Shown piece by piece: positions 1 through 64,000 of a stretch of DNA of 64,000 nucleotides; positions within the stretch are counted from its first letter, which is position 1, and each line of letters starts with the position of its first letter. The stretch is from Oligoflexales bacterium (lineage in GTDB: Bacteria > Bdellovibrionota_B > Oligoflexia > Oligoflexales > JALZUQ01), in assembly GCA_023301465.1 (NCBI GenBank), contig JALZUQ010000048.1:1-64000 (forward strand), written 5' to 3'. The position numbers were made by a program, and so were the translations under genes. The notes under the pieces were generated by a model. That model was not told where the DNA came from and did not search any database. It worked only from the letters and a program-made list of their open reading frames with translations.

Positions 1-39
1 CTCATGAGTACTCATGAGGTCTTTTTTTATGGGTTTTTA

Positions 40-708
40 CTAGTAAAATTTACAGATATCTTGAAACGGTTTTCTGGAAATGGCAGGAACTTTAACAGGT
101 TCCTCCGGGTATCCTGCAACGACAATAAATTGTGGTCTGTAATAACGGGGAACATCTAGAATGTCATTTAAGAAGCTCATGGTAGCAGGAGTGTGGGTTA
201 AGGTTGCTACTCCAGAAAGATGCAACGATGAAATCATGAGCCCAACTGCAATCGAGGTGGACTTTATACCGTAGTAAACTGGGGCAAAGCTCCCGTCTTC
301 TTGTGGGATTTTTTGTTGGCAGAAAACCACAATGAGATGAGACGCGGTTTCAAGGTAGGGTTTATCATGATCAGTACCTAATGGTTCAAGTGCACTTTTA
401 AAGGTTGTGTCTGCTTGTTGCTCGTAAAAACTCTTTTCGCATTTTTCGGCTTCTTTACGAAGAGTGCTTTGTAGTGGCTTATTTTTTATGACTCCAAAAA
501 ACCAGGGTTGTTGATTTGCTCCGCTGGGCGAAGATGAAGCCGCTAGAATTGCATTTCTAATAATAGTATCATCGACTTCTTTTGATGAGTAGTTTCTGAT
601 ACTTCTTCTCGTGCTCATACTAGTAGCAAATTGACTAGAAATCTCAGCTGCGGTTTTTTCCGGTTGCCAGTTAAAGTTTTTAAGTGGTACGTAGTTTTTT
701 AGGTCCAT
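40..708 (-). CDS. nitroreductase family protein
   Basis: RRSIRxY...AxxSPSGANQQPWxF motif typical of the FMN nitroreductase family. Confidence 0.8.
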   Translation of the reverse strand: MDLKNYVPLKNFNWQPEKTAAEISSQFATSMSTRRSIRNYSSKEVDDTIIRNAILAASSSPSGANQQPWFFGVIKNKPLQSTLRKEAEKCEKSFYEQQADTTFKSALEPLGTDHDKPYLETASHLIVVFCQQKIPQEDGSFAPVYYGIKSTSIAVGLMISSLHLSGVATLTHTPATMSFLNDILDVPRYYRPQFIVVAGYPEEPVKVPAISRKPFQDICKFY

Positions 709-807
709 GAATACACCTCCTTATTTTCCTTAAGAGTAGTGTACCGAATTCATGCATATCTTTAAATTATAAAATGAACATAAGACGTTTGTATTGCTGA
801 GACTCCT

Positions 808-1881
808 CTAAGAGGCAATACCTGAAAGTAATAGCTCTACATCATTAGGGTTGCTAGCTTCTTTAAGGGCGGTCTCTCTTGTGATGACACCTTTATTATA
901 TAGCTCAATTAATGATGAATCAAAGCTTTGCATACCATATGTTTTTTTAGACGATTTAATAATATTATCTATTCTATCAAATGATGGTTCTTTTAAGATG
1001 ATCTCTTTTATAGATTGATTGATAAGTGCAATTTCAAAACACGCAATCATACCTTTTTTACTTTCTCTTGGTACAAGACGTTGAGAGAGAATGGCTTTTA
1101 AGTTTGCTGCCAAAACATTTCGAATAGACTTTTGTTTCTCTGGTTCGAACAAAGATAGAACACGACTAATGGACTCTTTAGCATTCGATGTATGCATGGT
1201 TGCCATAACAAGGTGACCTGTTTCAGCCGCTTGAAGTGCGATTTCAACCGTTGATTGTGTTCTTAACTCTCCAACCATGATGATATTTGGATTTTGTCTT
1301 AATGCTGCTTTTAAACCTTGCTCAAATGAAATGCAGTCAGAACCAATTTCTCTTTGAGTGATAGTAGATTTAGCGTCATTGAAAAGGTATTCAATTGGAT
1401 CTTCAATCGTAATGATATGGTTTGCTGAAGTAAGGTTGACATGTTGTAGCATTGCAGCCAGTGTGGTGGATTTACCAGAGCCAGTTGCTCCAGTAACTAA
1501 TACAAGCCCTCGCTTGTTTTGAGATATAGTGTCGACAACTTCAGGCAATTGAAGCTCTGAAGAGCTCTTAATATTGTTACTTAAGACTCTAAGGACCATG
1601 CCTAAGGCACCGCGTACTTTAAAAATATTCACCCTAAAAGAATTACCTTCTGGGGGAGTGTAACGGCAGTCTATGTCACCTTTTTCTTGTAGTTCTTTAA
1701 TCTTGCTAGCAGGAGCAATTTTTTTAATCCATTCCAACATAAGTGCGTTTGTAACTTCAACACTATTTTGTAAGCTCGTCAGTTTTCCGTGGTAACGAAA
1801 CCTTGGAATAGAACCAGTTTTTAGAATAATATCACTAGCACCACCACGAACAGCAGCATTGAGGATTTTATCAATATTCAT
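808..1881 (-). CDS. pilT: PilT-like twitching motility ATPase (type IV pilus retraction)
   Basis: Walker A GATGSGKSTT, Walker B IMVGELRT, AAETGHLVMATMHT; start set at MNIDKIL (1881), 27 nt inside the tracked ORF. Confidence 0.88.
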   Translation of the reverse strand: MNIDKILNAAVRGGASDIILKTGSIPRFRYHGKLTSLQNSVEVTNALMLEWIKKIAPASKIKELQEKGDIDCRYTPPEGNSFRVNIFKVRGALGMVLRVLSNNIKSSSELQLPEVVDTISQNKRGLVLVTGATGSGKSTTLAAMLQHVNLTSANHIITIEDPIEYLFNDAKSTITQREIGSDCISFEQGLKAALRQNPNIIMVGELRTQSTVEIALQAAETGHLVMATMHTSNAKESISRVLSLFEPEKQKSIRNVLAANLKAILSQRLVPRESKKGMIACFEIALINQSIKEIILKEPSFDRIDNIIKSSKKTYGMQSFDSSLIELYNKGVITRETALKEASNPNDVELLLSGIAS

Positions 1882-2992
1882 AGTTTTCCTCACGATAGAA
1901 AGATGCAATTAAAAGCGGGAGCAGTACAAGTAAAAGTAATGATGGATAAGATGTAGGGTGTTTTTTGGTGATTTGCCCACATGCAGCAGTAGATTCATCT
2001 TTTGCATTATCAATAAAGCTTAAGTCTAGGTTTGCGACATCAAATTGATACCGATTCATAGAAAGTGTTTTGAGTTGTTCTAAGTCTTGACCACAATCAC
2101 TATCTTGATTTTGAAGATACTGAATAAAACCATGTGCGATAATTGATGATTCATACCGACAGTAGTTTTCTTCTTCGATTTGGTTTTCTAAATTTATAAA
2201 GAATTTTTTAATAGTTTGTTCTTCTTTTAGTTCTTTTATGCTGCTGACAGTTATTGATATGGTGGTCTCTTTTCCAATTTCTTTAGATAAAGTATACAAA
2301 ACGGCTGAAAGATACTCGCCGAGTTGATGGATGGTTTGCGGGTTTGTTGGGTCGTCAAACTGACCTGTTGATTCTGCAGATCGAACGCTTTTTCCATCAA
2401 TTCTAGCGTCATTACCAAACTGACTATCTCCACTCATATAAACAAAAAAGTCAGAAAGTCCTTCTTGTAGGACTCCAGCTTCTCCTCTGTGGGAATCAAA
2501 GTAATTATCCATAAAAAAGTGAGCCATTTCATGTGTGATGTAATCAGCACTTTGAGATAACGGTTTAAATATTAGGTTGTCGCCTTTACCAAGTAAAATT
2601 TTTGCTTGATTGTCTTCGTGAACAAAAAGAGCATTATTTGGGTTTTCATAAATGATGTCATCAACATAAACTATTAAGAATTCACTTGGGGCTTCGTCAA
2701 ACATGATACGAAGATTTTCATATGATTTTAATGCTAGGTAATAAGCTTGAACTTGATTTTTTTCAGAAGTGTTTGTTCCTTCGAACTTATCATTAGTAGA
2801 TTGTATGGGTGTTCCAGACTTAGGTAGTACTCTAAAATAATTATTCTCCAAAGTGATTTGGGTATGTTCTGGAATGCTAACTGTTTTTATTTCACCGCCT
2901 TCTTGTACGGTGAAATCAAACCCATGCAAAAAGCTCGGAAAGAATGAAAAGCTAAATATGATTAAAATGAATGTTTTAAAATACATCCCCAA
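1871..2992 (-). CDS. secreted putative zinc metallopeptidase-like protein with hydrophobic C-terminal tail
   Basis: Signal peptide, HEMAHFF (HExxH) motif with downstream E (LQEGLSDFF), C-terminal CGQ...LLLLVLLPLLIASFYR segment. Confidence 0.6.
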   Translation of the reverse strand: MGMYFKTFILIIFSFSFFPSFLHGFDFTVQEGGEIKTVSIPEHTQITLENNYFRVLPKSGTPIQSTNDKFEGTNTSEKNQVQAYYLALKSYENLRIMFDEAPSEFLIVYVDDIIYENPNNALFVHEDNQAKILLGKGDNLIFKPLSQSADYITHEMAHFFMDNYFDSHRGEAGVLQEGLSDFFVYMSGDSQFGNDARIDGKSVRSAESTGQFDDPTNPQTIHQLGEYLSAVLYTLSKEIGKETTISITVSSIKELKEEQTIKKFFINLENQIEEENYCRYESSIIAHGFIQYLQNQDSDCGQDLEQLKTLSMNRYQFDVANLDLSFIDNAKDESTAACGQITKKHPTSYPSLLLLVLLPLLIASFYREENYEY

Positions 2993-3109
2993 GACCCCTA
3001 TATTCCTTAGGTTCTTCGGGATGTTTTAGGGTTTCATTAGGGGATATTTTGTGAAATCACATGTATCGCTATTATTTCTACTAATATCAGATACTTATAC
3101 GGTGGATAA

Positions 3110-4366
3110 TTATTTCAGAGGTATTGCGTTTTCACGGTGCGGTCCTGTCCCCGCCCAAGTGATAGGGGTTTCAATAAACTTTTCTACATCCTTGATATAT
3201 TTGAGTGCTTGCTCCGAAAGTTCACCACTTTCAGCAGTAGTGGGGAGTGCACCTGACCACCCATCAAAAGTTTCATAGTTTGGTTTACATTCCGCTAAGT
3301 GTTCTGGAGACCATGGAAAGCTAGTGATAGTGTTTTGTTGTCTATGATAAGACTTGTTGTATTTAATTTCTGGTAGCCCTGTTAAAACATCAAGTTTATT
3401 GAAAATGACCTCGGTAAAACCGTTCGTTTTGCATGCGTATTTTAGTGCTAAACCGTCTAACCACCCACATCGTCTTGGTCTATTTGTGGTAGCTCCTCTT
3501 TCGGCTCCAACATCTGCTAAGTGTTGTGCGTTTTTATCATCAAGTTCAGTGGGCATTGGTCCAGATCCAACTCGGGTTGTATATGCTTTTGTGATGCCAA
3601 TGATTTTTCTAATGCTATGTGGAGATAGGCCTAAGCTACTACAAACTCCACCACTAATTGTATGAGACGAAGTAACATAAGGGAAGGTTCCATGACTTAC
3701 ATCTAGTAGTGTGCCTTGAGCACCTTCAACTAAAATAAGGTTTTTAGAGTTTCTGATCATATCTTCAGTGTCTTCTACAAACTCTGCAAGGTGTGAAGCG
3801 GCATTTTGAAACGCTTGCCAAGACTCTTGGTTTTGTTGAATAAATGATTGAAGCTCAGGGTTTTTTTGGATGTATCTTTCTTGCCAATTTGAGAAAAGCT
3901 CTGGTGAAGTATATACACCTGCGGTTAATCCCAGGCGAGACGCTTTATCGGAATAGGTTGGGCCGATACCTCGTTTTGTTGTTCCAATGGTATTGTTAGC
4001 GTCTTGGCGATTGTCTAGTTCAATATGCCAAGGAGTGATAATATGAGAACGGTAAGAAATTTTGAGAAGATCTGGGTTAAAGCCAGAAAAATTACTAATT
4101 TTATCGATTTCTTTTTTGAGTTCAGTTGGGTTTAAAACGACTCCCGCACCAAGAACGCAAATTTTTTCTCTAAAGATACCGCTAGGAATTTGATGTAAAA
4201 CAATCTTTTTTCCGTCAATATATAGGGTGTGTCCAGCATTGTTGCCGCCTTGGTACCTAACCACCATTTCATACTCTGGTGAAAAAATATCAATCCACTT
4301 ACCTTTTCCTTCATCGCCCCATTGGGCACCAATTACAATGTCGATATTTGCTTGCATCAGAGTCAT
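3110..4366 (-). CDS. purA: adenylosuccinate synthetase
   Basis: IVIGAQWGDEGKGKWID, GGNNAGHT, GTTKRGIGPTYSDKASR motifs; start placed near MTLMQANID rather than the longer tracked ORF. Confidence 0.95.
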   Translation of the reverse strand: MTLMQANIDIVIGAQWGDEGKGKWIDIFSPEYEMVVRYQGGNNAGHTLYIDGKKIVLHQIPSGIFREKICVLGAGVVLNPTELKKEIDKISNFSGFNPDLLKISYRSHIITPWHIELDNRQDANNTIGTTKRGIGPTYSDKASRLGLTAGVYTSPELFSNWQERYIQKNPELQSFIQQNQESWQAFQNAASHLAEFVEDTEDMIRNSKNLILVEGAQGTLLDVSHGTFPYVTSSHTISGGVCSSLGLSPHSIRKIIGITKAYTTRVGSGPMPTELDDKNAQHLADVGAERGATTNRPRRCGWLDGLALKYACKTNGFTEVIFNKLDVLTGLPEIKYNKSYHRQQNTITSFPWSPEHLAECKPNYETFDGWSGALPTTAESGELSEQALKYIKDVEKFIETPITWAGTGPHRENAIPLK

Positions 4367-4510
4367 CCTCGGTAAGTTTTTCAGTTTCTTATAACCCTTA
4401 TGGTTCTTGTTGACTAGACTAATATTTGATATGAAATAGCCAAAGAATAATGTTTTGAAAAAACACAATTCGGTGATTTTTTCAGGCAAATTTATAGCAA
4501 AGGATGCTTT

Positions 4511-5872
4511 GTGATTCATGCAATTAGTCCCTTAGATGGTCGATATCAAGGCAAAGTTCAGCAGCTTTCCGTCTATTTTTCAGAAGCTGCACTTATTCGT
4601 CACAGAGTCGAGGTTGAATGCCGGTGGCTACAACATCTCAATGAGTTATTGAAACTTGGGTTTACGGCAACAATTTCCCAAAAAATTGAAGCACTTGCGG
4701 TGAATGTGACAGATGCTCAAGTAGAAGAAATCAAAAAAATCGAAAGCAAAACGAATCATGACGTAAAAGCGGTAGAGTACTTCATTGTTGAGCAAATGCG
4801 TCAAGTCGGTGCCACAGACAAAGAAGTAGCATGGGTGCACTTTGGGTGCACTTCCGAAGATATCAATAATGTTTCATACGCATTGATGATTGATCGTTTC
4901 CTGAAAAAAGCATGGTTCCCTCAAGCTACGACTCTCCATAGTGCCCTCACAAGAATTGTCGAAGATACAAAATCAATCCCCATGTTGTCTCGCACTCACG
5001 GACAAACAGCATCTCCAAGCACACTTGGAAAAGAGTTAGCGACGTTTCTGTACCGCTTAGATACTGTGTATAACCGAATTCAAAGAATGCAGCCGCGAGG
5101 TAAATTCTCTGGAGCAGTCGGTAATTATAATGCTCACCATATTTGTTATCCCAGTATTGATTGGCAAAAATCTTCAAGTGATTTTTTAGATTCGCTTGGA
5201 GTCAAGCAACTCCTATTAACAAGTCAAATAGAAAACCACGATTGGCTGGCAGAGCTTTTTTCAGAAATGGTAAACTATCAGACGATTATTTTAGATTTAT
5301 GTCGAGATATTTGGTCCTATATTTCTATTGGCTATCTAACACAAAAAAAGGTTGCAGGTGAGGTAGGTTCATCAACTATGCCACATAAAGTGAACCCTAT
5401 TGATTTTGAGAATGCAGAAGGAAATCTTGGTTTATCGAATGCAATTTTAACGCATTTACAACAAAAACTTCCAATTTCAAGAATGCAGCGTGATCTTAGC
5501 GATTCTACGGTTTTGAGAAATGTGGGTGTAGGTTTTGGTTATGGTTTCCTCGCGAGTGTTTCTACCGTTAAGGGTTTATCAAAAATATCTGCCAATAAAC
5601 AAAAAATGCTTGAAGACTTAGATCAGTCTTGGGAAGTTTTAGCTGAGCCGATTCAAATGGTTCTTCGCACCTGTGGTCATGCAGACGCATACGAAAAACT
5701 CAAATCTTTTTCTCGTGGTGTACAGATCACAAAAAAAGACTATGCGGTTTTTATTGAAGGTTTAGGTTTACCTTCAGAGCTTCACGAGAGGTTAATTCAC
5801 TTAACACCTAGTACTTACATTGGGGTCGCTACGTCACTAGTAGATCAAATGTTTGGAGAAAAAAATGTTTAG
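4511..5872 (+). CDS. purB: adenylosuccinate lyase
   Basis: SPLDGRY N-terminus, SSTMPHKVNPIDFENAEGN fumarase/aspartase signature; GTG start. Confidence 0.95.
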   Translation: MIHAISPLDGRYQGKVQQLSVYFSEAALIRHRVEVECRWLQHLNELLKLGFTATISQKIEALAVNVTDAQVEEIKKIESKTNHDVKAVEYFIVEQMRQVGATDKEVAWVHFGCTSEDINNVSYALMIDRFLKKAWFPQATTLHSALTRIVEDTKSIPMLSRTHGQTASPSTLGKELATFLYRLDTVYNRIQRMQPRGKFSGAVGNYNAHHICYPSIDWQKSSSDFLDSLGVKQLLLTSQIENHDWLAELFSEMVNYQTIILDLCRDIWSYISIGYLTQKKVAGEVGSSTMPHKVNPIDFENAEGNLGLSNAILTHLQQKLPISRMQRDLSDSTVLRNVGVGFGYGFLASVSTVKGLSKISANKQKMLEDLDQSWEVLAEPIQMVLRTCGHADAYEKLKSFSRGVQITKKDYAVFIEGLGLPSELHERLIHLTPSTYIGVATSLVDQMFGEKNV

Positions 5873-6863
5873 TTTAAAAGAAATTTTAGAAATATCTGGG
5901 TGTGAATGTATTACTTCAAATGCTGACTTAATAAAGAAATATCGTGGTGTTGCTCCCATTGAATCAGCTGCGTCAGAAGATATTAGTTTTATTTCTGCTT
6001 CAACCTACGAGAAATTCCTTTCTACTACCAAAGCTGGGGTAGTTATCACGTCCAGTAAAGAGTCTGTAGGCAGTAGTAGCTATGTGCACCTATATCACCA
6101 AAACCCAAACTTGGCTTATGCCGTTTTGTCTCAAAAGTTTCATCCGCGTCGTCAATTTAGCGAGTTTCGTCATCCGTCGGCAGTCATTGCTGAAGGGGTA
6201 ACATTAGGCAAGGGCGTTCATATTATGGCGAATGTTGTTATTGAAGAGGGATCAAAAATTGGTGATCAAACAGTCGTATTTCCAAACACGTTTGTTGGCA
6301 GAAACGTCACTGTTGGTGAGCGAGCTGAAATAAGAGCAAATGTCACCATTGAAAGTGATTCTATGATTGGAAACGATGCCGTGATTCATGCTTCTTGCGT
6401 CATTGGTAGTGACGGTTTTGGTTATGCCATAGGCAAGAACCAAGTAGAGAAAATCCCACAGTTTGGCTACGTCGTCATTGAAGATCATGTTGAATTGGGG
6501 TCCTCTGTTACAGTCGATCGCGGAGCAATGGGTGAGACTCGAATCGGAAAACACACTAAGCTAGATAGCAAAGTACATATTGGTCATAATGTTAAAATTG
6601 GATCATATTGTCTTTTCTCCGGGTTTGTTGGTATTGCGGGTTCAACCACCATTGGTGATCGAGTTATTCTTGGCGGTCATGTTGGTGTGTCAGATCACAT
6701 CTCTATTTGTAGTGACGTTATGGTGGGTGGAAAATCTGGTGTTTCCGGAACAATAAAAAAACCGGGGATCTATATGGGATTTCCAGCTGTGCCAATTATG
6801 GAGTGGAAGAGATCTGTTGTTTACACCAAAAAACTCCCTAAACTGTTTCGCAAAGAAAAATAG
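5853..6863 (+). CDS. lpxD: UDP-3-O-acylglucosamine N-acyltransferase
   Basis: Hexapeptide repeats, GSDGFGYA, HKLD/HIGHNVKIG, GVSGTIKKPGIYMGFPA. Confidence 0.92.
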   Translation: MEKKMFSLKEILEISGCECITSNADLIKKYRGVAPIESAASEDISFISASTYEKFLSTTKAGVVITSSKESVGSSSYVHLYHQNPNLAYAVLSQKFHPRRQFSEFRHPSAVIAEGVTLGKGVHIMANVVIEEGSKIGDQTVVFPNTFVGRNVTVGERAEIRANVTIESDSMIGNDAVIHASCVIGSDGFGYAIGKNQVEKIPQFGYVVIEDHVELGSSVTVDRGAMGETRIGKHTKLDSKVHIGHNVKIGSYCLFSGFVGIAGSTTIGDRVILGGHVGVSDHISICSDVMVGGKSGVSGTIKKPGIYMGFPAVPIMEWKRSVVYTKKLPKLFRKEK

Positions 6864-6983
6864 CTGGTTTTTCACCTCTAAACTTATGATTTTAATAATA
6901 TAAATGGTGGCTTGCTTAAAAGTGTAGCGTTTTGTAGCTTCTGGATCGTAGCTAAGTAAATCAAGACGATTGGAAGATTTTAA

Positions 6984-7586
6984 ATGAATTTAAAGTATTC
7001 ATTAGTTCTATTGTTGGTTCTAAATATAACCCAAACAAAGGTTTTTGCGATACCTTCAGGTGACCAAAAAGAAAACTGTATAAACGCTATAAAAGCTGAA
7101 TCATTAAAAAGTGATTATGTTATTTCCAAAAAAGCTAAGAAGAATATAAATAATTTTTTTTCTAAACTGAATGCACAGCATGTTGAAATCTCGCCTGTTA
7201 ATATTAGAATTGCTATTAGTGAAATTACAAATATTCCAATAATAGTTGTGCAAACTGACATAGATCTTCCATTTTTCTTTACAGCAAATGGTTTTATTAA
7301 GCCAATGCCATCCACTCGATTATTTAATAGGTTTAAAATCACCTCATTTATAAATTTTATGGCTGGCTTTCATGAAACCTTTACAATGGACGATGGAGGT
7401 TCGTTACACTTTAAATGGTGTTCTATACATGATCATTATGTATGGGCTTTTGATTCTACCCCATTGTTATATAGTTCAATGGGTCATGAATATCAGAGAC
7501 TTTTAGAAATCAATGCACCACTTCATTATTCTTTGTTTAAATTACAAAAATCAATGTTTGATTTAATGGAGAAGTTCAAAATATAG
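6984..7586 (+). CDS. hypothetical secreted protein
   Basis: 200-aa ORF with N-terminal signal peptide; no family recognised. Confidence 0.55.
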   Translation: MNLKYSLVLLLVLNITQTKVFAIPSGDQKENCINAIKAESLKSDYVISKKAKKNINNFFSKLNAQHVEISPVNIRIAISEITNIPIIVVQTDIDLPFFFTANGFIKPMPSTRLFNRFKITSFINFMAGFHETFTMDDGGSLHFKWCSIHDHYVWAFDSTPLLYSSMGHEYQRLLEINAPLHYSLFKLQKSMFDLMEKFKI

Positions 7587-7624
7587 CAAATACTATATTA
7601 GAGCTGTTTTACTTTTGATTGTCT

Positions 7625-8317
7625 TTAGTTTGTTTTATTGAGTTTATTTTGAATCATAATTTGAATAGGTTCAAAAACGATGTGAGCTAATACACCACAT
7701 GAAAAAGCCTGAAACTGAGTCATACCTATATGTTCTAGCACCTCTGTAGAGTACGCTTGACCTAAGTAATATCCAGCAATCGTTGTAAAACAAAAGATTC
7801 CAAGGATTTTAACGACCCAACGAATTCCTGTTTCTTTATAAAATTGAAACCAAATAAACATTCCAACAGGGATACGGTGAAAGATGAACAACCAAATCAT
7901 TTCATCCCCATGAGAGTGGGAGTGAGTGCTGGCAATGTGAGGAAGGTGTGCCATTTGAAATAATGCAAAACCATCAAAAGCTGTGTGAATGGCAAGCCCT
8001 AAGATGGCAATAAAAGAGGCGGCCTGAGATAGGCGAACTTTTGGAATAAAAGCATAGAGCTCAAATAAAAACATGATCACAAAACCAATGGCAAAAATAT
8101 AGTAAACACTTGGGCCACCAAGGGCACGTAGATCTGGTACAATGTGAAAGACGATAAGTAGGGTGATGCTTATGGAAACGGCAACACTGACAAGAGTGAG
8201 AACTTTTTTATGACGAATAAGAGACGCAAGTCCAACCCCGACGAGCATTGCAACAATGGATAATAATAAGTAAAGCATAGGGTCCCAGTCTATTGATGGA
8301 CAACCATAAGATAACAT
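7625..8317 (-). CDS. multi-TM membrane protein, divergent ZIP-like metal transporter
   Basis: TM segments with HTAFDGFAL (cf. ZIP TM4 HNxxDGxA) and FHRIPVGMF (cf. ZIP TM5 HEIPHE), plus a THSHSHGDE His-rich loop. Confidence 0.5.
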   Translation of the reverse strand: MLSYGCPSIDWDPMLYLLLSIVAMLVGVGLASLIRHKKVLTLVSVAVSISITLLIVFHIVPDLRALGGPSVYYIFAIGFVIMFLFELYAFIPKVRLSQAASFIAILGLAIHTAFDGFALFQMAHLPHIASTHSHSHGDEMIWLFIFHRIPVGMFIWFQFYKETGIRWVVKILGIFCFTTIAGYYLGQAYSTEVLEHIGMTQFQAFSCGVLAHIVFEPIQIMIQNKLNKTN

Positions 8318-8406
8318 CCATAAAAATTCACTGAAGTTCTAAAATCCTTAAATTTGTTAGTGGGTTAACAATAATGATATCATGCTAATAGAAACCGGGG
8401 GATTTT

Positions 8407-9315
8407 TTGGTGGAAAAACACACACACGATCATGGGCACCATGATCACTCTAGTCATCACCATGTAGGTCATCACCATGATCACGGTTTAGACTACAAAA
8501 ACACAACTACTGGACGTATTTTATTTGTTTTCCTCTTGAACCTAGGGTTTGCAATTATTGAGATTGTAGGTGGGTTTCTTAGTTTTTCAATGGCATTAAT
8601 TGCTGATGGTCTACATGACCTACTAGATGCTTTCTCGATTGGGGTTGCGTACCTTTTCGAAAAGAAATCTTATAACGAACCGACAGAGCATTACCACTTT
8701 GGTTTTAGAAGGTATTCTATATTATCAGCGTTTGTGATGAGTATCGTTTTGATTGTCTCTGCTCTTTTAACCCTTGCCTTTATTTTTATGTACCACAGTT
8801 CTCATCAAAGAGAGATTAACTCTGTTTGGATGATGGTTTTTGCGGTTTTAGGTTTAGCTGTAAATGGTTTTGCAATTTTAAGATTAAGTTCAGGTAGCAG
8901 TCACCAAGAAAAAGTTATTTCATGGCATTTGATGGAAGACTTGCTTGGTTGGCTAGCAACATTAGTGGGGGCTGTGATTATTTATTTTACTGGTTGGCAG
9001 TGGGTAGATATTGTTCTAGCAGTACTAATAAGTGTTTTCATTTTTTATAATGGTTGTCGGTCGTTTATCTCCATTCTACCGATTTTTCTACAAAGAGCAG
9101 AATCACAAAGAGATGTTGAGAGTTCTATTTTAGGAATGGAGCAGGTCGAAAGTTGTGAAGTTAAAAGTTGGAGTCTAGATGGAAGTTCAAATATTTATAA
9201 TATTCGAATGAATGTCACAAATATTGATAACATTGAAAATCTAAAAGAAGATGTATATAAATTACTTAAAAGCACAACTAAAGAGCAAGTTTTTATGGAT
9301 TTTCAACTCGTTTAA
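8407..9315 (+). CDS. cation diffusion facilitator (CDF) family transporter
   Basis: His-rich N-terminus (HTHDHGHHDHSSHHHVGHHHDHG), ADGLHDLLDAFSIG CDF motif, ZitB/CzcD-like length. Confidence 0.9.
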   Translation: MVEKHTHDHGHHDHSSHHHVGHHHDHGLDYKNTTTGRILFVFLLNLGFAIIEIVGGFLSFSMALIADGLHDLLDAFSIGVAYLFEKKSYNEPTEHYHFGFRRYSILSAFVMSIVLIVSALLTLAFIFMYHSSHQREINSVWMMVFAVLGLAVNGFAILRLSSGSSHQEKVISWHLMEDLLGWLATLVGAVIIYFTGWQWVDIVLAVLISVFIFYNGCRSFISILPIFLQRAESQRDVESSILGMEQVESCEVKSWSLDGSSNIYNIRMNVTNIDNIENLKEDVYKLLKSTTKEQVFMDFQLV

Positions 9316-10090
9316 TTTGCTTCCAGATCTTTTCTTTTTCATAAACATCTAAGTTCACAAAATCTTCAAAGCTAAGTTTTGATGCTTGATACATTTTTTC
9401 AAAACGGTCCAAGAACTTTTTGTTGCCATTAGTAGCAGTCTGTTCAGAGTCGACTTTTAAGTGCCTGCAAAGTTGTCCTAGTGAAAAATAAATATCGCCA
9501 ATTTCTTCTCGAATATGATCTAAATTGCCTTTATCTTTAAGTGCCTCTTTCAGTTCGGAAACTTCTTCTTCAACCTTACTCATGACGTCATTCACATTTG
9601 GCCAATCGAAATGAGACTTTTTGGCATATTTTCCAATTTTTTCTGCTTGGATGGTAGAGGGGTGGATTTTTCCTAATTTTTTAATTTTCTTTTCGACTTC
9701 GTTTTTCTTCTCGCCTTTTAGTTCGCTCCAATTTGCGAGGACTTCTTCGGTATTATCAAATTTTTTATCTCCAAAAACATGAGGATGTCTTTCAATCATT
9801 TTTTGGTTAATGGCATCTATAACGTTGCCGATATCAAACTTTCCGTCGTCCTTGCCAACTTGTGCGTTGAGTACCACTTGAAGCAAAACATCACCAAGCT
9901 CATCCACTATTTCATCTCGGTCGTCACTGTGAATTGCTTCAATAGCTTCATATGCTTCTTCGAGCATGTATTTTGTGAGGGTTTTATTGGTTTGTTCAAT
10001 ATCCCAAGGGCAACCTGTTTGAGGGTCTCTTAACTTTTCGATGGTTTTGACGAAGTCGCTAAACTTTTTCTCGTAAGATTTTGTGTCCAT
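9293..10090 (-). CDS. mazG: nucleoside triphosphate pyrophosphohydrolase
   Basis: LRDPQTGCPWDIEQT, EEAYEAIEAI, DELGDVLLQVV repeated MazG motifs; start at MDTKSYEK (10090). Confidence 0.92.
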   Translation of the reverse strand: MDTKSYEKKFSDFVKTIEKLRDPQTGCPWDIEQTNKTLTKYMLEEAYEAIEAIHSDDRDEIVDELGDVLLQVVLNAQVGKDDGKFDIGNVIDAINQKMIERHPHVFGDKKFDNTEEVLANWSELKGEKKNEVEKKIKKLGKIHPSTIQAEKIGKYAKKSHFDWPNVNDVMSKVEEEVSELKEALKDKGNLDHIREEIGDIYFSLGQLCRHLKVDSEQTATNGNKKFLDRFEKMYQASKLSFEDFVNLDVYEKEKIWKQIKRVENP

Positions 10091-10230
10091 GAATGCCTCA
10101 TAAGTAAACACACTAAAGTATTTGTGAGGTATCCATATCATATTTAAATAGAAAGGGGTGATATGTGTGCAGTGCATATCTATCAAGCTGTTTAGGTTTT
10201 TGACCCTGGGGCTTGGATAGATTATGTTCT

Positions 10231-10587
10231 GTGAGCAATTTTGATGATGAGGCAAGTTTGGCAGAAGACAATAAATTAGAACCTGAGTGGTTAACACCCC
10301 TACTCCATCAACTTCGAGAAATAGAAGTTTCTATGGGAAACCTTTTGCCTGATAAAGATCAAACAAGAGGTTTGGAGATTTCCGATTGGATTGCCAACAA
10401 GAATGAGCGTGAAAGAGAAGCTTTATCGGAACGACTTTTTAATGAAATTTGCCAGAAACTCTATCTGGATGGTTTTGATTCGACCAGAATCGCGGAGTTA
10501 ATCAACAAAGTTGTTCGAGGTAAAAATACGACCATGCCTTATTGCAACTCTTCGGAAGTAGAAGCAGTTCTTGTTCCGAATGGTTAA
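10231..10587 (+). CDS. hypothetical protein
   Basis: Acidic ORF; GTG start at 10231 is more plausible than the tracked TTG at 10213. Confidence 0.45.
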   Translation: MSNFDDEASLAEDNKLEPEWLTPLLHQLREIEVSMGNLLPDKDQTRGLEISDWIANKNEREREALSERLFNEICQKLYLDGFDSTRIAELINKVVRGKNTTMPYCNSSEVEAVLVPNG

Positions 10588-10665
10588 ATATGTGATAAAC
10601 TAGGGTGGTATCTTTTACAGGTAGATGTTGTTGTTTAATCGGGTTTTGCTTCGGAGCAGTACAAT

Positions 10666-13149
10666 GTGTTCAGTAATCCCAAATTGGAGGTTCGAATGTT
10701 AGAGTTCTTTCATAGTATGCCATGTAGTCTGGCTATTATCATCACCCTGCTAGCACCTTTGGTCATCGGTTTTTTCGGTGCTCCTATTTGGGTGTGGGGT
10801 TTAGTGACGGGCATTTTTATGATTGGATGGGGTTTACCTCTTTGGTCAGGAATTGTTGCCGCGGTCTTTCTTGCTAGTTTTACCATTCCTCCTATTCGAA
10901 AAATTCTTTTTACAGGTCCAATGCTTAAAATTCTACGTGCTCTAAAGATCATGCCTGAGTTATCAGAAACAGAAAAAGTAGCACTAGAAGCTGGTTCTGT
11001 TTGGATGGACGGAGAGTTGTTCTCTGGAAACCCTGATTTCAAAAAAATATTAGATCAAAGGTTTGACAAACTCACAGGCGAAGAAAAATCATTTATTGAT
11101 AACGAGTGTGAAGAAGTTTGCAACATGGTGAGTGATTGGGAAATTTTCCAAGATAAAGACTTACCGGATAGAGTTTGGGATTATCTCAAGAAAAAGAAAT
11201 TTTTAGGAATGATTGTTCCTAAAGAGTATGGTGGGTTAGGTTTTTCAGCTCTTGCGAATAGTGCGGTTGTTCAAAAGCTTGGTAGTCATTCTGTCCCTCT
11301 ATCTATTAGTGTCATGGTTCCAAACTCTTTGGGGCCTGCTGAGCTTTTGTCTCACTATGGTACTAAAGAGCAAAAAGAAAAGTTTCTACCAAAGCTAGCG
11401 GTTGGTGAAGAAGTACCTTGTTTTGCGTTAACAGAACCACATGCAGGTTCAGATGCAGGTTCTATTGAATCAAGCGGTATTGTCTATAAAGATGAAAACG
11501 GCGAAATCAAAATCCGTTTAAATTGGGAAAAACGCTACATCACACTAGCAGCAGTTTCTACTCTTATTGGGCTAGCAATTCAGCTTCGCGATCCTGATAA
11601 CTTACTTGGAAAAGGTGAAGATCTTGGAATTACATGTTTGTTAATCCCGTCTAAATCACAAGGTGTTACTCTTGGAAGACGTCATAACCCTATGGGTGTT
11701 CCATTTTATAACTGTCCGGTTCGCGGTAAAGACGTTACTGCAAGCGTAGATGATATCATTGGTGGAATAGATGGAGCTGGGCGTGGTTGGATCATGCTGA
11801 TGGAGTGTTTAGCAACAGGCCGTGCTATTTCTCTTCCTGCACAAAATGCTGGTGGAATCAAAAAAGCAATGCGTACTGCAAGTGCCTACGTCAATATCCG
11901 TAAACAGTTTGGTTTAGAAATCGGAAAGTTTGAAGGCGTTGGTGAGCCACTTGCTCGAATCGCAGGAATGACTTACCTCACAGAAGCCATGAGGAACTAT
12001 ACGGTTGGTGCGGTAGATAGTGGAGTAAAACCTGCGGTTGTATCTGCGATTGCAAAGTTACAAGCAACAGAATTAGCAAGGGTGGTTGCGGTTGATGCGA
12101 TGGATATACTTGGCGGTGCAGGTATTTCTCGTGGTCCAAGAAACAACATTGCAAATACTTATATTGCACAGCCAATCGGGGTTACCGTTGAAGGTGCAAA
12201 TATTTTGACGAGAACCATGATTATTTTTGGGCAAGGTGCCATTCGTTGTCACCCTTATGCATATCTCGAATTCAAATCAGTTAGCGAAAACGACCTTGGT
12301 ACTTTTGACAAAGCTTTCGCTGGTCATATCGGTCATGTGGTACGTAATAAATGTCGTGCTATTTTATTGAGTGCCACAAGGGGTAGACTTGCTAGTTCAC
12401 CAGTAAGCGGGCCAACTGCGATCTATTACAAGAAAATATCATGGGCGTCTTCAGTATTTGCTTTATTGGCTGATACAGCGATGGGGACGTTTGGCGGTAA
12501 ACTCAAAATGAAAGAAAGCCTTACAGGCAAGTTCGCAGATATGTTTAGTTTTATGTATATCGCTGCTTGTGTTCTCAAAAAATATGAAGCAGATGGACGT
12601 CCAAGTCATCATTGGCCATTAGTGCAGTGGTCACTAGATTACTGTATGGATAGAATTCAAAAAGGCCTTGAAGGTGTTTTAGAGAATTTTGATTTCCCTG
12701 TTGTCGGTTGGTATTTCAGAAACATCGTTAGTTTCTTTGTAAGAGTGAACCGTTTTGGTGCTCCTCCTCGTGACAAAGTATCACAAGAAGTTGTAAGAGA
12801 AATCATGCGAGTCGGTGGTGCTCGTGACGACTTAGCTGAGGGAATGTTTATTAGTAAGGACCCAGAAGAAGCTCTTGGTCGTTATGAGAATGCTGTGAAC
12901 TTAATTGAGAAAGCAAAACCTCATTACTCTCTTCTTCGTAAGGCTATCTATAAGAAACAGATTCCAAAACAAAGATACTCACGCATTATAGATGAAGCTT
13001 TATCCAAAGGGATATTAACTTCAGAGCAAGCACAAACTTTGAGGGCAGCAGAAGCGGCACGTGATGACGCGATAATGGTAGATGAGTTTGAGGATAATGG
13101 TTTTGTAACCACAAATTTAGATCAACACGTTAGTGAAGTAAAAGTATAA
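10666..13149 (+). CDS. fadE: acyl-CoA dehydrogenase, FadE type
   Basis: 827 aa, N-terminal TM region, CFALTEPHAGSDAGS, IIFGQGAIRCHPY, GHIGHVVRNKCRA. Confidence 0.9.
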   Translation: MFSNPKLEVRMLEFFHSMPCSLAIIITLLAPLVIGFFGAPIWVWGLVTGIFMIGWGLPLWSGIVAAVFLASFTIPPIRKILFTGPMLKILRALKIMPELSETEKVALEAGSVWMDGELFSGNPDFKKILDQRFDKLTGEEKSFIDNECEEVCNMVSDWEIFQDKDLPDRVWDYLKKKKFLGMIVPKEYGGLGFSALANSAVVQKLGSHSVPLSISVMVPNSLGPAELLSHYGTKEQKEKFLPKLAVGEEVPCFALTEPHAGSDAGSIESSGIVYKDENGEIKIRLNWEKRYITLAAVSTLIGLAIQLRDPDNLLGKGEDLGITCLLIPSKSQGVTLGRRHNPMGVPFYNCPVRGKDVTASVDDIIGGIDGAGRGWIMLMECLATGRAISLPAQNAGGIKKAMRTASAYVNIRKQFGLEIGKFEGVGEPLARIAGMTYLTEAMRNYTVGAVDSGVKPAVVSAIAKLQATELARVVAVDAMDILGGAGISRGPRNNIANTYIAQPIGVTVEGANILTRTMIIFGQGAIRCHPYAYLEFKSVSENDLGTFDKAFAGHIGHVVRNKCRAILLSATRGRLASSPVSGPTAIYYKKISWASSVFALLADTAMGTFGGKLKMKESLTGKFADMFSFMYIAACVLKKYEADGRPSHHWPLVQWSLDYCMDRIQKGLEGVLENFDFPVVGWYFRNIVSFFVRVNRFGAPPRDKVSQEVVREIMRVGGARDDLAEGMFISKDPEEALGRYENAVNLIEKAKPHYSLLRKAIYKKQIPKQRYSRIIDEALSKGILTSEQAQTLRAAEAARDDAIMVDEFEDNGFVTTNLDQHVSEVKV

Positions 13150-13159
13150 AGGAGACATT

Positions 13160-13642
13160 GTGAAGGGTAATCCAGAAGTTATCAAAGTATTAAATGAGGT
13201 TCTTGTTGGAGAGCTCACAGCGATCAATCAATATTTTCTGCACTCCAGAATTTGTGAAGATTGGGGCTACACAAAACTTGCAAAAGTTATTTATCATGAA
13301 TCCATTGATGAAATGAAACACGCTCAAACTCTCGTGGATAGAATCTTATTTCTTGAAGGGCTTCCTAATATGCAAAAGCTAGGTAAGCTTCGTATTGGTG
13401 AGTCTGTAGAAGAGCAATTAAAGTCTGACCTTGCTCTTGAGTTTGAGGCATTAAATCGTCTTAAAGACGGTATCAAGGTTTGTAATGATGCCTGTGATTT
13501 TACAACACGTGAGATTTTAGAGCATATTTTGATTGATGAAGAAAAGCACGTAGATTGGTTAGAGTCTCAGTTGAATATCATTAAAGATGTTGGGATTGAA
13601 AATTATTTGATACAGCAGACAGATGTAACTGTTGGTGGATAG
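13160..13642 (+). CDS. bfr: bacterioferritin
   Basis: KGNPEVIKVLNEVLVGELTAINQYFLHSRICEDWGY; ExxH di-iron ligands; GTG start. Confidence 0.94.
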   Translation: MKGNPEVIKVLNEVLVGELTAINQYFLHSRICEDWGYTKLAKVIYHESIDEMKHAQTLVDRILFLEGLPNMQKLGKLRIGESVEEQLKSDLALEFEALNRLKDGIKVCNDACDFTTREILEHILIDEEKHVDWLESQLNIIKDVGIENYLIQQTDVTVGG

Positions 13643-13654
13643 TTTTTAGGGTAA

Positions 13655-13700
13655 ATCAAGTGGCCGCTTAGCCTGAAAAGGGTTAGGCGGTTTTTTTATT
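13655..13700 (+). terminator. imperfect-stem terminator between convergent bfr and bfd
   Basis: ccgcttagcc-tgaaaag-ggttaggcgg followed by ttttttta. Confidence 0.6.
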
Positions 13701-13865
13701 TTTAGGGCTTTCGGTTTCAATGAGAGACTTTAGCTCGTAAATACATTGGCCACAGTCAGAACCCGCTTTGCAGTTCTTTTGTAGAGCCTTTAGAGTCTCG
13801 CTTCCATCAGCAATCATCTGTTTTAGTTTCTTTTCGTTTATTCCGTGACATAAGCAAACAATCAT
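13683..13865 (-). CDS. bfd: bacterioferritin-associated ferredoxin-like [2Fe-2S] protein
   Basis: MIVCLCHGI...CKAGSDCGQC, Bfd-type CxC...CxxxxxC pattern. Confidence 0.88.
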   Translation of the reverse strand: MIVCLCHGINEKKLKQMIADGSETLKALQKNCKAGSDCGQCIYELKSLIETESPKNKKTA

Positions 13866-13906
13866 TACTACCTCCTCTCCTCTTATCGGTTAAATGATAA
13901 TAGAAT

Positions 13907-13921
13907 TGAGAATCATTTTCA
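13907..13921 (-). promoter_or_regulatory. candidate Fur box upstream of bfd
   Basis: TGAGAATCATTTTCA fits the 7-1-7 TGATAATnATTATCA pattern with two substitutions. Confidence 0.7.
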
Positions 13922-14223
13922 ATTGGTTTTAAGTAATTGTTTTCATTGGTTTATTTACATATGAAAAAACAGCCTTTTTCAATGATGCTTTAGTGAGCAA
14001 GAGGCAGGGCATATTGACCTAACACGTGAAAAGACCGCCCAAGTTTACGAAAGCTTTTGAACCTGACGAAAAAAGAAGATTGAGATAACTTACTTAATTT
14101 ATATCATAAACGTCATTTTTTTAATGGTATATGAAAATTTGTGTCATTAATTTTTTTTAAAAATTTGATTTATTGTATATGGCTCCTTTAAAATTAATCT
14201 ATGCATTAAAAAAAGGAATCACT

Positions 14224-15363
14224 ATGAAGGTCACTGGTTTACTATTGTCATTATTTTTAGTTGTTGGTTTTTTACAAAACTGTGGAGATGATTCGAGTAG
14301 TAGAGAGGCTCCGACTACTGGTCAGCCTACTGTAATTGCTATGACTGATTTTTCAGGTGCCATGTTATTTTTTAATAGACATACAGACACGGTAAGTAGT
14401 TATACTTGTAATTCTTGTCATTCATTAACTGATCCAGATCCAGATTCAATGCACCGTCCGGGTAACCCTGTTGGTAATGCATTTAATCGTGCAAGCTTTA
14501 AAAATGGAGATTTTACTTCTTTAATACAGGCAGTAAATAGTTGCCGAGAAGAGTGGATGACAGCTCCTCAATGGTCTGAGAATGATCCTGTTTGGAAAGA
14601 GTTAGAAAGTTTTCTACAAGAGCAAGCAGAAGATCAAGGTAGCCAAACGATTAGCTATAGTATCAAAACCACAACACCAACGATTGTTGATGGAGATATG
14701 GATGCGGGTCGAGAGTTTTTTAATTCATCATGTTCAATCTGTCACGGTACAAATGGTGTAAATGGTTTTGCACCTTCTATCGCTGGTTCTTCATTAACTC
14801 CGCAACAAATTTATACTAAAATCAGAACATCTGGTCAGGAAGACATTGATATTTATCCCGGTTTAACTGGAGGTAGGATGCCGTTTTACTCAGAGGAGCG
14901 TATCACTGATACACAAATAATGGATGTTATCACTTTTGTGAAAAACGCTGAGGCAATGGAAACGGTTATTGTTGATTCTAAAGATCTTTCATTAGCCGGT
15001 GCTCAAACAAATTGTGGTTCTACTAGTTCTAAGATCGGTCAAACTCTTAGTTTTTCAACTCTTAGTCACCGCGTTAGTGGTATTGCTAGAATCGTAGACG
15101 ATTGTACCATTCAGCTTGAAGACTTTAATTTTGATGGTGGTGGTGTAGATATTCGTGTTTATACTGGTTCTATATCAAGTAGTAGTGGTAGGTTCGAAGA
15201 GTCTAGTAACCCATCCATTAGTGTGAACTTATTGAATCAAGAGTTTGTTAATGGGAATGCTACAGTTAGGCTTCCAGCTGGAGTGAATATCAATGATATT
15301 GATGCTCTTAGTATCTGGTGTGTTCCTTTTGGGATTAGTTTTGGTCATGGTGGGTTTAATTGA
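14224..15363 (+). CDS. diheme cytochrome c lipoprotein with C-terminal DM13-like domain
   Basis: Lipobox LQNC; CNSCH and CSICH heme motifs; C-terminal SGIARIVDDCTI...FNFDGGG...LSIWCVPFGISFG resembles DM13. Confidence 0.75.
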   Translation: MKVTGLLLSLFLVVGFLQNCGDDSSSREAPTTGQPTVIAMTDFSGAMLFFNRHTDTVSSYTCNSCHSLTDPDPDSMHRPGNPVGNAFNRASFKNGDFTSLIQAVNSCREEWMTAPQWSENDPVWKELESFLQEQAEDQGSQTISYSIKTTTPTIVDGDMDAGREFFNSSCSICHGTNGVNGFAPSIAGSSLTPQQIYTKIRTSGQEDIDIYPGLTGGRMPFYSEERITDTQIMDVITFVKNAEAMETVIVDSKDLSLAGAQTNCGSTSSKIGQTLSFSTLSHRVSGIARIVDDCTIQLEDFNFDGGGVDIRVYTGSISSSSGRFEESSNPSISVNLLNQEFVNGNATVRLPAGVNINDIDALSIWCVPFGISFGHGGFN

Positions 15364-15374
15364 AATAAAAAAAT

Positions 15375-15420
15375 TACCAAAAAAGCCCTATAAAATTATT
15401 TTTATGGGGCTTTTTTATTT
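15375..15420. terminator. bidirectional terminator
   Basis: aaaaaagccctataaa...tttatggggctttttta between convergent genes. Confidence 0.7.
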
Positions 15421-15436
15421 TAGAGCTCTTGTGTTT

Positions 15437-16819
15437 TTATTGAAAGATTCCACTCCCAAAGTTGGCATTCGCTGGGTCGCACCAAATGCTCAAACTATTA
15501 AAGTTATCTAAGGTTACTCCCACTGGCAACGTCAGTGTCGTTGAAACCCCATTAAATGCTGGTCCTAGTAAGTTTTTACTTATGCTTGTGCCTGAGTTAA
15601 AAAAATCGTTTTGCCCTGTATAAACAAATACCGCAATTCCTGTACCATCATAAGTGAAGCTATCAAAATGAATCGTGCAATCATCAATGATGGTAGCTAC
15701 TCCATTAATGTTATGTGAACTTCTATTCTGAAACGTAAAGGTTTGACCAACTTTTGGGTTTGATGACCCACAATTTGTTTGTAGTGTTAAACTATTTGAT
15801 GAAATATCAACTCTACTGCTACCACTGCCACCGGTTGTGCTTCCATCACCACCAGTTGTCCCACCAGTTGTGCCACCAGTTGTGCCACCAGTTGTGCCAC
15901 CAGTTGTGCCACCAGTTGTGCCACCAGTTGTGCCACCAGTTGTGCCACCAGTTGTGCCACCAGTTGTACCACCAGTTCTGTCATCGTCACTGCCGCCAGT
16001 TGTATCACCAGTTCTGTCATCACCACTGCCAGTTGCATCCCCATCATCTTCGGTGTCATTATCACCATTGGGTGTTTTGGTAGATTCTAAAAAGGCAATA
16101 ACATCTGCAATTTGTTGGTCAGAAATCCTATCGGCAGCAAAAAATGGCATGGGACCTGTAATCGTTAGTCCTTCATAAATAGGGCTGTCTAAATTACCAG
16201 ATAGTCTTATTTTTTCTGCAATAAAATCTCCATCTTTCGATGTGTTATAAAGAATGTTCGCAAAGCCACCTTCGCCATCCATTCCATGACATAATGCACA
16301 AGATCTATTAAAAAAAGCTACGCCATTTTCAACATTGCCTATAGGAAGGTTTATAGGAGGTGGTGTAATTTCATAAGTAATATTTTCTGTTGAACTGCCA
16401 TCGGATAGATCTTTTAAGTAGTCTTCTAATGCAAGCCAAGATTCATCGTTTTCAGAATATTCTGGTGCAAACATCCATTCAGTTCTACAGGAATTGACGG
16501 CATCCATAAGTCTGGTTAGTTGACCATTTTTAAAAGAAGTCCTGTAAAATGCGTTTGCAAGATCATGCCCCGGGTGTATGGCTCCATCTTCAGGGAGCTC
16601 CACAGTTGAGTGACATCTAGAACAACTATAAAAGTTACCATTTTCATCAGGCATTGAATATTCAGTTAATCCTAGTTGGTTTTCTAATGGAGTGTTGTCA
16701 TTCGTTGTATCAGGCAACTCAGTGTTTGTAGATTCAGTAGGTATCTCGGCGGATCCTTCATTCTCGTCTGAACTACAATAAACAATGAGTGGGAATAGCA
16801 AAATTAGTAAATATTTCAT
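15437..16819 (-). CDS. diheme cytochrome c-DM13 lipoprotein with (GGTT)n linker
   Basis: Lipobox IVYC; CSRCH and CALCH heme motifs; ATIIDDCTIHFDSFTYDGTG...LSIWCDPANANFG; paralogue of 14224-15363. Confidence 0.77.
   Translation of the reverse strand: MKYLLILLFPLIVYCSSDENEGSAEIPTESTNTELPDTTNDNTPLENQLGLTEYSMPDENGNFYSCSRCHSTVELPEDGAIHPGHDLANAFYRTSFKNGQLTRLMDAVNSCRTEWMFAPEYSENDESWLALEDYLKDLSDGSSTENITYEITPPPINLPIGNVENGVAFFNRSCALCHGMDGEGGFANILYNTSKDGDFIAEKIRLSGNLDSPIYEGLTITGPMPFFAADRISDQQIADVIAFLESTKTPNGDNDTEDDGDATGSGDDRTGDTTGGSDDDRTGGTTGGTTGGTTGGTTGGTTGGTTGGTTGGTTGGTTGGTTGGDGSTTGGSGSSRVDISSNSLTLQTNCGSSNPKVGQTFTFQNRSSHNINGVATIIDDCTIHFDSFTYDGTGIAVFVYTGQNDFFNSGTSISKNLLGPAFNGVSTTLTLPVGVTLDNFNSLSIWCDPANANFGSGIFQ
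15849..15981. repeat. 12-bp tandem repeat (accagttgtgcc), about 11 copies, inside the cytochrome gene
   Basis: Direct reading of consecutive ccaccagttgtg units; encodes GGTTGGTT linker. Confidence 0.95.
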
Positions 16820-17075
16820 TGGGTGGCCTTGTTCTATAAATCAGCATTATATTTTTATTATCGAAGGTTAAGCTGTCAAACTTAAATGACCGTATTTAAG
16901 ATGTAAGTAGAAAATGCTACAAGTGCAAAAAACCCAGATAAAACAGTGTTTTATAGATGATAGTTAAATCAGATATAAACGTCAGACTTATCATGATTGA
17001 GTTCATAAAGAGTTTTTGACTTTTAAAATAAGCCGCATTATAAATAGGCGCTTTGTAAAAATAGGAGTTAACTCT

Positions 17076-19508
17076 ATGAAATTATATTGGTGTTTGCTGT
17101 TCTTGTGTATTGGGTGTTCTGGAAAGACTTCATCTTCCAAAAACCCAGGCTCAAATAATATTGAAAAAGAACCTGAGTCATCGGACGTTTATGAGAAGAT
17201 TGATTCTTTATTGAAGCCTCCAACCTTAGCTCTTGACCCTAGATCAATAGACTTGACGCAAATTAAAAATAAAATGAGTGAGTTAGAGTGTGAAGCCGAT
17301 GTAGGTGAATTGATTGAAAGTAAATATATTGGCGATGAAAAAGTGGATACCTCCCAAGCTGGTCACTCACATCGAGGTGGTGTTTTTGATATTGGACCAA
17401 GAAACCAGGCTACACTTTGGAAGCAAACTTATCAGTCTTTTATCCAATCTCCGGTATGCACTAGAGAAGCAAATAATTTTTTGTCGCAAGGTATGAACCA
17501 ACTTCATGGGTTTCTTCATTATGAAGCTGAGCGTTCATTTCGAACTGCCTTTATAAAAGATCAAAACTGTATAGATGCTCTTGGTTATTTGGCATTGATG
17601 AAAACTATTTGGGTGAGTGATTCTAATGGTGCACTACAGTACTTAAATGAACTAGATAATGAAAGAAAGCAAACTTCTCAAAAAATTTCCGGTTATATTT
17701 ATTTTTTAAGGCAATACTACAGCAAAAAAAATCGTGAAAATAATGTACACAAACAGTGTTACTTACTTTCTATGCAAAGTGCTTTAGTTGTAGATGAAGA
17801 AGATTTAGATCTATATGCAATTTTCTCTGAACAAGTTTGGGAAAAAGGTCAAGCGGAGTTGTTTACAACTTCAAAGTATGATGAAGACTCTGATAACTAT
17901 ATTGTTGATATCAAAAAACAACTAGATCGTTATCTAGAGTATGTATTTACTAAAAATCCCCTTCATCCCTCTCATCATTACCGCATTCACCTTTGGGACG
18001 GTACGCCCCATCAATTTGCTTTAAAATCGGCTGATACAGTTGGTTTTAGTTTTCCGCAAGTGGCACACCTGTGGCACATGGCAAGTCATACTTACACAGC
18101 AAGTGGCGATTTATTTGATGCGTGGTGGTCGCAAGAAATGGCTGCAAGAACAGATCATAAATATATGCAAAATACGGGAGTGCTACCTTCCCATCTTCAC
18201 AATCATTATCATAATAATGAATGGCTAACGAGAACGATGTCTCGTCTAGGTATGGAAACACAAGCACTATCAGTTGCTACTAATCTTCTGCAAGTACCTC
18301 AGAATTTTATGGACCAAGATGATGGTGAAAATCGTTATGACAACAAGTATTCTCATATTTCATATGGAAGTGAGCGATTATCAGAGACTCTTATTAAGTA
18401 TGGGAAGTACCAAGCTTTAATTGATGCTTACGATTCTGGTTTGATCCAATGTAAAAAATTAACCGGTTTAAATCATCTCCATTGTTTGGCGTATACATTC
18501 TACGCCTTCCTTGAGTTAGAAGATGAAAATAATGCAAAACGAATGCTCCAAAAAATTTCTGATTACAACAAAAAAAATCAAGATGACGACTCAATAGATT
18601 CCTACCTTTCTATTGAAAACTGGATGAAAGCAATTTATATAAATGATTTTGAAGTAGCTGTTGAAAATAACTTTTTAGCTCCTTTGGTCCTAGAAAGATT
18701 AGAAAAGTCAAAGAAAAGTAAGCTTGGTAAGAAATACTCGAGTCAACTTACTGAGGATATAAAGGATTATGATTTCATCACATGGTTTGCAGCTATGAAA
18801 CTATTTATCTCTTTTGATGAGTTATCTTCTGCAAAGATTCTTCATGATCAAATTCAATTTCGATCACAAAACATGGATCTTGAAAGCCAGAAGGTGAAAG
18901 AATTTTATAAGATTTCTCGAAAAGTATTTAAGGAAGACTTGACCCCTGTAAAGTTTCAGTTAAGAGCGACCCCTCACGAAAGGCCTAACTTAAGAGAAAG
19001 TGGTCCGCTTTTATGGCAACCAAACCAAGCTAAAGATATTGTAACCAATGATTATCTAGGTAACTCTTTTCAGTTAAAAAGTTATGTAGAAAAATCAGAA
19101 AAACCTGTGTTGTTGGTTTTGTCTTTAACAGATGGCTGCATCTACTGTAGAAGCCAACTTTTAGAAGTGCTGAAAAACTATGAAGTATTTAGTAAGAGTT
19201 TTGAGATTGTGGTAGTTAGTCTTGATTCTACAGAGACCATAAAAGGTTTGATGAAGCAGTATGAAGGTAAGTTTGGAGTAAAGAATCCTTTTGTATTTAT
19301 TTCTGATGATTCTGAAAACTCAAAAATATATCGAGATTTTAGGTCTTACGATGATTTTGATCAAGTGCCCATGCATGGTACTTTCATTATAGATTCGTCA
19401 ATGAAAATTCTTTGGGAAAATATTAGTTATACTGCTTTCACGAAAATGATTGAGTTACCGGAAGAAGCAAGCAGATTGATGAACCCTATTTTACATAGTT
19501 ATTTATAG
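17076..19508 (+). CDS. lipoprotein with TPR-like region and C-terminal thioredoxin-like domain
   Basis: Lipobox LCIGC; HLWHMASHTYTASGDLFDAW TPR-like segment; C-terminal thioredoxin-fold region with DGCIYC (CxxC) and VPMHGTFIID. Confidence 0.65.
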   Translation: MKLYWCLLFLCIGCSGKTSSSKNPGSNNIEKEPESSDVYEKIDSLLKPPTLALDPRSIDLTQIKNKMSELECEADVGELIESKYIGDEKVDTSQAGHSHRGGVFDIGPRNQATLWKQTYQSFIQSPVCTREANNFLSQGMNQLHGFLHYEAERSFRTAFIKDQNCIDALGYLALMKTIWVSDSNGALQYLNELDNERKQTSQKISGYIYFLRQYYSKKNRENNVHKQCYLLSMQSALVVDEEDLDLYAIFSEQVWEKGQAELFTTSKYDEDSDNYIVDIKKQLDRYLEYVFTKNPLHPSHHYRIHLWDGTPHQFALKSADTVGFSFPQVAHLWHMASHTYTASGDLFDAWWSQEMAARTDHKYMQNTGVLPSHLHNHYHNNEWLTRTMSRLGMETQALSVATNLLQVPQNFMDQDDGENRYDNKYSHISYGSERLSETLIKYGKYQALIDAYDSGLIQCKKLTGLNHLHCLAYTFYAFLELEDENNAKRMLQKISDYNKKNQDDDSIDSYLSIENWMKAIYINDFEVAVENNFLAPLVLERLEKSKKSKLGKKYSSQLTEDIKDYDFITWFAAMKLFISFDELSSAKILHDQIQFRSQNMDLESQKVKEFYKISRKVFKEDLTPVKFQLRATPHERPNLRESGPLLWQPNQAKDIVTNDYLGNSFQLKSYVEKSEKPVLLVLSLTDGCIYCRSQLLEVLKNYEVFSKSFEIVVVSLDSTETIKGLMKQYEGKFGVKNPFVFISDDSENSKIYRDFRSYDDFDQVPMHGTFIIDSSMKILWENISYTAFTKMIELPEEASRLMNPILHSYL

Positions 19509-19775
19509 TTGAGGGACCACCTTAGGTTTCTGACATTTTTTATTTTATTTATTTAGTTATGTCTGTTCCAGTAAGATGTGTTCTCACAGGATTCTTTTTA
19601 ATTTTTGAGCAGTGAGACCAAAGTTTAATTCTCAATATTTTCAAGTGCTTGCATCTTTAATGTGAGTTAGGTTTTGCTGTTTTAGCGTGGTAGGATATTA
19701 GATATTCATCAATATCGGTCTTTACGGAAATGCATTTAAGCTTCAAAAGACACAAAAAATAAGGTTAGACGAAAA

Positions 19776-21212
19776 GTGGTGTGTTCCAACGTTAATTTTA
19801 AAATATTATGGTTCTTTTTAGGTTTTTTTACCTTGGTTTTTTCAGTCAATAGTCTTGCCTCTTTTGGAAAGTGTCGTAAAGCTTTTAGAAAGCATCCTGG
19901 TCGAGCAGCAGTCAAACAAGGTCTTGCGGAGATGACTAGAAACATTACCGTAAATCAACATAAATCGACATTAATTTTTAGTGATGTCTTTCAGCAAATC
20001 GATAAAATATATCATCTTGAAGCAGATAGACCATTATTCAGTGAAGTTATTCGGCATTTAAATATGATTCCAAATGATGAAATTGCAAATATTGACTCAT
20101 TTTTACTTTCAGATTTTTTTAGTATGTTAGTTAAAATTCAAAAAAGAGAATTTACGAAAAAGAAGTCAACTATTCATGATTCTTTTATGGATTGGATTCA
20201 AAAAGTTGTTAATTTGAGAGAAGAAATTCAACCGTCATCTCAAAAAATGATAGCAGCTATTGTAGGCTTTTATTTTAAAAATCCTTCCCGTGCAATCCCA
20301 AGGTTTTTCCTCATATTTGATATTTTAAATTCACCGTTCAAAATCTTGGTTCATGAAGTCAGGCATATGTTGGAAACCTTAATTGCTAAAGACCTTCAAA
20401 CTCTATATAGACATCAGAAATCTACTAGTCTAATACACACGTTATTTCAAATCTATCATAAGTCCACTAATCCTTTAACCAAAGGGTTAGCAGCTTCTAT
20501 GATTTACCCTTTTAAAGGTAAAAAAGCTGCAATGTATATTGCTCAAGTGAACTTTGCTTACCTAGCTGCCGAGCAAGATAGAGACCTTAAGTTTTTTTTA
20601 GATCAAAAAATCAGACCCTATTTGAATGGTTCCTATGAAAAAAAGATTTTAAGTTTTATTCATGAAAGCAAGTTGTGGGCTAATATGGATCTTAGCGAGA
20701 GTTTTGGGTCCATTGAAAAAGAAGAATCCGTTGCAATACATCAATCTTTCAAAAAAGCTGGTTTGCAAGCAATGGAACGTAGTGAAAGCATCTCTATGAG
20801 AAAAGTCATTTTATATGAACTTGAAATGGGGCGTTTCCCTATAGATGTCTCGGCGAGAAAAGAGGTAGGGTATGATATTCTTTCGGTGGATTTTGAAAAT
20901 AACTATTTGAGAAAAATTGAAGTTAAGTCACGCCATAGACATGAAAATATTTCCCTTGAAGAAGAAACGATCTCTCTTTCAACAGACGAGATTCAAGCAG
21001 CAACGGATACTTTGAGTGAAAAAAACGTAAGTCATTATATTTATTTTCTAGGGATTCATAACAGCCTTTTAAAAGTAAGACTCGATATGTTTAAAGACGT
21101 AGCGATGGATTATTATGACCAAAGATATATTGTTCAAGGAACTAGAATGGGTAGAAGGGCTGATTATAGTATCGGAGCTTTAATGGGTTTCAAGCAAAAG
21201 ATAAATGACTGA
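19776..21212 (+). CDS. secreted protein with DUF3883-like (PD-(D/E)XK-like) C-terminal domain
   Basis: N-terminal signal peptide (ILWFFLGFFTLVFSVNSLA); KEVGYDILSVDFENNYLRKIEVKSR...ISLSTDEIQAA resembles DUF3883; also an HEVRH motif. Confidence 0.55.
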   Translation: MVCSNVNFKILWFFLGFFTLVFSVNSLASFGKCRKAFRKHPGRAAVKQGLAEMTRNITVNQHKSTLIFSDVFQQIDKIYHLEADRPLFSEVIRHLNMIPNDEIANIDSFLLSDFFSMLVKIQKREFTKKKSTIHDSFMDWIQKVVNLREEIQPSSQKMIAAIVGFYFKNPSRAIPRFFLIFDILNSPFKILVHEVRHMLETLIAKDLQTLYRHQKSTSLIHTLFQIYHKSTNPLTKGLAASMIYPFKGKKAAMYIAQVNFAYLAAEQDRDLKFFLDQKIRPYLNGSYEKKILSFIHESKLWANMDLSESFGSIEKEESVAIHQSFKKAGLQAMERSESISMRKVILYELEMGRFPIDVSARKEVGYDILSVDFENNYLRKIEVKSRHRHENISLEEETISLSTDEIQAATDTLSEKNVSHYIYFLGIHNSLLKVRLDMFKDVAMDYYDQRYIVQGTRMGRRADYSIGALMGFKQKIND

Positions 21213-21334
21213 CGACAAAAACGAATCTCTATACGGCAATAAATTCAATGTGTACTACATTGCGGTAGTTTACAAAGAAAAAGTACATCATTTAAAACAA
21301 TGTCAGATCTTATAAAAAGAAAAAGGATAGATAG

Positions 21335-21613
21335 GTGGATAAAACTTCAAAACTAAGTGAATCCCTACTTCAGTTCCAAGAAACCCTTGATAAAACTACA
21401 AGCTGGCCTTGTGAATACACTTTTAAATTCATTGTTCTAGCAGTTCGTGTAGAAGAATTGGTTGAGCAACTTGGCTTTCATGAAATCACAAAACGCCCAT
21501 CTAAAAATGGAAAGTACATAAGCATTTCATCTACTCAAAAAGTTACTAACTCTCATCAGGTAATCGAAGTGTATCGAAAGGCATCGAAAATTAAGGGAGT
21601 CATTACGCTTTAA
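21335..21613 (+). CDS. DUF493/YbeD-like protein
   Basis: WPCEYTFKFIV...ITKRPSKNGKYISISSTQKVTNSHQVIEVYRKASKIKGVITL resembles YbeD family. Confidence 0.65.
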   Translation: MDKTSKLSESLLQFQETLDKTTSWPCEYTFKFIVLAVRVEELVEQLGFHEITKRPSKNGKYISISSTQKVTNSHQVIEVYRKASKIKGVITL

Positions 21614-21700
21614 GGGCATAAATAATACCTGGGTAGATGATGATGTAAACTAACGGAGAATAATAGTCCCACTTAAAACCAAAACTTCTTTACAATTTGT

Positions 21701-21844
21701 GTGCTCTCAAAAAGGACTATTTTTTGTTTGGCAGTTTTTTTGATTTCAATCGTTGCGGTGGTTCTGCAATTAGACTCATTTTTGATAATCAAGCTCTTTA
21801 GAATTTATACGACAATAACATCTAGATCAATATTTTGGCGTTAA
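21701..21844 (+). CDS. possible 47-aa small membrane protein
   Basis: GTG-start ORF MLSKRTIFCLAVFLISIVAVVLQLDSFLIIKLFRIYTTITSRSIFWR; one TM segment, no clear SD. Confidence 0.2.
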   Translation: MLSKRTIFCLAVFLISIVAVVLQLDSFLIIKLFRIYTTITSRSIFWR

Positions 21845-21878
21845 AACGATGTAAGGGTTGTTTTGTAAAGTTCAAAGT

Positions 21879-22742
21879 TTAGAAATTCTGGCGTTTTTTC
21901 CATGTTTTAAGGCAGTTATTCAGGAGCATTGCAATAGTCATGGGGCCAACTCCGCCGGGAACTGGAGTGATCCACGCTGCTTTCTTTTTTACATTTTTAA
22001 AGTCGATATCACCCGTAAGGCCATTTTCTTCGCGGTGAATCCCTACGTCTATGACGATTGCTCCATCTTTAATCCAGTTTTCTTTGACGAGGTTTTTAAC
22101 ACCAGCTGCAGCGACGACAATATCTGCTTGCCTGCACATTGCATCTGGTTCTTTGGTTTTTGATGCGATGCTAATGGTAGTGCAGTTTTGATATTCAAGT
22201 AAGCGAGTCACAGAAGCCCCCACTAATGCACTACGCCCAATGACAGCAGCAACTTTTCCAGCAAATTCAATGCCTGTAGTTTTAATGAGTTCAATGATTC
22301 CCAGTGGAGTGCAAGGGTAGTGGCCTTCATATTGATAACTGAGTGCACCTTGAGAATAAATGGTAAGGCCATCGACATCTTTTTCTGGTGGGATCATTTC
22401 AATGAGTTTTGATTTATTCAAATGGTCTGGAAGAGGTAGTTGCAAAAGAATTCCGTCGATACTTGAGTCTTCGGCAAGAGACCCCATGAGTTCTTCGGCT
22501 TGATCCATGGTGCAGTTAGAGCCAAGTTTTTTTGAAACGCTATCTATACCAACATTTTGACAACTAGAGATCTTATGGCTTACGTAGACTCTACTTGCCG
22601 GGTCATCTCCAATTAACACAACTGCTAACTTTGGAGGTCGAACATCAGGGCTGGTTCGTAACTTACTGATAATTTCTTGTTTAATGCTCTGTTTGATTTT
22701 TTTTGAGAGAGCTCTTCCGTCCAAAATTTTTGCTTCGGTCAT
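21879..22742 (-). CDS. folD: methylenetetrahydrofolate dehydrogenase / methenyltetrahydrofolate cyclohydrolase
   Basis: VGIDSVSK, DGILLQLPLPDHLN, PEKDVDGL, IGRSALVGAS, TPVPGGVGPMTIAMLLNN. Confidence 0.95.
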   Translation of the reverse strand: MTEAKILDGRALSKKIKQSIKQEIISKLRTSPDVRPPKLAVVLIGDDPASRVYVSHKISSCQNVGIDSVSKKLGSNCTMDQAEELMGSLAEDSSIDGILLQLPLPDHLNKSKLIEMIPPEKDVDGLTIYSQGALSYQYEGHYPCTPLGIIELIKTTGIEFAGKVAAVIGRSALVGASVTRLLEYQNCTTISIASKTKEPDAMCRQADIVVAAAGVKNLVKENWIKDGAIVIDVGIHREENGLTGDIDFKNVKKKAAWITPVPGGVGPMTIAMLLNNCLKTWKKRQNF

Positions 22743-24022
22743 GTGTGTGCCTTTGAAAGGTTTTCTGAGAACTGATTAAAAGATAAGATACAGTTTTTAT
22801 CTCCATTAAAGGAATCACCATAACTATCACCAATAAAAAAGATGTTGTTTTTCTCTGAGTGCAAGTCAAATTCACCACTAAAAAAAACAGCGTGGTTTGC
22901 TGAGGTTGGCTGAGCCCAAGCTGTTGGGATTAATGCAATATGATCACCTTCCAGTTCACAGTGTTCTTCAACAGCAAGGTTCAGTTTCTTTTTTGCTCTT
23001 TTAAGCCTTCTAACAGCTTTGATCACATTGGGTGCTTGCAAAGATGACTCAAAATCCAAGGTCGCTTGGAAAACAATAGAATGTTCGTTTTCGACAATGG
23101 CTTGGACCTCTTCGGCTGGAATCATGAGGCAATCAAAGGGCACTGTGAAATCTGTATCGTGTCTTTTAATCTTTGTGGTGAGTGTCACCAATGAAGAAGG
23201 TGTTGTTTTTGTTAGAACTTTTAGTAGGCCGGTCTCCCAGTAGTCTTTTTTGAGCCATTGCTGTGCTGACCATGGTGGTTGAGCAACAATAAGGTTTTTG
23301 CAATAAAATTCACCGCTACGACTAATAATATGCCAAGTGTCTTCTTCTTCGTTTTTTGTTGCCATCATAATTTGAGATGATGTCATCAAGTTGAAGTTTT
23401 CGGTTTTACAAAGATCTTCTATAATGTCAGTGATAAAACAATCCCAATCCCCTTGAAGAGACTCAATGGTTTCAATTCTATCTTTGATTACTTGAGTCGT
23501 TGCAGAAAGAAAGTCAGGAATTCCCAGTAATCTTCCGTAATGCTGCATGACGATAACACCGGCACTTTTTTTGCCGGTTTTCCATATTTGTGAAATTGGT
23601 TTTTCTGCGTCATCAGATTCTAAAATGTTTTCATTAAACTCGTTCCAGTTTTTTGCAGCGGCTGCACCCCCAAGAGAACGAAAGCCTTTGTTTGTAATAG
23701 GGGCTTCATCTATTTCTGTGATGCGGTTTGCAGCAAGTAATGCTATCTTTGGTGCTTTTGATGTAAAGTTTACTTTGGCTGTTGAGTCCTTATGAGATTC
23801 TACTGTTTGTAGTAAAAGTTCTTTGAGTTCTGGGTGAAGTTTATGGAGTCCAAAACCGTGGGAATGAAGTTGATCTGAGACTCTTAGTCTGCCACCAACC
23901 CTTGGCTCTTTTTCAAGCATGAGAATTTTGGCGTCAGGTTTTTCTTGAATTAGCCTTAAAGCACATAAAGTGCCAGAAATTCCAGCACCTGCGATTAAAT
24001 AGTCCCATTTAAAGTCAGTCAA
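22739..24022 (-). CDS. FAD/NAD(P)-binding amine oxidase-like flavoprotein
   Basis: N-terminal dinucleotide-binding DYLIAGAGISGTLCALRL...LEKEPRVGGRL. Confidence 0.75.
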   Translation of the reverse strand: MTDFKWDYLIAGAGISGTLCALRLIQEKPDAKILMLEKEPRVGGRLRVSDQLHSHGFGLHKLHPELKELLLQTVESHKDSTAKVNFTSKAPKIALLAANRITEIDEAPITNKGFRSLGGAAAAKNWNEFNENILESDDAEKPISQIWKTGKKSAGVIVMQHYGRLLGIPDFLSATTQVIKDRIETIESLQGDWDCFITDIIEDLCKTENFNLMTSSQIMMATKNEEEDTWHIISRSGEFYCKNLIVAQPPWSAQQWLKKDYWETGLLKVLTKTTPSSLVTLTTKIKRHDTDFTVPFDCLMIPAEEVQAIVENEHSIVFQATLDFESSLQAPNVIKAVRRLKRAKKKLNLAVEEHCELEGDHIALIPTAWAQPTSANHAVFFSGEFDLHSEKNNIFFIGDSYGDSFNGDKNCILSFNQFSENLSKAHT

Positions 24023-24102
24023 TGCAGTTATTCCTTGTTGTTGAACACGTAAATCTTATACTTTTAACCAGTTGTAAACAATGACAAAAGGTTGGCTATA
24101 CA

Positions 24103-25011
24103 TTGGCACTTTATCTTCAAGCAGACAAAATTTCTAAGTCTTTTGGCGACTTTAAAGCCGTAGACGAAGTTAGTATACAAATTGAGCCGGGTAATTGCTT
24201 TGCCCTTCTAGGGCCAAATGGGGCAGGTAAGACAACCACTATTGATATGTTGATAGGGCTACAAAAACCTGACCAAGGGCAGGTACAGGTGTTTGGCAAG
24301 TCTTTTCAAAATGCCAAATCCAGTATTTACTCAGAAATTGGTATCGTTTTACAACAGACGAACCTCTATAAAAAGTTTACGGTTCATGAAACCTTATCTT
24401 TATTTGCAAGCTTTTATGAAAACAGCGAATCCCCAAACGATTTAATTGAGCTCCTACAATTAAAAAGCAAAACCAATGAACGCATAGAAAAACTTTCAGG
24501 CGGAATGAAACAACGTCTTCATCTTGCATGTGCTTTGATTCACAAACCAAAGCTATTGTTTTTGGATGAGCCTACAACGGGTCTTGACCCGCAGTCTAGG
24601 CAGCTTCTGTGGTCTTTGATCGAAGGCTTAAAAAAAGAACGAGGTTGTGGAATCTTACTTACTACTCACTACATGGAAGAGGCAGAGCACCTTGCTGATT
24701 TAGTTGGAATCATTGATCACGGAAAAATCATTGAGAAGGGTTCTCCCCATGAGCTTATTCAAAAACTTGCTTTCAAAAACTCAATGATTGTTGAAGTAGA
24801 AAATGATTTTGATCAAAGTATCTTAAACGCAAAAGGTTTCGAAACTAACTTTAAAGGTTTGCTCGAAAAACGATTTGATCAGTTCGACGATCAAATTTCA
24901 TCTGACTTATCAAAAGTTTCTGAAATGACTGGCATCAAAAATATTTCTTTTAGACAAAGTAATTTAGAAGATGTCTTCATCAAACACACTGGTAGAGGTA
25001 TTCGTGATTAA
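24103..25011 (+). CDS. ABC transporter ATP-binding protein
   Basis: LLGPNGAGKTTT, LSGGMKQRL, LLFLDEPTTGLDP; TTG start. Confidence 0.93.
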   Translation: MALYLQADKISKSFGDFKAVDEVSIQIEPGNCFALLGPNGAGKTTTIDMLIGLQKPDQGQVQVFGKSFQNAKSSIYSEIGIVLQQTNLYKKFTVHETLSLFASFYENSESPNDLIELLQLKSKTNERIEKLSGGMKQRLHLACALIHKPKLLFLDEPTTGLDPQSRQLLWSLIEGLKKERGCGILLTTHYMEEAEHLADLVGIIDHGKIIEKGSPHELIQKLAFKNSMIVEVENDFDQSILNAKGFETNFKGLLEKRFDQFDDQISSDLSKVSEMTGIKNISFRQSNLEDVFIKHTGRGIRD

Positions 25012-26038
25012 TTTCAAACAACTAAAACAAATGGTCATCAGTCGTTGGTTGGAATTTCGTAGAGAACCAAGTGCCATCTTTTTTGTCGGATTTATGCCAG
25101 TGCTTTGGATGGTGGGGCTAGGGTTAGCCTTTTCAAACCCTAGGCCTGAGCAGTACCGTGTAGGGGTTATTGAATCTACGGATCAAGTAATTAGTTCTAA
25201 GATTCAAAACCCTCAAGTCAAATGGTTACCAATGGGCTTAGATGGAATCATTGAATCTCTTAAGCGAGATAAGATTGATATTGCATTATCGTATTCAGGC
25301 ACTAGTGTTTCAAAGTACTACCTTGATGAAAAGTCTCCAGTGGCAGGGCGTGCTAAAATGTTTGTGAGTGAGCTCATCGAAAAGTATCGCGGTCAAAAAA
25401 ACATGTTTCCGACCATTACGCAAAACATCACCGCTAAGGGGGCGAGGTATATTGATTTCTTGATTCCCGGTTTACTAGCGTTATCTGTGATGACCTCAAG
25501 TTTATTTGGTACCGGAATGACTCTTGTTTCTAATAGGCGAGATAACTTATTAAAACGTTATATTGTGACCCCAATGTTACAATCACACTTTATATTATCG
25601 CATGTCGTTGGTAGATTGATGGTGCTGGCTTTTGAGTTTGTTATCATCATGCTTGCTGGAGCTATCATATTTCAGTTTGGAAGTTTCTCACAGATCATAC
25701 CTTTGTTTTTAATGAGTTGTGCTGGAGCTGCTTGTTTTACAACATTAGCTCTTTTGATTGGTTCTCGAACTAAGAACGTTGCTGCTATGGGTGGAATGAT
25801 TAATCTCACGATGTTTCCAATGATGATGCTGTCAGGAGTTTTCTTTTCTACTAAGAACCTCCCAGGCTATCTAAAGGCTGTTGTGGATTGGCTACCGTTG
25901 ACATTTTTATGTGACGGATTAAGAAATGTTTCTCACATCGGAGCTTCTTTGACAGAAGCCTTGCCTCAAATAGGCTTCTTATTATTGTTTGCAGTTCTTT
26001 TTGGTGTCTTGGCTCGTCTAAGATTTAAGTGGTATTAA
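25004..26038 (+). CDS. ABC-2 type transporter permease
   Basis: Six-TM ABC-2 pattern; overlaps ATPase; GTG start at 25004 more likely than tracked 24971. Confidence 0.85.
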   Translation: MINFKQLKQMVISRWLEFRREPSAIFFVGFMPVLWMVGLGLAFSNPRPEQYRVGVIESTDQVISSKIQNPQVKWLPMGLDGIIESLKRDKIDIALSYSGTSVSKYYLDEKSPVAGRAKMFVSELIEKYRGQKNMFPTITQNITAKGARYIDFLIPGLLALSVMTSSLFGTGMTLVSNRRDNLLKRYIVTPMLQSHFILSHVVGRLMVLAFEFVIIMLAGAIIFQFGSFSQIIPLFLMSCAGAACFTTLALLIGSRTKNVAAMGGMINLTMFPMMMLSGVFFSTKNLPGYLKAVVDWLPLTFLCDGLRNVSHIGASLTEALPQIGFLLLFAVLFGVLARLRFKWY

Positions 26039-26182
26039 CGTCTTAAACTTTGTCTGATGTTTCTCCACTGTCAAGGTGTTAGACATTACAGGTAGTTATA
26101 AGTGTTTGAAATTACTGTCCTTATGTTTGGTTCTTGTTTTGCATTATGTAACGTACGAATCAAAAAAAGGTAGGTATGCAGC

Positions 26183-26755
26183 ATGCAAAATTTTTCGCAG
26201 CAAACCATCGGTGGTCTTACGATTAGTGCAGATGGGCTAGAGAATAATCGCTACAAAGTGAAAGTCAGCACAAAAAATGAGTTATGTGCAGTTGTTTGCG
26301 TTCAAATCTTAGAGGAAAGTGATTTTGACGAAGATAATTCACTATCTAGACATTTCGGTAATCCTTTGATGTATCAAATCACTCATCAAATCGTAAATAT
26401 CGAAAGTATAAAAATTGATAAAAAATATGAAAAGAAAACAGTTAAATATCAGTATAAAAAAGTAAACTTTCGTGGTTTGATTTATGCCTTAATGGTTGAT
26501 TATTTTGTTAATGAAGGCATGCAGATGTTTCTTGCTGACGCTTGTAACTATATTGATGCATATTCAATTTCTAGTTCTGGCTTTAAAATTATAGATAGAC
26601 CTCAAACAAACTCAGAGCCTTCAAGGACATTTATGAACTTTGGATTTGTAGCAAATAATAAAATGGCAAACTTATATTTTTCTGCTTTACAACAAAATAT
26701 TTTAGACGGTAACGATGTGCGTAACTTTTTAAATAAACACCTTGTTGCAGCCTGA
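26183..26755 (+). CDS. hypothetical protein
   Basis: 190-aa ORF, no recognised domain. Confidence 0.5.
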   Translation: MQNFSQQTIGGLTISADGLENNRYKVKVSTKNELCAVVCVQILEESDFDEDNSLSRHFGNPLMYQITHQIVNIESIKIDKKYEKKTVKYQYKKVNFRGLIYALMVDYFVNEGMQMFLADACNYIDAYSISSSGFKIIDRPQTNSEPSRTFMNFGFVANNKMANLYFSALQQNILDGNDVRNFLNKHLVAA

Positions 26756-26784
26756 TTTTTCTTTTAAAACCTCTTTCGACCTAT

Positions 26785-26815
26785 TTAAAGCCCCTTTCAA
26801 GGGGCTTTGATTTTT
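26785..26815. terminator. bidirectional terminator-like hairpin
   Basis: aaagcccctttcaaggggcttt followed by gattttt. Confidence 0.6.
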
Positions 26816-27489
26816 GTGATCCACATTAGACCTAATTTTTCTTGTATTCCAGTGAGTTCAAACTCTGAAGAACAGTGCAAGTGTGCTCGGTCCCATATTG
26901 CCATATCTCCAACCCTCCATTTAAAATTAAGTGCTGGAGTTAAGTAATCAAAGTATTTTTGATCTAATGGTATGTCCTTTGAAGAAAAATCTTTCTCAGC
27001 AGCTTTGTACCATTTTTGATCTTTGATTTTTGAAATTTGATCTAATGAGATACCAAATGAATGATAAACTTTTTGTTCAAAAATAATTGTAAAAACGTCA
27101 TTTTTAGCCGGGCTGATCTCAAGAGGAATAATACCTTGTTTGTAAATATACTCGTCTGGATCATAACCGCTGTCGGTGTGAACTCCATAAGGGAACTTGT
27201 TTTGATGAAATGCGAATTCAATTTCATAGGGTACTTTTAGTTCATCACTTAAAATGGGTCTGATAATATCTGAAAGACTTTTATGGTGTTCAGGAGATGG
27301 GTGAGCAGTAATTCCTTGTGGGGCTTTGTCTTTAAATAATTTTTGATGACATCTCTTTTTATCTAAAAAACATTCTTTTTGAATCGAAATAATCTCTCGA
27401 ATTGTTTGACTTGAAAAACAATGATTGAGCACGAATGGGCGTGTTTCGTGTTTTTGAATTTTACCAATTTGAAGTAGGTCTTTTGGCAT
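26797..27489 (-). CDS. putative 2OG-Fe(II) oxygenase-like protein
   Basis: YGVHTDSGY (HxD) and WDRAHLHCSSEF distal His; cupin-like layout. Confidence 0.4.
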   Translation of the reverse strand: MPKDLLQIGKIQKHETRPFVLNHCFSSQTIREIISIQKECFLDKKRCHQKLFKDKAPQGITAHPSPEHHKSLSDIIRPILSDELKVPYEIEFAFHQNKFPYGVHTDSGYDPDEYIYKQGIIPLEISPAKNDVFTIIFEQKVYHSFGISLDQISKIKDQKWYKAAEKDFSSKDIPLDQKYFDYLTPALNFKWRVGDMAIWDRAHLHCSSEFELTGIQEKLGLMWITKIKAP

Positions 27490-27826
27490 TTTTCTAACTA
27501 TAGTTGTTCAGGCTATGTCTAACATCAAATAATGAGGTTGAGAAGTAGGAAAGATATCCATTATTTTCCCTAGTAAAAATAATGGATGGAGTAAAAGAAG
27601 AGAGGGTGCAAGGGAAGAAGAATAGATCGTCTAGGATATAGGTAAGGCTTTTGTTCCTATTAAATTTTTAATACGGGGGATTCTTTCCCCTTTTATTACT
27701 TTAATAGGTCAGCCATTAATATTTACTAAGATGTGATAAAATTTATTTGGTAAATGCTAAAAAGAAAGACATAAATGGTGAAGTACTTGATAATCTAGGG
27801 TTATAGATTATAGAGGAGGAGTTACT

Positions 27827-28498
27827 TTAGTGGTGTTTATCAGGGATTCCAGCAATTTGTTTTGCAACTTGCCAGCTTTGGTATTTATAAAGGTCACGTT
27901 TTTCAGGTCTTGGTGTTGTTGAAGCACAAAAAACAACCCGACCATTTAGCCAGTCTTGAACTAAGCTAGTAATTCCTTCAGGGGGTTCAGATTCAAAAAT
28001 ATTACGCAATAAACCATCAATTCTTTGATAGCCAAAATGAATCATTCCAAGACCAAAGTTAGTAGTGTCGTTCATATCTTTTTGACTAGCAATTGCTAAC
28101 ATAGCCGTAATAGTAGACCCATACTGAGGGTTTTTTAGTATCCAGTCATGACTAGCATAGATAAAGGCTTGTAGCATTTTGAGTGGATCAGTATGCTCAT
28201 TCATGGCTTTTACAACAATGTTTTGGCCTTGTAGGAAAACATATCTAACGGTTAGGTCAAATAAATGAATTTTATTTGGGAAGTGGTAAGCAATATGTGA
28301 TTTTTTTAAGCCACATTGTGTTGCGATATTATCAAATGTAAATTTTGTTAGACCTCTTTCATGAAGAACAGTAACACAAGATCGAATGATGTGTAGTTTC
28401 GTTTTTTCACCTTTTGTGAGGTCGTTTTCACTAATTTTTCTAAAAATTTGAGCTTCGTTAAGCAAGATGCCCTCCTCGCGTTGCTTAGTAAGTGGCAT
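27827..28498 (-). CDS. TetR family transcriptional regulator
   Basis: N-terminal HTH: GLTKFTFDNIATQCGLKKSHIAYHFPNKIHLF. Confidence 0.85.
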   Translation of the reverse strand: MPLTKQREEGILLNEAQIFRKISENDLTKGEKTKLHIIRSCVTVLHERGLTKFTFDNIATQCGLKKSHIAYHFPNKIHLFDLTVRYVFLQGQNIVVKAMNEHTDPLKMLQAFIYASHDWILKNPQYGSTITAMLAIASQKDMNDTTNFGLGMIHFGYQRIDGLLRNIFESEPPEGITSLVQDWLNGRVVFCASTTPRPEKRDLYKYQSWQVAKQIAGIPDKHH

Positions 28499-28583
28499 CG
28501 CCGCTTAAGCTTAAGTGGTGGGGTTCGAAGAATTTCCCACAACGCCTCTATTGTATATATTTTAAGCATAATTGCCAGTATTT

Positions 28584-28621
28584 ATTTAAACAATTTAAGT
28601 AATGATTATAGTTGTTTAAAT
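28584..28621. promoter_or_regulatory. inverted repeat, candidate operator for the TetR regulator
   Basis: ATTTAAACAA-N18-TTGTTTAAAT, perfect 10-bp arms upstream of the tetR-like gene. Confidence 0.5.
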
Positions 28622-28806
28622 ATTTTACTCTTAGGGAAGCTCTGAACCTTGTGCCAAGCGGACTGAATTAACTGAGGGCATACTCATCACAAAATGACAT
28701 TTTGATTCTGAGCATTAATAAAGCGTTAGGTCATTTTTAAGTTCTTATTTCCATCTTTAAGCTCTAACATTTGAAGAAATACCTGACTGCTAGGAGAAGC
28801 ACAAAG

Positions 28807-30075
28807 ATGCCAGATACTAAAAATAAGTCCATCGAAACACGTTTAATTCATGGTGAGTCAAAATCTGAAGCATGGGATTTTACAAAACCATTAATCCCAC
28901 CAATTTCTGCTAGTACAACTTTTCGTTTGGGGTCAGTCGAAAGAGGGGCGGAGGGTTTTCAGGCATTTGCTTCTGATGAGTTTCACAAAAACCCCATATG
29001 GATCTATGACCGACTCGATGAACCGAATACCCTGATGTTGGAAAGTCAATTAGCAGCAGCAGAGCATGGTGAAGTAGCAGTAACTTTTAGTACAGGCATG
29101 GGTGCTATTGCGTCTTGTCTCTTGACCTGTTTGAAGCACGGCCAAGAAGTTTTATCCCATCAGACAGTTTACGGTTGTACTTTTAGCTTTATCAAAAATT
29201 GGTTACCAAAATTTGGTATTTCTGGAAATTTTCAAGACCTTACAAAATTTACGGTTGATATGGTTTCTGATAAAACGCGGGTAATTTATTTTGAATCTGT
29301 TACTAACCCGACACTTGAAGTGATTGATTTTGAAAAGATAAGAACTGCTGTTATGCGGTTAAATAAAAAAAGGTCGGAGGATGATCAAATTCTCATCGTC
29401 GTTGATAATACTTTTGCTACTCCTTACGGTTGTAGGCCTTTAGACCATGGTGCCGACTTTGTTGTGCAAAGTTTAACAAAAAACATTTCAGGATTTGGTA
29501 CTGAAATGGGTGGTGCCGTTGTCAGTTCTAAGAAACATGAAGCAAGCCTTAAGCTTGCTAGAAAAGATTTTGGAGCGGTACTCCACCCAAGAGCTGCTTG
29601 GGATATTAATGTCCATGGTTTACCAACATTGCAAATTCGCTATGAACGTCAACAGCAAACAGCTTCTGCAATTGCAAAATATTTATTTCAACATGATCTA
29701 GTAGATGCGGTTCATTACCCAGGTTTAGAGAATTTTGCATATAAAGATGTGGCAAAAAGGCTGCTTAAAAGTCCAGAAGGTGATTTTTGTCCAGGTTATA
29801 TGATTGCGTTTAAGCTTAAACGGCCTGATTCAACAACGGTCGATTTTGTGAACTATATTGCAAAAAATGCTTACTCTATAACTTTGGCTGTGAGCCTTGG
29901 GTTGACAAAGACATTAATTGAACTCCCTAACTTTATGACTCATGCCGTAGTCGATGAAGAGACAAAGAAAAGTGGTGGTGTGTCACCTTATTTAATAAGA
30001 ATGAGTGTCGGGTTAGAAAATTTTAAAGATCTAAAAAGTGATCTTGATTTAGCATTTCAAGAAATCAAAAAATAA
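28807..30075 (+). CDS. Cys/Met metabolism PLP-dependent enzyme (cystathionine gamma-synthase family)
   Basis: TFSTGMGAIASCLL, VVDNTFATPYGCRPLDHGADFVVQSLTKNISG with PLP Lys. Confidence 0.88.
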   Translation: MPDTKNKSIETRLIHGESKSEAWDFTKPLIPPISASTTFRLGSVERGAEGFQAFASDEFHKNPIWIYDRLDEPNTLMLESQLAAAEHGEVAVTFSTGMGAIASCLLTCLKHGQEVLSHQTVYGCTFSFIKNWLPKFGISGNFQDLTKFTVDMVSDKTRVIYFESVTNPTLEVIDFEKIRTAVMRLNKKRSEDDQILIVVDNTFATPYGCRPLDHGADFVVQSLTKNISGFGTEMGGAVVSSKKHEASLKLARKDFGAVLHPRAAWDINVHGLPTLQIRYERQQQTASAIAKYLFQHDLVDAVHYPGLENFAYKDVAKRLLKSPEGDFCPGYMIAFKLKRPDSTTVDFVNYIAKNAYSITLAVSLGLTKTLIELPNFMTHAVVDEETKKSGGVSPYLIRMSVGLENFKDLKSDLDLAFQEIKK

Positions 30076-30077
30076 TT

Positions 30078-31019
30078 ATGATGAAAGCCCTAATAGTTAT
30101 TCTAGTGGTGTTTAATTTTTTTGTTTTGTCTTTTATTTGTATTGCCAAAGAAGGTCTCACAGAAGAGGTGCAAATAGACGGTTCAAGCTCTGTTTATCCT
30201 TTTGCTAAAAAAATAACGGAAAAATTTCTTAAGAAATATCCAAACAGAAAAGTGAGTGTTCAGTACTCTGGAACAGGTGGTGGATTTAAAAAATTCTGTG
30301 CTGGAGAAATAGATATCAGTAATGCTTCGAGATTAATGAATAAAACCGAAAGTAAAAAATGTCATCAAAATAAAATAGAGTTTATTAAAGTTGCTTTAGC
30401 ATATGACGGGATTGCTGTCATATTACATAAAAACAACACTTGGGCATCTAAGTTAACAATGCTTGATTTAAAAAAAATTTGGGAGCCGGGTAGTAAGGTT
30501 GTGAAATGGAGTGATGTTCGTAGTTATTGGCCTTTGAAAACGATCAAATTATACGGCCCGGGAAGTGCTAGTGGAACTTTTGATTACTTTACAAAAAAAG
30601 TAAATGGCAAAGAAGGGCTTTCTAGGTCTAACTATATCGCTAGTGAAAATGATACTCTTATTATAAATGGTGTTGCTATGGATCAATATACTTTAGGCTA
30701 TGTTGGTTTTGGTGTGGCTCAAGCTCATAAATCACGTTTACAAGTATCATCCATCAATGGAGTTAAACCATCTGATTTAAATCTAAAAAAAATAAAAATC
30801 TCGCCGAGTTATACTTTATTTAGAAATATCTATATGTATGTTAGTAAAAAATCTTTGAAACAAAAGCACATAAGTTCTTTTGTCTCTTTTTATCTTCAAT
30901 CCTCTAAAAAAGTAGCTGATGAGATCAGTGGTTATGTTCCACTTGAGGACTTACATTACAAACATGAGCTTAAAGGGCTCTCTAAAATATTGAAAGATAA
31001 AGCAATGGTGCCTGAATAG
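30078..31019 (+). CDS. PstS-like phosphate-binding protein
   Basis: VQIDGSSSVYPFAKKI...YSGTGGGFKKFCAGEIDISNASR, GPGSASGTFDYF. Confidence 0.85.
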   Translation: MMKALIVILVVFNFFVLSFICIAKEGLTEEVQIDGSSSVYPFAKKITEKFLKKYPNRKVSVQYSGTGGGFKKFCAGEIDISNASRLMNKTESKKCHQNKIEFIKVALAYDGIAVILHKNNTWASKLTMLDLKKIWEPGSKVVKWSDVRSYWPLKTIKLYGPGSASGTFDYFTKKVNGKEGLSRSNYIASENDTLIINGVAMDQYTLGYVGFGVAQAHKSRLQVSSINGVKPSDLNLKKIKISPSYTLFRNIYMYVSKKSLKQKHISSFVSFYLQSSKKVADEISGYVPLEDLHYKHELKGLSKILKDKAMVPE

Positions 31020-31196
31020 TGATTTATAAGTCATTTTCATGAGTAAAAGATGTGGAACTTATCAGATTTGTCTGTATTTAACATTATGATAATATTGAGC
31101 TATTTAGCCTTTCTCATGAAACGCGTCTGAAATAGCGATGCCTCATATGTAACTTGTACAACTTTTTGTGCAGGTATGTATTAGAGGATTCAAGAA

Positions 31197-31475
31197 ATGA
31201 AGAAGTTACTATTGTTAGTATGCATAGTCTATATGTCTGCTGCCTGCGGTACAGAAGTTGTTGATAGAAGAAGTTTTATCTCTTCTAACTCGACAGCAGA
31301 GCAAATTAGTGAAGGCAACTCTGAAGAGAAAACGATTCCTGCAGAACCTGCTGAAGAAAATCAACAACCACCGGAACCGACTTTACCTCTTTCTACTTTA
31401 GAATGGGATGGAGTTAATACTATTGGAACGAATACATTGGGTGTTCTGTCTATAACGAGGGAGGGTGAGCAATGA
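31197..31475 (+). CDS. small lipoprotein
   Basis: Signal peptide with lipobox (MSAACG); Pro/Glu-rich; ATGA overlap with next gene. Confidence 0.6.
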   Translation: MKKLLLLVCIVYMSAACGTEVVDRRSFISSNSTAEQISEGNSEEKTIPAEPAEENQQPPEPTLPLSTLEWDGVNTIGTNTLGVLSITREGEQ

Positions 31476-33526
31476 AAAAGTATATATTAACGCTTAGTAG
31501 TTTTATGTTTATTTCTTGTGGTGATAAAACACAAGTCGAAGTCCAAGGTGATATTTCATCATTATTAACACAGGGACGATCTGTTCATTATGATCAATCT
31601 TCGACTTCAAACTTAAGTTTAACGAGCGACAGTTTACTATTAGAGGGAAATAGAGTAAATGTTTTTCGTTCAAAAAGAAATTCAGATCAGTCTTTGTCTT
31701 TCGTTGAGTTTGATACATCTAAGACAGTTTTGGCAGAGGGGAATGATTTAAGGCAAGCATGTTTAAATATCGTAGAGGAAAACACTGGTTCTTTAGGTGT
31801 TTCTGCAGACGAGCTTGTTGATATGAAAAATACAAATTTAGTAGCTAGTTCTGATATGCGGTATATTACTTTTGCAAGAAACTATCAGGGCTTAGATGTT
31901 CGAGATGCGTACTTTCAGTGTGTGTTTACGAAAAACAATGATCAATGGTCTGTAAATAGTATTGATAATGCAACGCTTGCAAATATCCCTTATGGAAAAC
32001 AAAGCACTTCTACAGATAAGAGTTCATTAGACTTTTCCAGTTATCCTTCTTTAAGTGGTGCAAACGTTCTTGATAAGAAAAGACTTTGGCTTCCACGTAC
32101 TGTTGGTGATTCAATGGAACTAAGTGAAGCATTAGAAGTTACTGTAGAAAAAAATGACGGTGTTAAAACAACTATCACAGTTGCAATTGATTCGGGTGAT
32201 GTTCTAGAGGCTTATAATCATCAGTATCATGCAAAACAACAAATTCGTGCTGAAGTTCTAAATAGAACAAAGTACTACGAAAATGATAAGTTGTTAGTGA
32301 GTATCCCTCAAACTGAATTTACGATAGATAATAATACTGTATTAACAGACCTAGAAGGCCAGCTAGAAGTTGATCAGGCAAGTGTACAAGGTTTAATTTC
32401 TTTAAAATCTAACAGAGTAACAGTGGGTGATGGTTCATATAATAACCTTATCTCTTTAAACTTTGACATACCAACTCGTGAAGGCTCTATTGATATAAAA
32501 CCAAAGTCTCAAAGTGAACTAGCTGCTTATAATGCATACCTAGGAATCCATAGGGTTGTAAAATTTGCTCGCAAACACGTTAGCGAAAGTGAAGTGTCTT
32601 TATTAGAAGACGGAGTTCAAATGCGAATTAATTATCAAGGTGATTGTAATGCATTTTATGTCAATAGAACGATTACATTATACGCTGCTGGTAATGGTTG
32701 TGAAAATATGGCTTTTGTGAATGATGTAAATTACCATGAGTGGGGGCACGGATACGATGATTATACTGGAATTCGTGGTGGAATCACTGATGGTGCTTTT
32801 TCTGAAGCTGCAGGTGATATCATTGCAGCATACTTAACAGAATCATCAAATATGGCTCCAGGATTTTTCATTGGAAAAGAAGCTGGAATACGTCAACTTA
32901 ATAATAATAAAACTTACCCTGAAAGTGTCACCGATTCAGTGCATACCGACGGTTTAATTGTTGGCGGAGCATTTTGGGATATGCGTGTAGCATTAGTTGA
33001 GAGATATGGCCGAATTAGAGGAAGTGAAAAGGCGGAAAGATATTTCTTTAGACATATGCTTGTAACAGATTCATATTTGAAAAGTTACGAAAACGTTTTA
33101 AAGCTTGATGATGATGATAATAACCCAGCTACTCAAAGTCCAAATTATTGCCTCATTACAGAAGCATTTGCAAATCACGGGCTAGCAACTGAAAATAACT
33201 GTGAAGATGAAGTAAAATCATTAAACTACGGCGAAGATTCAAGTATCTCATTTGCGGTATATGAAGAAGTGTCTGATAAAGTTAAAATTCACGCAGCTGC
33301 AAAAGGTGCCACAAGTATTCTTGTGTGTATGGATAATGTTGATAACTGTGATAGTCAAGAAAAGTTCCAAGATATCGGCCTTGAGTTTAATGGAACTAAG
33401 GATGAGTTGATGATGTTCACAGATAGTGATGAAATTGACTTCAAAAGCCTTAGTAAAATGACTTTTATGTCGATGAACCAAACAGAAGTCATTGGTGTGA
33501 AGGAGTTCAAAATCATCGAGAAATAA
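31472..33526 (+). CDS. secreted lipoprotein metallopeptidase (thermolysin/fungalysin-like)
   Basis: Lipobox FISC; FTP-like propeptide region; YHEWGHGYDDYTG (HExxH) with downstream EAAGD. Confidence 0.7.
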   Translation: MKKYILTLSSFMFISCGDKTQVEVQGDISSLLTQGRSVHYDQSSTSNLSLTSDSLLLEGNRVNVFRSKRNSDQSLSFVEFDTSKTVLAEGNDLRQACLNIVEENTGSLGVSADELVDMKNTNLVASSDMRYITFARNYQGLDVRDAYFQCVFTKNNDQWSVNSIDNATLANIPYGKQSTSTDKSSLDFSSYPSLSGANVLDKKRLWLPRTVGDSMELSEALEVTVEKNDGVKTTITVAIDSGDVLEAYNHQYHAKQQIRAEVLNRTKYYENDKLLVSIPQTEFTIDNNTVLTDLEGQLEVDQASVQGLISLKSNRVTVGDGSYNNLISLNFDIPTREGSIDIKPKSQSELAAYNAYLGIHRVVKFARKHVSESEVSLLEDGVQMRINYQGDCNAFYVNRTITLYAAGNGCENMAFVNDVNYHEWGHGYDDYTGIRGGITDGAFSEAAGDIIAAYLTESSNMAPGFFIGKEAGIRQLNNNKTYPESVTDSVHTDGLIVGGAFWDMRVALVERYGRIRGSEKAERYFFRHMLVTDSYLKSYENVLKLDDDDNNPATQSPNYCLITEAFANHGLATENNCEDEVKSLNYGEDSSISFAVYEEVSDKVKIHAAAKGATSILVCMDNVDNCDSQEKFQDIGLEFNGTKDELMMFTDSDEIDFKSLSKMTFMSMNQTEVIGVKEFKIIEK

Positions 33527-33565
33527 TGACTTGTTGTCTTTCATTGAATTGTTTATTCTTGAGCC

Positions 33566-34597
33566 ATGCGACTTCTCTTTTTCATAATGAGTTTTTGTTT
33601 GGCTCAAGATCTTTTTGCTTGGGGGTATAATGGTCATGCAACAGTTACTCGAGTAGCCTCGGAGATTATTGCAAAAAATGACAAGAGACCTTCTTCGTTT
33701 ATGCATTTCATCAAGAGAAACTCTGGAACCTTAGAGCACCTCAGCAATATTCCAGATACTTATTGGCAAGGTCGTGATGACGCTAAAAGATTTAATGAAC
33801 GATCAAACCATTATCTAAATTCAGAAGTATTAGTAGGCGACAAAAAATATCGAAAACTCCCCAAAACTAAAAAATCTTATCTAAAATTAATTAAGAACTA
33901 TTGTTTAAAGCATCAAGCTGAATGTGTTGATAATCCCAAACGTAATACTTTGGTAGGTGTTGGTAGAGTGGTGTTTCGTATTGATCAAATTATGACAGAG
34001 TTGACAAAAAAACTACGTTTGATGCACAAAAAGAAAAATAAAGACATAGGTACGGATATTTTAGTTTTAATGGGAGTTCTTTCGCATTATGTAGGTGATT
34101 TAGCCAATCCTTTGCATACAACCTTAGACTATGATGGTTGGTATAGAGATCAAGGAGGAATTCATAAGTTCTTCGAAGTAAAAGTAGTAGAAACATATGG
34201 GTTAAGCTTTGATCAGCAAATTTATGAGTTAGCTATAAATAACAATGTTGTTGCAACGATACCATTCATTCATAAAAAATCATCCATTGAAGTTGTAAAC
34301 TGGTTAGTTGAAAACAGTTTTCAACAACTTGAACAACTATTTAAAATAGACAGGGATTGTTCACTTGTAAAACCGTCACAGCAATCTAGCATACGCATTC
34401 CAGCAAAACGAAAACGGCCTGAAAGTTGTACGCAGGCATATAGGCAATTTATAGCGAAACAAATGAGTATAGGAAGTAGTGTCTTAAGTCATTTGTGGAT
34501 GAAGGCTTACAAAGATTCTGGTCGACCTAATATTAAAAAATTATCTTATTATCATCATAAAGTTTTGTTACCAAGCTACTTTAAGTTAAATAAATAA
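33566..34597 (+). CDS. secreted S1/P1 nuclease-like zinc-dependent hydrolase
   Basis: Signal peptide ending FA|WGYNGH (N-terminal Trp ligand), NIPDTYW, LSHYVGDLANPLHT, GGIHKFFE. Confidence 0.8.
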   Translation: MRLLFFIMSFCLAQDLFAWGYNGHATVTRVASEIIAKNDKRPSSFMHFIKRNSGTLEHLSNIPDTYWQGRDDAKRFNERSNHYLNSEVLVGDKKYRKLPKTKKSYLKLIKNYCLKHQAECVDNPKRNTLVGVGRVVFRIDQIMTELTKKLRLMHKKKNKDIGTDILVLMGVLSHYVGDLANPLHTTLDYDGWYRDQGGIHKFFEVKVVETYGLSFDQQIYELAINNNVVATIPFIHKKSSIEVVNWLVENSFQQLEQLFKIDRDCSLVKPSQQSSIRIPAKRKRPESCTQAYRQFIAKQMSIGSSVLSHLWMKAYKDSGRPNIKKLSYYHHKVLLPSYFKLNK

Positions 34598-34635
34598 AAA
34601 AAGCTCTTTCAAAGAGAAAGAGCTTTTTAAAAATC
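34598..34635. terminator. bidirectional terminator
   Basis: aaaaaagctctttcaaagagaaagagcttttt. Confidence 0.8.
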
Positions 34636-34646
34636 TACTTTTAAAG

Positions 34647-35117
34647 TTACTGGTTCGTTGTATCAGTACTAGGTTGTTCGAGCTGAACTGGAGTATTCAC
34701 AGCAGGATCATTTATTTGTGTTGGCATTGCACCGCTTAAAAATTTTGAGTAAACATACTCATTATCACCAATTTTCGCCCAACCTCTTGTGTTGCTCATT
34801 ACGTTTACTTTAGATTTGAATGAAAGAGTGCGTGTTACTGCATTTGAGACACCCGGACCACTTCTAACGTTTAATAAGCTTGGAGTAACATACATATCAG
34901 AGGTATTGTTTGTTGCTGCCATTTCTTTTGCCATTGAAGCTTTTTCAGCTACTGTTTCTTTGATTTTGTTCATTTCTTTCGACATCATTTTATCTACGTT
35001 TTGAGTCTTGTTTTTTGTCATTTCTGTTGCACCTTGTAGAGGTTCTTGCATTGTAGTGTCATCAGTACATGCAATGCCAAAAAAACTAACTGTAAATAGT
35101 AAAATCATCCACTTCAT
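34647..35117 (-). CDS. lipoprotein with bacterial SH3 domain
   Basis: Lipobox FGIAC; YVTPSLLNVRSGPGVSNAVTRTL...GWAKIGDNEYVYSKFL. Confidence 0.8.
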   Translation of the reverse strand: MKWMILLFTVSFFGIACTDDTTMQEPLQGATEMTKNKTQNVDKMMSKEMNKIKETVAEKASMAKEMAATNNTSDMYVTPSLLNVRSGPGVSNAVTRTLSFKSKVNVMSNTRGWAKIGDNEYVYSKFLSGAMPTQINDPAVNTPVQLEQPSTDTTNQ

Positions 35118-35270
35118 CTGGGTTCTCCTTCATCCATACTAAATAAGAATAGTATAACAGTTATGCATATAAATAAGTTGTGCATCTTGCATAATAGTCT
35201 TTTTTCTTCTTTATTATTAGTTGGTTATTTTTATGTTGACTGTAATGATCCTGTTGGTGGGTCTGTGTTT

Positions 35271-37154
35271 TTAGTGTCCAATACTAGATTTTTTTGGATT
35301 CCTCAAAAGGCATCTGGTTTTCTTAGGCTTTGATGCGTCTAAAATAAGTTTGATAGGTCGATCATTTGTTGTCGGTTTTAATGTAAATGAGCATTTAAAC
35401 TCATGAGTTTCTTGGTTAGCATTTACAGTGCCAGATAAGATATGTTTTTTATTTAGAGGTAATGAAATCAAAGAAGTAGGTGTTTTTGCTTTTATAAATC
35501 CCTTGTTAATATCAAAACTAACTTTGTATTTTTTAGATTCAACGACTACAAATGAAATTTTTGTATTAGGTTTTTTTTGAAGTGTTATAAGATGATCAAA
35601 TGATGCAGAGCTATCTAGATTAATAGTCTTTCCAATATACCCATCTCTTTCAATCAGTATTTCTTTTGAGTTTTTTGGTATTTTTTTAGTAAAGGGTGTT
35701 TGTATATATGCTCCATCATTTATTATTTTGTTATTAATTTTGATTTTAACTCTTTGTGGCACTGAGGAGATGGTCACTGTTTTTAGTTTGGCTCCGGCAG
35801 ATTTACTTTTAAATTGATCCTCAAATTTTTGATAAATTAAATAACTAATGGCGATTATTAAAATCATAGCTGCAACGGATATAATAATACTCGGGGATTC
35901 TTTGCGTAGCTGTGCTGTTTGTCTTCTTTTCTTAAGTCTTGCACTGCTTGGCGGTACTTTAGTAGCATCAGAGTATTTTGTTGGGGAAAGTGTATTGTGC
36001 GTGGTGGTTCCTTTCGGAGCGGGAAGTTGTTTCGATATAGAGAGTTGATCTAGCTTTAATTCAGAATTAGTTTCATCTTCTGTTAAGTTGATCACTAAAC
36101 TTGGTGAAGAGTGGACTATTTTTCTATCTGATTGAGTTGATGCTGTATTGTATCCCCCAGTTACAGCTTTTAAATTATTTTGTGTTAGTAGGGACTTTAT
36201 GTTCTCTTGTGCAGTAACTTTTTTGTCAGCCAGCGTTTGTGTCATGAAACTACTAATATCGCGAGGATTATATTCTGGGTAAGTTGCATTTAAAAACTTC
36301 AATAATTCATTTTCAAGCTCACCGGCAGATTGAAATCGTTTTTTTTGGTCTTTATGAAGACCTTTCATAACAATTGCTTTAAGTTGTTCGTTAACTTCTG
36401 GGTTTAGCTCTACAAGGTCTTCGCTAATCTTCGCGTTCTGTACCATTTTAATGGTTTCAACTTCATTGATTCCATTAAAAAGTCGCTTCATTGCAAGAGC
36501 TTCCCAAAGCACTACAGACAGTGCAAAAACATCTGTGCGAGCATCAACATGTTTTCCAGATATTTGTTCCGGACTCATATATGAGTATTTACCCTTTACA
36601 ATTCCCGGTTGAGTTTCTGTGATTTTTCCGTCTGCATCTGCAATACCAAAATCTGTGACTTTTACTTCACCTTGATAAGATACCAAAATGTTTTGAGGGG
36701 AAATATCGCGATGAACAATACCAAGAGGTTGGCTCGTTATGTCGTCGATTTTAGTGTGTGCGTAGTGCAAGCCCCTTGCGGCCATAGCAACAATAGAGAT
36801 TGCCATTGGTACAGGGATTCTCATTCTAGAAACCTCAGCTGCTGCTAAGACTCCACGGAAGTCTGCACCATTAACAAATTCCATGATGATCGCATATGAT
36901 TGATCTACTTCTTCGAAATCATATACTTGAACAATGTTTGCGTGTTGAAGTTTTTTACCGACATGAGCTTCATCGCGAAACATTTCTACAAATTCTTTTT
37001 CTTTGGCGAAATGGTTTAGAATTCGTTTCGCAACAACAATTCTTTGAAAGTTATCATCGCCAACCGATTTTGCTAGAAATATTTCTGCCATACCCCCTCT
37101 TGCGATTGGTTTGGCTAAAATGTAGCGTGAGTTACTCAAGTTAAATTTGTCCAT
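35271..37154 (-). CDS. serine/threonine protein kinase with TM and PEGA-like extracytoplasmic region
   Basis: GGMAEIFLAK, IVHRDISPQNILV, DFGIA, SPEQISGKHVDARTDVFALSVVLWE; TM at IIISVAAMILIIAISYLIYQKF; PEGA-like repeats. Confidence 0.9.
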   Translation of the reverse strand: MDKFNLSNSRYILAKPIARGGMAEIFLAKSVGDDNFQRIVVAKRILNHFAKEKEFVEMFRDEAHVGKKLQHANIVQVYDFEEVDQSYAIIMEFVNGADFRGVLAAAEVSRMRIPVPMAISIVAMAARGLHYAHTKIDDITSQPLGIVHRDISPQNILVSYQGEVKVTDFGIADADGKITETQPGIVKGKYSYMSPEQISGKHVDARTDVFALSVVLWEALAMKRLFNGINEVETIKMVQNAKISEDLVELNPEVNEQLKAIVMKGLHKDQKKRFQSAGELENELLKFLNATYPEYNPRDISSFMTQTLADKKVTAQENIKSLLTQNNLKAVTGGYNTASTQSDRKIVHSSPSLVINLTEDETNSELKLDQLSISKQLPAPKGTTTHNTLSPTKYSDATKVPPSSARLKKRRQTAQLRKESPSIIISVAAMILIIAISYLIYQKFEDQFKSKSAGAKLKTVTISSVPQRVKIKINNKIINDGAYIQTPFTKKIPKNSKEILIERDGYIGKTINLDSSASFDHLITLQKKPNTKISFVVVESKKYKVSFDINKGFIKAKTPTSLISLPLNKKHILSGTVNANQETHEFKCSFTLKPTTNDRPIKLILDASKPKKTRCLLRNPKKSSIGH

Positions 37155-37252
37155 TTAAATTCAAATAACTATTCGGTTTTTTTCATTGAAGTTAAAGGGA
37201 GAAAGAAAATATAAGATGATATCTGGTTAGTACATCTCTAATGAGATTGAAG

Positions 37253-37786
37253 TTATTGGTGTTTTTTTTCAAAAGACAAAATTTCTTGTTTTACCTCTAA
37301 GGTACCGGCATATCCCCCCAAACCTCCATTTGCTGAGATGATTCTATGGCAAGGCACGATGATTGAAATGGGGTTCGCAGCGTTAGCTCCCGCAACTGCC
37401 CTTGAGTGTTTTAGAGACCTAATGCTTTTTGCTTGCTCAAGATAAGACCTTGTTTCACCATAAGGAATATTTTTTAAGTAGTTTTCGCACTCTTTTTGAA
37501 AAGGTGTTCCAACCTGATGGAGAGGGGTTTTAAATTGCTGGAGCTTTCCTAAAAAATAGGAATGGAGCTCTCTTTTTGTGTGACGGGTGACTTCATTAGA
37601 AGTGTGAGAGGTAAATAGAGAGTATTGCTCTATCTCATGGTCCCAAAGAACAGCAGTCAATGCTTCATGAGATGCTAAAATATGTAGCAAACCAATGGCT
37701 GATTTGTAGCTTTGGTATGCAGTTGTAAGACTTAAGCGTTTTAAATGGACTCGCATGTGCTTTTTGGGTGTTTTTTTAATCTCCAT
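37253..37786 (-). CDS. ogt: methylated-DNA--protein-cysteine methyltransferase
   Basis: AVAGANAANPISIIVPCHRIISANGGLGGYAG active site. Confidence 0.92.
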   Translation of the reverse strand: MEIKKTPKKHMRVHLKRLSLTTAYQSYKSAIGLLHILASHEALTAVLWDHEIEQYSLFTSHTSNEVTRHTKRELHSYFLGKLQQFKTPLHQVGTPFQKECENYLKNIPYGETRSYLEQAKSIRSLKHSRAVAGANAANPISIIVPCHRIISANGGLGGYAGTLEVKQEILSFEKKHQ

Positions 37787-37958
37787 ATTCTCTTTCTATC
37801 TATAAAACAATCATTGAGCAACTAAGTTGATAACTTCTCTAAAGCGTTGCTTCGCTTTTTCCTGAAATATGTTAAAAAAGTATCTGATATTATAAGCTGT
37901 ATTTAATGAAATTCACTGTTTTTATGTGAGAATTTTCCTGAGCTAAAGAAAGAAAAAC

Positions 37959-38600
37959 GTGACTCAATTTGTTTGCATTGAAGGTGGAGAAGGAGTTGGA
38001 AAATCCTCTTTGATATCTAGCTTGCATGATCATTTCTCTTCTAATGGAAAAGAAGTTGTTGTTACAAGGCAGCCTGGAGGAACAGATCTTTCGGAGAAGA
38101 TCCGTGAAGTTTTTCTAAAGGACCTCAGCCTTCATGCTTATTCAGAATTAAACTTACTATTGGCTGATAGGGCACACCACTTGATAAATGTGGTAAAACC
38201 AGCATTAGACCAAGGGAAAGTGATCATTTGTGATCGCTACCATATGTCTTCTTATGTGTACCAAGGTGCTCTCGGTGGTTTAGCTGAAAATCAGATTAAG
38301 AAGTCAATTGAAACAATGTATGAGTCATTGTCTATCTCAAATGACAAAAAATATTATCCTAATATCTATTTATTATTAGACTGCCCGGTAGAAGTGAGTG
38401 AACAAAGGCTTAAAAATCGTTCCGCTCAAGATCATGAGGTTACAAGATTTGATTCAAAAAGTCGTGAGTTCCACCAACAATTACGAGTAGCATACTTAGA
38501 AGTAAGTAAACTGATGAAGAATGTTAAAATTATAGATGCACAAAAGAGTCAACCAGAAGTCCTGCAACATGCTATAGAATCATTAGGTGAAATGTTGTGA
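37959..38600 (+). CDS. tmk: thymidylate kinase
   Basis: IEGGEGVGKSSLI, TRQPGGT, DRYHMSSYVYQG. Confidence 0.93.
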   Translation: MTQFVCIEGGEGVGKSSLISSLHDHFSSNGKEVVVTRQPGGTDLSEKIREVFLKDLSLHAYSELNLLLADRAHHLINVVKPALDQGKVIICDRYHMSSYVYQGALGGLAENQIKKSIETMYESLSISNDKKYYPNIYLLLDCPVEVSEQRLKNRSAQDHEVTRFDSKSREFHQQLRVAYLEVSKLMKNVKIIDAQKSQPEVLQHAIESLGEML

Positions 38601-39541
38601 GTAGCCTAGAACTGATGCAAATCCCCCATAGAAATCATTTTAGTTCCTTTGTTTTTGATTCCGTAAAAGCACTTAAGTCTCAAAACCAACATCTTATTTT
38701 ATTACACGGTGATGACAGTCAAGTTTTATTACAATGTGCAAAAGACTTTGTAATGGCTTTTGAGTGTCAAAATAATTTATGTAGGAGTTGTCCTCATTGT
38801 GGTGAAATAGAGTCTGCTAACTTTAGTGACTTGCTAGAGTATCCGCTTCCTGAAAAAGAATATAAACTAGATGAGATTAAGAAAATAATAGAGTTTGTTC
38901 ATTACACACCGTTACAGTCACACTCTGGCAAGCGTTTTGTCATTTTACCTGATGTTGATAGACTAAATATTCGGTCTGCAAACTACCTGTTAAAAACTTT
39001 TGAAGAACCGCCTGCTCATACTTTTATTATTTTGACGACGACGAGGCTTGGTGGAGTGATCCCTACGATACGATCTCGTTCAGTCAGCCTAAGGACTCCT
39101 CATTTTAATTCTGATCAGGTGTCAGATATTTTAGAGTATTTTGCTCGTGAGCATGACCTTGAAAATATGACTGAAGGTTTACAGCGATTACAAAATATTA
39201 TTCGCGATGATTTAGCTGTAGGGTTGTTTTTGATCAGGGGTAATTATGTTGGGCATTTGTTTGATTGTATTCACCTGTTCTCAGATACAAAGCTTGCTGA
39301 AGGACTAAAAAAAGTAGCTCAGATTTCAAAAGGCTTCAAAGGCTCAGTGCTAGATTTCATCAATCTGATAGAAATTGCTTATAACTATTGCTATAGAACG
39401 CTTGGAGTTGCTGATGGAAGTGGCAAATATCGCGAAATTCTAAATAATTTACGCCAAGACAGTAAATCGCAGCTGACAGCATTTAATCAGCAGCTTATAC
39501 TTGAAAGTGTCTTCTTAAACTTAAGGTTCAAGCATTATTAG
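38597..39541 (+). CDS. holB: DNA polymerase III delta' subunit-like ATPase
   Basis: CRSCPHCGEIES Zn motif; SANYLLKTFEEPPAHTFIILTT; position after tmk. Confidence 0.85.
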   Translation: MSSLELMQIPHRNHFSSFVFDSVKALKSQNQHLILLHGDDSQVLLQCAKDFVMAFECQNNLCRSCPHCGEIESANFSDLLEYPLPEKEYKLDEIKKIIEFVHYTPLQSHSGKRFVILPDVDRLNIRSANYLLKTFEEPPAHTFIILTTTRLGGVIPTIRSRSVSLRTPHFNSDQVSDILEYFAREHDLENMTEGLQRLQNIIRDDLAVGLFLIRGNYVGHLFDCIHLFSDTKLAEGLKKVAQISKGFKGSVLDFINLIEIAYNYCYRTLGVADGSGKYREILNNLRQDSKSQLTAFNQQLILESVFLNLRFKHY

Positions 39542-40484
39542 TATTTTAATCCAAAAAAACATTGCAGGCGTCCAGTTTCGAAAAGCAGGAAAAATCTATG
39601 ACTTCGAAACTCAAAAAGATCTTTGTGTTGGCGATGATGTCATTGTAGATACTGACCGAGGGCCAACATTAGCAGTGGTCGCAGATTTGCGAATGGAATC
39701 AAGTAAAAAATATGCTGAAGGTGCTCTCAAGAGAATTATCCGTAAAGCAAACTATAAAGACTTAGCTGGAAATAAAGACTTCACTGATCATGAAGCACTT
39801 GAGATTGCTGAAAAAAAAGTTGAACAACTCAAACTTAAAATGAGAATTTTAAAGGTAGAAATGTCAATGGGAGGCAACAAAGTTGTTGTTCTTTTCTCGG
39901 CACCTGACCGTGTAGACTTTCGGGAGCTTCTCAAACAGTTGGCTTCTTCATTCAAGGCTCGTGTTGAGCTAAAACAAGTTGGCTCAAGAGATGAAGCCAA
40001 GATAGTTGGTGGAGTTGGAATTTGTGGGAGAGAATTTTGTTGCTCTACTTTCTTGAGAGAATTTGTTCCTGTTTCTATCAAAATGGCAAAAAATCAAAAC
40101 CTTGCTCTAAACCCAAGTAAAGTTTCAGGTGGTTGCGGACGTCTACTTTGTTGCCTTACATATGAAAATGATGTTTACACTGAACTCCGAAAAACTATCC
40201 CACATTCAGGAACAATGGTTACCTATGATGGTGATCTACAAGGTCGAGTCCTTAGGGGCGATCTTCTAAATCAAACGGTACTAATCGAGGATAGCCAAGG
40301 AATGACCTTGGAGTTGAGTGTTTCTGACATTAAGTTTGAAAAATCTAAACCAAGACCAAAAAAATCTGAAAAAAATCATAGAGATAAAAATAAGCCTAAA
40401 AAATCAGATCAGAAGAAATCTTCAGATGATTGGGGTAAAGATATTGATCTCAAAGAGTTAATGAAAGACCCAAAGAAGAAATAA
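39534..40484 (+). CDS. ricT: PSP1/RicT (YaaT) family protein, apparent AUU start
   Basis: Upstream in-frame extension IISILIQKNIAGVQFRKAGKIYDFETQKDLCVGDDVIVDTDRGP is PSP1-like; GVGICGREFCCSTFL, GGCGRLLCCLTYE; tmk-holB-ricT synteny. Confidence 0.82.
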   Translation: MISILIQKNIAGVQFRKAGKIYDFETQKDLCVGDDVIVDTDRGPTLAVVADLRMESSKKYAEGALKRIIRKANYKDLAGNKDFTDHEALEIAEKKVEQLKLKMRILKVEMSMGGNKVVVLFSAPDRVDFRELLKQLASSFKARVELKQVGSRDEAKIVGGVGICGREFCCSTFLREFVPVSIKMAKNQNLALNPSKVSGGCGRLLCCLTYENDVYTELRKTIPHSGTMVTYDGDLQGRVLRGDLLNQTVLIEDSQGMTLELSVSDIKFEKSKPRPKKSEKNHRDKNKPKKSDQKKSSDDWGKDIDLKELMKDPKKK

Positions 40485-40523
40485 TTCAACTTAAAATTTA
40501 TGATAGCACTATGATTGGAAGCC

Positions 40524-41894
40524 ATGTCTAACATCATCACGATAAATCCCTATACTGAAAGCCCGATTAGTGAGTATGAATATATTTGTGAAAGGCAATT
40601 AGAGGTCTTAAACGATGTTGCTGAAAAGTCTTATAAAGATTGGTCTCAAAGGCCTCTTTATCATAGAGTTGAGCGGATTCAGTCCATTGCGACTGCTTTA
40701 GAAAATAATATTGAGCAGCTTTCAAATCTTATTTCGACAGAAATGGGTAAGCCTCATACTCAGTCAATAGCTGAGATTAAAAAAAGCAAAGAACTGTGTG
40801 CTTACTATGTTGAATCTGCAGATGAAATGTTAAAAACTGAGTCTTGCAATATTCCCGGTGGTCGTCCTGTGAATATTCACTATTTGCCATTAGGTTGCAT
40901 ACTCGGAATCATGCCTTGGAATTACCCTGTATGGCAAGTAATGCGGTTTGTCATTCCAAACCTTCTTTTAGGGAATGTTGTGTTTGTAAAACACGCTGAT
41001 AATGTTTCTGGTGTTGCTGAATTGCTGCAAAATATTTTCTTGGAGTCAGGCTTACCTGTAGGGGTTGTCACAAATTTGCGAATCTCTCATACACTGTGTG
41101 CAAGTCTTATCAAAGATGAGCGAGTAAAAGGTGTTAGTTTAACAGGAAGCACCAATGCAGGAAAGTCTGTTGCAGAAGTCTGTGGTGCAAATATGAAAAA
41201 ATCTCTATTTGAGCTGGGTGGGTCAGACCCTTATCTTGTTCTTGAAGATGCAGATATAGAATTAGCAGCAAGAACCTGTGCGTTGAGCCGTGTGAATAAT
41301 AGTGGTCAAAGCTGTATTTCGGCAAAAAGGTTTATCATTCATCAAGGTATCTATGATGATTTTATGGATGCAGTCTCAAAAATAATGAGTGCATTTGTAT
41401 TAGGAGACCCCTTTGGCTCTGCTACTCAAGTTGGTCCACTTGCAAGGCAAGACTTACAACAAAAATTGATATCTCAAGTAGAGCGTAGCATTGCTATGGG
41501 TGCAAAGGCGGTTTTTGATATTCATGCATCACATCAAAAAGGCTATTTTGTACAACCAAACTTATTAGAAAACATTCCTGTAGCAGCTCCTGCTTACAAA
41601 GAAGAGCTTTTTGGTCCAGTTGCGAGTGTTTACAAAGTTAAAAACGAACAACAAGCCATACAAATTGCAAATCAAACAGGGTTTGGACTAGGAGCGGCAG
41701 TGTTTAGTAAAGATGTTGAACGTGCAAACCACATTGCAACGCATCATATAGAAAGTGGAATGGTTGCTATTAACGATTTTGTTAGATCTAACCCACGGGT
41801 TCCTTTTGGTGGAATAGGCCTAAGTGGGTATGGTAGAGAAATGCGAGTTGAAGGAGTTCGCGAATTCGCAAACCAAAAAGCTATTTTTATATAG
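40524..41894 (+). CDS. NAD(P)-dependent aldehyde dehydrogenase (succinate-semialdehyde dehydrogenase-like)
   Basis: FELGGSDPYLVLEDAD, NNSGQSCISAKRFI, EELFGPVA. Confidence 0.88.
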   Translation: MSNIITINPYTESPISEYEYICERQLEVLNDVAEKSYKDWSQRPLYHRVERIQSIATALENNIEQLSNLISTEMGKPHTQSIAEIKKSKELCAYYVESADEMLKTESCNIPGGRPVNIHYLPLGCILGIMPWNYPVWQVMRFVIPNLLLGNVVFVKHADNVSGVAELLQNIFLESGLPVGVVTNLRISHTLCASLIKDERVKGVSLTGSTNAGKSVAEVCGANMKKSLFELGGSDPYLVLEDADIELAARTCALSRVNNSGQSCISAKRFIIHQGIYDDFMDAVSKIMSAFVLGDPFGSATQVGPLARQDLQQKLISQVERSIAMGAKAVFDIHASHQKGYFVQPNLLENIPVAAPAYKEELFGPVASVYKVKNEQQAIQIANQTGFGLGAAVFSKDVERANHIATHHIESGMVAINDFVRSNPRVPFGGIGLSGYGREMRVEGVREFANQKAIFI

Positions 41895-42500
41895 TTATTT
41901 TTTTAAAGCTTGTGCTCTATGAACATATTTTCCAATGAGATCAAACTCAATATTCACATGGTCTCCTAACTGAAGCTCAGGAATATTTGTTCTTTTAATG
42001 GTCTCAGGAATAATAGAACACTCAATTTTCGTTTTATTTTCTTCGTCCTTAAGGCTTGCAATAGTAAGGCTAATACCATTAATGCAAATACTACCTTTAT
42101 CAATAACAAGGTGTGAAAATTCATCCGAGATGCTGATTCCTAGTCGGTACTCACCGTGTCTTCTCTCTGCAAGATGAACTTCAGCCGTGCAGTCCACATG
42201 CCCACTTACAATATGGCCAGAAAGCATTTCTGCTGCTGTTATTGCTGGTTCAATATTAATAAAAGAGCCGATTTTCAATTCATTAAAATTTGTGACTCGA
42301 ATGGTTTGAGAGAGTACTTCAAATGAAAATTGATTTTTATTTCCAGACGTAATGGTAAGACAACAACCATTTATAGCGATTGACTCACCTGTTCCAAACT
42401 CTGAGTTTAAATCGTGCTCAACTTGAATTTGAGTTATTCCAGACTCTAATTCTTGGACAGAAGTAATTTTGCCTTTGGCTTGAATAATACCTGTAAACAC
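41895..42500 (-). CDS. ribE: riboflavin synthase alpha subunit
   Basis: MFTGIIQAKGKI, SIAINGCCLTI, MLSGHIVSGHVD, SICINGISLTI. Confidence 0.93.
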   Translation of the reverse strand: MFTGIIQAKGKITSVQELESGITQIQVEHDLNSEFGTGESIAINGCCLTITSGNKNQFSFEVLSQTIRVTNFNELKIGSFINIEPAITAAEMLSGHIVSGHVDCTAEVHLAERRHGEYRLGISISDEFSHLVIDKGSICINGISLTIASLKDEENKTKIECSIIPETIKRTNIPELQLGDHVNIEFDLIGKYVHRAQALKK

Positions 42501-42536
42501 TGATGGTTTTCTCTCACTATGATTTTAGGGGAATAC

Positions 42537-42989
42537 TTAGTTGTCTCTTAGGGCTCTTAGTTCTGAAATAAATTCATCAGGCGTTTTGAAATCTTTATAA
42601 ACAGATGCAAACCGAACATAAGCAACATGATCAAGGTTTCTCATACGTGATATGAGCATATCACCTAGTGCTTTTGATTTGATGGATTTTTTACCTTTAG
42701 AATATAGTTCTCGCTCAATATCATGAACTAAATCTTCAATTTGGTCAGGTTTCACCGGGCGTTTTTGACAGGCAATGGACACAGACTTCAAAAGTTTCTC
42801 ACTTCGAAAGTCTTCAAACCTTCCGTCGTTTTTTTCTACCCTGATCTGAAACCTGTCTTCTCGTTCATAAGTAGTAAAACGGTAGTCACATTTAAGGCAC
42901 TCTCTGCGTCTACGCACAGAAGCACCTTCTTGAATCAACCGGCTTTCAAGTACTTTAGTTTCAGAGCTTTGACATTCAGGGCAACGCAT
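42537..42989 (-). CDS. nrdR: transcriptional repressor NrdR
   Basis: [17 protein letters not shown]...RRRRECLKCDYRFTTYER. Confidence 0.95.
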   Translation of the reverse strand: MRCPECQSSETKVLESRLIQEGASVRRRRECLKCDYRFTTYEREDRFQIRVEKNDGRFEDFRSEKLLKSVSIACQKRPVKPDQIEDLVHDIERELYSKGKKSIKSKALGDMLISRMRNLDHVAYVRFASVYKDFKTPDEFISELRALRDN

Positions 42990-44257
42990 TACTTCCACAT
43001 ATCATAAAGTGGGAATGCTTCACACAGGGTTTTTACTTTAGCTGAAAGTCCCTTTAATTGCTCATCATCTTCTTCTTGAAGCGATTTCAGAGTATCTGCA
43101 ATGATTTCACCTATTTCATTCATTTGAGCAGGTAATAACCCTCTTGTCGTCAAAGCTGGGGTCCCAAGTCTCATGCCGCTTGTGACAAAAGGTGAACGTT
43201 TTTCACCGGGTACGGTATTCTTATTTGCGGTAATGCCAATATCCCCCAATGCTTTCTCAAATGCTTTGCCCGTTACAATTGTCTCGGATAAGTCCATCAA
43301 TAAAAGGTGATTGTCGGTTCCGCCAGAGACTAATTTGACCCCTCTACTGACAAGTTTTTCTGCGAGTGTTTTGGCATTGGCAACAACGGTCTGTTGATAC
43401 TTTTTGAAGTCATTGTTTAGTGCCTCTTCAAAGCAAATCGCTTTTGCAGCAATCACATGTTCTAGTGGTCCACCTTGTGTGCCGGGAAAAACGGCTTTAT
43501 TAAAGTTGAGGTCTTTATTATTCCAAAGAATAATACCACCGCGTGGTCCTCGTAGAGTTTTGTGAGTTGTTGAAGTGACAACATCAGCATAAACCAGTGG
43601 ATCCGAGTGTTCTCCAGCTGCCACTAAACCAGCAATGTGTGCCATATCAACCATTAAGTATGCACCAACACTATCAGCTATTTCTCTGAATGCTTTAAAG
43701 TCAATTTGTCTTGGGTATGCAGAAGCTCCAGCGATGATTAGTTTTGGTTTTTCTGTCTTTGCTATTTCACTAATCTTTGAATAATCAAGAACTCCAGTTT
43801 TTTCGTCAACACCGTAAAAACTTGGTTGATAAATAGAGCCAGAAAAATTTACGGAAGATCCATGAGTTAAATGACCGCCATGGGTTAAGTCCATCCCTAA
43901 GATTTTATCGCCGGGTTTTATCAAAGCTAGAAATGCAGCTGCATTCGCTTGTGCTCCAGAGTGTGGTTGAACATTTGCGTATTCACACTTAAATAGTTTT
44001 TTAAGGCGATCAATTGCAAGTTGCTCAAGATCATCAACAACATGACACCCGCCATAATAACGCTTTTTAGGTAATCCTTCGGCATATTTATTTGTAAACA
44101 CAGAAGCCATTGCAGCCATGATCGCCGGAGATGTAAAGTTTTCAGATGCTATCATTTCTAATTCATGACGCTGTCTGTCTAGTTCTGCTTCAATAAGATT
44201 AAACACAGCAGGATCTTTGGTTTGAACATCTTGCCAAGGTTTGGTGGTCGGATTCAT
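42989..44257 (-). CDS. glyA: serine hydroxymethyltransferase
   Basis: [46 protein letters not shown]. Confidence 0.96.
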
Positions 44258-44274
44258 CTGGCCCCCTTATTTAA

Positions 44275-44727
44275 TTATGATTCGTGTTGATGTATTTTGT
44301 TGATGCGTTGTTGGTGGCGTTCACCTTCAAAAGGTGTTTCAAGCCATAATTTTGTAAAATCACATGCACGGTGAAAGTTTAGTGTGCGTGACCCCAAACA
44401 AATGATGTTTGCATTGTTGTGTGCTGCAGACATTTTTGCAGTAAATTCATCATGAATTAAAGCTGCACGTACACCTTTAAATTTATTTGCAGTGATACAC
44501 ATACCCAAGCCTGTTCCACATATTAATATGCCTTTTTGAACGGCTTTTTTTGAGATAGCATCAGCAACATGGCTAGCATAATCAGGATAATCTACAGATT
44601 GAGAAACATCGAAGCCAATTCCGTAATCAGTTACTTCATGGCCAAGCATTTTTACAAAATCTATCACATGCCGACGAAGTTCTTTGCCGGCGTGATCAGA
44701 TGCGATACCTAAATGAATAGGGTTCAT
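44275..44727 (-). CDS. rpiB: ribose 5-phosphate isomerase B
   Basis: LGIASDHAGKELR, DYPDYA, GILICGTGLGMCITANK. Confidence 0.94.
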   Translation of the reverse strand: MNPIHLGIASDHAGKELRRHVIDFVKMLGHEVTDYGIGFDVSQSVDYPDYASHVADAISKKAVQKGILICGTGLGMCITANKFKGVRAALIHDEFTAKMSAAHNNANIICLGSRTLNFHRACDFTKLWLETPFEGERHQQRINKIHQHES

Positions 44728-44972
44728 TATTTCGCTGCTGCTTTTTTTACGAAGTTAATAACATCGTCAACAGTTCTTAGGTTTTCTGTTTCGTCTTCTG
44801 GGACATTGATGCTGAACTCTTCTTCCATTTCCATGACAAGTTCTACAATATCAAGTGAGTCAGCTCCGAGGTCGTCTTGAAACTTAGCAGTTCCGACTAC
44901 AGATGCTTCATCAACACCAAGGTTCTTTACAACAATCGCTTTCACTTTATCTTCAATTGAAACTGCACTCAT
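44727..44972 (-). CDS. acpP: acyl carrier protein
   Basis: DDLGADSLDIVELVMEMEEEF. Confidence 0.96.
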   Translation of the reverse strand: MSAVSIEDKVKAIVVKNLGVDEASVVGTAKFQDDLGADSLDIVELVMEMEEEFSINVPEDETENLRTVDDVINFVKKAAAK

Positions 44973-45130
44973 AAGTTATTTTTCTCCATTAACTCGTATA
45001 GCCATCATTCTATTCAATCTTACAAAAGGTGCAACAGACAAAAGGCCTCTTTTTGGTCTGAAACCCCATATTTGCCAATAGTTTGAAATCAAAGTATCTT
45101 AAAAACTGATTATTTACTGAGCAGATTAGG

Positions 45131-45946
45131 ATGCTAGCAAACTTGATTGAACAAAATTCACCATTTTTCGATCCTCAAACATCTAAATTTTTGTTTAAGG
45201 GTGGAGTGTTGATAGCGTCTGATATTCATATCCGAGAGCCCAATGATACAAATGCAAATTGTCTTATTAGTGCATTTGAAAAGATGCAGGGTTCTAAGCT
45301 TGATAGTGTTTTTTTCTTAGGTGATATTTTCGACTTCTATTTTGGAGCTCAATCTTTTTTTAATAGAAAATTTTCTTCAGTTTTTTCTAAAATGGGTTTA
45401 CTCACAAAAATTTCTACTGAAGTTTTGTTTATGGAAGGGAATCATGAGTTTGGTAGTAAAAATCTTGAATGTGATCACTTTCATTTTGTGAAAGATAATT
45501 ACCATGTTTATGAATATGCAGGAAAGAAGTTACTGCTATCTCATGGTGATTTATTAAACGCACCTAAGTTATATTTATGGTTTAGGAGTCTTGTTAAATC
45601 TAAGATTTTGCACATGATTGCAAAATGGATTCCGGGATCTTGGTTAGATAAATATGCGTTGACGCACGCGAATTTATCAAGAGGACAAGATAAATATAGA
45701 AAAATCCCTCACCAAAAAATCATTGCAGATGCATTTCATCAGCTTGACTCCTATCAAGCAGATCATTTTATTTTTGGTCATTTTCATTATCCATTTTTTG
45801 AATCTAAAGAGAATAAACATATTTTTTGTTCTCACTCATGGATGAAGCCTAGCTTTTTGTACTACACTCCTGGCGGTAAAGTTTTTCGATTATTCATAAA
45901 CCATGATGGCACACTTCGTTCTTATAAAGCCTTAACTTCAGATTAA
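45131..45946 (+). CDS. LpxH-like calcineurin-type metallophosphoesterase (UDP-2,3-diacylglucosamine hydrolase family)
   Basis: SDIHI, FFLGDIFDFYFG, MEGNHEF, LSHGDLL, FGHFHYP. Confidence 0.75.
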   Translation: MLANLIEQNSPFFDPQTSKFLFKGGVLIASDIHIREPNDTNANCLISAFEKMQGSKLDSVFFLGDIFDFYFGAQSFFNRKFSSVFSKMGLLTKISTEVLFMEGNHEFGSKNLECDHFHFVKDNYHVYEYAGKKLLLSHGDLLNAPKLYLWFRSLVKSKILHMIAKWIPGSWLDKYALTHANLSRGQDKYRKIPHQKIIADAFHQLDSYQADHFIFGHFHYPFFESKENKHIFCSHSWMKPSFLYYTPGGKVFRLFINHDGTLRSYKALTSD

Positions 45947-46054
45947 AGATGAAAAACCACAGTTGATCAACACTGTGGAAGATTTAAGTATTTGATATTA
46001 ATAGGTTTAAAGTCGTGCCTTTGTAGTAATCTTACTTTTTGCCGATAGTAACTT

Positions 46055-46720
46055 ATGATGAGTTTACACAAATTTAAAAATCATAAAATTTTCTGGGTAT
46101 TATTGCTCTTGGTGTGTTGCAAGCCAGAACAGGACTTTGCCAGCGGTGTACCAAATCAAACAATTGGCTCTTATTCAGCGATAGATGAACAACCAGTTGA
46201 AAGCCCTGAAGTATCAGCCGATGTCATTGATAATGGCTTTGGTGATCAAGGTGAACCGTCTCAACCTTTAAATATTCCTATTGGAGATATTGCTTTACCA
46301 CCAGAACCAACTCCAGAACCTTTGCCACCAGAACCAACTCCAGAACCTTTATCGCCAGTTACTACCATAGTGCCTACGGCAACTCCTGTGCCGACACCAA
46401 AAAGGCAGTTTTCGTTTGTTGCAAGAGTTGATGCACCATTTAGTGGTGGGGCATTGACAAGTATTCCTTCAACATTGAGTTGTAATAAAACAAGCGTGTC
46501 GAAATGTTCTGCACAGTTTGATGAAGGAACTACTGTTCAGTTGTTCATGCCGACTAAAATATTTGTTGCAAACCTTCTGGGAAGGTCTGGGTTTTTAAAT
46601 TACACAGGTTTTTGGTGGTGTAATGGTCAAAGAATTGGTGGTGTTTTAACTAGTAGAGGTGCTTCTTTAACGATTAAAATGGATCGCAACTGGAGTTGTG
46701 GTGCTTTACACAACTTCTGA
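46055..46720 (+). CDS. lipoprotein with Pro/Glu/Thr-rich linker
   Basis: Lipobox VCC; PPEPTPEPLPPEPTPEPL direct repeat; Cys-containing C-terminal domain. Confidence 0.55.
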   Translation: MMSLHKFKNHKIFWVLLLLVCCKPEQDFASGVPNQTIGSYSAIDEQPVESPEVSADVIDNGFGDQGEPSQPLNIPIGDIALPPEPTPEPLPPEPTPEPLSPVTTIVPTATPVPTPKRQFSFVARVDAPFSGGALTSIPSTLSCNKTSVSKCSAQFDEGTTVQLFMPTKIFVANLLGRSGFLNYTGFWWCNGQRIGGVLTSRGASLTIKMDRNWSCGALHNF

Positions 46721-46725
46721 CTTAT

Positions 46726-47838
46726 TTATTCAGTTCTGGTGCCCAAAAACATAATGGCAAGTGGCATAAGTAAAATTATTATCAACATAATTGAAGATTT
46801 CTGATGATTGCTCCCAAGAACTCCACATAATGAAATAGAAATAGGTTCAGTGATGTCTTTCATCGAAAAAGAACGCCAAGAAACATCGCAATACTGATTG
46901 CTTAAATCACAACCTTCACGAAGATTATAAATATCATCTAAGGCATCATTAATAGAGGTAGGATTAAAAACTTCCTCCTCACTTGTTTGCACAATAGCAG
47001 AAAAAATAGCAGCAGTACTTCTTCTTGCGGCAGCAAAACGTAAAGCGTCAAAAGTAACGTTAATATCGCATTGATCAAGTCTTTCAGAGTGCCCCGGTCC
47101 ATCTCTACCTTCATTGTGCTTGCCTGTCACAATATCTGCATAATTTGCTACAGAAATCAGTTGTAAGTCATCATCTCGTATTGAATGTGCGTAAGAGTCT
47201 TGAATAGTATGGGCGATTTGTCCGAGAATAAAAGCAGGGTTATATACCGATATTTCAACTTCTCCATAAAAGGGGAATGTCCATATTGTTCTGGGTTGGG
47301 AATCTTGTTGATTATTGATGTACTTATGAATTTTTTTAGCAAGAGTTAGAATATGTTCACGAAATTCTTTGACCGCTTGGATATTGCCATCAATGCCATC
47401 ATGGGTAGACCGACGAAGAGAATGTTGAATTTGGTTCTCATCACGAATATGAAGGCTTCTTGTCTCATTAAACTTTATTATTGCTATTCCTTGAGTATCA
47501 GGAAAACGTACTCCAGCTACAAAAGAAGATATAACAAATCTTTCTAATAGCGGACTATTTTTTACATCAAACGTTTTTGTCACTTTATTGGTAAAGGCTA
47601 CACTTCCTTTATCTATATCAATATTATCTTGTAGTGCTAAATCAAAAAGAGGTTCTAAAATATCTAAGCCATCAATATCATCATCTGCAGAGTATGGAGA
47701 GTCTAATACATCCAAAGCAGCTAAAGTAATTTTTTCATGACAAGGTTCGGTTTGAGGTGTGAGAATTTGAAAAGCTAAAGCATGACTTGAGCATATCACT
47801 ATAATAATCAAGGCAATTAATCTTTGAATCTGTCTCAT
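46726..47838 (-). CDS. secreted zinc-dependent phospholipase C-like protein with hydrophobic C-terminal tail
   Basis: Signal peptide; PCHEKITLAAL; GQIAHTIQDSYAHS; C-terminal LCGVLG...IMLIIILLMPLAIMFLGTR. Confidence 0.55.
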   Translation of the reverse strand: MRQIQRLIALIIIVICSSHALAFQILTPQTEPCHEKITLAALDVLDSPYSADDDIDGLDILEPLFDLALQDNIDIDKGSVAFTNKVTKTFDVKNSPLLERFVISSFVAGVRFPDTQGIAIIKFNETRSLHIRDENQIQHSLRRSTHDGIDGNIQAVKEFREHILTLAKKIHKYINNQQDSQPRTIWTFPFYGEVEISVYNPAFILGQIAHTIQDSYAHSIRDDDLQLISVANYADIVTGKHNEGRDGPGHSERLDQCDINVTFDALRFAAARRSTAAIFSAIVQTSEEEVFNPTSINDALDDIYNLREGCDLSNQYCDVSWRSFSMKDITEPISISLCGVLGSNHQKSSIMLIIILLMPLAIMFLGTRTE

Positions 47839-48500
47839 TGAAAGCTATACTCCAAACTTAATACCGATAAATAATGAAATGCTAAAAGCGGTATCCCTGT
47901 TGTTACGGGTGCAACAATGTCTAAAGTTAATGGAGTAAACTCAATGACTGATTTGTCTGTAATTGGCCACCTTAGTGAGGTAGGCCTGACATCAACAAAC
48001 CAGCCTTTTTCACCCGGTTCATCGATATCAGTTGGTGATAATAATACACTCATACCTGCAGAAATAGAAAACCTAATTCGGCCTAAAAATAAAAGTGCTT
48101 CATAACCAAAACCAATATTTAATAAATCAATATGTGTATCATCTAATGTAAAATCAGAGATACGGTCTTCTTCTATAATGGCAAAAATGCCTTGAGACTT
48201 GTGTCTGTACCCAAACATAATGCCCGGGACAAGTCTTCCTCCAAATACATCATTACGTGCATCAAAAATAGCTCCACCTAGTTGAATTTGAGCCCAATAC
48301 GCATTGGTGAAGAGGGCTGATTCAAGAGTGGAAAATTCATTTCGATGCTTTTGGGTTTCGTCAACTTCAGTTAATTGAAATCTTGTGCTTCCTATTTTTT
48401 TTGACGTAGGTTTAGTCTCTTGAGAGAAACCAATACAAGTATAGAAAAGGCTAGAAAAGACAAATAAAATTTTAGAAATAGTATTAATGTGCGTTTTCAG
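47835..48500 (-). CDS. secreted/outer-membrane-like hypothetical protein, apparent CUG start
   Basis: Upstream in-frame extension gives signal peptide (M)KTHINTISKILFVFSSLFYTCIGFSQETK; SD AGGAG 6 nt before CTG; no ATG/GTG/TTG between upstream stop and the tracked ATG at 48218. Confidence 0.65.
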   Translation of the reverse strand: MKTHINTISKILFVFSSLFYTCIGFSQETKPTSKKIGSTRFQLTEVDETQKHRNEFSTLESALFTNAYWAQIQLGGAIFDARNDVFGGRLVPGIMFGYRHKSQGIFAIIEEDRISDFTLDDTHIDLLNIGFGYEALLFLGRIRFSISAGMSVLLSPTDIDEPGEKGWFVDVRPTSLRWPITDKSVIEFTPLTLDIVAPVTTGIPLLAFHYLSVLSLEYSFQ

Positions 48501-49092
48501 TTGAATCTCCTAATAGAGACCTAGCAAAATCGAAAGCTTTTTTGATGTCAGGAATATGATTTACGTTTGGAACAATTTGCATGTACCTAATAATACCTTT
48601 GCGGTCGATAACAATCACACCTCGCGTCAGTACTTTTTCACTTTTAATAAGTAAACCTGATTTTTTTCCAAACCTAAGAGACTTTGAATCAGAAAAATAG
48701 TTTAAGTTATTTAAGCCAGCTTCATTTGCAAAATCATCCATAACCTTTTGTGGGTTACGGCTAATTACAATTTTTTCTATGTTATTTCCTAAAGAAGTCT
48801 CCTTACTTAACAGGTGGGTCTGAGCTTCACAAGTGGGTGTTGTGATGTCGGGAATGATATTTAAAATAGCAACTTTACCGTTGTTTTTTAGCCGAAGGCT
48901 TTTTGCTTTTTTAAGCAAGTTATCTCCGATAGATAAGCTACCTTTCGCTAAAGATAGTTTTTCTTTTCCTAGAAAGACAAACGTTCCCGGTTTTACCGTA
49001 TCATGTGAAGTAATATAAGAAGATACTTCATGTTGGTTGGTGATACATGAAATCAAACTGAGACTAAGTACAAAAACCAATACGTGAAACAC
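48484..49092 (-). CDS. lipoprotein thiol peroxidase (Tpx)-like peroxiredoxin
   Basis: Lipobox LISC; PDITTPTCEAQT (cf. Tpx PxxDTPVC), GLLIKSEKVLTRGVIVIDRKGIIRYMQIVP. Confidence 0.75.
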   Translation of the reverse strand: MFHVLVFVLSLSLISCITNQHEVSSYITSHDTVKPGTFVFLGKEKLSLAKGSLSIGDNLLKKAKSLRLKNNGKVAILNIIPDITTPTCEAQTHLLSKETSLGNNIEKIVISRNPQKVMDDFANEAGLNNLNYFSDSKSLRFGKKSGLLIKSEKVLTRGVIVIDRKGIIRYMQIVPNVNHIPDIKKAFDFARSLLGDSTENAH

Positions 49093-49292
49093 AATGACTC
49101 CTGAATAAAATTTAACTTTATGGAAAGATTACTTTATTTTACTTTAATCTATGAAAATGATCTAGTGGGCAGAAACTCTCATTAGGCACTTTACATAGTC
49201 CTCAACAAAGACGATCTATTTGTTGAGAGTTAAAGTTATTGAGTATGTTCTCTATGAATTTAGTTTGTAGTCCTTGCTAGAGAGGCCGTTGG

Positions 49293-49982
49293 CTAGTCTT
49301 TTTGTGTTGATATGACTAAAGACTCAATACTTTGTTCCTCAGAAATTTGTATTGAATACTCTGTTGGAACGCTTTTTTTTGTTGTTTCACCAATGCAATG
49401 TAATTCTATCAGATTGGTATTTGGGAGATTAATAGAAAAAAAATGACGAACAGCAGATGGTGAAGCGAATGCTATTTTGTATTTTTTTTCTGGTTGGAGT
49501 CTAAGCTTACTTTGTATGGGGTTTGAATTCTTATATAAAGCTATGTGTTCAATTTGTTGAAAACCTTTCTTTTGAAAAGCCTCGACTATATTAAATGCGG
49601 GTTTATCAACCCCACAGAAAGCAATTTTTGAGTCTAGTGGAAGCTGTTCTATGAGATGTTTAGCAAGGTCTTTTCCATTTTTACAATGGGGAACTAAAGA
49701 AGGTGTTCGAAATTCATTAATTTTCTTTGAGACCTCTTGTCCAAAACACCAAACTTTCACATCAGGGTGACAGAAAATCTCCCACCAATTTTTATGGTGT
49801 TGTAAACAATTAACTGTAAATTTTGATGTAATAATCATATTTTTCACAGAAGTAGCTGTAGGAATATCGCACAGTTCTTCTTGTTGAATGCAAGGGTAGT
49901 GGTGGACAGAGCTTTTATCGGCAAAAAGTTTTTTGTCCTTTTCCCAGTCAGCTACGCTTCTTGTCCAAATAATTTCATGCAT
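49293..49982 (-). CDS. hemD: uroporphyrinogen-III synthase-like protein
   Basis: IIWTRS N-terminus, FASPSAVRHFF, IGETTKKS. Confidence 0.65.
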   Translation of the reverse strand: MHEIIWTRSVADWEKDKKLFADKSSVHHYPCIQQEELCDIPTATSVKNMIITSKFTVNCLQHHKNWWEIFCHPDVKVWCFGQEVSKKINEFRTPSLVPHCKNGKDLAKHLIEQLPLDSKIAFCGVDKPAFNIVEAFQKKGFQQIEHIALYKNSNPIQSKLRLQPEKKYKIAFASPSAVRHFFSINLPNTNLIELHCIGETTKKSVPTEYSIQISEEQSIESLVISTQKD

Positions 49983-50068
49983 AAAGTAAGTGTAGCATGA
50001 AATGATAAATCACTAGAAATTTGTGACTCATATTGTATATTTTATAGATCTAATCACAGGAATATATC

Positions 50069-51601
50069 ATGGAATTTTTAAAAAATTTAGGCATTGAATC
50101 TGTTAACCAAGGTTATTGTACAGGGCAAATATTTGGAGGTGGAACCGATAAGGAGCTACGCACGATCCACTCTCCTGTAGATGGTAAAGAAATTGCAAAA
50201 GTAGCGATGGCAAACGACCAAGACTATGAGCTTGTTATGGATTCTGCAAAAGCTGCATTTCCAATGTGGAGGCATACACCTGCCCCAAAGCGTGGTGAGA
50301 TTGTACGGCAACTAGGTAATAAACTTCGTGATTATAAGCATGATCTTGGTTCATTGGTTTCCTATGAAATGGGAAAAAGTCTTCAAGAGGGGCTAGGTGA
50401 AGTTCAAGAGATGATAGATATATGTGATTTTGCGGTAGGTCTTTCCAGGCAACTTTATGGTTTGACTATGCACTCAGAGCGAGAAGAGCACAGAATGTAT
50501 GAACAATGGCACCCTTATGGAGTGGTCGGAATTATCTCTGCATTTAATTTTCCCGTCGCTGTTTGGGCGTGGAACTCTGCAATTGCTGCAGTGTGTGGAA
50601 ATGTTTCTATCTGGAAACCCTCAGAGAAAACTCCATTAACTGCGTTAGCTTGTTTTAAAATTTTTGGTCAAGTTCTCAAAGATAATAATCTACCAGAAGG
50701 GATCATGAGTGTTATCGTAGGTGATGGACCAACCATTGGCGAAAAAATGACTGCAGATAGAAGAGTACCTCTGGTTTCAGCAACCGGCTCTTGTAGAATG
50801 GGTGCTAGAGTTGGTGGAGTGGTTGCAAGTAGGTTTGGTAGTACCATTTTAGAGTTAGGTGGAAATAATGCGATTATCCTAACAAAAAATGCAGACTTAA
50901 AACTGGCTTTACCAGCGATGGTTTTCGGTGCAGTTGGAACTGCCGGACAAAGGTGTACTTCCACCAGAAGGCTTATTATTCATGAGAGTATTTACGACCA
51001 AGTAAAATCAGTCATGTTAAAAGCATATGAAGGTATCAAGGTTGGTGATCCTCTGGATGAAAATACTCATGTTGGTCCTCTCATTGATCATGATGCTGTC
51101 AAAGCAATGCAAACCACTTTATCTAAAGTTCAAGAAGAGGGTGGTAAGCTGATTGTTGGTGGAGAAGTTTTAGAAGGAAAAGGTTATGAGTCTGGATGTT
51201 ACGTAAAACCAGCAATCGTAGAAGCCAAAAATGAGTACCATATGGTTCAAGAAGAAACCTTTGCTCCAATCTTATACCTGTTAAAGTATAGTGGTGACGT
51301 TAGCAATGCGATTGCCATTCAAAATGATGTAGTGCAAGGCCTTTCATCAGCCATTTTTACTGAAAACCTTAAAGAGGCAGAACAGTTTCTTTCTGCTTGG
51401 GGCTCTGATTGTGGGATTGCAAATGTAAATATTGGGACATCTGGTGCAGAGATTGGCGGTGCTTTTGGTGGAGAAAAAGATACTGGCGGTGGCCGAGAAT
51501 CAGGTTCTGACTCTTGGAAAGCGTACATGCGTCGTCAAACGAATACGATAAACTATAGTGATGAGCTTCCTTTAGCTCAAGGGATCAAGTTTGATCTTTA
51601 A
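50069..51601 (+). CDS. aldehyde dehydrogenase, ALDH7-like (aminoadipic semialdehyde dehydrogenase family)
   Basis: ELGGNNAIILTKNADLKLA, GAVGTAGQRCTSTRRL, GGEKDTGGGRESGSDSWKAYMRRQTNTINYS. Confidence 0.9.
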   Translation: MEFLKNLGIESVNQGYCTGQIFGGGTDKELRTIHSPVDGKEIAKVAMANDQDYELVMDSAKAAFPMWRHTPAPKRGEIVRQLGNKLRDYKHDLGSLVSYEMGKSLQEGLGEVQEMIDICDFAVGLSRQLYGLTMHSEREEHRMYEQWHPYGVVGIISAFNFPVAVWAWNSAIAAVCGNVSIWKPSEKTPLTALACFKIFGQVLKDNNLPEGIMSVIVGDGPTIGEKMTADRRVPLVSATGSCRMGARVGGVVASRFGSTILELGGNNAIILTKNADLKLALPAMVFGAVGTAGQRCTSTRRLIIHESIYDQVKSVMLKAYEGIKVGDPLDENTHVGPLIDHDAVKAMQTTLSKVQEEGGKLIVGGEVLEGKGYESGCYVKPAIVEAKNEYHMVQEETFAPILYLLKYSGDVSNAIAIQNDVVQGLSSAIFTENLKEAEQFLSAWGSDCGIANVNIGTSGAEIGGAFGGEKDTGGGRESGSDSWKAYMRRQTNTINYSDELPLAQGIKFDL

Positions 51602-51622
51602 CGATCATTTTTTGATATCACT

Positions 51623-51657
51623 AGGCCGAAGCACTTTTTGCTTCGGCCTTTTTTTAT
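51623..51657 (+). terminator. rho-independent terminator
   Basis: aggccgaagcactttttgcttcggccttttttta. Confidence 0.9.
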
Positions 51658-51890
51658 TGTGTCATTAAATCTTGAGCTAGTTTTTTGACAGCAAGTTGGT
51701 TTGAAGAAAGACTCATGATCACCCGGGTTAGTTAAATGTTGACTATTTAGCTTCTCAAAAATTTAACAAATTCGTGATGAAAAACCAGCTTAAACCTTTA
51801 GGTGGGTAGCTTGTTTAAGATGCGTGCAAATCTAAGGCATAGGTTATAAATCCGATAGATTGGAGTATGATTTTGTGCTAGATAATAAGC

Positions 51891-52130
51891 ATGCGGTTTA
51901 AAATAGAAGTCAAATTAAAGCCAGAGGTACTAGATCCAGAAGGTCGTGCCATTTTGCATATGGTACATGGTCAAGGTTTAGATAAAATACGCCACATTGC
52001 CGCTTATAAAACATTTTTAGTCGACGTAGAAGATGGGCATCCAAACCCAAGAGAAGCGGCTGAGCAAATCGCAAAAGACTACCTTACAAACCCAGTTTCC
52101 CATACTTACAGCATTACTGAGGACCACTAA
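51891..52130 (+). CDS. purS: phosphoribosylformylglycinamidine synthase subunit PurS
   Basis: VKLKPEVLDPEGRAI; position before purQL. Confidence 0.93.
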   Translation: MRFKIEVKLKPEVLDPEGRAILHMVHGQGLDKIRHIAAYKTFLVDVEDGHPNPREAAEQIAKDYLTNPVSHTYSITEDH

Positions 52131-52792
52131 TGTCAATACAAATAGGCATCTTACAGTTTCCGGGCTCTAACTGCGATGGCGACTGTAAGTCTGCCCTTGA
52201 TTTGTTTGAGGGAGTAAAATCCTCTTTTGTTTGGCACACTGCTACTGACCTGTCGAAATATGACGGTATTGTGATACCCGGAGGATTTAGTTACGGCGAT
52301 TATTTGCGGTCCGGTGCAATGGCATCGTACTCACCAGCTGTTTCAAGTCTCAAGAATTTTGGAGAGAGAAAACCTGTTTTTGGAATTTGTAACGGTTTTC
52401 AAGTTTTAACGGAGTCCGGATTATTGCCGGGAGCACTGCTGAGAAACAGCAATCAAAAGTTTATATGCAAATGGGTTGAACTCCAAACCACATCTGGACA
52501 AAGTGCAATACAAAAAGAGAATCTAGGAAACTTAAAGATGCCTGTTGCTCATGGAGAAGGGCGTTACTACATTGACCAAGATGGACTAAATACACTCAAA
52601 AAAAACAATCAAATTCTTTTTAAATACTCAAAAGATATAAATGGCTCAACGGATCTGATTGCTGGAATTACCAATGTTAGGGGTAATATTATTGGAATGA
52701 TGCCTCACCCAGAACGCTCCGCAGTTAAAAATATTCATGGGTGTGACGACGGTTTTAAGGTTTGGAAAACATTTATAAGCATGTGTGGGTAA
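52130..52792 (+). CDS. purQ: phosphoribosylformylglycinamidine synthase subunit PurQ
   Basis: [38 protein letters not shown]. Confidence 0.95.
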
Positions 52793-52796
52793 TCAA

Positions 52797-55040
52797 ATGT
52801 CAATATCACTAGAGTCATTAAAAAACACCCCTAGGGGAGAGTCTGCAGATTTTAGCAATGAAGCCTCTCGCAAACAACTGATTCAAGAGCACAAAATCAA
52901 TGAATCCGAATATGAAACCATGATGGATATTGCCGGTAGAGTTCCCACCATGGCTGAATTAGGTGTGTTTTCAAGTATGTGGAGCGAGCATTGTAGTTAT
53001 AAATCTTCAAAGGTTCACCTGAGTAGATTACTAACTGAGGGCGAGCAAGTTGTCGTAGGGCCCGGCGAAAACGCAGGTGTTGTCCACATTGAAGATGATG
53101 CTTGTATTGCCTTTAAGATGGAAAGCCACAACCACCCGAGTTTCCTTGCTCCTTATCAAGGTGCTGCAACTGGTGTGGGTGGTATTTTACGTGATGTTTT
53201 TTGTATGGGTGCAAGGCCAATTGCAAACTTAAACTGTTTACGTTTTGGCAATAAAAGTCTCAAAAAAACAAAATACCTACTGGATAAAGCAGTAGACGGT
53301 ATTGGTGATTACGGAAATTGCGTGGGTATTCCTACCGTTGGTGGACAAATTGAGTTTGATGACAGTTACAATGGGAACTGTCTTGTGAACGCAATGACTA
53401 TTGGTCTGATTGATAAACAAAATATCTTTAAAGGTTACGCTTCTGGAGTTGGAAACTATTTAATCTACGCTGGGTCTGCAACAGGTCGTGATGGTATCCA
53501 CGGTGCGACTATGGCGTCCGATAGCTTTGATTCATCAAGTAGTGGAAACCAAATGACCATTCAGGTTGGCGACCCGTTTGCAGAAAAAATCTTATTAGAA
53601 GCGACACTTGAACTCCTAAAAAAGAACTTAGTCGTGGGGCTTCAAGATATGGGAGCAGCAGGTCTAACATCTTCAAGTTTTGAAATGGCAGACCGTGCAA
53701 ATATGGGTTTGTTTTTAAACCTTGATAAGGTTCCCGTTCGAGCAAGCCAAATGACTGCCTACGAACTTTTATTATCTGAATCTCAAGAAAGGATGTTGTT
53801 TGTCATCAAGCCATCTGATTGGGATGCTGTTAAAGCTGTCTTATCAAAGTGGGAAATCGCTCATGATCTTATTGGAGAAGTGACGGATACTAAGCGTTTA
53901 CAAGCGACTTATCAGGGAAAACTAGAAGTAGATCTTCCTGTGAAACCTCTGACTGATAAGGCTCCAAAGTACAGCCGTCCCATGAAAGAGCAAAAACGCA
54001 TTGTGGGTTCCGACGCTTCAGGTATTATTCAAAAAATCAAAGAAACTGGTTACAATAATCTTCTCCAAAAAATACTTGGTTATAAAAAGGATCATAAAGC
54101 AATCACCGAACGTTACGATCGTCATATTGGTTTTAATACGGTTTTAAATAGTGATCATGGTGGAGCTGCAGTTGTGGCACTTCGATCTCCACTCACCTCC
54201 AATGAGCATTGTGGTGTAGGGGTAACTGCTGGTTGTCTTCATAGGCACTGCCAAGTGGATCCATTTTGGGGGTCCTTTATGACAGTTCTCAGTCAGGCAA
54301 GAGAAATGTCTGCTGCAGGAGTTACTCCATTAGCAATCACAGATTGTTTGAACTTTGGTAACCCAGAAAATCCTGCGGTTATGGATGATTTTTCTAAATC
54401 AGTGGATGGTCTCAATGCAATTTGCGGTTATTTAAATACTCCAGTGGTGAGTGGAAATGTCAGTTTATATAATGAAACAGACCAAACTTCTATTTACCCA
54501 ACTCCTATGATTGGAATGGTAGGAAAAATAAAAGACTACCGAAATGCTAGGCCAGCTATTTTTAATGACCCAAACAAAAAAGTTTATTTATTAAAACCAA
54601 ATACAACCCCAAATTTTGGTGGGTCTGTTGCCCTGCATATGATGGGACTTAAGCCAGAAAATCATACTTTAACTCCAATCGTTATTGATAAAGAAGTACA
54701 GGTACTAGATTGGGTTCGTCGTGCAAAGCTTGAAGTTTGTAGGCCAATATCACCAAGTGGTGTAATGGCAACATTATCAAAAATGATTCTACCTAATGAT
54801 TTTGGTTTTCAATCAAATGAGTTAGGGCTCGAAGATGTAGACAAAGAGTCTTTTTTATTTGGTGATATGCAAGGAGGTTATCTCATGAGTTTTCAAGAAG
54901 ACAAGCTTCCAGATTTTCCTTACGAAGGTTATGAAATTATCGAACTTGGTGCGATAACCAAAGATCCTCAGTTTCACTTTGCAGGATATAGTCTTTCGGT
55001 CTCAGAGTTAAAAACATCTTTTTGCGGAGAGTTGGTTTGA
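52797..55040 (+). CDS. purL: phosphoribosylformylglycinamidine synthase subunit PurL
   Basis: [37 protein letters not shown]. Confidence 0.96.
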
Positions 55041-56434
55041 GTATTTCTCGTAAGCTTCATGAAGAGTGTGGCGTTGCTGCAATTATCGGTCACCAAGAAG
55101 CAAGTTATTTAATTTATTTGTGCTTATATGCTCTTCAGCACAGAGGACAAGAGGGCTGTGGAATCGTGAGTATTGCAAACCATGAGTTTCACTCTAAGCG
55201 GTCTCATGGTCTTGTGAGTGAGAGTTTTCAATCTCAAGATTTTGGGGGATTGCCAGGGGATCAAGCGATTGGTCATGTGAGGTATTCTACGCAAGGTGGG
55301 AGCTCTCTTAATAATATCCAACCATTTTCATTTAACTCTTCTCTAGGGAAAATGGCCATTGCTCATAATGGTAATCTCACCAATGCAGCTTCTATGAAAA
55401 AAGATCTTGAATCCTCAGGTAGTATTTTTAGTTCTTCCGTAGACTCAGAAATATTTATGCATCTTCTTGCGAAAGCAACAGGTAATCATTTTATTGACCG
55501 GATGAAGCATGCTATGGAATCTGTCGATGGTGCATATGCTTTAGCGGTGATGACGGAAGATGCTTTATACGGAGTGCGAGATCCATTTGGATTTAGACCT
55601 CTTGTTATTGGTAAAAAAGATGAAGCTTATATTTTAGTAAGCGAGTCTTGTGCGTTAGATCTTATTGAAGCTGACTATGTTAGAGATGTTGAGCCTGGTG
55701 AGACTGTTGTATTAAGGCCAGGAAGTCCCATTGAGTCTCATTATTTAGTTCCAAAAAAGCAAGCATCATACTGTGCATTTGAACCAATTTATTTTGCGAG
55801 GCCGGATTCAAAAATCCATGATGAAGATATTTACTCTCTTAGAAGAAATATGGGTGAACAGTTAGCAGAAGAGTCTGCTGTAGAAGCAGACACTGTTTTT
55901 GCAGTCCCTGATTCAGGCGTTCCCATGGCTATTGGTTACGGAGCAAAATTAAATATACCAGTAGAGCTCGGTCTTGTAAGAAACCACTATGTTGGTCGTA
56001 CATTTATTCAACCGAATCAAGAAATAAGAGACTTTGGTGTTCGTCTAAAACTAAACCCAGTTTCATCAGTGATCAAAGGCAAGAAAATTGTGGTTGTGGA
56101 TGATTCACTTGTTAGAGGAACTACTGCCAAAAAAATTGTTAGACTATTAAGGCAGGCTGGTGCAAGTGAAATTCATTTAAGAATAGGCTCACCTCCAATT
56201 ACTCATTCATGTTTTTATGGTGTAGACACACCTTCTCGCGAAAAACTATTGGCAGCTCAAAAGAAAATCGAAGAAATTAAACAGCAGCTTGCAGTAGACT
56301 CATTAGCATTCTTATCTGTGGATGGTTTAAAAAAAGCTCTGTCTTCAAAACAAGGGTATTGCCTTGCTTGCTTTACAGGTAAATACCCTGAAAAAATACA
56401 TCATGATATACCTAAACAACCAACTGATAAGTAA
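55037..56434 (+). CDS. purF: amidophosphoribosyltransferase
   Basis: [39 protein letters not shown] at 55037 overlaps purL stop. Confidence 0.94.
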
Positions 56435-56439
56435 TGAAG

Positions 56440-56790
56440 TTTTTATGATGCTCGGCATAGGTAGTGCAAAGTCTCGAGTCTTTGTGCGGGATTCACTACA
56501 TATGGATTTCCTTCATCCCACACATAACCCGCAAGAACAGAAGTAATAAAAGCTTCAACTTTTTTCTTTTTCAAGTAATTTTGAAAAGACCCTTGCAGAA
56601 CCACACTTGCATCCACCACAAAATCGCATTCAATTTTTACTATAGATCCACTTGTTCAAAGTGATCCTAAAAGGTTTGCTTAGAGTTTCATTGAGCATTT
56701 TGCAAACCCTTCACATCAAGTCAATGAGCTTGTGAGGGCAATTCAAGAGCTAGATTTTGATAAATTAGCATTAATGCGTTAAACAGTAAC
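56440..56790. pseudogene. possible decayed coding remnant(s) downstream of purF
   Basis: Plus frame ...TIDPLVQSDPKRFA*SFIEHFANPSHQVNELVRAIQELDFDKLALMR* has one in-frame TAG at 56681; minus frame over about 56450-56650 also reads protein-like. Confidence 0.25.
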
Positions 56791-56813
56791 TAAATCTAAG
56801 AAGTGGGTGTGTT

Positions 56814-57521
56814 TTGCTCAAGTTTTGTCTTCCGATTCTCTTTATTTTTCAGTCTTTAGTAGCTTATTCTAGTTCTTCTGACCCTTCTGTATGCCACCGT
56901 AGATTTAAATCAGTTCTGTTAGAAGAGAATCAAGTTTTAATACTAAAGAGTGAAGTGGAGTTACGAAGTTACCCTCGTTTAAAGCGGTTTGTTGACTTAA
57001 TGCTTGTGGGTCCTGCTAGTATCGTAGCTATCCCTGTCGCTAGTGTGATGGCTTTGCTTGTAAAGCTTGATAGCCCAAAAGAACCGGTGTTTTTTAAGCA
57101 AAGCCGTATTGGCTACCGAGGTAAAAAATTCAAGATTCTTAAAATGAGAACGATGACAGACTCTCATGGTGAAAAACGCATAACAAGAATTGGAAGGTTT
57201 TTGAGAAAGTACCACCTCGATGAAATTCCGCAAATATTTAATATATTAAAAGGTGATATGACTTTTATTGGTCCAAGGCCTTTAACTGAAGAGGTGAATC
57301 AAGAAGATCTTCAAAAATTTGATGGCCTTGAAGTAAGGTTTTTTGTGAGGCCGGGGTTAACGGGGCTTGCTCAGGTAAAGTGTCATTATCAAAATACAGA
57401 TGAAGAAGCCGAATCTAGAGTAAGACTAGACGTGGAATATGTTCGAAATCAATCGGCATTTTTAGACTTAAAAATTATGTGCGAAACACTATGGGTGTTG
57501 CCGCAAGGGCGTGCTCTTTAG
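56814..57521 (+). CDS. bacterial sugar transferase (undecaprenyl-phosphate glycosyl-1-phosphate transferase-like)
   Basis: KRFVDLMLVGPASIVAIPV, FFKQSRIGYRGKKFKILKMRTM, DEIPQIFNILKGDMTFIGPRPL, RPGLTGLAQV. Confidence 0.9.
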   Translation: MLKFCLPILFIFQSLVAYSSSSDPSVCHRRFKSVLLEENQVLILKSEVELRSYPRLKRFVDLMLVGPASIVAIPVASVMALLVKLDSPKEPVFFKQSRIGYRGKKFKILKMRTMTDSHGEKRITRIGRFLRKYHLDEIPQIFNILKGDMTFIGPRPLTEEVNQEDLQKFDGLEVRFFVRPGLTGLAQVKCHYQNTDEEAESRVRLDVEYVRNQSAFLDLKIMCETLWVLPQGRAL

Positions 57522-57532
57522 GTTTAGTGGAA

Positions 57533-57755
57533 AATAAAAAAAAGGAAAGAAGGGGAGTTAAAGGTGCCGGTACCCGAGATCCAATCAAAGAAAGGAGGTG
57601 AGCACCGGCTTGAATCTTCACCCGAAGATGAGGGCTATGAGGCCATCACCTCCGTGCTACTGGTTCCTAGTTCTGTCACCATGCACCACCTCCTTTCCTA
57701 AGCATATAGCTTATGGGCTCTTGGGTTAGGGTCATCCTTTAACCTATTGGAGCCT
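57533..57755 (-). ncRNA. putative structured ncRNA of unrecognised class
   Basis: Minus-strand sigma70-like promoter, at least five mutually compatible helices including an 11-bp SD/anti-SD-like stem, U8 tract at 57543-57536. Confidence 0.6.
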
Positions 57756-57761
57756 ATAATT

Positions 57762-57790
57762 ATTATATAGGAAGTCGAAGTCTCAGACAA
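57762..57790 (-). promoter_or_regulatory. sigma70-like promoter for the putative ncRNA
   Basis: TTGTCT (57790-57785), 17-nt spacer, TATAAT (57767-57762) on the minus strand. Confidence 0.6.
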
Positions 57791-57812
57791 ATTAAAATGT
57801 CATAAGTCTTTA

Positions 57813-58217
57813 TTATGATTCAGCTTCTTCGTCGGTCGTTTTGGCTTCTTCTTCGGCTTTTTCACGTCCAGCTTTCAAGATTTCAATCACCATGGTTTCT
57901 ATTTCCATGTCTGATTTTCCTTGGTGTTCCGCCATAAGGTGAAGCATCTGTTCTGTAAGCTCGCTTCTTTTACGAGGATCACGATAAAGCCCGTAAGTCT
58001 TTACGCGTTTTGTCATCGCACTAATGGGGATACTGCGTTTTTGTGCGTAGTTTTCTGTAAGAAACTTGGATGCCTGAACACGGTGAAGAAAGTAAGCGAT
58101 AAAGTCATCATCCTTACTCCATTCTTGACTACTACGACGGGTACGCTTCTTTTTTGTCGGAGTTTTCGTCGTTTTCGTGGTTTTAGCTTCTTTCTTTAAA
58201 TCGTCAGCAATCGACAT
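57813..58217 (-). CDS. hypothetical protein with Lys/Arg-rich N-terminus
   Basis: 134-aa charged ORF (AKTTKTTKTPTKKKRTRRSSQEWSKDDDF). Confidence 0.55.
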   Translation of the reverse strand: MSIADDLKKEAKTTKTTKTPTKKKRTRRSSQEWSKDDDFIAYFLHRVQASKFLTENYAQKRSIPISAMTKRVKTYGLYRDPRKRSELTEQMLHLMAEHQGKSDMEIETMVIEILKAGREKAEEEAKTTDEEAES

Positions 58218-58372
58218 CTATTAAGTCCTTTAAAATTAGATACAAAGCACCGCAAGTTTAGCTGCAAATATATGAAATGACAACTAATTAAACATTTTAT
58301 TCGCCTTTTTTCAGATATTTACCTGTTTTCACTTGTATTATTTAGCGTTAAACTTTATCACCAGACATTGGA

Positions 58373-58606
58373 ATGTTTAATATTTGCAAAGAGAGAGAAG
58401 AATATATGCCGGGAGTTAAAGTCAGAGACAACGAATCCGTAGAACGCGTGATCAAAATTTTCAAAAAACAAGTTGAAAAAGCAGGGATCATTGCAGACGT
58501 TAGAAAACGTGAATTCTACGAAAAGCCTAGTATTCGCCTAAAAAAGAAAGCTCTGGCAGCTCGTAAACGTAAAATGAAACAAATCCGTAAGTTCGGCCAC
58601 TCTTAA
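58373..58606 (+). CDS. rpsU: 30S ribosomal protein S21
   Basis: [55 protein letters not shown]; likely start at MPGVKV (58406). Confidence 0.92.
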
Positions 58607-58667
58607 TTTTTATTTTAGTTTCAAAGCTCTTTCGTTTGAATGAAGCTTACAAACTGGTTCTATTTTA

Positions 58668-58715
58668 ACAAGCCACCTCATCTATGTTTTTTGCATGATG
58701 AGGTGGCTTTGTTCG
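58668..58715 (+). terminator. terminator-like hairpin after rpsU
   Basis: aagccacctcat...atgaggtggcttt inverted repeat. Confidence 0.7.
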
Positions 58716-58968
58716 TTTATGTAACAGCTAAGGTTTCGGTCTTGAGCTGTGGTTTTTTAAGGCATCTAGTTCCTTGGTTCTTTTATTCAAATAAACTCTC
58801 TGTAAATGATTGACATTTTTCTTGGAACTCAGTACACCTTCAGTTCTTAGATGTCCTAAAGGTACGCCTTTCGATATGAAAAGCCTCTACCGCTTCCTTC
58901 CAAGGATAGTATCACGATAGTCTCGTGCCTCTAGTTGACGTTGAATTAGCAGAAGAGAGGTGAGACTT

Positions 58969-59286
58969 ATGGATCGTGAGAAGATTCGCATTAAATTAAG
59001 AGGTTATGATCACAAGTTGCTGGATCAATCAGCCGCTGAGATCGTTGAGAGAGCAAAACGTACGGGTGCTAGAGTTTCTGGTCCAATCCCATTACCAACC
59101 GCGATTAGTCGTTATACAGTGCTTCGTTCGCCTCACGTAAACAAGAAGTCTCGTGAACAGTTCGAAACTCGCACACACAAAAGAATGTTAGATATTTTAG
59201 AGCCAAAGCAACAAACCATTGATGCTTTGATGAAGCTTGATCTTTCTTCTGGTGTAGACGTACAGATCAAACTTTATAACAAATAA
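58969..59286 (+). CDS. rpsJ: 30S ribosomal protein S10
   Basis: [43 protein letters not shown] gagaggtga before ATG at 58969. Confidence 0.97.
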
Positions 59287-59328
59287 ATAAGTGACACATA
59301 AAAGTGATAACACAGAGGTATAGTTAGT

Positions 59329-59997
59329 ATGAACAATGTTGGATTAATTGCAAGAAAGGTAGGGATGAGCCGAATGGTCGATGACCAAGGTCAGCTGACT
59401 CCTGTTACCCTGCTGCAAGCGACTGAGCAGACGATCACTAAAAAATTGACGACTGACCGTGATGGCTACCAAGCTATTCAAATTGGTTTTTTCGAAAAAT
59501 CCGAAAAAAACCTATGCAAAGCAGACATCACAAGACTTCGCAAAAACGAGATCGCAAAAAACTTTACAAAATTCACTGAGGTTAGAGTTGAAGATTCTTC
59601 ATCTGAAGGATTAGAGCTTGGTTCTGATCGTACAGTTGAGATTTTCAATGAAGTTCAAAGTATCGACGTAACTGGAGTTGTTAAAGGTAGAGGTTTTCAG
59701 GGTACTGTAAAACGCTACAACACAAAGACGGGTCGTAGAACTCATGGTTCTCACTTCCATAGACGTCCGGGTTCACTCGGTAACTGTACGACTCCGGGTC
59801 GCGTAATGAAAAACAAAAAACAACCGGGTCAAATGGGTACCAATAAAGTTACTGTTTTAAACCTTAGGGTTTTAGACGTTGATTTAGAAACAAACACTAT
59901 CGCAATCAAAGGCTCAGTGCCAGGAACGCGTAATGGGTTTTTATATTTAAGACCGAGCATCAAAGCAAAGCCTTCAAAAGCAGGAGGTAAAAAATAA
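59329..59997 (+). CDS. rplC: 50S ribosomal protein L3
   Basis: GLIARKVGMSRM, GRGFQGTVKRYN, GSLGNCTTPGRVMKNKKQPGQMG. Confidence 0.97.
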   Translation: MNNVGLIARKVGMSRMVDDQGQLTPVTLLQATEQTITKKLTTDRDGYQAIQIGFFEKSEKNLCKADITRLRKNEIAKNFTKFTEVRVEDSSSEGLELGSDRTVEIFNEVQSIDVTGVVKGRGFQGTVKRYNTKTGRRTHGSHFHRRPGSLGNCTTPGRVMKNKKQPGQMGTNKVTVLNLRVLDVDLETNTIAIKGSVPGTRNGFLYLRPSIKAKPSKAGGKK

Positions 59998-60626
59998 TGG
60001 AAGTTAAAGTTCACGATATTGGTGGTAAAGCAGTTGGAAAAGCAAATCTTTCTGATGATATCTTCAATCAAAAACTAAACGACCATGTTCTTCATTTAGT
60101 AGTGAAGGCATACCAAGCAAATCGTCGTCAAGGTACTCATGCAACAAAGACTCGTTCTTTAATTCGTGGTGGTGGCAAGAAGCCTTTTAAACAAAAAGGT
60201 ACAGGTAATGCTCGTCAAGGTAGTACGCGTTCGCCAAACCATGTTGGTGGTGCAATCGCTCATGGGCCGCAGCCAAGAGACTACACTCAGCAAATCAACA
60301 AGAAGACAAAAAAACTGGCAACCAAAGTTGCTTTGTCAAACCGTGCACAAAACAACGCTTTATACGTGATTGATGATTTTAAAATGACTGCTTACAAAAC
60401 AAAATCAGTCAACTCAATTTTAAGCAACTTAAAGATTGAGAAAGCTGTGTTTGTGGGTCATTCAAATGATGATTATATGTTGAAGTCTACTGGTAACATT
60501 CATGGTGCAGAATACTACGATGCAAAATTATTTAACGCAGAGAATGTTCTTCGTTATCCTAATCTTGTTATCTCAAAGTCTGCTATTGATGCAATTACTG
60601 CTAGATTTGAAGGAGCAGAGGCATGA
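59997..60626 (+). CDS. rplD: 50S ribosomal protein L4
   Basis: YQANRRQGTHATKTRSLIRGGGKKPFKQKGTGNARQGSTRSP. Confidence 0.97.
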   Translation: MEVKVHDIGGKAVGKANLSDDIFNQKLNDHVLHLVVKAYQANRRQGTHATKTRSLIRGGGKKPFKQKGTGNARQGSTRSPNHVGGAIAHGPQPRDYTQQINKKTKKLATKVALSNRAQNNALYVIDDFKMTAYKTKSVNSILSNLKIEKAVFVGHSNDDYMLKSTGNIHGAEYYDAKLFNAENVLRYPNLVISKSAIDAITARFEGAEA

Positions 60627-60913
60627 AATATTTTCAATTAATTGATAGGCCTTTGGTCACAGAAAAAACAAACTTACTCAGAGAAGCAGCTGTAAAAACC
60701 TACGTTTTTAAGGTTGAGAAAACTGCTTCAAAAGATGAGATTAAAGCTGCGTTTGAAAAAATCTACGATGTTAACGTTGCGACGATTCGCACGGCAATCG
60801 TTAGAGGAAAAATGAAGCGTCGTGGGATGCATATGTATAAGCGTCCAACATATAAGAAGGCATTCATCTCTTTGAAGAATGGCCAAAAATTTCCAATGTT
60901 TGATGAGAATTAA
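60623..60913 (+). CDS. rplW: 50S ribosomal protein L23
   Basis: [33 protein letters not shown]. Confidence 0.96.
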
Positions 60914-60924
60914 GAGGGATACTC

Positions 60925-61764
60925 ATGGGTATTAGAATATACAAAGCAATGACACCGGGTACACGTGGTATGTCCGTTATCAATTACAGAGATGCAATTG
61001 ATAAAGTAAAGCCGCTTGCAAAACTAACGGCTCCTATTCGTAAAACAGCTGGTCGTAATAACACTGGTCGTATTACAGTTCGTCACCGTGGTGGTGGTGT
61101 TCGTAGACGTTACAGAATTATTGACTTTAAACGTGTTAAAAGAGAGATCCCTGCAAAGGTTGAGTACATCGAGTACGATCCAAACAGGACTTCTTTTATC
61201 GCAAGATTGCTTTATAAAGATGGCGAAAGATCATACATCATTGCTCCTGAAGGAGTTAAAAAAGGTGACGTGATTATTGCTGGTGCTAAGGTTGATGTAA
61301 AGCCAGGTAATGCAATGCCATTATCTGCAATGCCACTTGGTTCTATTATTCATAATATTGAAATGAAACCCGGTAAAGGTGCTCAACTTGCACGATCTGC
61401 TGGGTCTTCTGTTCAGTTAGTTGGTCGTGTCGCTGGGTATGCTCAGTTAAAGATGCCATCTGGCGAAATGAGAAGAGTCCCAGAAGCTTGCATCGCAACA
61501 ATCGGTTCTGTGAGTAACGGTAATCACTTTAATGTGAAGTTAGGTAAAGCTGGTAGAAAACGTTGGATGGGTATTCGCCCAACTGTTCGTGGTGTTGCCA
61601 TGAACCCAGTAGATCACCCGCATGGTGGTGGTGAAGGACGTACCTCTGGTGGTCGTCACCCTGTGACTCCTTGGGCTGTTAGCACCAAAGGTCATAAGAC
61701 AAGAAAGAACAAGCGTACTAACAAAGATATTATTCGTCGTCGTTCTAAGAAGCGTAGAAAGTAG
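60925..61764 (+). CDS. rplB: 50S ribosomal protein L2
   Basis: [46 protein letters not shown]. Confidence 0.98.
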
Positions 61765-61774
61765 GAGTGCATAA

Positions 61775-62038
61775 ATGGCAAGATCGCTAAAAAAAGGTCC
61801 TTTTATAGATGAGTATCTTCTCGCAAAAGCAGAGAAGGCTCGTAAAGATAATAAGCCTATTAAGACTTGGTCACGTAGATCAACGATTATACCGGATTTT
61901 GTTGGTTTGACCTTCGCGGTTCACAACGGCAAAAAACATATATTGGTTCATGTTACAGAGAATATGGTTGGCCATAAGTTAGGTGAGTTTTCTCCAACGA
62001 GAACTTACAGTGGTCACGGTAAAGACAAGAAGAAGTAA
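61775..62038 (+). CDS. rpsS: 30S ribosomal protein S19
   Basis: [47 protein letters not shown]. Confidence 0.98.
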
Positions 62039-62047
62039 GGATAAGAA

Positions 62048-62386
62048 ATGCAAGAATTCGTAGCTTCATTAAATGATTTCAAGGTTTCCGCAAGGAAAGC
62101 TCGCTTAGTTGTAGACCTCGTCAGAGGGAAACGTGTTCAAGCTGCTTTGGATATTTTGTCTGTTTCAAAAAAGAAAACAGCACCAAAGCTTAGTGTTTTG
62201 ATCAAGTCTGCAATTGCAAATGCTCAGCAAAAAGCGACTGTTGATATTGACCGTTTGGTTATTTCAACTGCATTTGTAAACGAAGGAGCCACGCTGAACA
62301 GATGGTTACCAAGAGCTCAAGGCCGTGCAACTCCGATCAGAAAAAGATCTGCACATATCACCATTAAACTTAAAGAATTAAACTAA
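62048..62386 (+). CDS. rplV: 50S ribosomal protein L22
   Basis: VSARKARLVVDLVRGKRV, LNRWLPRAQGRATPIRKRSAHITI. Confidence 0.97.
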   Translation: MQEFVASLNDFKVSARKARLVVDLVRGKRVQAALDILSVSKKKTAPKLSVLIKSAIANAQQKATVDIDRLVISTAFVNEGATLNRWLPRAQGRATPIRKRSAHITIKLKELN

Positions 62387-62395
62387 GGGGTTTTC

Positions 62396-63037
62396 GTGGG
62401 ACAAAAGGTACATCCAATTGGTTTTAGATTAGGCGTTAACAAGACGTGGTCGTCTCGTTGGTTCTCTAAGCTTGATTATGCCAAGTTATTAAAAGAAGAC
62501 ATCCGTATTCGCGAATATATTTTCAAAAAGTTTGAAACAGCTGGTGTTGCAAATGTAGATATTGAGCGTGCTGCAAAAAACATGAAGATTAATATCTTCA
62601 GTAGTCGCCCGGGTATTATTATCGGTAAAAAAGGTGCTGGTGCAGAGGCTCTTAAAGATGAGCTTATGAAAAGATGCAAAATCAGCTCTGGTGAGCCAAC
62701 ACTAAATGTTTACGATATCAAAAAGCCTGATCTTAACGCAAAGCTTGTGGCAATGAACATTAAAACGCAACTTGAGCGTCGTACTTCATTTCGTCGTGCA
62801 ATGAAAAAAGCAATGCAACAATCTGTAAAGAATGGTGCAAAAGGAATTAAGGTCGCTTGTAGTGGGCGATTAGGTGGAGCTGAGATGTCTCGTATTGAGC
62901 GTTATAAAGAGGGAAGAATCCCACTTCATACTTTGCGTGCTGATATTGACTATGCAACAGCAGAAGCAAAAACGACTTACGGAATTATTGGTATCAAGGT
63001 GTGGATCTTTAAAGGTGACGTTCTAGCGGACTCTTAA
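62396..63037 (+). CDS. rpsC: 30S ribosomal protein S3
   Basis: [47 protein letters not shown] start. Confidence 0.98.
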
Positions 63038-63075
63038 GCTCTTATTGTAGTAAGACAGAAAGAAAGGGTGGGATT

Positions 63076-63501
63076 ATGTTAACTCCCAAGAGATTAAAAT
63101 TTAGGAAAGTTCAAAAAGGCAGAATTCGTGGTAATTCAAAAGCTGGTAATGAACTACGTTTTGGTGATTACGGTCTAGTAGCGATGGAGAAGGGTTATAT
63201 TACTTCTCGTCAGATCGAGGCTGCTCGTATTGCCATGACAAGACATATTAAGCGTGGCGGTCAGGTTTGGATTAAAATTTTCCCTCATAAGCCAATTACC
63301 AAAAAACCTTTGGAAGTTCGTATGGGTAAAGGAAAAGGTTCTGTTGATCATTACGCAGCTGTGATAAAGCCAGGGCGTATCTTATATGAAATGCATGGCG
63401 TTTCTGTAGAGGTGGCAAAAGAAGCTCTTAAGCTAGCAGCTGCAAAGTTGCCAATTAAGACCAAAGTATTAGTCAAACAAGAAGACCCTTGGAGTTTATA
63501 A
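63076..63501 (+). CDS. rplP: 50S ribosomal protein L16
   Basis: [58 protein letters not shown]. Confidence 0.98.
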
Positions 63502-63502
63502 G

Positions 63503-63727
63503 ATGGATTTAGCAAAAGTACACATTGATGAGATCAGAGGCTTTGAAGGCCAGCGTATCAGGCAAGTTGAAGAGGATATTCGTAAAGAAATCCTTGATAT
63601 CCGTATGGATATCAACACGGTTGATGTGAAGAAATCTCAAAAAGTAAAATATTTGAAGCGAAGCTTAGCACGAGTGAAGACTGTGCAAAGTGAGCAACGT
63701 CGCAAAAAACAAAAATCGGCTAATTGA
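63503..63727 (+). CDS. rpmC: 50S ribosomal protein L29
   Basis: Short helical ORF between rplP and rpsQ; syntenic position. Confidence 0.85.
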   Translation: MDLAKVHIDEIRGFEGQRIRQVEEDIRKEILDIRMDINTVDVKKSQKVKYLKRSLARVKTVQSEQRRKKQKSAN

Positions 63728-63735
63728 GGTTAAAA

Positions 63736-64000
63736 ATGCAAGAACAAACGAACACAACAGCTACTAGTACAAAAAAATCAAAACCTCTTAAATGTGTGGT
63801 AACCAGTGACAAGATGAATCAGTCACGAGTTGCGACAAGAGAACGACTTGTTAAAGAATTACGAGTTGGAAAATACATCAAGAAACGCAGTAAAGTGATG
63901 TTTCACGACCCAGAAAACAAAACCAAAATTGGTGATGTTGTCTTGATCTCACCTTCGCGTCCTTATAGTGCTCGTAAAAAGTTTGAATTAACTGAAATTT
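63736..64000 (+). CDS. rpsQ: 30S ribosomal protein S17 (runs off the window edge)
   Basis: KCVVTSDKMNQSRVATRERLVKELRVGKYIKKRSKVMFHDPENKTKIGDVVLISPSRPYSARKKFEL. Confidence 0.92.
   Translation, partial: MQEQTNTTATSTKKSKPLKCVVTSDKMNQSRVATRERLVKELRVGKYIKKRSKVMFHDPENKTKIGDVVLISPSRPYSARKKFELTEI

Follow-up and report, generated by a model that had tools for sequence, protein, structure and literature searches.

The question raised by this locus is what lies in the gap between a sugar transferase gene (PF02397; 56814..57521, plus strand) and a minus-strand gene for a 134-aa protein with no significant Pfam match (57813..58217), in a window of 64,000 nucleotides, i.e., the whole stretch of DNA analysed, which belongs to a fragmented Oligoflexales assembly (G000). 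The original prediction placed here a free-standing, structured minus-strand non-coding RNA of undescribed class. The structure, the free-standing position and the lack of a known class were borne out, while the term "non-coding" misses a micro-ORF. Sequence comparison across the order gives good support to a structured RNA family that is absent from Rfam and conserved in Oligoflexales, and the predicted anatomy of this RNA, i.e., an exposed SD element (SD1), the micro-ORF and a series of hairpins, also has good support.

The RNA is predicted to extend on the minus strand from about 57754 to 57566 or 57536, i.e., about 200 bases, and to have its own promoter. The sigma-70-like promoter TTGTCT-N17-TATAAT that had been read in this gap is indeed present on the minus strand (57762..57790) and matches 10 of 12 consensus positions; TAAAAT- or TAATAT-like boxes, judged by eye, also stand 5' of the first hairpin, H1, in the relatives. 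The transcript likely starts near 57754. Its 3' end in the window genome is uncertain, between 57566 and 57536, in agreement with the doubt voiced earlier: no consensus terminator was found at the window locus, where a weak terminator-like hairpin on the minus strand (57566..57609; GCCGGU 57604-57609 with ACCGGC 57566-57571) is the counterpart of the clear, strong CCGGC...GCCGGUUUU terminators of the relatives. The U8 tract noticed before (57536..57543, minus strand) exists and provides an alternative 3' end.

The search for a known class, which had been proposed as a check, gave none. Across the 64,000 nucleotides, cmscan with Rfam 15 returned no match at the gathering threshold; relaxed to E ≤ 10, the search of the locus gave only CC2171, with 12 bits against a threshold of 75 bits and on the opposite strand. 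The reported lack of 6S and tmRNA hallmarks also proved right: 6S RNA (RF00013) was ruled out, the 6S RNA of this genome being located on another contig (C8:150011-150189), and ARAGORN detected neither tRNA nor tmRNA in the window. An open-access library yielded no RNA biology for Oligoflexales, and the main text of two structured-RNA surveys mentions neither Oligoflexus nor Bdellovibrio.

Collection of homologues was more productive: 30 other genomes carry them, which indicates that the feature itself is not a chance product. A conserved core was found by blastn in many members of Oligoflexales, and the covariance model of this core (R1) matched 31 of 47 Oligoflexales genomes from 8 of 11 families, with E values of 1e-15 to 1e-40; in the remaining members of the order the model detects no copy, a negative that extends only to its sensitivity, and some of these assemblies are incomplete. 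There is usually one copy per genome, and one genome (G018) has two in the R1 search. When 85,462 species were scanned with a gapped pattern, 25 loci were obtained, and those with informative titles were Oligoflexales-type MAGs (Oligoflexus, Pseudobacteriovorax and similar) except for one "Chromatiaceae" contig; several were titled only "Proteobacteria" or "bacterium", and the majority of this group had already turned up as Oligoflexales members in the genome search. Outside Oligoflexales, no homologues were found in 16 other genomes of the phylum, in the pattern scan, or among viral contigs and plasmids, neither of which gave a match. Some matches were rejected. The weak model matches in a sister-order genome (G053), the sole matching one of the 16, were due to chance in AT-rich DNA; those in G013 and further order members without the RNA had no SD1; and the loosely classified "Chromatiaceae" contig (L025) matched the pattern by chance, with no hairpins and no matching ORF. 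For the fold and ORF counts given below, 30 distinct copies were used.

The minus strand folds at −81.7 kcal/mol (z −3.9), none of 200 dinucleotide shuffles being as good, and all complementary segments named in the original prediction exist. The consensus order, obtained with two covariance models and the 30 copies, is H1, H2, the exposed SD1, H3, an outer helix (P_out) enclosing H4, and the terminator. The 5' hairpin H1 (57716..57754, minus strand; GGCUC...GAGCC with inner GGUUA/UAACC) has a local fold of −12.5 kcal/mol (z −3.4), and its mean z over 29 copies is −2.0. It displaces two of the helices predicted earlier, P1 and P2, neither of which is conserved: their 5' segment folds locally as H1 in the relatives as well as in the window genome (GGCUC 57750-57754 with GAGCC 57716-57720), and the relatives mostly have no comparable 5'-3' pairing. 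The predicted UAAGC-UAUAU-GCUUA hairpin, by contrast, is the conserved and covarying H2 (57699..57713, minus strand). The next hairpin, H3 (57661..57681, minus strand), contains the start-codon region, and its upper part UGGU/ACCA is the portion of the predicted GUGC-A-UGGU...ACCA-GUA-GCAC hairpin that proved conserved; the candidate helix GUGC/GCAC at its base is well paired but has no changes on both sides, and it shares positions with P_out, for which the support is good. Hairpin H4 (GGAGGUGAUGGC-cucaua-GCCCUCAUCUUC; 57624..57653, minus strand) has the UAG stop in its loop and a mean z of −3.0 against shuffles of its 3' side. The AUCUUC-GGGU-GAAGAU hairpin put forward earlier competes with it, AUCUUC being paired with GGAGGU in H4. 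In most relatives, H4 is enclosed by P_out, i.e., GUAGC 57656-57660 with a downstream GCUAC; this helix is present in 21 of 30 copies versus 7.4 expected, and its partner strand is weak in the window genome.

Covariation was assessed with a structure-anchored model, as RNAalifold failed on a plain MAFFT alignment owing to the varying lengths of the hairpins. For this model (R2), six copies from a single genus were combined with a hand-written structure, and the model found all remaining searched copies at E ≤ 1e-6. In the alignment obtained with it, the paired cells amount to 93%, two-sided changes are seen in 20 of 24 pairs, and 86 compensated cells were counted versus 21 in shuffles, figures that should be read in the knowledge that the alignment was fitted to the structure and contains one spurious antisense row. 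The compensation was lost when the partners were slid by one to three columns. For H2, 99% of cells in the R2 alignment are paired and four of five pairs are changed on both sides; for H3, the corresponding values are 92% and four of four. Both hairpins also covary on the plain MAFFT alignment, an independent check, and the z of H4 and the count of P_out given above are further independent checks that point the same way.

Between H2 and H3 lies SD1 (GGAAAGGAGGUG; 57687..57698, minus strand), of which 11-12 nt are complementary to the 16S rRNA tail CACCUCCUUUCU. These tails were read in five related genomes; the 16S rRNA 3'-end pattern was not found in the G000 assembly, so for the window genome the pairing is inferred from the tails of the relatives. 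SD1 is identical in 21 of 30 copies, with GGAGAGG, GGAAGGG or a single TGAAAGG in the rest, and every internal variant replaces A with G, such that pairing to the 16S tail is retained via G-U wobble. Within the window genome, the 11-mer GAAAGGAGGTG is confined to SD1 and, as reverse complement, to a second element, and it is rare in the genomes of the relatives. This second element is a copy of the anti-SD (CACCUCCUUUC; 57590..57600, minus strand) that has the letters of the 16S tail and forms 11 bp with SD1. The 11-bp helix P3 of the original prediction thus exists and is the pairing of SD1 with the anti-SD, and it is limited to some families. The anti-SD (CCUCCUUUC) sits in the 5' arm of the terminator and offers 9-11 contiguous Watson-Crick pairs, at the same place, in the window genome (f1) and in most copies from f8 and f9/g10; it is shorter in f2 and f9/g15 and missing from the f5, f6, f10 and f11 copies. 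Where present, it might hide SD1 by pairing with it, or else interfere with formation of the terminator. A divergent second copy in a 7.3-Mb genome (L084; G018:C18:72434-72539) has an anti-SD in the H4 arm (CACACCUCC) and not in the terminator.

The feature overlooked until now is an ORF with a perfect SD in front of it (57635..57682, minus strand), an AUG...UAG frame of 15 codons encoding MVTELGTSSTEVMAS and starting 6 nt after AGGAGG. In each of the 30 distinct copies, an in-frame start lies 6-12 nt past AGGAGG and is followed by 13-18 open codons, with the stop falling within the H4 loop, and the same definition applied to the other two frames is satisfied by two and one of the 30 copies. 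The start is AUG in 9 copies and GUG or UUG in 21, and the stops are UAG (15), UAA (14) and UGA (1). Within the frame, three codons before the stop, lies a second SD-like element, SD2 (GGAGGUG; 57647..57653, minus strand), read as codons GAG GUG and forming the 5' arm of H4. Its position relative to the stop is fixed in 29 of 30 copies, the stop following exactly three codons past a GAG GUN-type pair (GGG GUG in L065), and the gap from start to SD2 always consists of whole codons. When the SD1-SD2 region was shuffled, 6-17% of shuffles passed per copy, which amounts to about 1e-20 over 19 lineages, a figure that is only indicative, because the shuffle null ignores the structural constraint of the H3 arm and treats the lineages as independent. 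Translation of the micro-ORF is considered likely.

What, then, is preserved by selection? The RNA might simply be a small-protein gene, the 13-18-aa peptide being the product and the hairpins only tuning its expression. The strong SD, together with the conserved start, frame and stop, speaks for this, as do the recurring peptide ending SS(T/M/A)EVxxx and the retention of some peptides despite synonymous change (MVQGCCTSSTEVTVF in L027, L036 and L040). However, the codons of that ending coincide with P_out and the H4 arm, and the peptide changes where these helices have been rebuilt by double changes: L080 has MPPAGGINS with the helix kept as CCACC/GGUGG, and L041 has HCRMEVCVS with GUCGC/GCGAAC. 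No common hydrophobic or charged pattern is seen among the peptides, and the pooled pN/pS within genera is 0.97, although such a value says little against a role of the peptide, since the RNA fold also restrains synonymous sites. Since helices are rebuilt along with peptide change and pN/pS is 0.97, what selection appears to keep is the fold with its open frame, not the peptide; this conclusion is suggestive, and we regard the small-protein gene as unlikely. L080 (G019:C572) is the only copy found in f11, and its frame has stayed open with the rebuilt H4 and P_out (CCACC...GGUGG) and a different peptide.

Alternatively, the RNA could be a cis-acting uORF attenuator, in which SD1, when free of ribosomes, would pair with the anti-SD of the terminator arm and cause transcriptional read-through into the next gene. 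The layout of an ORF, competing helices and a terminator is classic for such elements, the anti-SD is located in the appropriate arm, and an M14 carboxypeptidase gene is the next same-strand gene, 199-390 nt from SD1, in f2, f6/g17, f8 and f9/g10. Nevertheless, the RNA persists beside next genes that are convergent (G000, G001, f6/g20, f6/g7, G033 and G042) or unrelated (PepP in f9/g15 and a 3-ketoacyl-synthase-like gene in f5), four families (f5, f6, f10 and f11) do without the anti-SD, and the anti-SD shows no clear association with a same-strand gene. A general role as a cis leader is therefore unsupported, because the identity and orientation of the downstream gene vary among the lineages and this gene is convergent in the window, and we consider the attenuator rather improbable. 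A purely non-coding RNA, with SD1 binding the 16S tail or a protein (as a decoy for ribosomes, or as a sponge of the CsrA type with GGA motifs) and the ORF as a by-product, is rather improbable as well: among unpaired elements SD1 is the best conserved and has a long complementarity to the 16S tail, and three GGA motifs are present, but a by-product would hardly keep its frame in every copy against the shuffle odds given above. CsrB-type RNAs repeat the GGA motif many times, and here only one GGA-rich stretch is exposed. A type I toxin-like mRNA silenced by SD masking, as in AapA3, would fit the masking of SD1 by the 11-bp anti-SD in the window genome, and SD-sequestering hairpins are known in the aapA3 mRNA (PMC6733600); such an identity is very improbable, given peptides that are so short, not consistently hydrophobic and barely conserved, and no antisense RNA was noticed.

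The reading that we favour, tentatively and at somewhat less than even confidence, is a free-standing structured regulatory RNA, the fold of which would be gated by translation of its own micro-ORF. The frame kept in all 30 copies, the compensated fold, the SD1 variants that still pair with the 16S tail and the variation of the downstream genes speak for it, and the small number of AUG starts (9 of 30) and the lack of the anti-SD in several families speak against it. A 30S subunit would be captured at the exposed SD1, and the ribosome would then read the micro-ORF, melting H3, P_out and H4; on terminating within the H4 loop, it would have its P-site codon about 8 nt from SD2. When ribosomes are scarce, the hairpins would re-form, and in the window genome, f8 and f9/g10, the anti-SD in the terminator arm could then mask SD1. 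Through its shape, its termination or its lifetime, the RNA would thus report or limit translation, and what counts would be that translation takes place, not which peptide is made. The regulatory output would bear on the lifetime or termination of the RNA itself or be exerted in trans. More doubtful, though possible, is that such RNAs constitute a new class, in which ribosomes must translate the micro-ORF of a free-standing RNA to set its shape and hence its trans activity or lifetime, the peptide being a by-product and the translation sensor being detached from any fixed gene. In any case, Oligoflexales gain a structured RNA family that has good support and is absent from Rfam, and it offers a clear case of a frame kept open through peptide drift and covariation of the RNA helices. 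If the passage of the ribosome is the signal, a uORF-type sensor would here have been freed from a fixed downstream gene.

Several neighbours of the RNA recur. In 14 genomes from f2, f6, f8, f9 and f10, the same strand carries an oligoribonuclease-like exonuclease gene (RNase_T) upstream, often directly 5' of the RNA, and an M14 carboxypeptidase, a spermidine synthase and a CopG-like protein occur repeatedly. The last of these (cl2; L030, L032, L041 and others) is a long low-complexity protein, rich in Asn, Gln and Asp, with a CopG-like ribbon-helix-helix stretch (PF12441, weak), and its gene adjoins spermidine synthase in several genomes. In the window, the Lys/Thr-rich 134-aa protein is encoded between the RNA and the divergent ribosomal protein S21 gene (58373-58606), which stands just 5' of the S10-L3-L4-L23-L2 ribosomal protein genes, the group including S21 spanning 58373-61764 on the plus strand; S21 also adjoins the RNA in a genome of the same family (G001, L044) and not in other families.

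Among known systems, the RNA is closest in anatomy to uORF attenuators such as fthC, with no fixed main gene. The fthC motif of Streptococcus (uORFC-39-1), which always precedes the same gene, consists of a hairpin, an exposed SD with the start of a short ORF, a second hairpin with the in-frame stop and a third that is the intrinsic terminator (PMC11109978). This layout is found again in the Oligoflexales RNA, with a weak terminator in the window genome. Unlike fthC, the RNA has no constant same-strand downstream gene (the next gene is convergent in the window), comes from a different phylum, and has additional H1 and P_out elements and, in some families, the anti-SD; the likeness drawn here is one of anatomy. 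By position, with its start and stop conserved and no consistent location before a main ORF, the RNA fits the "sORF" category of the same survey (PMC11109978); that category, however, expects coding-like conservation, whereas here the peptide appears hardly conserved, synonymous change being itself limited by the fold, and the compensated fold resembles the conservation of a structured RNA. As in the toiL uORF of E. coli topAI, a translation-stress sensor, a short ORF is present whose translation state would set the RNA fold, but toiL acts in cis on topAI and the Oligoflexales RNA is free-standing (PMC12121999). The aapA3 mRNA of Helicobacter is likewise a short mRNA with SD-sequestering structures and belongs to a type I toxin gene with an antisense antitoxin (PMC6733600); in the Oligoflexales RNA, neither a toxin nor such an antitoxin was noticed. 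Finally, long SD-aSD pairing helps weak starts and small ORFs in Staphylococcus aureus (PMC13009471), which recalls the 21 of 30 copies with GUG or UUG starts; the extended SD is a general mRNA feature in S. aureus, whereas the Oligoflexales 11-mer is rare in the genome.

Follow-up and report, generated by a model that had tools for sequence, protein, structure and literature searches.

Ms_IGR-5 (RF02471), an actinobacterial sRNA found in Mycobacterium smegmatis, is transcribed in Streptomyces lividans (PMC8079986) and S. avermitilis (PMC8780764), and a transcript detected in M. smegmatis overlaps it (PMC10454040). Ribo-seq revealed ribosome footprints on Ms_IGR-5 in M. abscessus and M. smegmatis; the same source states that footprints on sRNAs can be non-ribosomal (PMC4974804). 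A description of an ORF, of a fixed spacing between an internal Shine-Dalgarno (SD) sequence and a stop codon, or of members outside Actinobacteria was not found in the accessible text of the open-access literature on Ms_IGR-5.

RNA gene, 16S rRNA complementarity and homologues

The window, the 64-kb stretch of Oligoflexales DNA analysed here, contains an intergenic RNA gene that is present in a single copy in the genome (Table 1). The promoter consensus predicts a transcript start at about position 57755. The minus-strand RNA folds beyond its shuffled versions (z -3.4), but the plus strand of the same region does so as well (z -4.0), so that the strand was not chosen by folding alone. The minus strand was assigned on the basis of its promoter, the conserved ORF and the homologues. 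A plus-strand RNA was rejected, because the minus strand carries the best promoter as well as the conserved ORF.

Table 1. Features of the RNA gene, with positions in the window
Feature	Position	Strand	Remarks
Promoter TTGTCT - 17 nt - TATAAT	57762..57790	-	Sigma-70-type; 10/12 consensus matches; position inferred from consensus
Whole RNA gene, ~220 nt	57536..57755	-	3' end with 8 consecutive U (57543-57536)
Hairpin P1 GGCUC..GAGCC	57716..57754	-	Belongs to a 5' domain not seen in other phyla
Hairpin P2 UAAGC-UAUAU-GCUUA	57699..57713	-	Immediately 5' of SD1; compensatory changes in the order
SD1 GGAAAGGAGGUGGU	57685..57698	-	Can pair over 14 nt with the 16S 3' tail; includes GGAAAGGAGGUG (57698-57687)
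Hairpin P3 GUGC/GCAC + UGGU/ACCA	57654..57686	-	From SD1 end to SD2 base; contains the start codon
Micro-ORF, 15 codons, MVTELGTSSTEVMAS and stop	57635..57682	-	Stop UAG at 57637-57635; frame test
SD2 GGAGGUG	57647..57653	-	Inside the ORF; second copy GGAGGUGAUGG at 57653-57643
Hairpin P4 GGAGGUGA/UCAUCUUC	57624..57653	-	Buries SD2; stop codon near the loop
Anti-SD mimic CACCUCCUUUCU	57589..57600	-	Copy of the 16S tail; lineage-specific
Terminator-type hairpin GCCGGUGC/GUACCGGC	57566..57609	-	Anti-SD arm in the loop
3' pyrimidine tract CUCCCCUUCUUUCC	57544..57557	-	Partner of SD1 in the minimum-free-energy fold

Neither a tRNA nor a tmRNA was found at the locus, and no match to the RNA was found in viral contigs. 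The downstream neighbour in the window is a sugar transferase gene (56814-57521), convergent to the RNA gene. Directly upstream, a minus-strand gene (57816-58217) adjoins rpsU and the S10 ribosomal operon and encodes a lysine-rich protein of 134 residues with no Pfam match. A link of the RNA to the adjacent rpsU or orn was ruled out, since the neighbours differ between families and phyla.

A scan of the window showed that 14 consecutive bases of SD1 pair with the 16S tail when G-U pairs are allowed. This run exceeds all others on the window's minus strand, the next longest having 11 bases; on the plus strand the longest run, of 13 bases, is simply the anti-SD arm read on the opposite strand. 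The tail used was that of order members, as the 16S gene of the window's own genome is truncated before its 3' end. The 16S genes of order members end with GGCTGGATCACCTCCTTTC; matches occurred in 9 of 43 genomes, which show the tail GGATCACCTCCTTTC and include G001, a member of the same family as the window. The first-pass annotation of this DNA had described the 5' arm as nearly complementary to the 16S tail, which the 14-nt run bears out. The sequences that it named (GGAAAGGAGGUG, CACCUCCUUUCU and GGAGGUGAUGG) are present on the minus strand to within one base, and they go beyond chance expectation. SD1 is kept in all homologues, and in nearly all copies it pairs with 14-16 nt of the tail, far above an ordinary SD. 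Judging from this complementarity, the RNA should bind the ribosome unusually tightly. A text search of papers for the SD1 strings returned nothing relevant.

A DNA search recovered the core of the element from about 25 genomes belonging to the order, and scanning the genome collection with a sequence pattern placed homologous loci in Oligoflexales, Oligoflexus and Pseudobacteriovorax MAGs. The conserved core consists of P2, SD1, P3, GGAGGUG and the hairpin over GGAGGUG. P2 and P3 covary within the order. When pairing partners were swapped between copies, P3 was more stable with its own partner (-9.1 versus -7.2 +/- 0.2 kcal/mol), as was P4 (-17.1 versus -15.6 +/- 0.2 kcal/mol), and both advantages hold within groups as well. 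The covariance model R1 detected the element in most families of the order. It found none in the class-mates f12 and no convincing copy in the order members f6, f11 and f4, hence the RNA is not universally needed. The R1 matches L105, L106, L108 and L109 were discarded as chance or other features. Genome G017 possesses a second, divergent copy (L107; G017:C18, 72453-72532) with the reading frame MTSFDNSSMEVRTS followed by a stop, and P4 formed by AGCAUGGAGGUG/CACCUCCAUGCU. The genome G025 (f11) harbours a dispersed repeat, GGCAAGGAGGTGGTTTGGAGGAAACTGCGCAGCTGGTTCCTCCAA, with about ten weak model matches (L286-L289, L294), and R2 matches in this genome were ruled out as copies, being part of a dispersed repeat.

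Blind R1 matches in other phyla were converted into a general search pattern, and with it unrelated phyla yielded some 17 convincing copies. Seventy-two out of 95 genomes matched in the phylum of G142, with one copy in nearly all of them. For the phylum of G302, called Streptomyces-like from neighbouring genes and an Rfam match, an unforced match was found in 63 of 297 genomes, and the reversed control pattern matched 0 genomes. Copies of Dehalococcoidia found by pattern scan possess SD1, a 21-codon ORF ending in VEVGAS and a stop, and SD2 with the usual spacing to that stop; in one of them, L074, the long stem has compensatory changes. SD1, a hairpin, a micro-ORF, SD2, the spaced stop and a helix over SD2 are thus laid out alike in Chloroflexota, the Streptomyces-like phylum and others. 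Model R3, built without Oligoflexales or Chloroflexota, recovers nearly all homologues, and its best match in the window is 57699-57635 (E 2.4e-5).

The Ms_IGR-5 model RF02471 matches the same element, with 72-98 bits for L192-L195 (Streptomyces-like), 58.9 bits for L158 from another phylum and 39.9 bits, under the cut-off, for L162; other matches are weak. The window copy had no match to RF02471, neither at the gathering score (45 bits) nor at E up to 10. Rfam describes RF02471 from Actinomycetota, whereas the loci of the window copy are in Oligoflexales-type MAGs. Two possible relatives, L282 and L284, carry an extended SD, a short ORF and a CCTCC-bearing hairpin, without SD2. L282 also weakly matches the Rfam family anti-hemB (26.3 bits, below the cut-off), and E. 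coli genomes gave no match to the possible relatives L290 and L284.

Anti-SD arm and alternative folds

The first-pass annotation proposed an intramolecular switch, in which the anti-SD arm sequesters SD1, SD2 competes for the arm, and the RNA senses free 30S subunits or titrates SD sequences. Pairing of the arm with SD1 exceeds that of shuffled sequences in the window's copy (f1), in f7, in part of f8 and in L010 of f5. The proposed stem is not the minimum-free-energy fold, as the full RNA reaches -76.4 kcal/mol with the SD1/arm stem and -81.7 kcal/mol in the best fold. Folding of successive 3' ends in the window predicts that the openness of SD1 drops from 0.64 before the arm to 0.0 once the arm is transcribed. 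The order average falls from 0.51 to 0.25, and the Streptomyces-like phylum stays near 0.5. The motif CACCUCCUUUC or CCUCCUUUC is found in the loop of the terminator hairpin or its 5' arm in the window, f7 and part of f8, and in f8 g14 the loop partly changes together with an altered SD1, all of which would suit the switch.

However, in G001, f9, f10, most of f5 and some f8-g14 copies the arm is lacking, or its pairing hardly differs from chance. About half of the families have no arm or a weak one, so that the element lacks the conserved fold-back arm of type I toxin mRNAs, and the arm lies outside the conserved design of other phyla. The annotation had considered homologues that keep the stem and lose the SD/anti-SD identity; the reverse was found, with the SD kept and the anti-SD arm lost in many of them. 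Competition by the second GGAGGUG looks strongly disfavoured as well. Forcing SD2 to pair with the arm costs about 22 kcal/mol (one pairing tried, register approximate), and SD2 has its partner within its own hairpin, in the 3' half of P4. As a general mechanism, the switch is thus unlikely. The folding models make it plausible that the arm acts as a fold-back brake in one lineage, which is not a conserved design. The broader suggestion of a ribosome-facing RNA fares better, being supported by the conservation and complementarity of SD1 and by the footprints on Ms_IGR-5.

Micro-ORF and the spacing between SD2 and the stop codon

All of the 25 Oligoflexales homologues possess a start codon after SD1 and an open frame, and the distance from SD2 to the stop is identical in all of them. 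The start is ATG, GTG or TTG, located 6-12 nt past GGAGG in every Oligoflexales homologue checked. The frame test was passed by 23 of 23 homologues in the ORF frame, compared with two and one of the 23 in the other frames, and the reading frame is kept although the loop lengths of P3 vary. The conserved ORF has 14-17 codons, and the peptides range from 10 to 22 residues. Since a conserved ORF starts after it, SD1 is probably the working SD of the micro-ORF and more than a mere mimic. The annotation correctly recognised the match of this SD mimic to the ribosomal tail and missed the 14-17-codon ORF that SD1 precedes.

Counted from the first base of the GAGGUG of SD2, the stop codon starts 15 nt further on, both in the window and in all Oligoflexales homologues that were checked. 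Its position is constant among these homologues whether it falls in the loop or in the stem of P4. The ORF ends 14-17 nt after GAGGTG in all 63 Streptomyces-like copies, found with a search pattern that forced no stop (54 at 15, seven at 14 and two at 17). The stop codons in these copies are TAG (46), TGA (14) and TAA (three). Three different stops at near-constant spacing indicate that the position of the stop is conserved, and not the codon. A requirement for RF1-specific stops, with TAA or TAG only as in Oligoflexales, was ruled out by the 14 TGA copies; cross-phylum patterns containing TAR, which forces the stop, were not counted as evidence on stop identity. SD2 is located inside P4 in all copies, and P4 by itself could explain the conservation of SD2. 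A GAATCC-like motif (GGAATCCAAACCGGTTCACCG) past the stop, just 5' of the 3' arm of P4, was observed in L155, L157, L183-L208 and other phyla.

These observations bear on whether the RNA is a structured sRNA with no coding role, titrating 30S subunits through SD1, the ORF being incidental. The complementarity of SD1 is far beyond the needs of initiation and the actinobacterial copies are entered in Rfam simply as an sRNA, but the frame test and the fixed stop position with three stop codons make this reading improbable.

It is quite improbable that the RNA is merely the mRNA of a functional peptide. A conserved ORF with a C-terminal ending of the type S-x-E-V-x-x-S occurs in Oligoflexales, Chloroflexota and others, as expected for such a gene. 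However, the N-terminal half of the peptide is hypervariable among homologues, the products have only 10-22 residues, and no companion gene was seen. In seven out of the 63 Streptomyces-like copies SD2 is in another frame, resulting in unrelated C-termini (e.g. GGGSS before the stop), and in L096 the E is changed to G with the G-rich SD2 retained. The conserved E-V motif was therefore ruled out as the selected unit, and the copies in another frame indicate that nucleotides and spacing are conserved, not the peptide. By sequence, MVTELGTSSTEVMAS and its homologues are short and polar, and not hydrophobic as type I toxins are.

Near-cognate starts (CTG, ATT, ATC or ATA) were assigned in 18 of the 63 actinobacterial-type copies, in a start search that is permissive once such codons are allowed. 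Only a near-cognate start fits in L186, L200-L204, L206, L207, L210-L212, L217, L218 and L237-L239, all of which have the full extended SD. Glycine-rich ORF ends were observed in L280 (SSGGCGGEEG, then stop) and L281 (SAGGCGGVGS, then stop).

A leader-peptide attenuator of a downstream gene in cis is highly improbable, since the next gene in the window, encoding the sugar transferase, is convergent rather than co-oriented and neighbour orientation and identity differ among families and phyla, despite the short ORF, the alternative hairpins, the terminator-like 3' end and the location of most Dehalococcoidia copies seen upstream of birA-like genes.

Proposed mode of action and comparison with known systems

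The RNA gene, the conserved micro-ORF, the complementarity of SD1 to the 16S tail, hairpins P2, P3 and P4, the fixed spacing between SD2 and the stop, and the kinship with Ms_IGR-5 are, taken together, a description in which we have high confidence. Our preferred reading, which is tentative, is a stand-alone micro-mRNA related to Ms_IGR-5, in which SD1 captures a ribosome and SD2 holds it at termination. A 30S subunit would be recruited through extended pairing of SD1 with nearly the whole 16S tail. Initiation would occur on the start codon within P3, and the ribosome would translate about 15 codons, opening P3 and P4. At the stop codon, SD2 could pair once more with the 16S tail, so that the terminating ribosome or, after termination, the 30S subunit would stay on the RNA. 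With the stop in the A site, SD2 is 8 nt upstream of the P-site codon. This is within the range of SD1-to-start spacing and of normal SD-to-start spacing, so that re-pairing at termination could take place. The ribosome-occupied RNA would then act in trans, as a reporter of or buffer for free or terminating ribosomes, rather than by way of a useful peptide. In the part of Oligoflexales that includes the window, the 3' anti-SD arm would serve as a fold-back brake, with SD1 open in the nascent RNA and closed afterwards.

Capture at SD1 is supported by sequence complementarity together with the published mycobacterial footprints. Retention of the ribosome at the stop and the regulatory role are what we infer, and retention through SD2 is favoured because the conserved quantity is the SD2-stop spacing, not the peptide. 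Extending this to a micro-mRNA class of many phyla, capturing ribosomes by an extended SD, anchoring the same ribosome at the stop by a second, in-frame SD and acting as ribosome sensor or reservoir, is speculative and rather doubtful. Nevertheless, what has been classified as a non-coding sRNA of actinobacteria appears to be widespread in many phyla, usually in a single copy and with a conserved micro-ORF. If ribosomes are indeed held at termination by SD-16S pairing, this would give an RNA a new means of sensing the state of ribosomes. The proposal also provides a testable hypothesis for Ms_IGR-5 in S. lividans and M. smegmatis.

Among Rfam families, the Caulobacter sRNA CC2171 (RF01867) gave a weak match of 12.0 bits, for a gathering score of 75, that runs through GAAAGGAGGUGA alone. 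It was rejected as a relative, since the match is at chance level, on the plus strand and with a collapsed alignment; a snoR35 match was also at chance level.

Fold-back type I toxin mRNAs, such as hok and H. pylori AapA1 with its metastable structures (PMC6733600), resemble the window and some families in that a nascent SD predicted to be open is later closed by a 3' anti-SD segment. Unlike in these mRNAs, the peptide of the window is short and polar and the fold-back arm is not conserved. No antisense antitoxin was noticed in a non-systematic look.

The C/U-rich loops of sRNAs of the S. aureus RsaE type and of H. pylori RepG pair with the SD or with G-rich sites of mRNAs. Similar to them, the window and f7/f8 present CACCUCCUUUC in the terminator loop. 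However, the loop sequence is not conserved across the order, and the RNA of the window has an SD and an ORF of its own.

Ms_IGR-5 and the window copy share SD1, SD2 (GUGAGGUG in Ms_IGR-5), the stop spacing, the terminator and an intergenic location. Ms_IGR-5 is also similar in having a hairpin GGUCC/GGAC and a downstream CAGUCACC that covers SD2. The window copy differs by an extra 5' domain (P1 and P2) before SD1, by GUGC/GCAC in P3, by a different P4, by the anti-SD arm in the terminator loop and by a score below Rfam detection. The RNA of the window is most likely a divergent relative of Ms_IGR-5.
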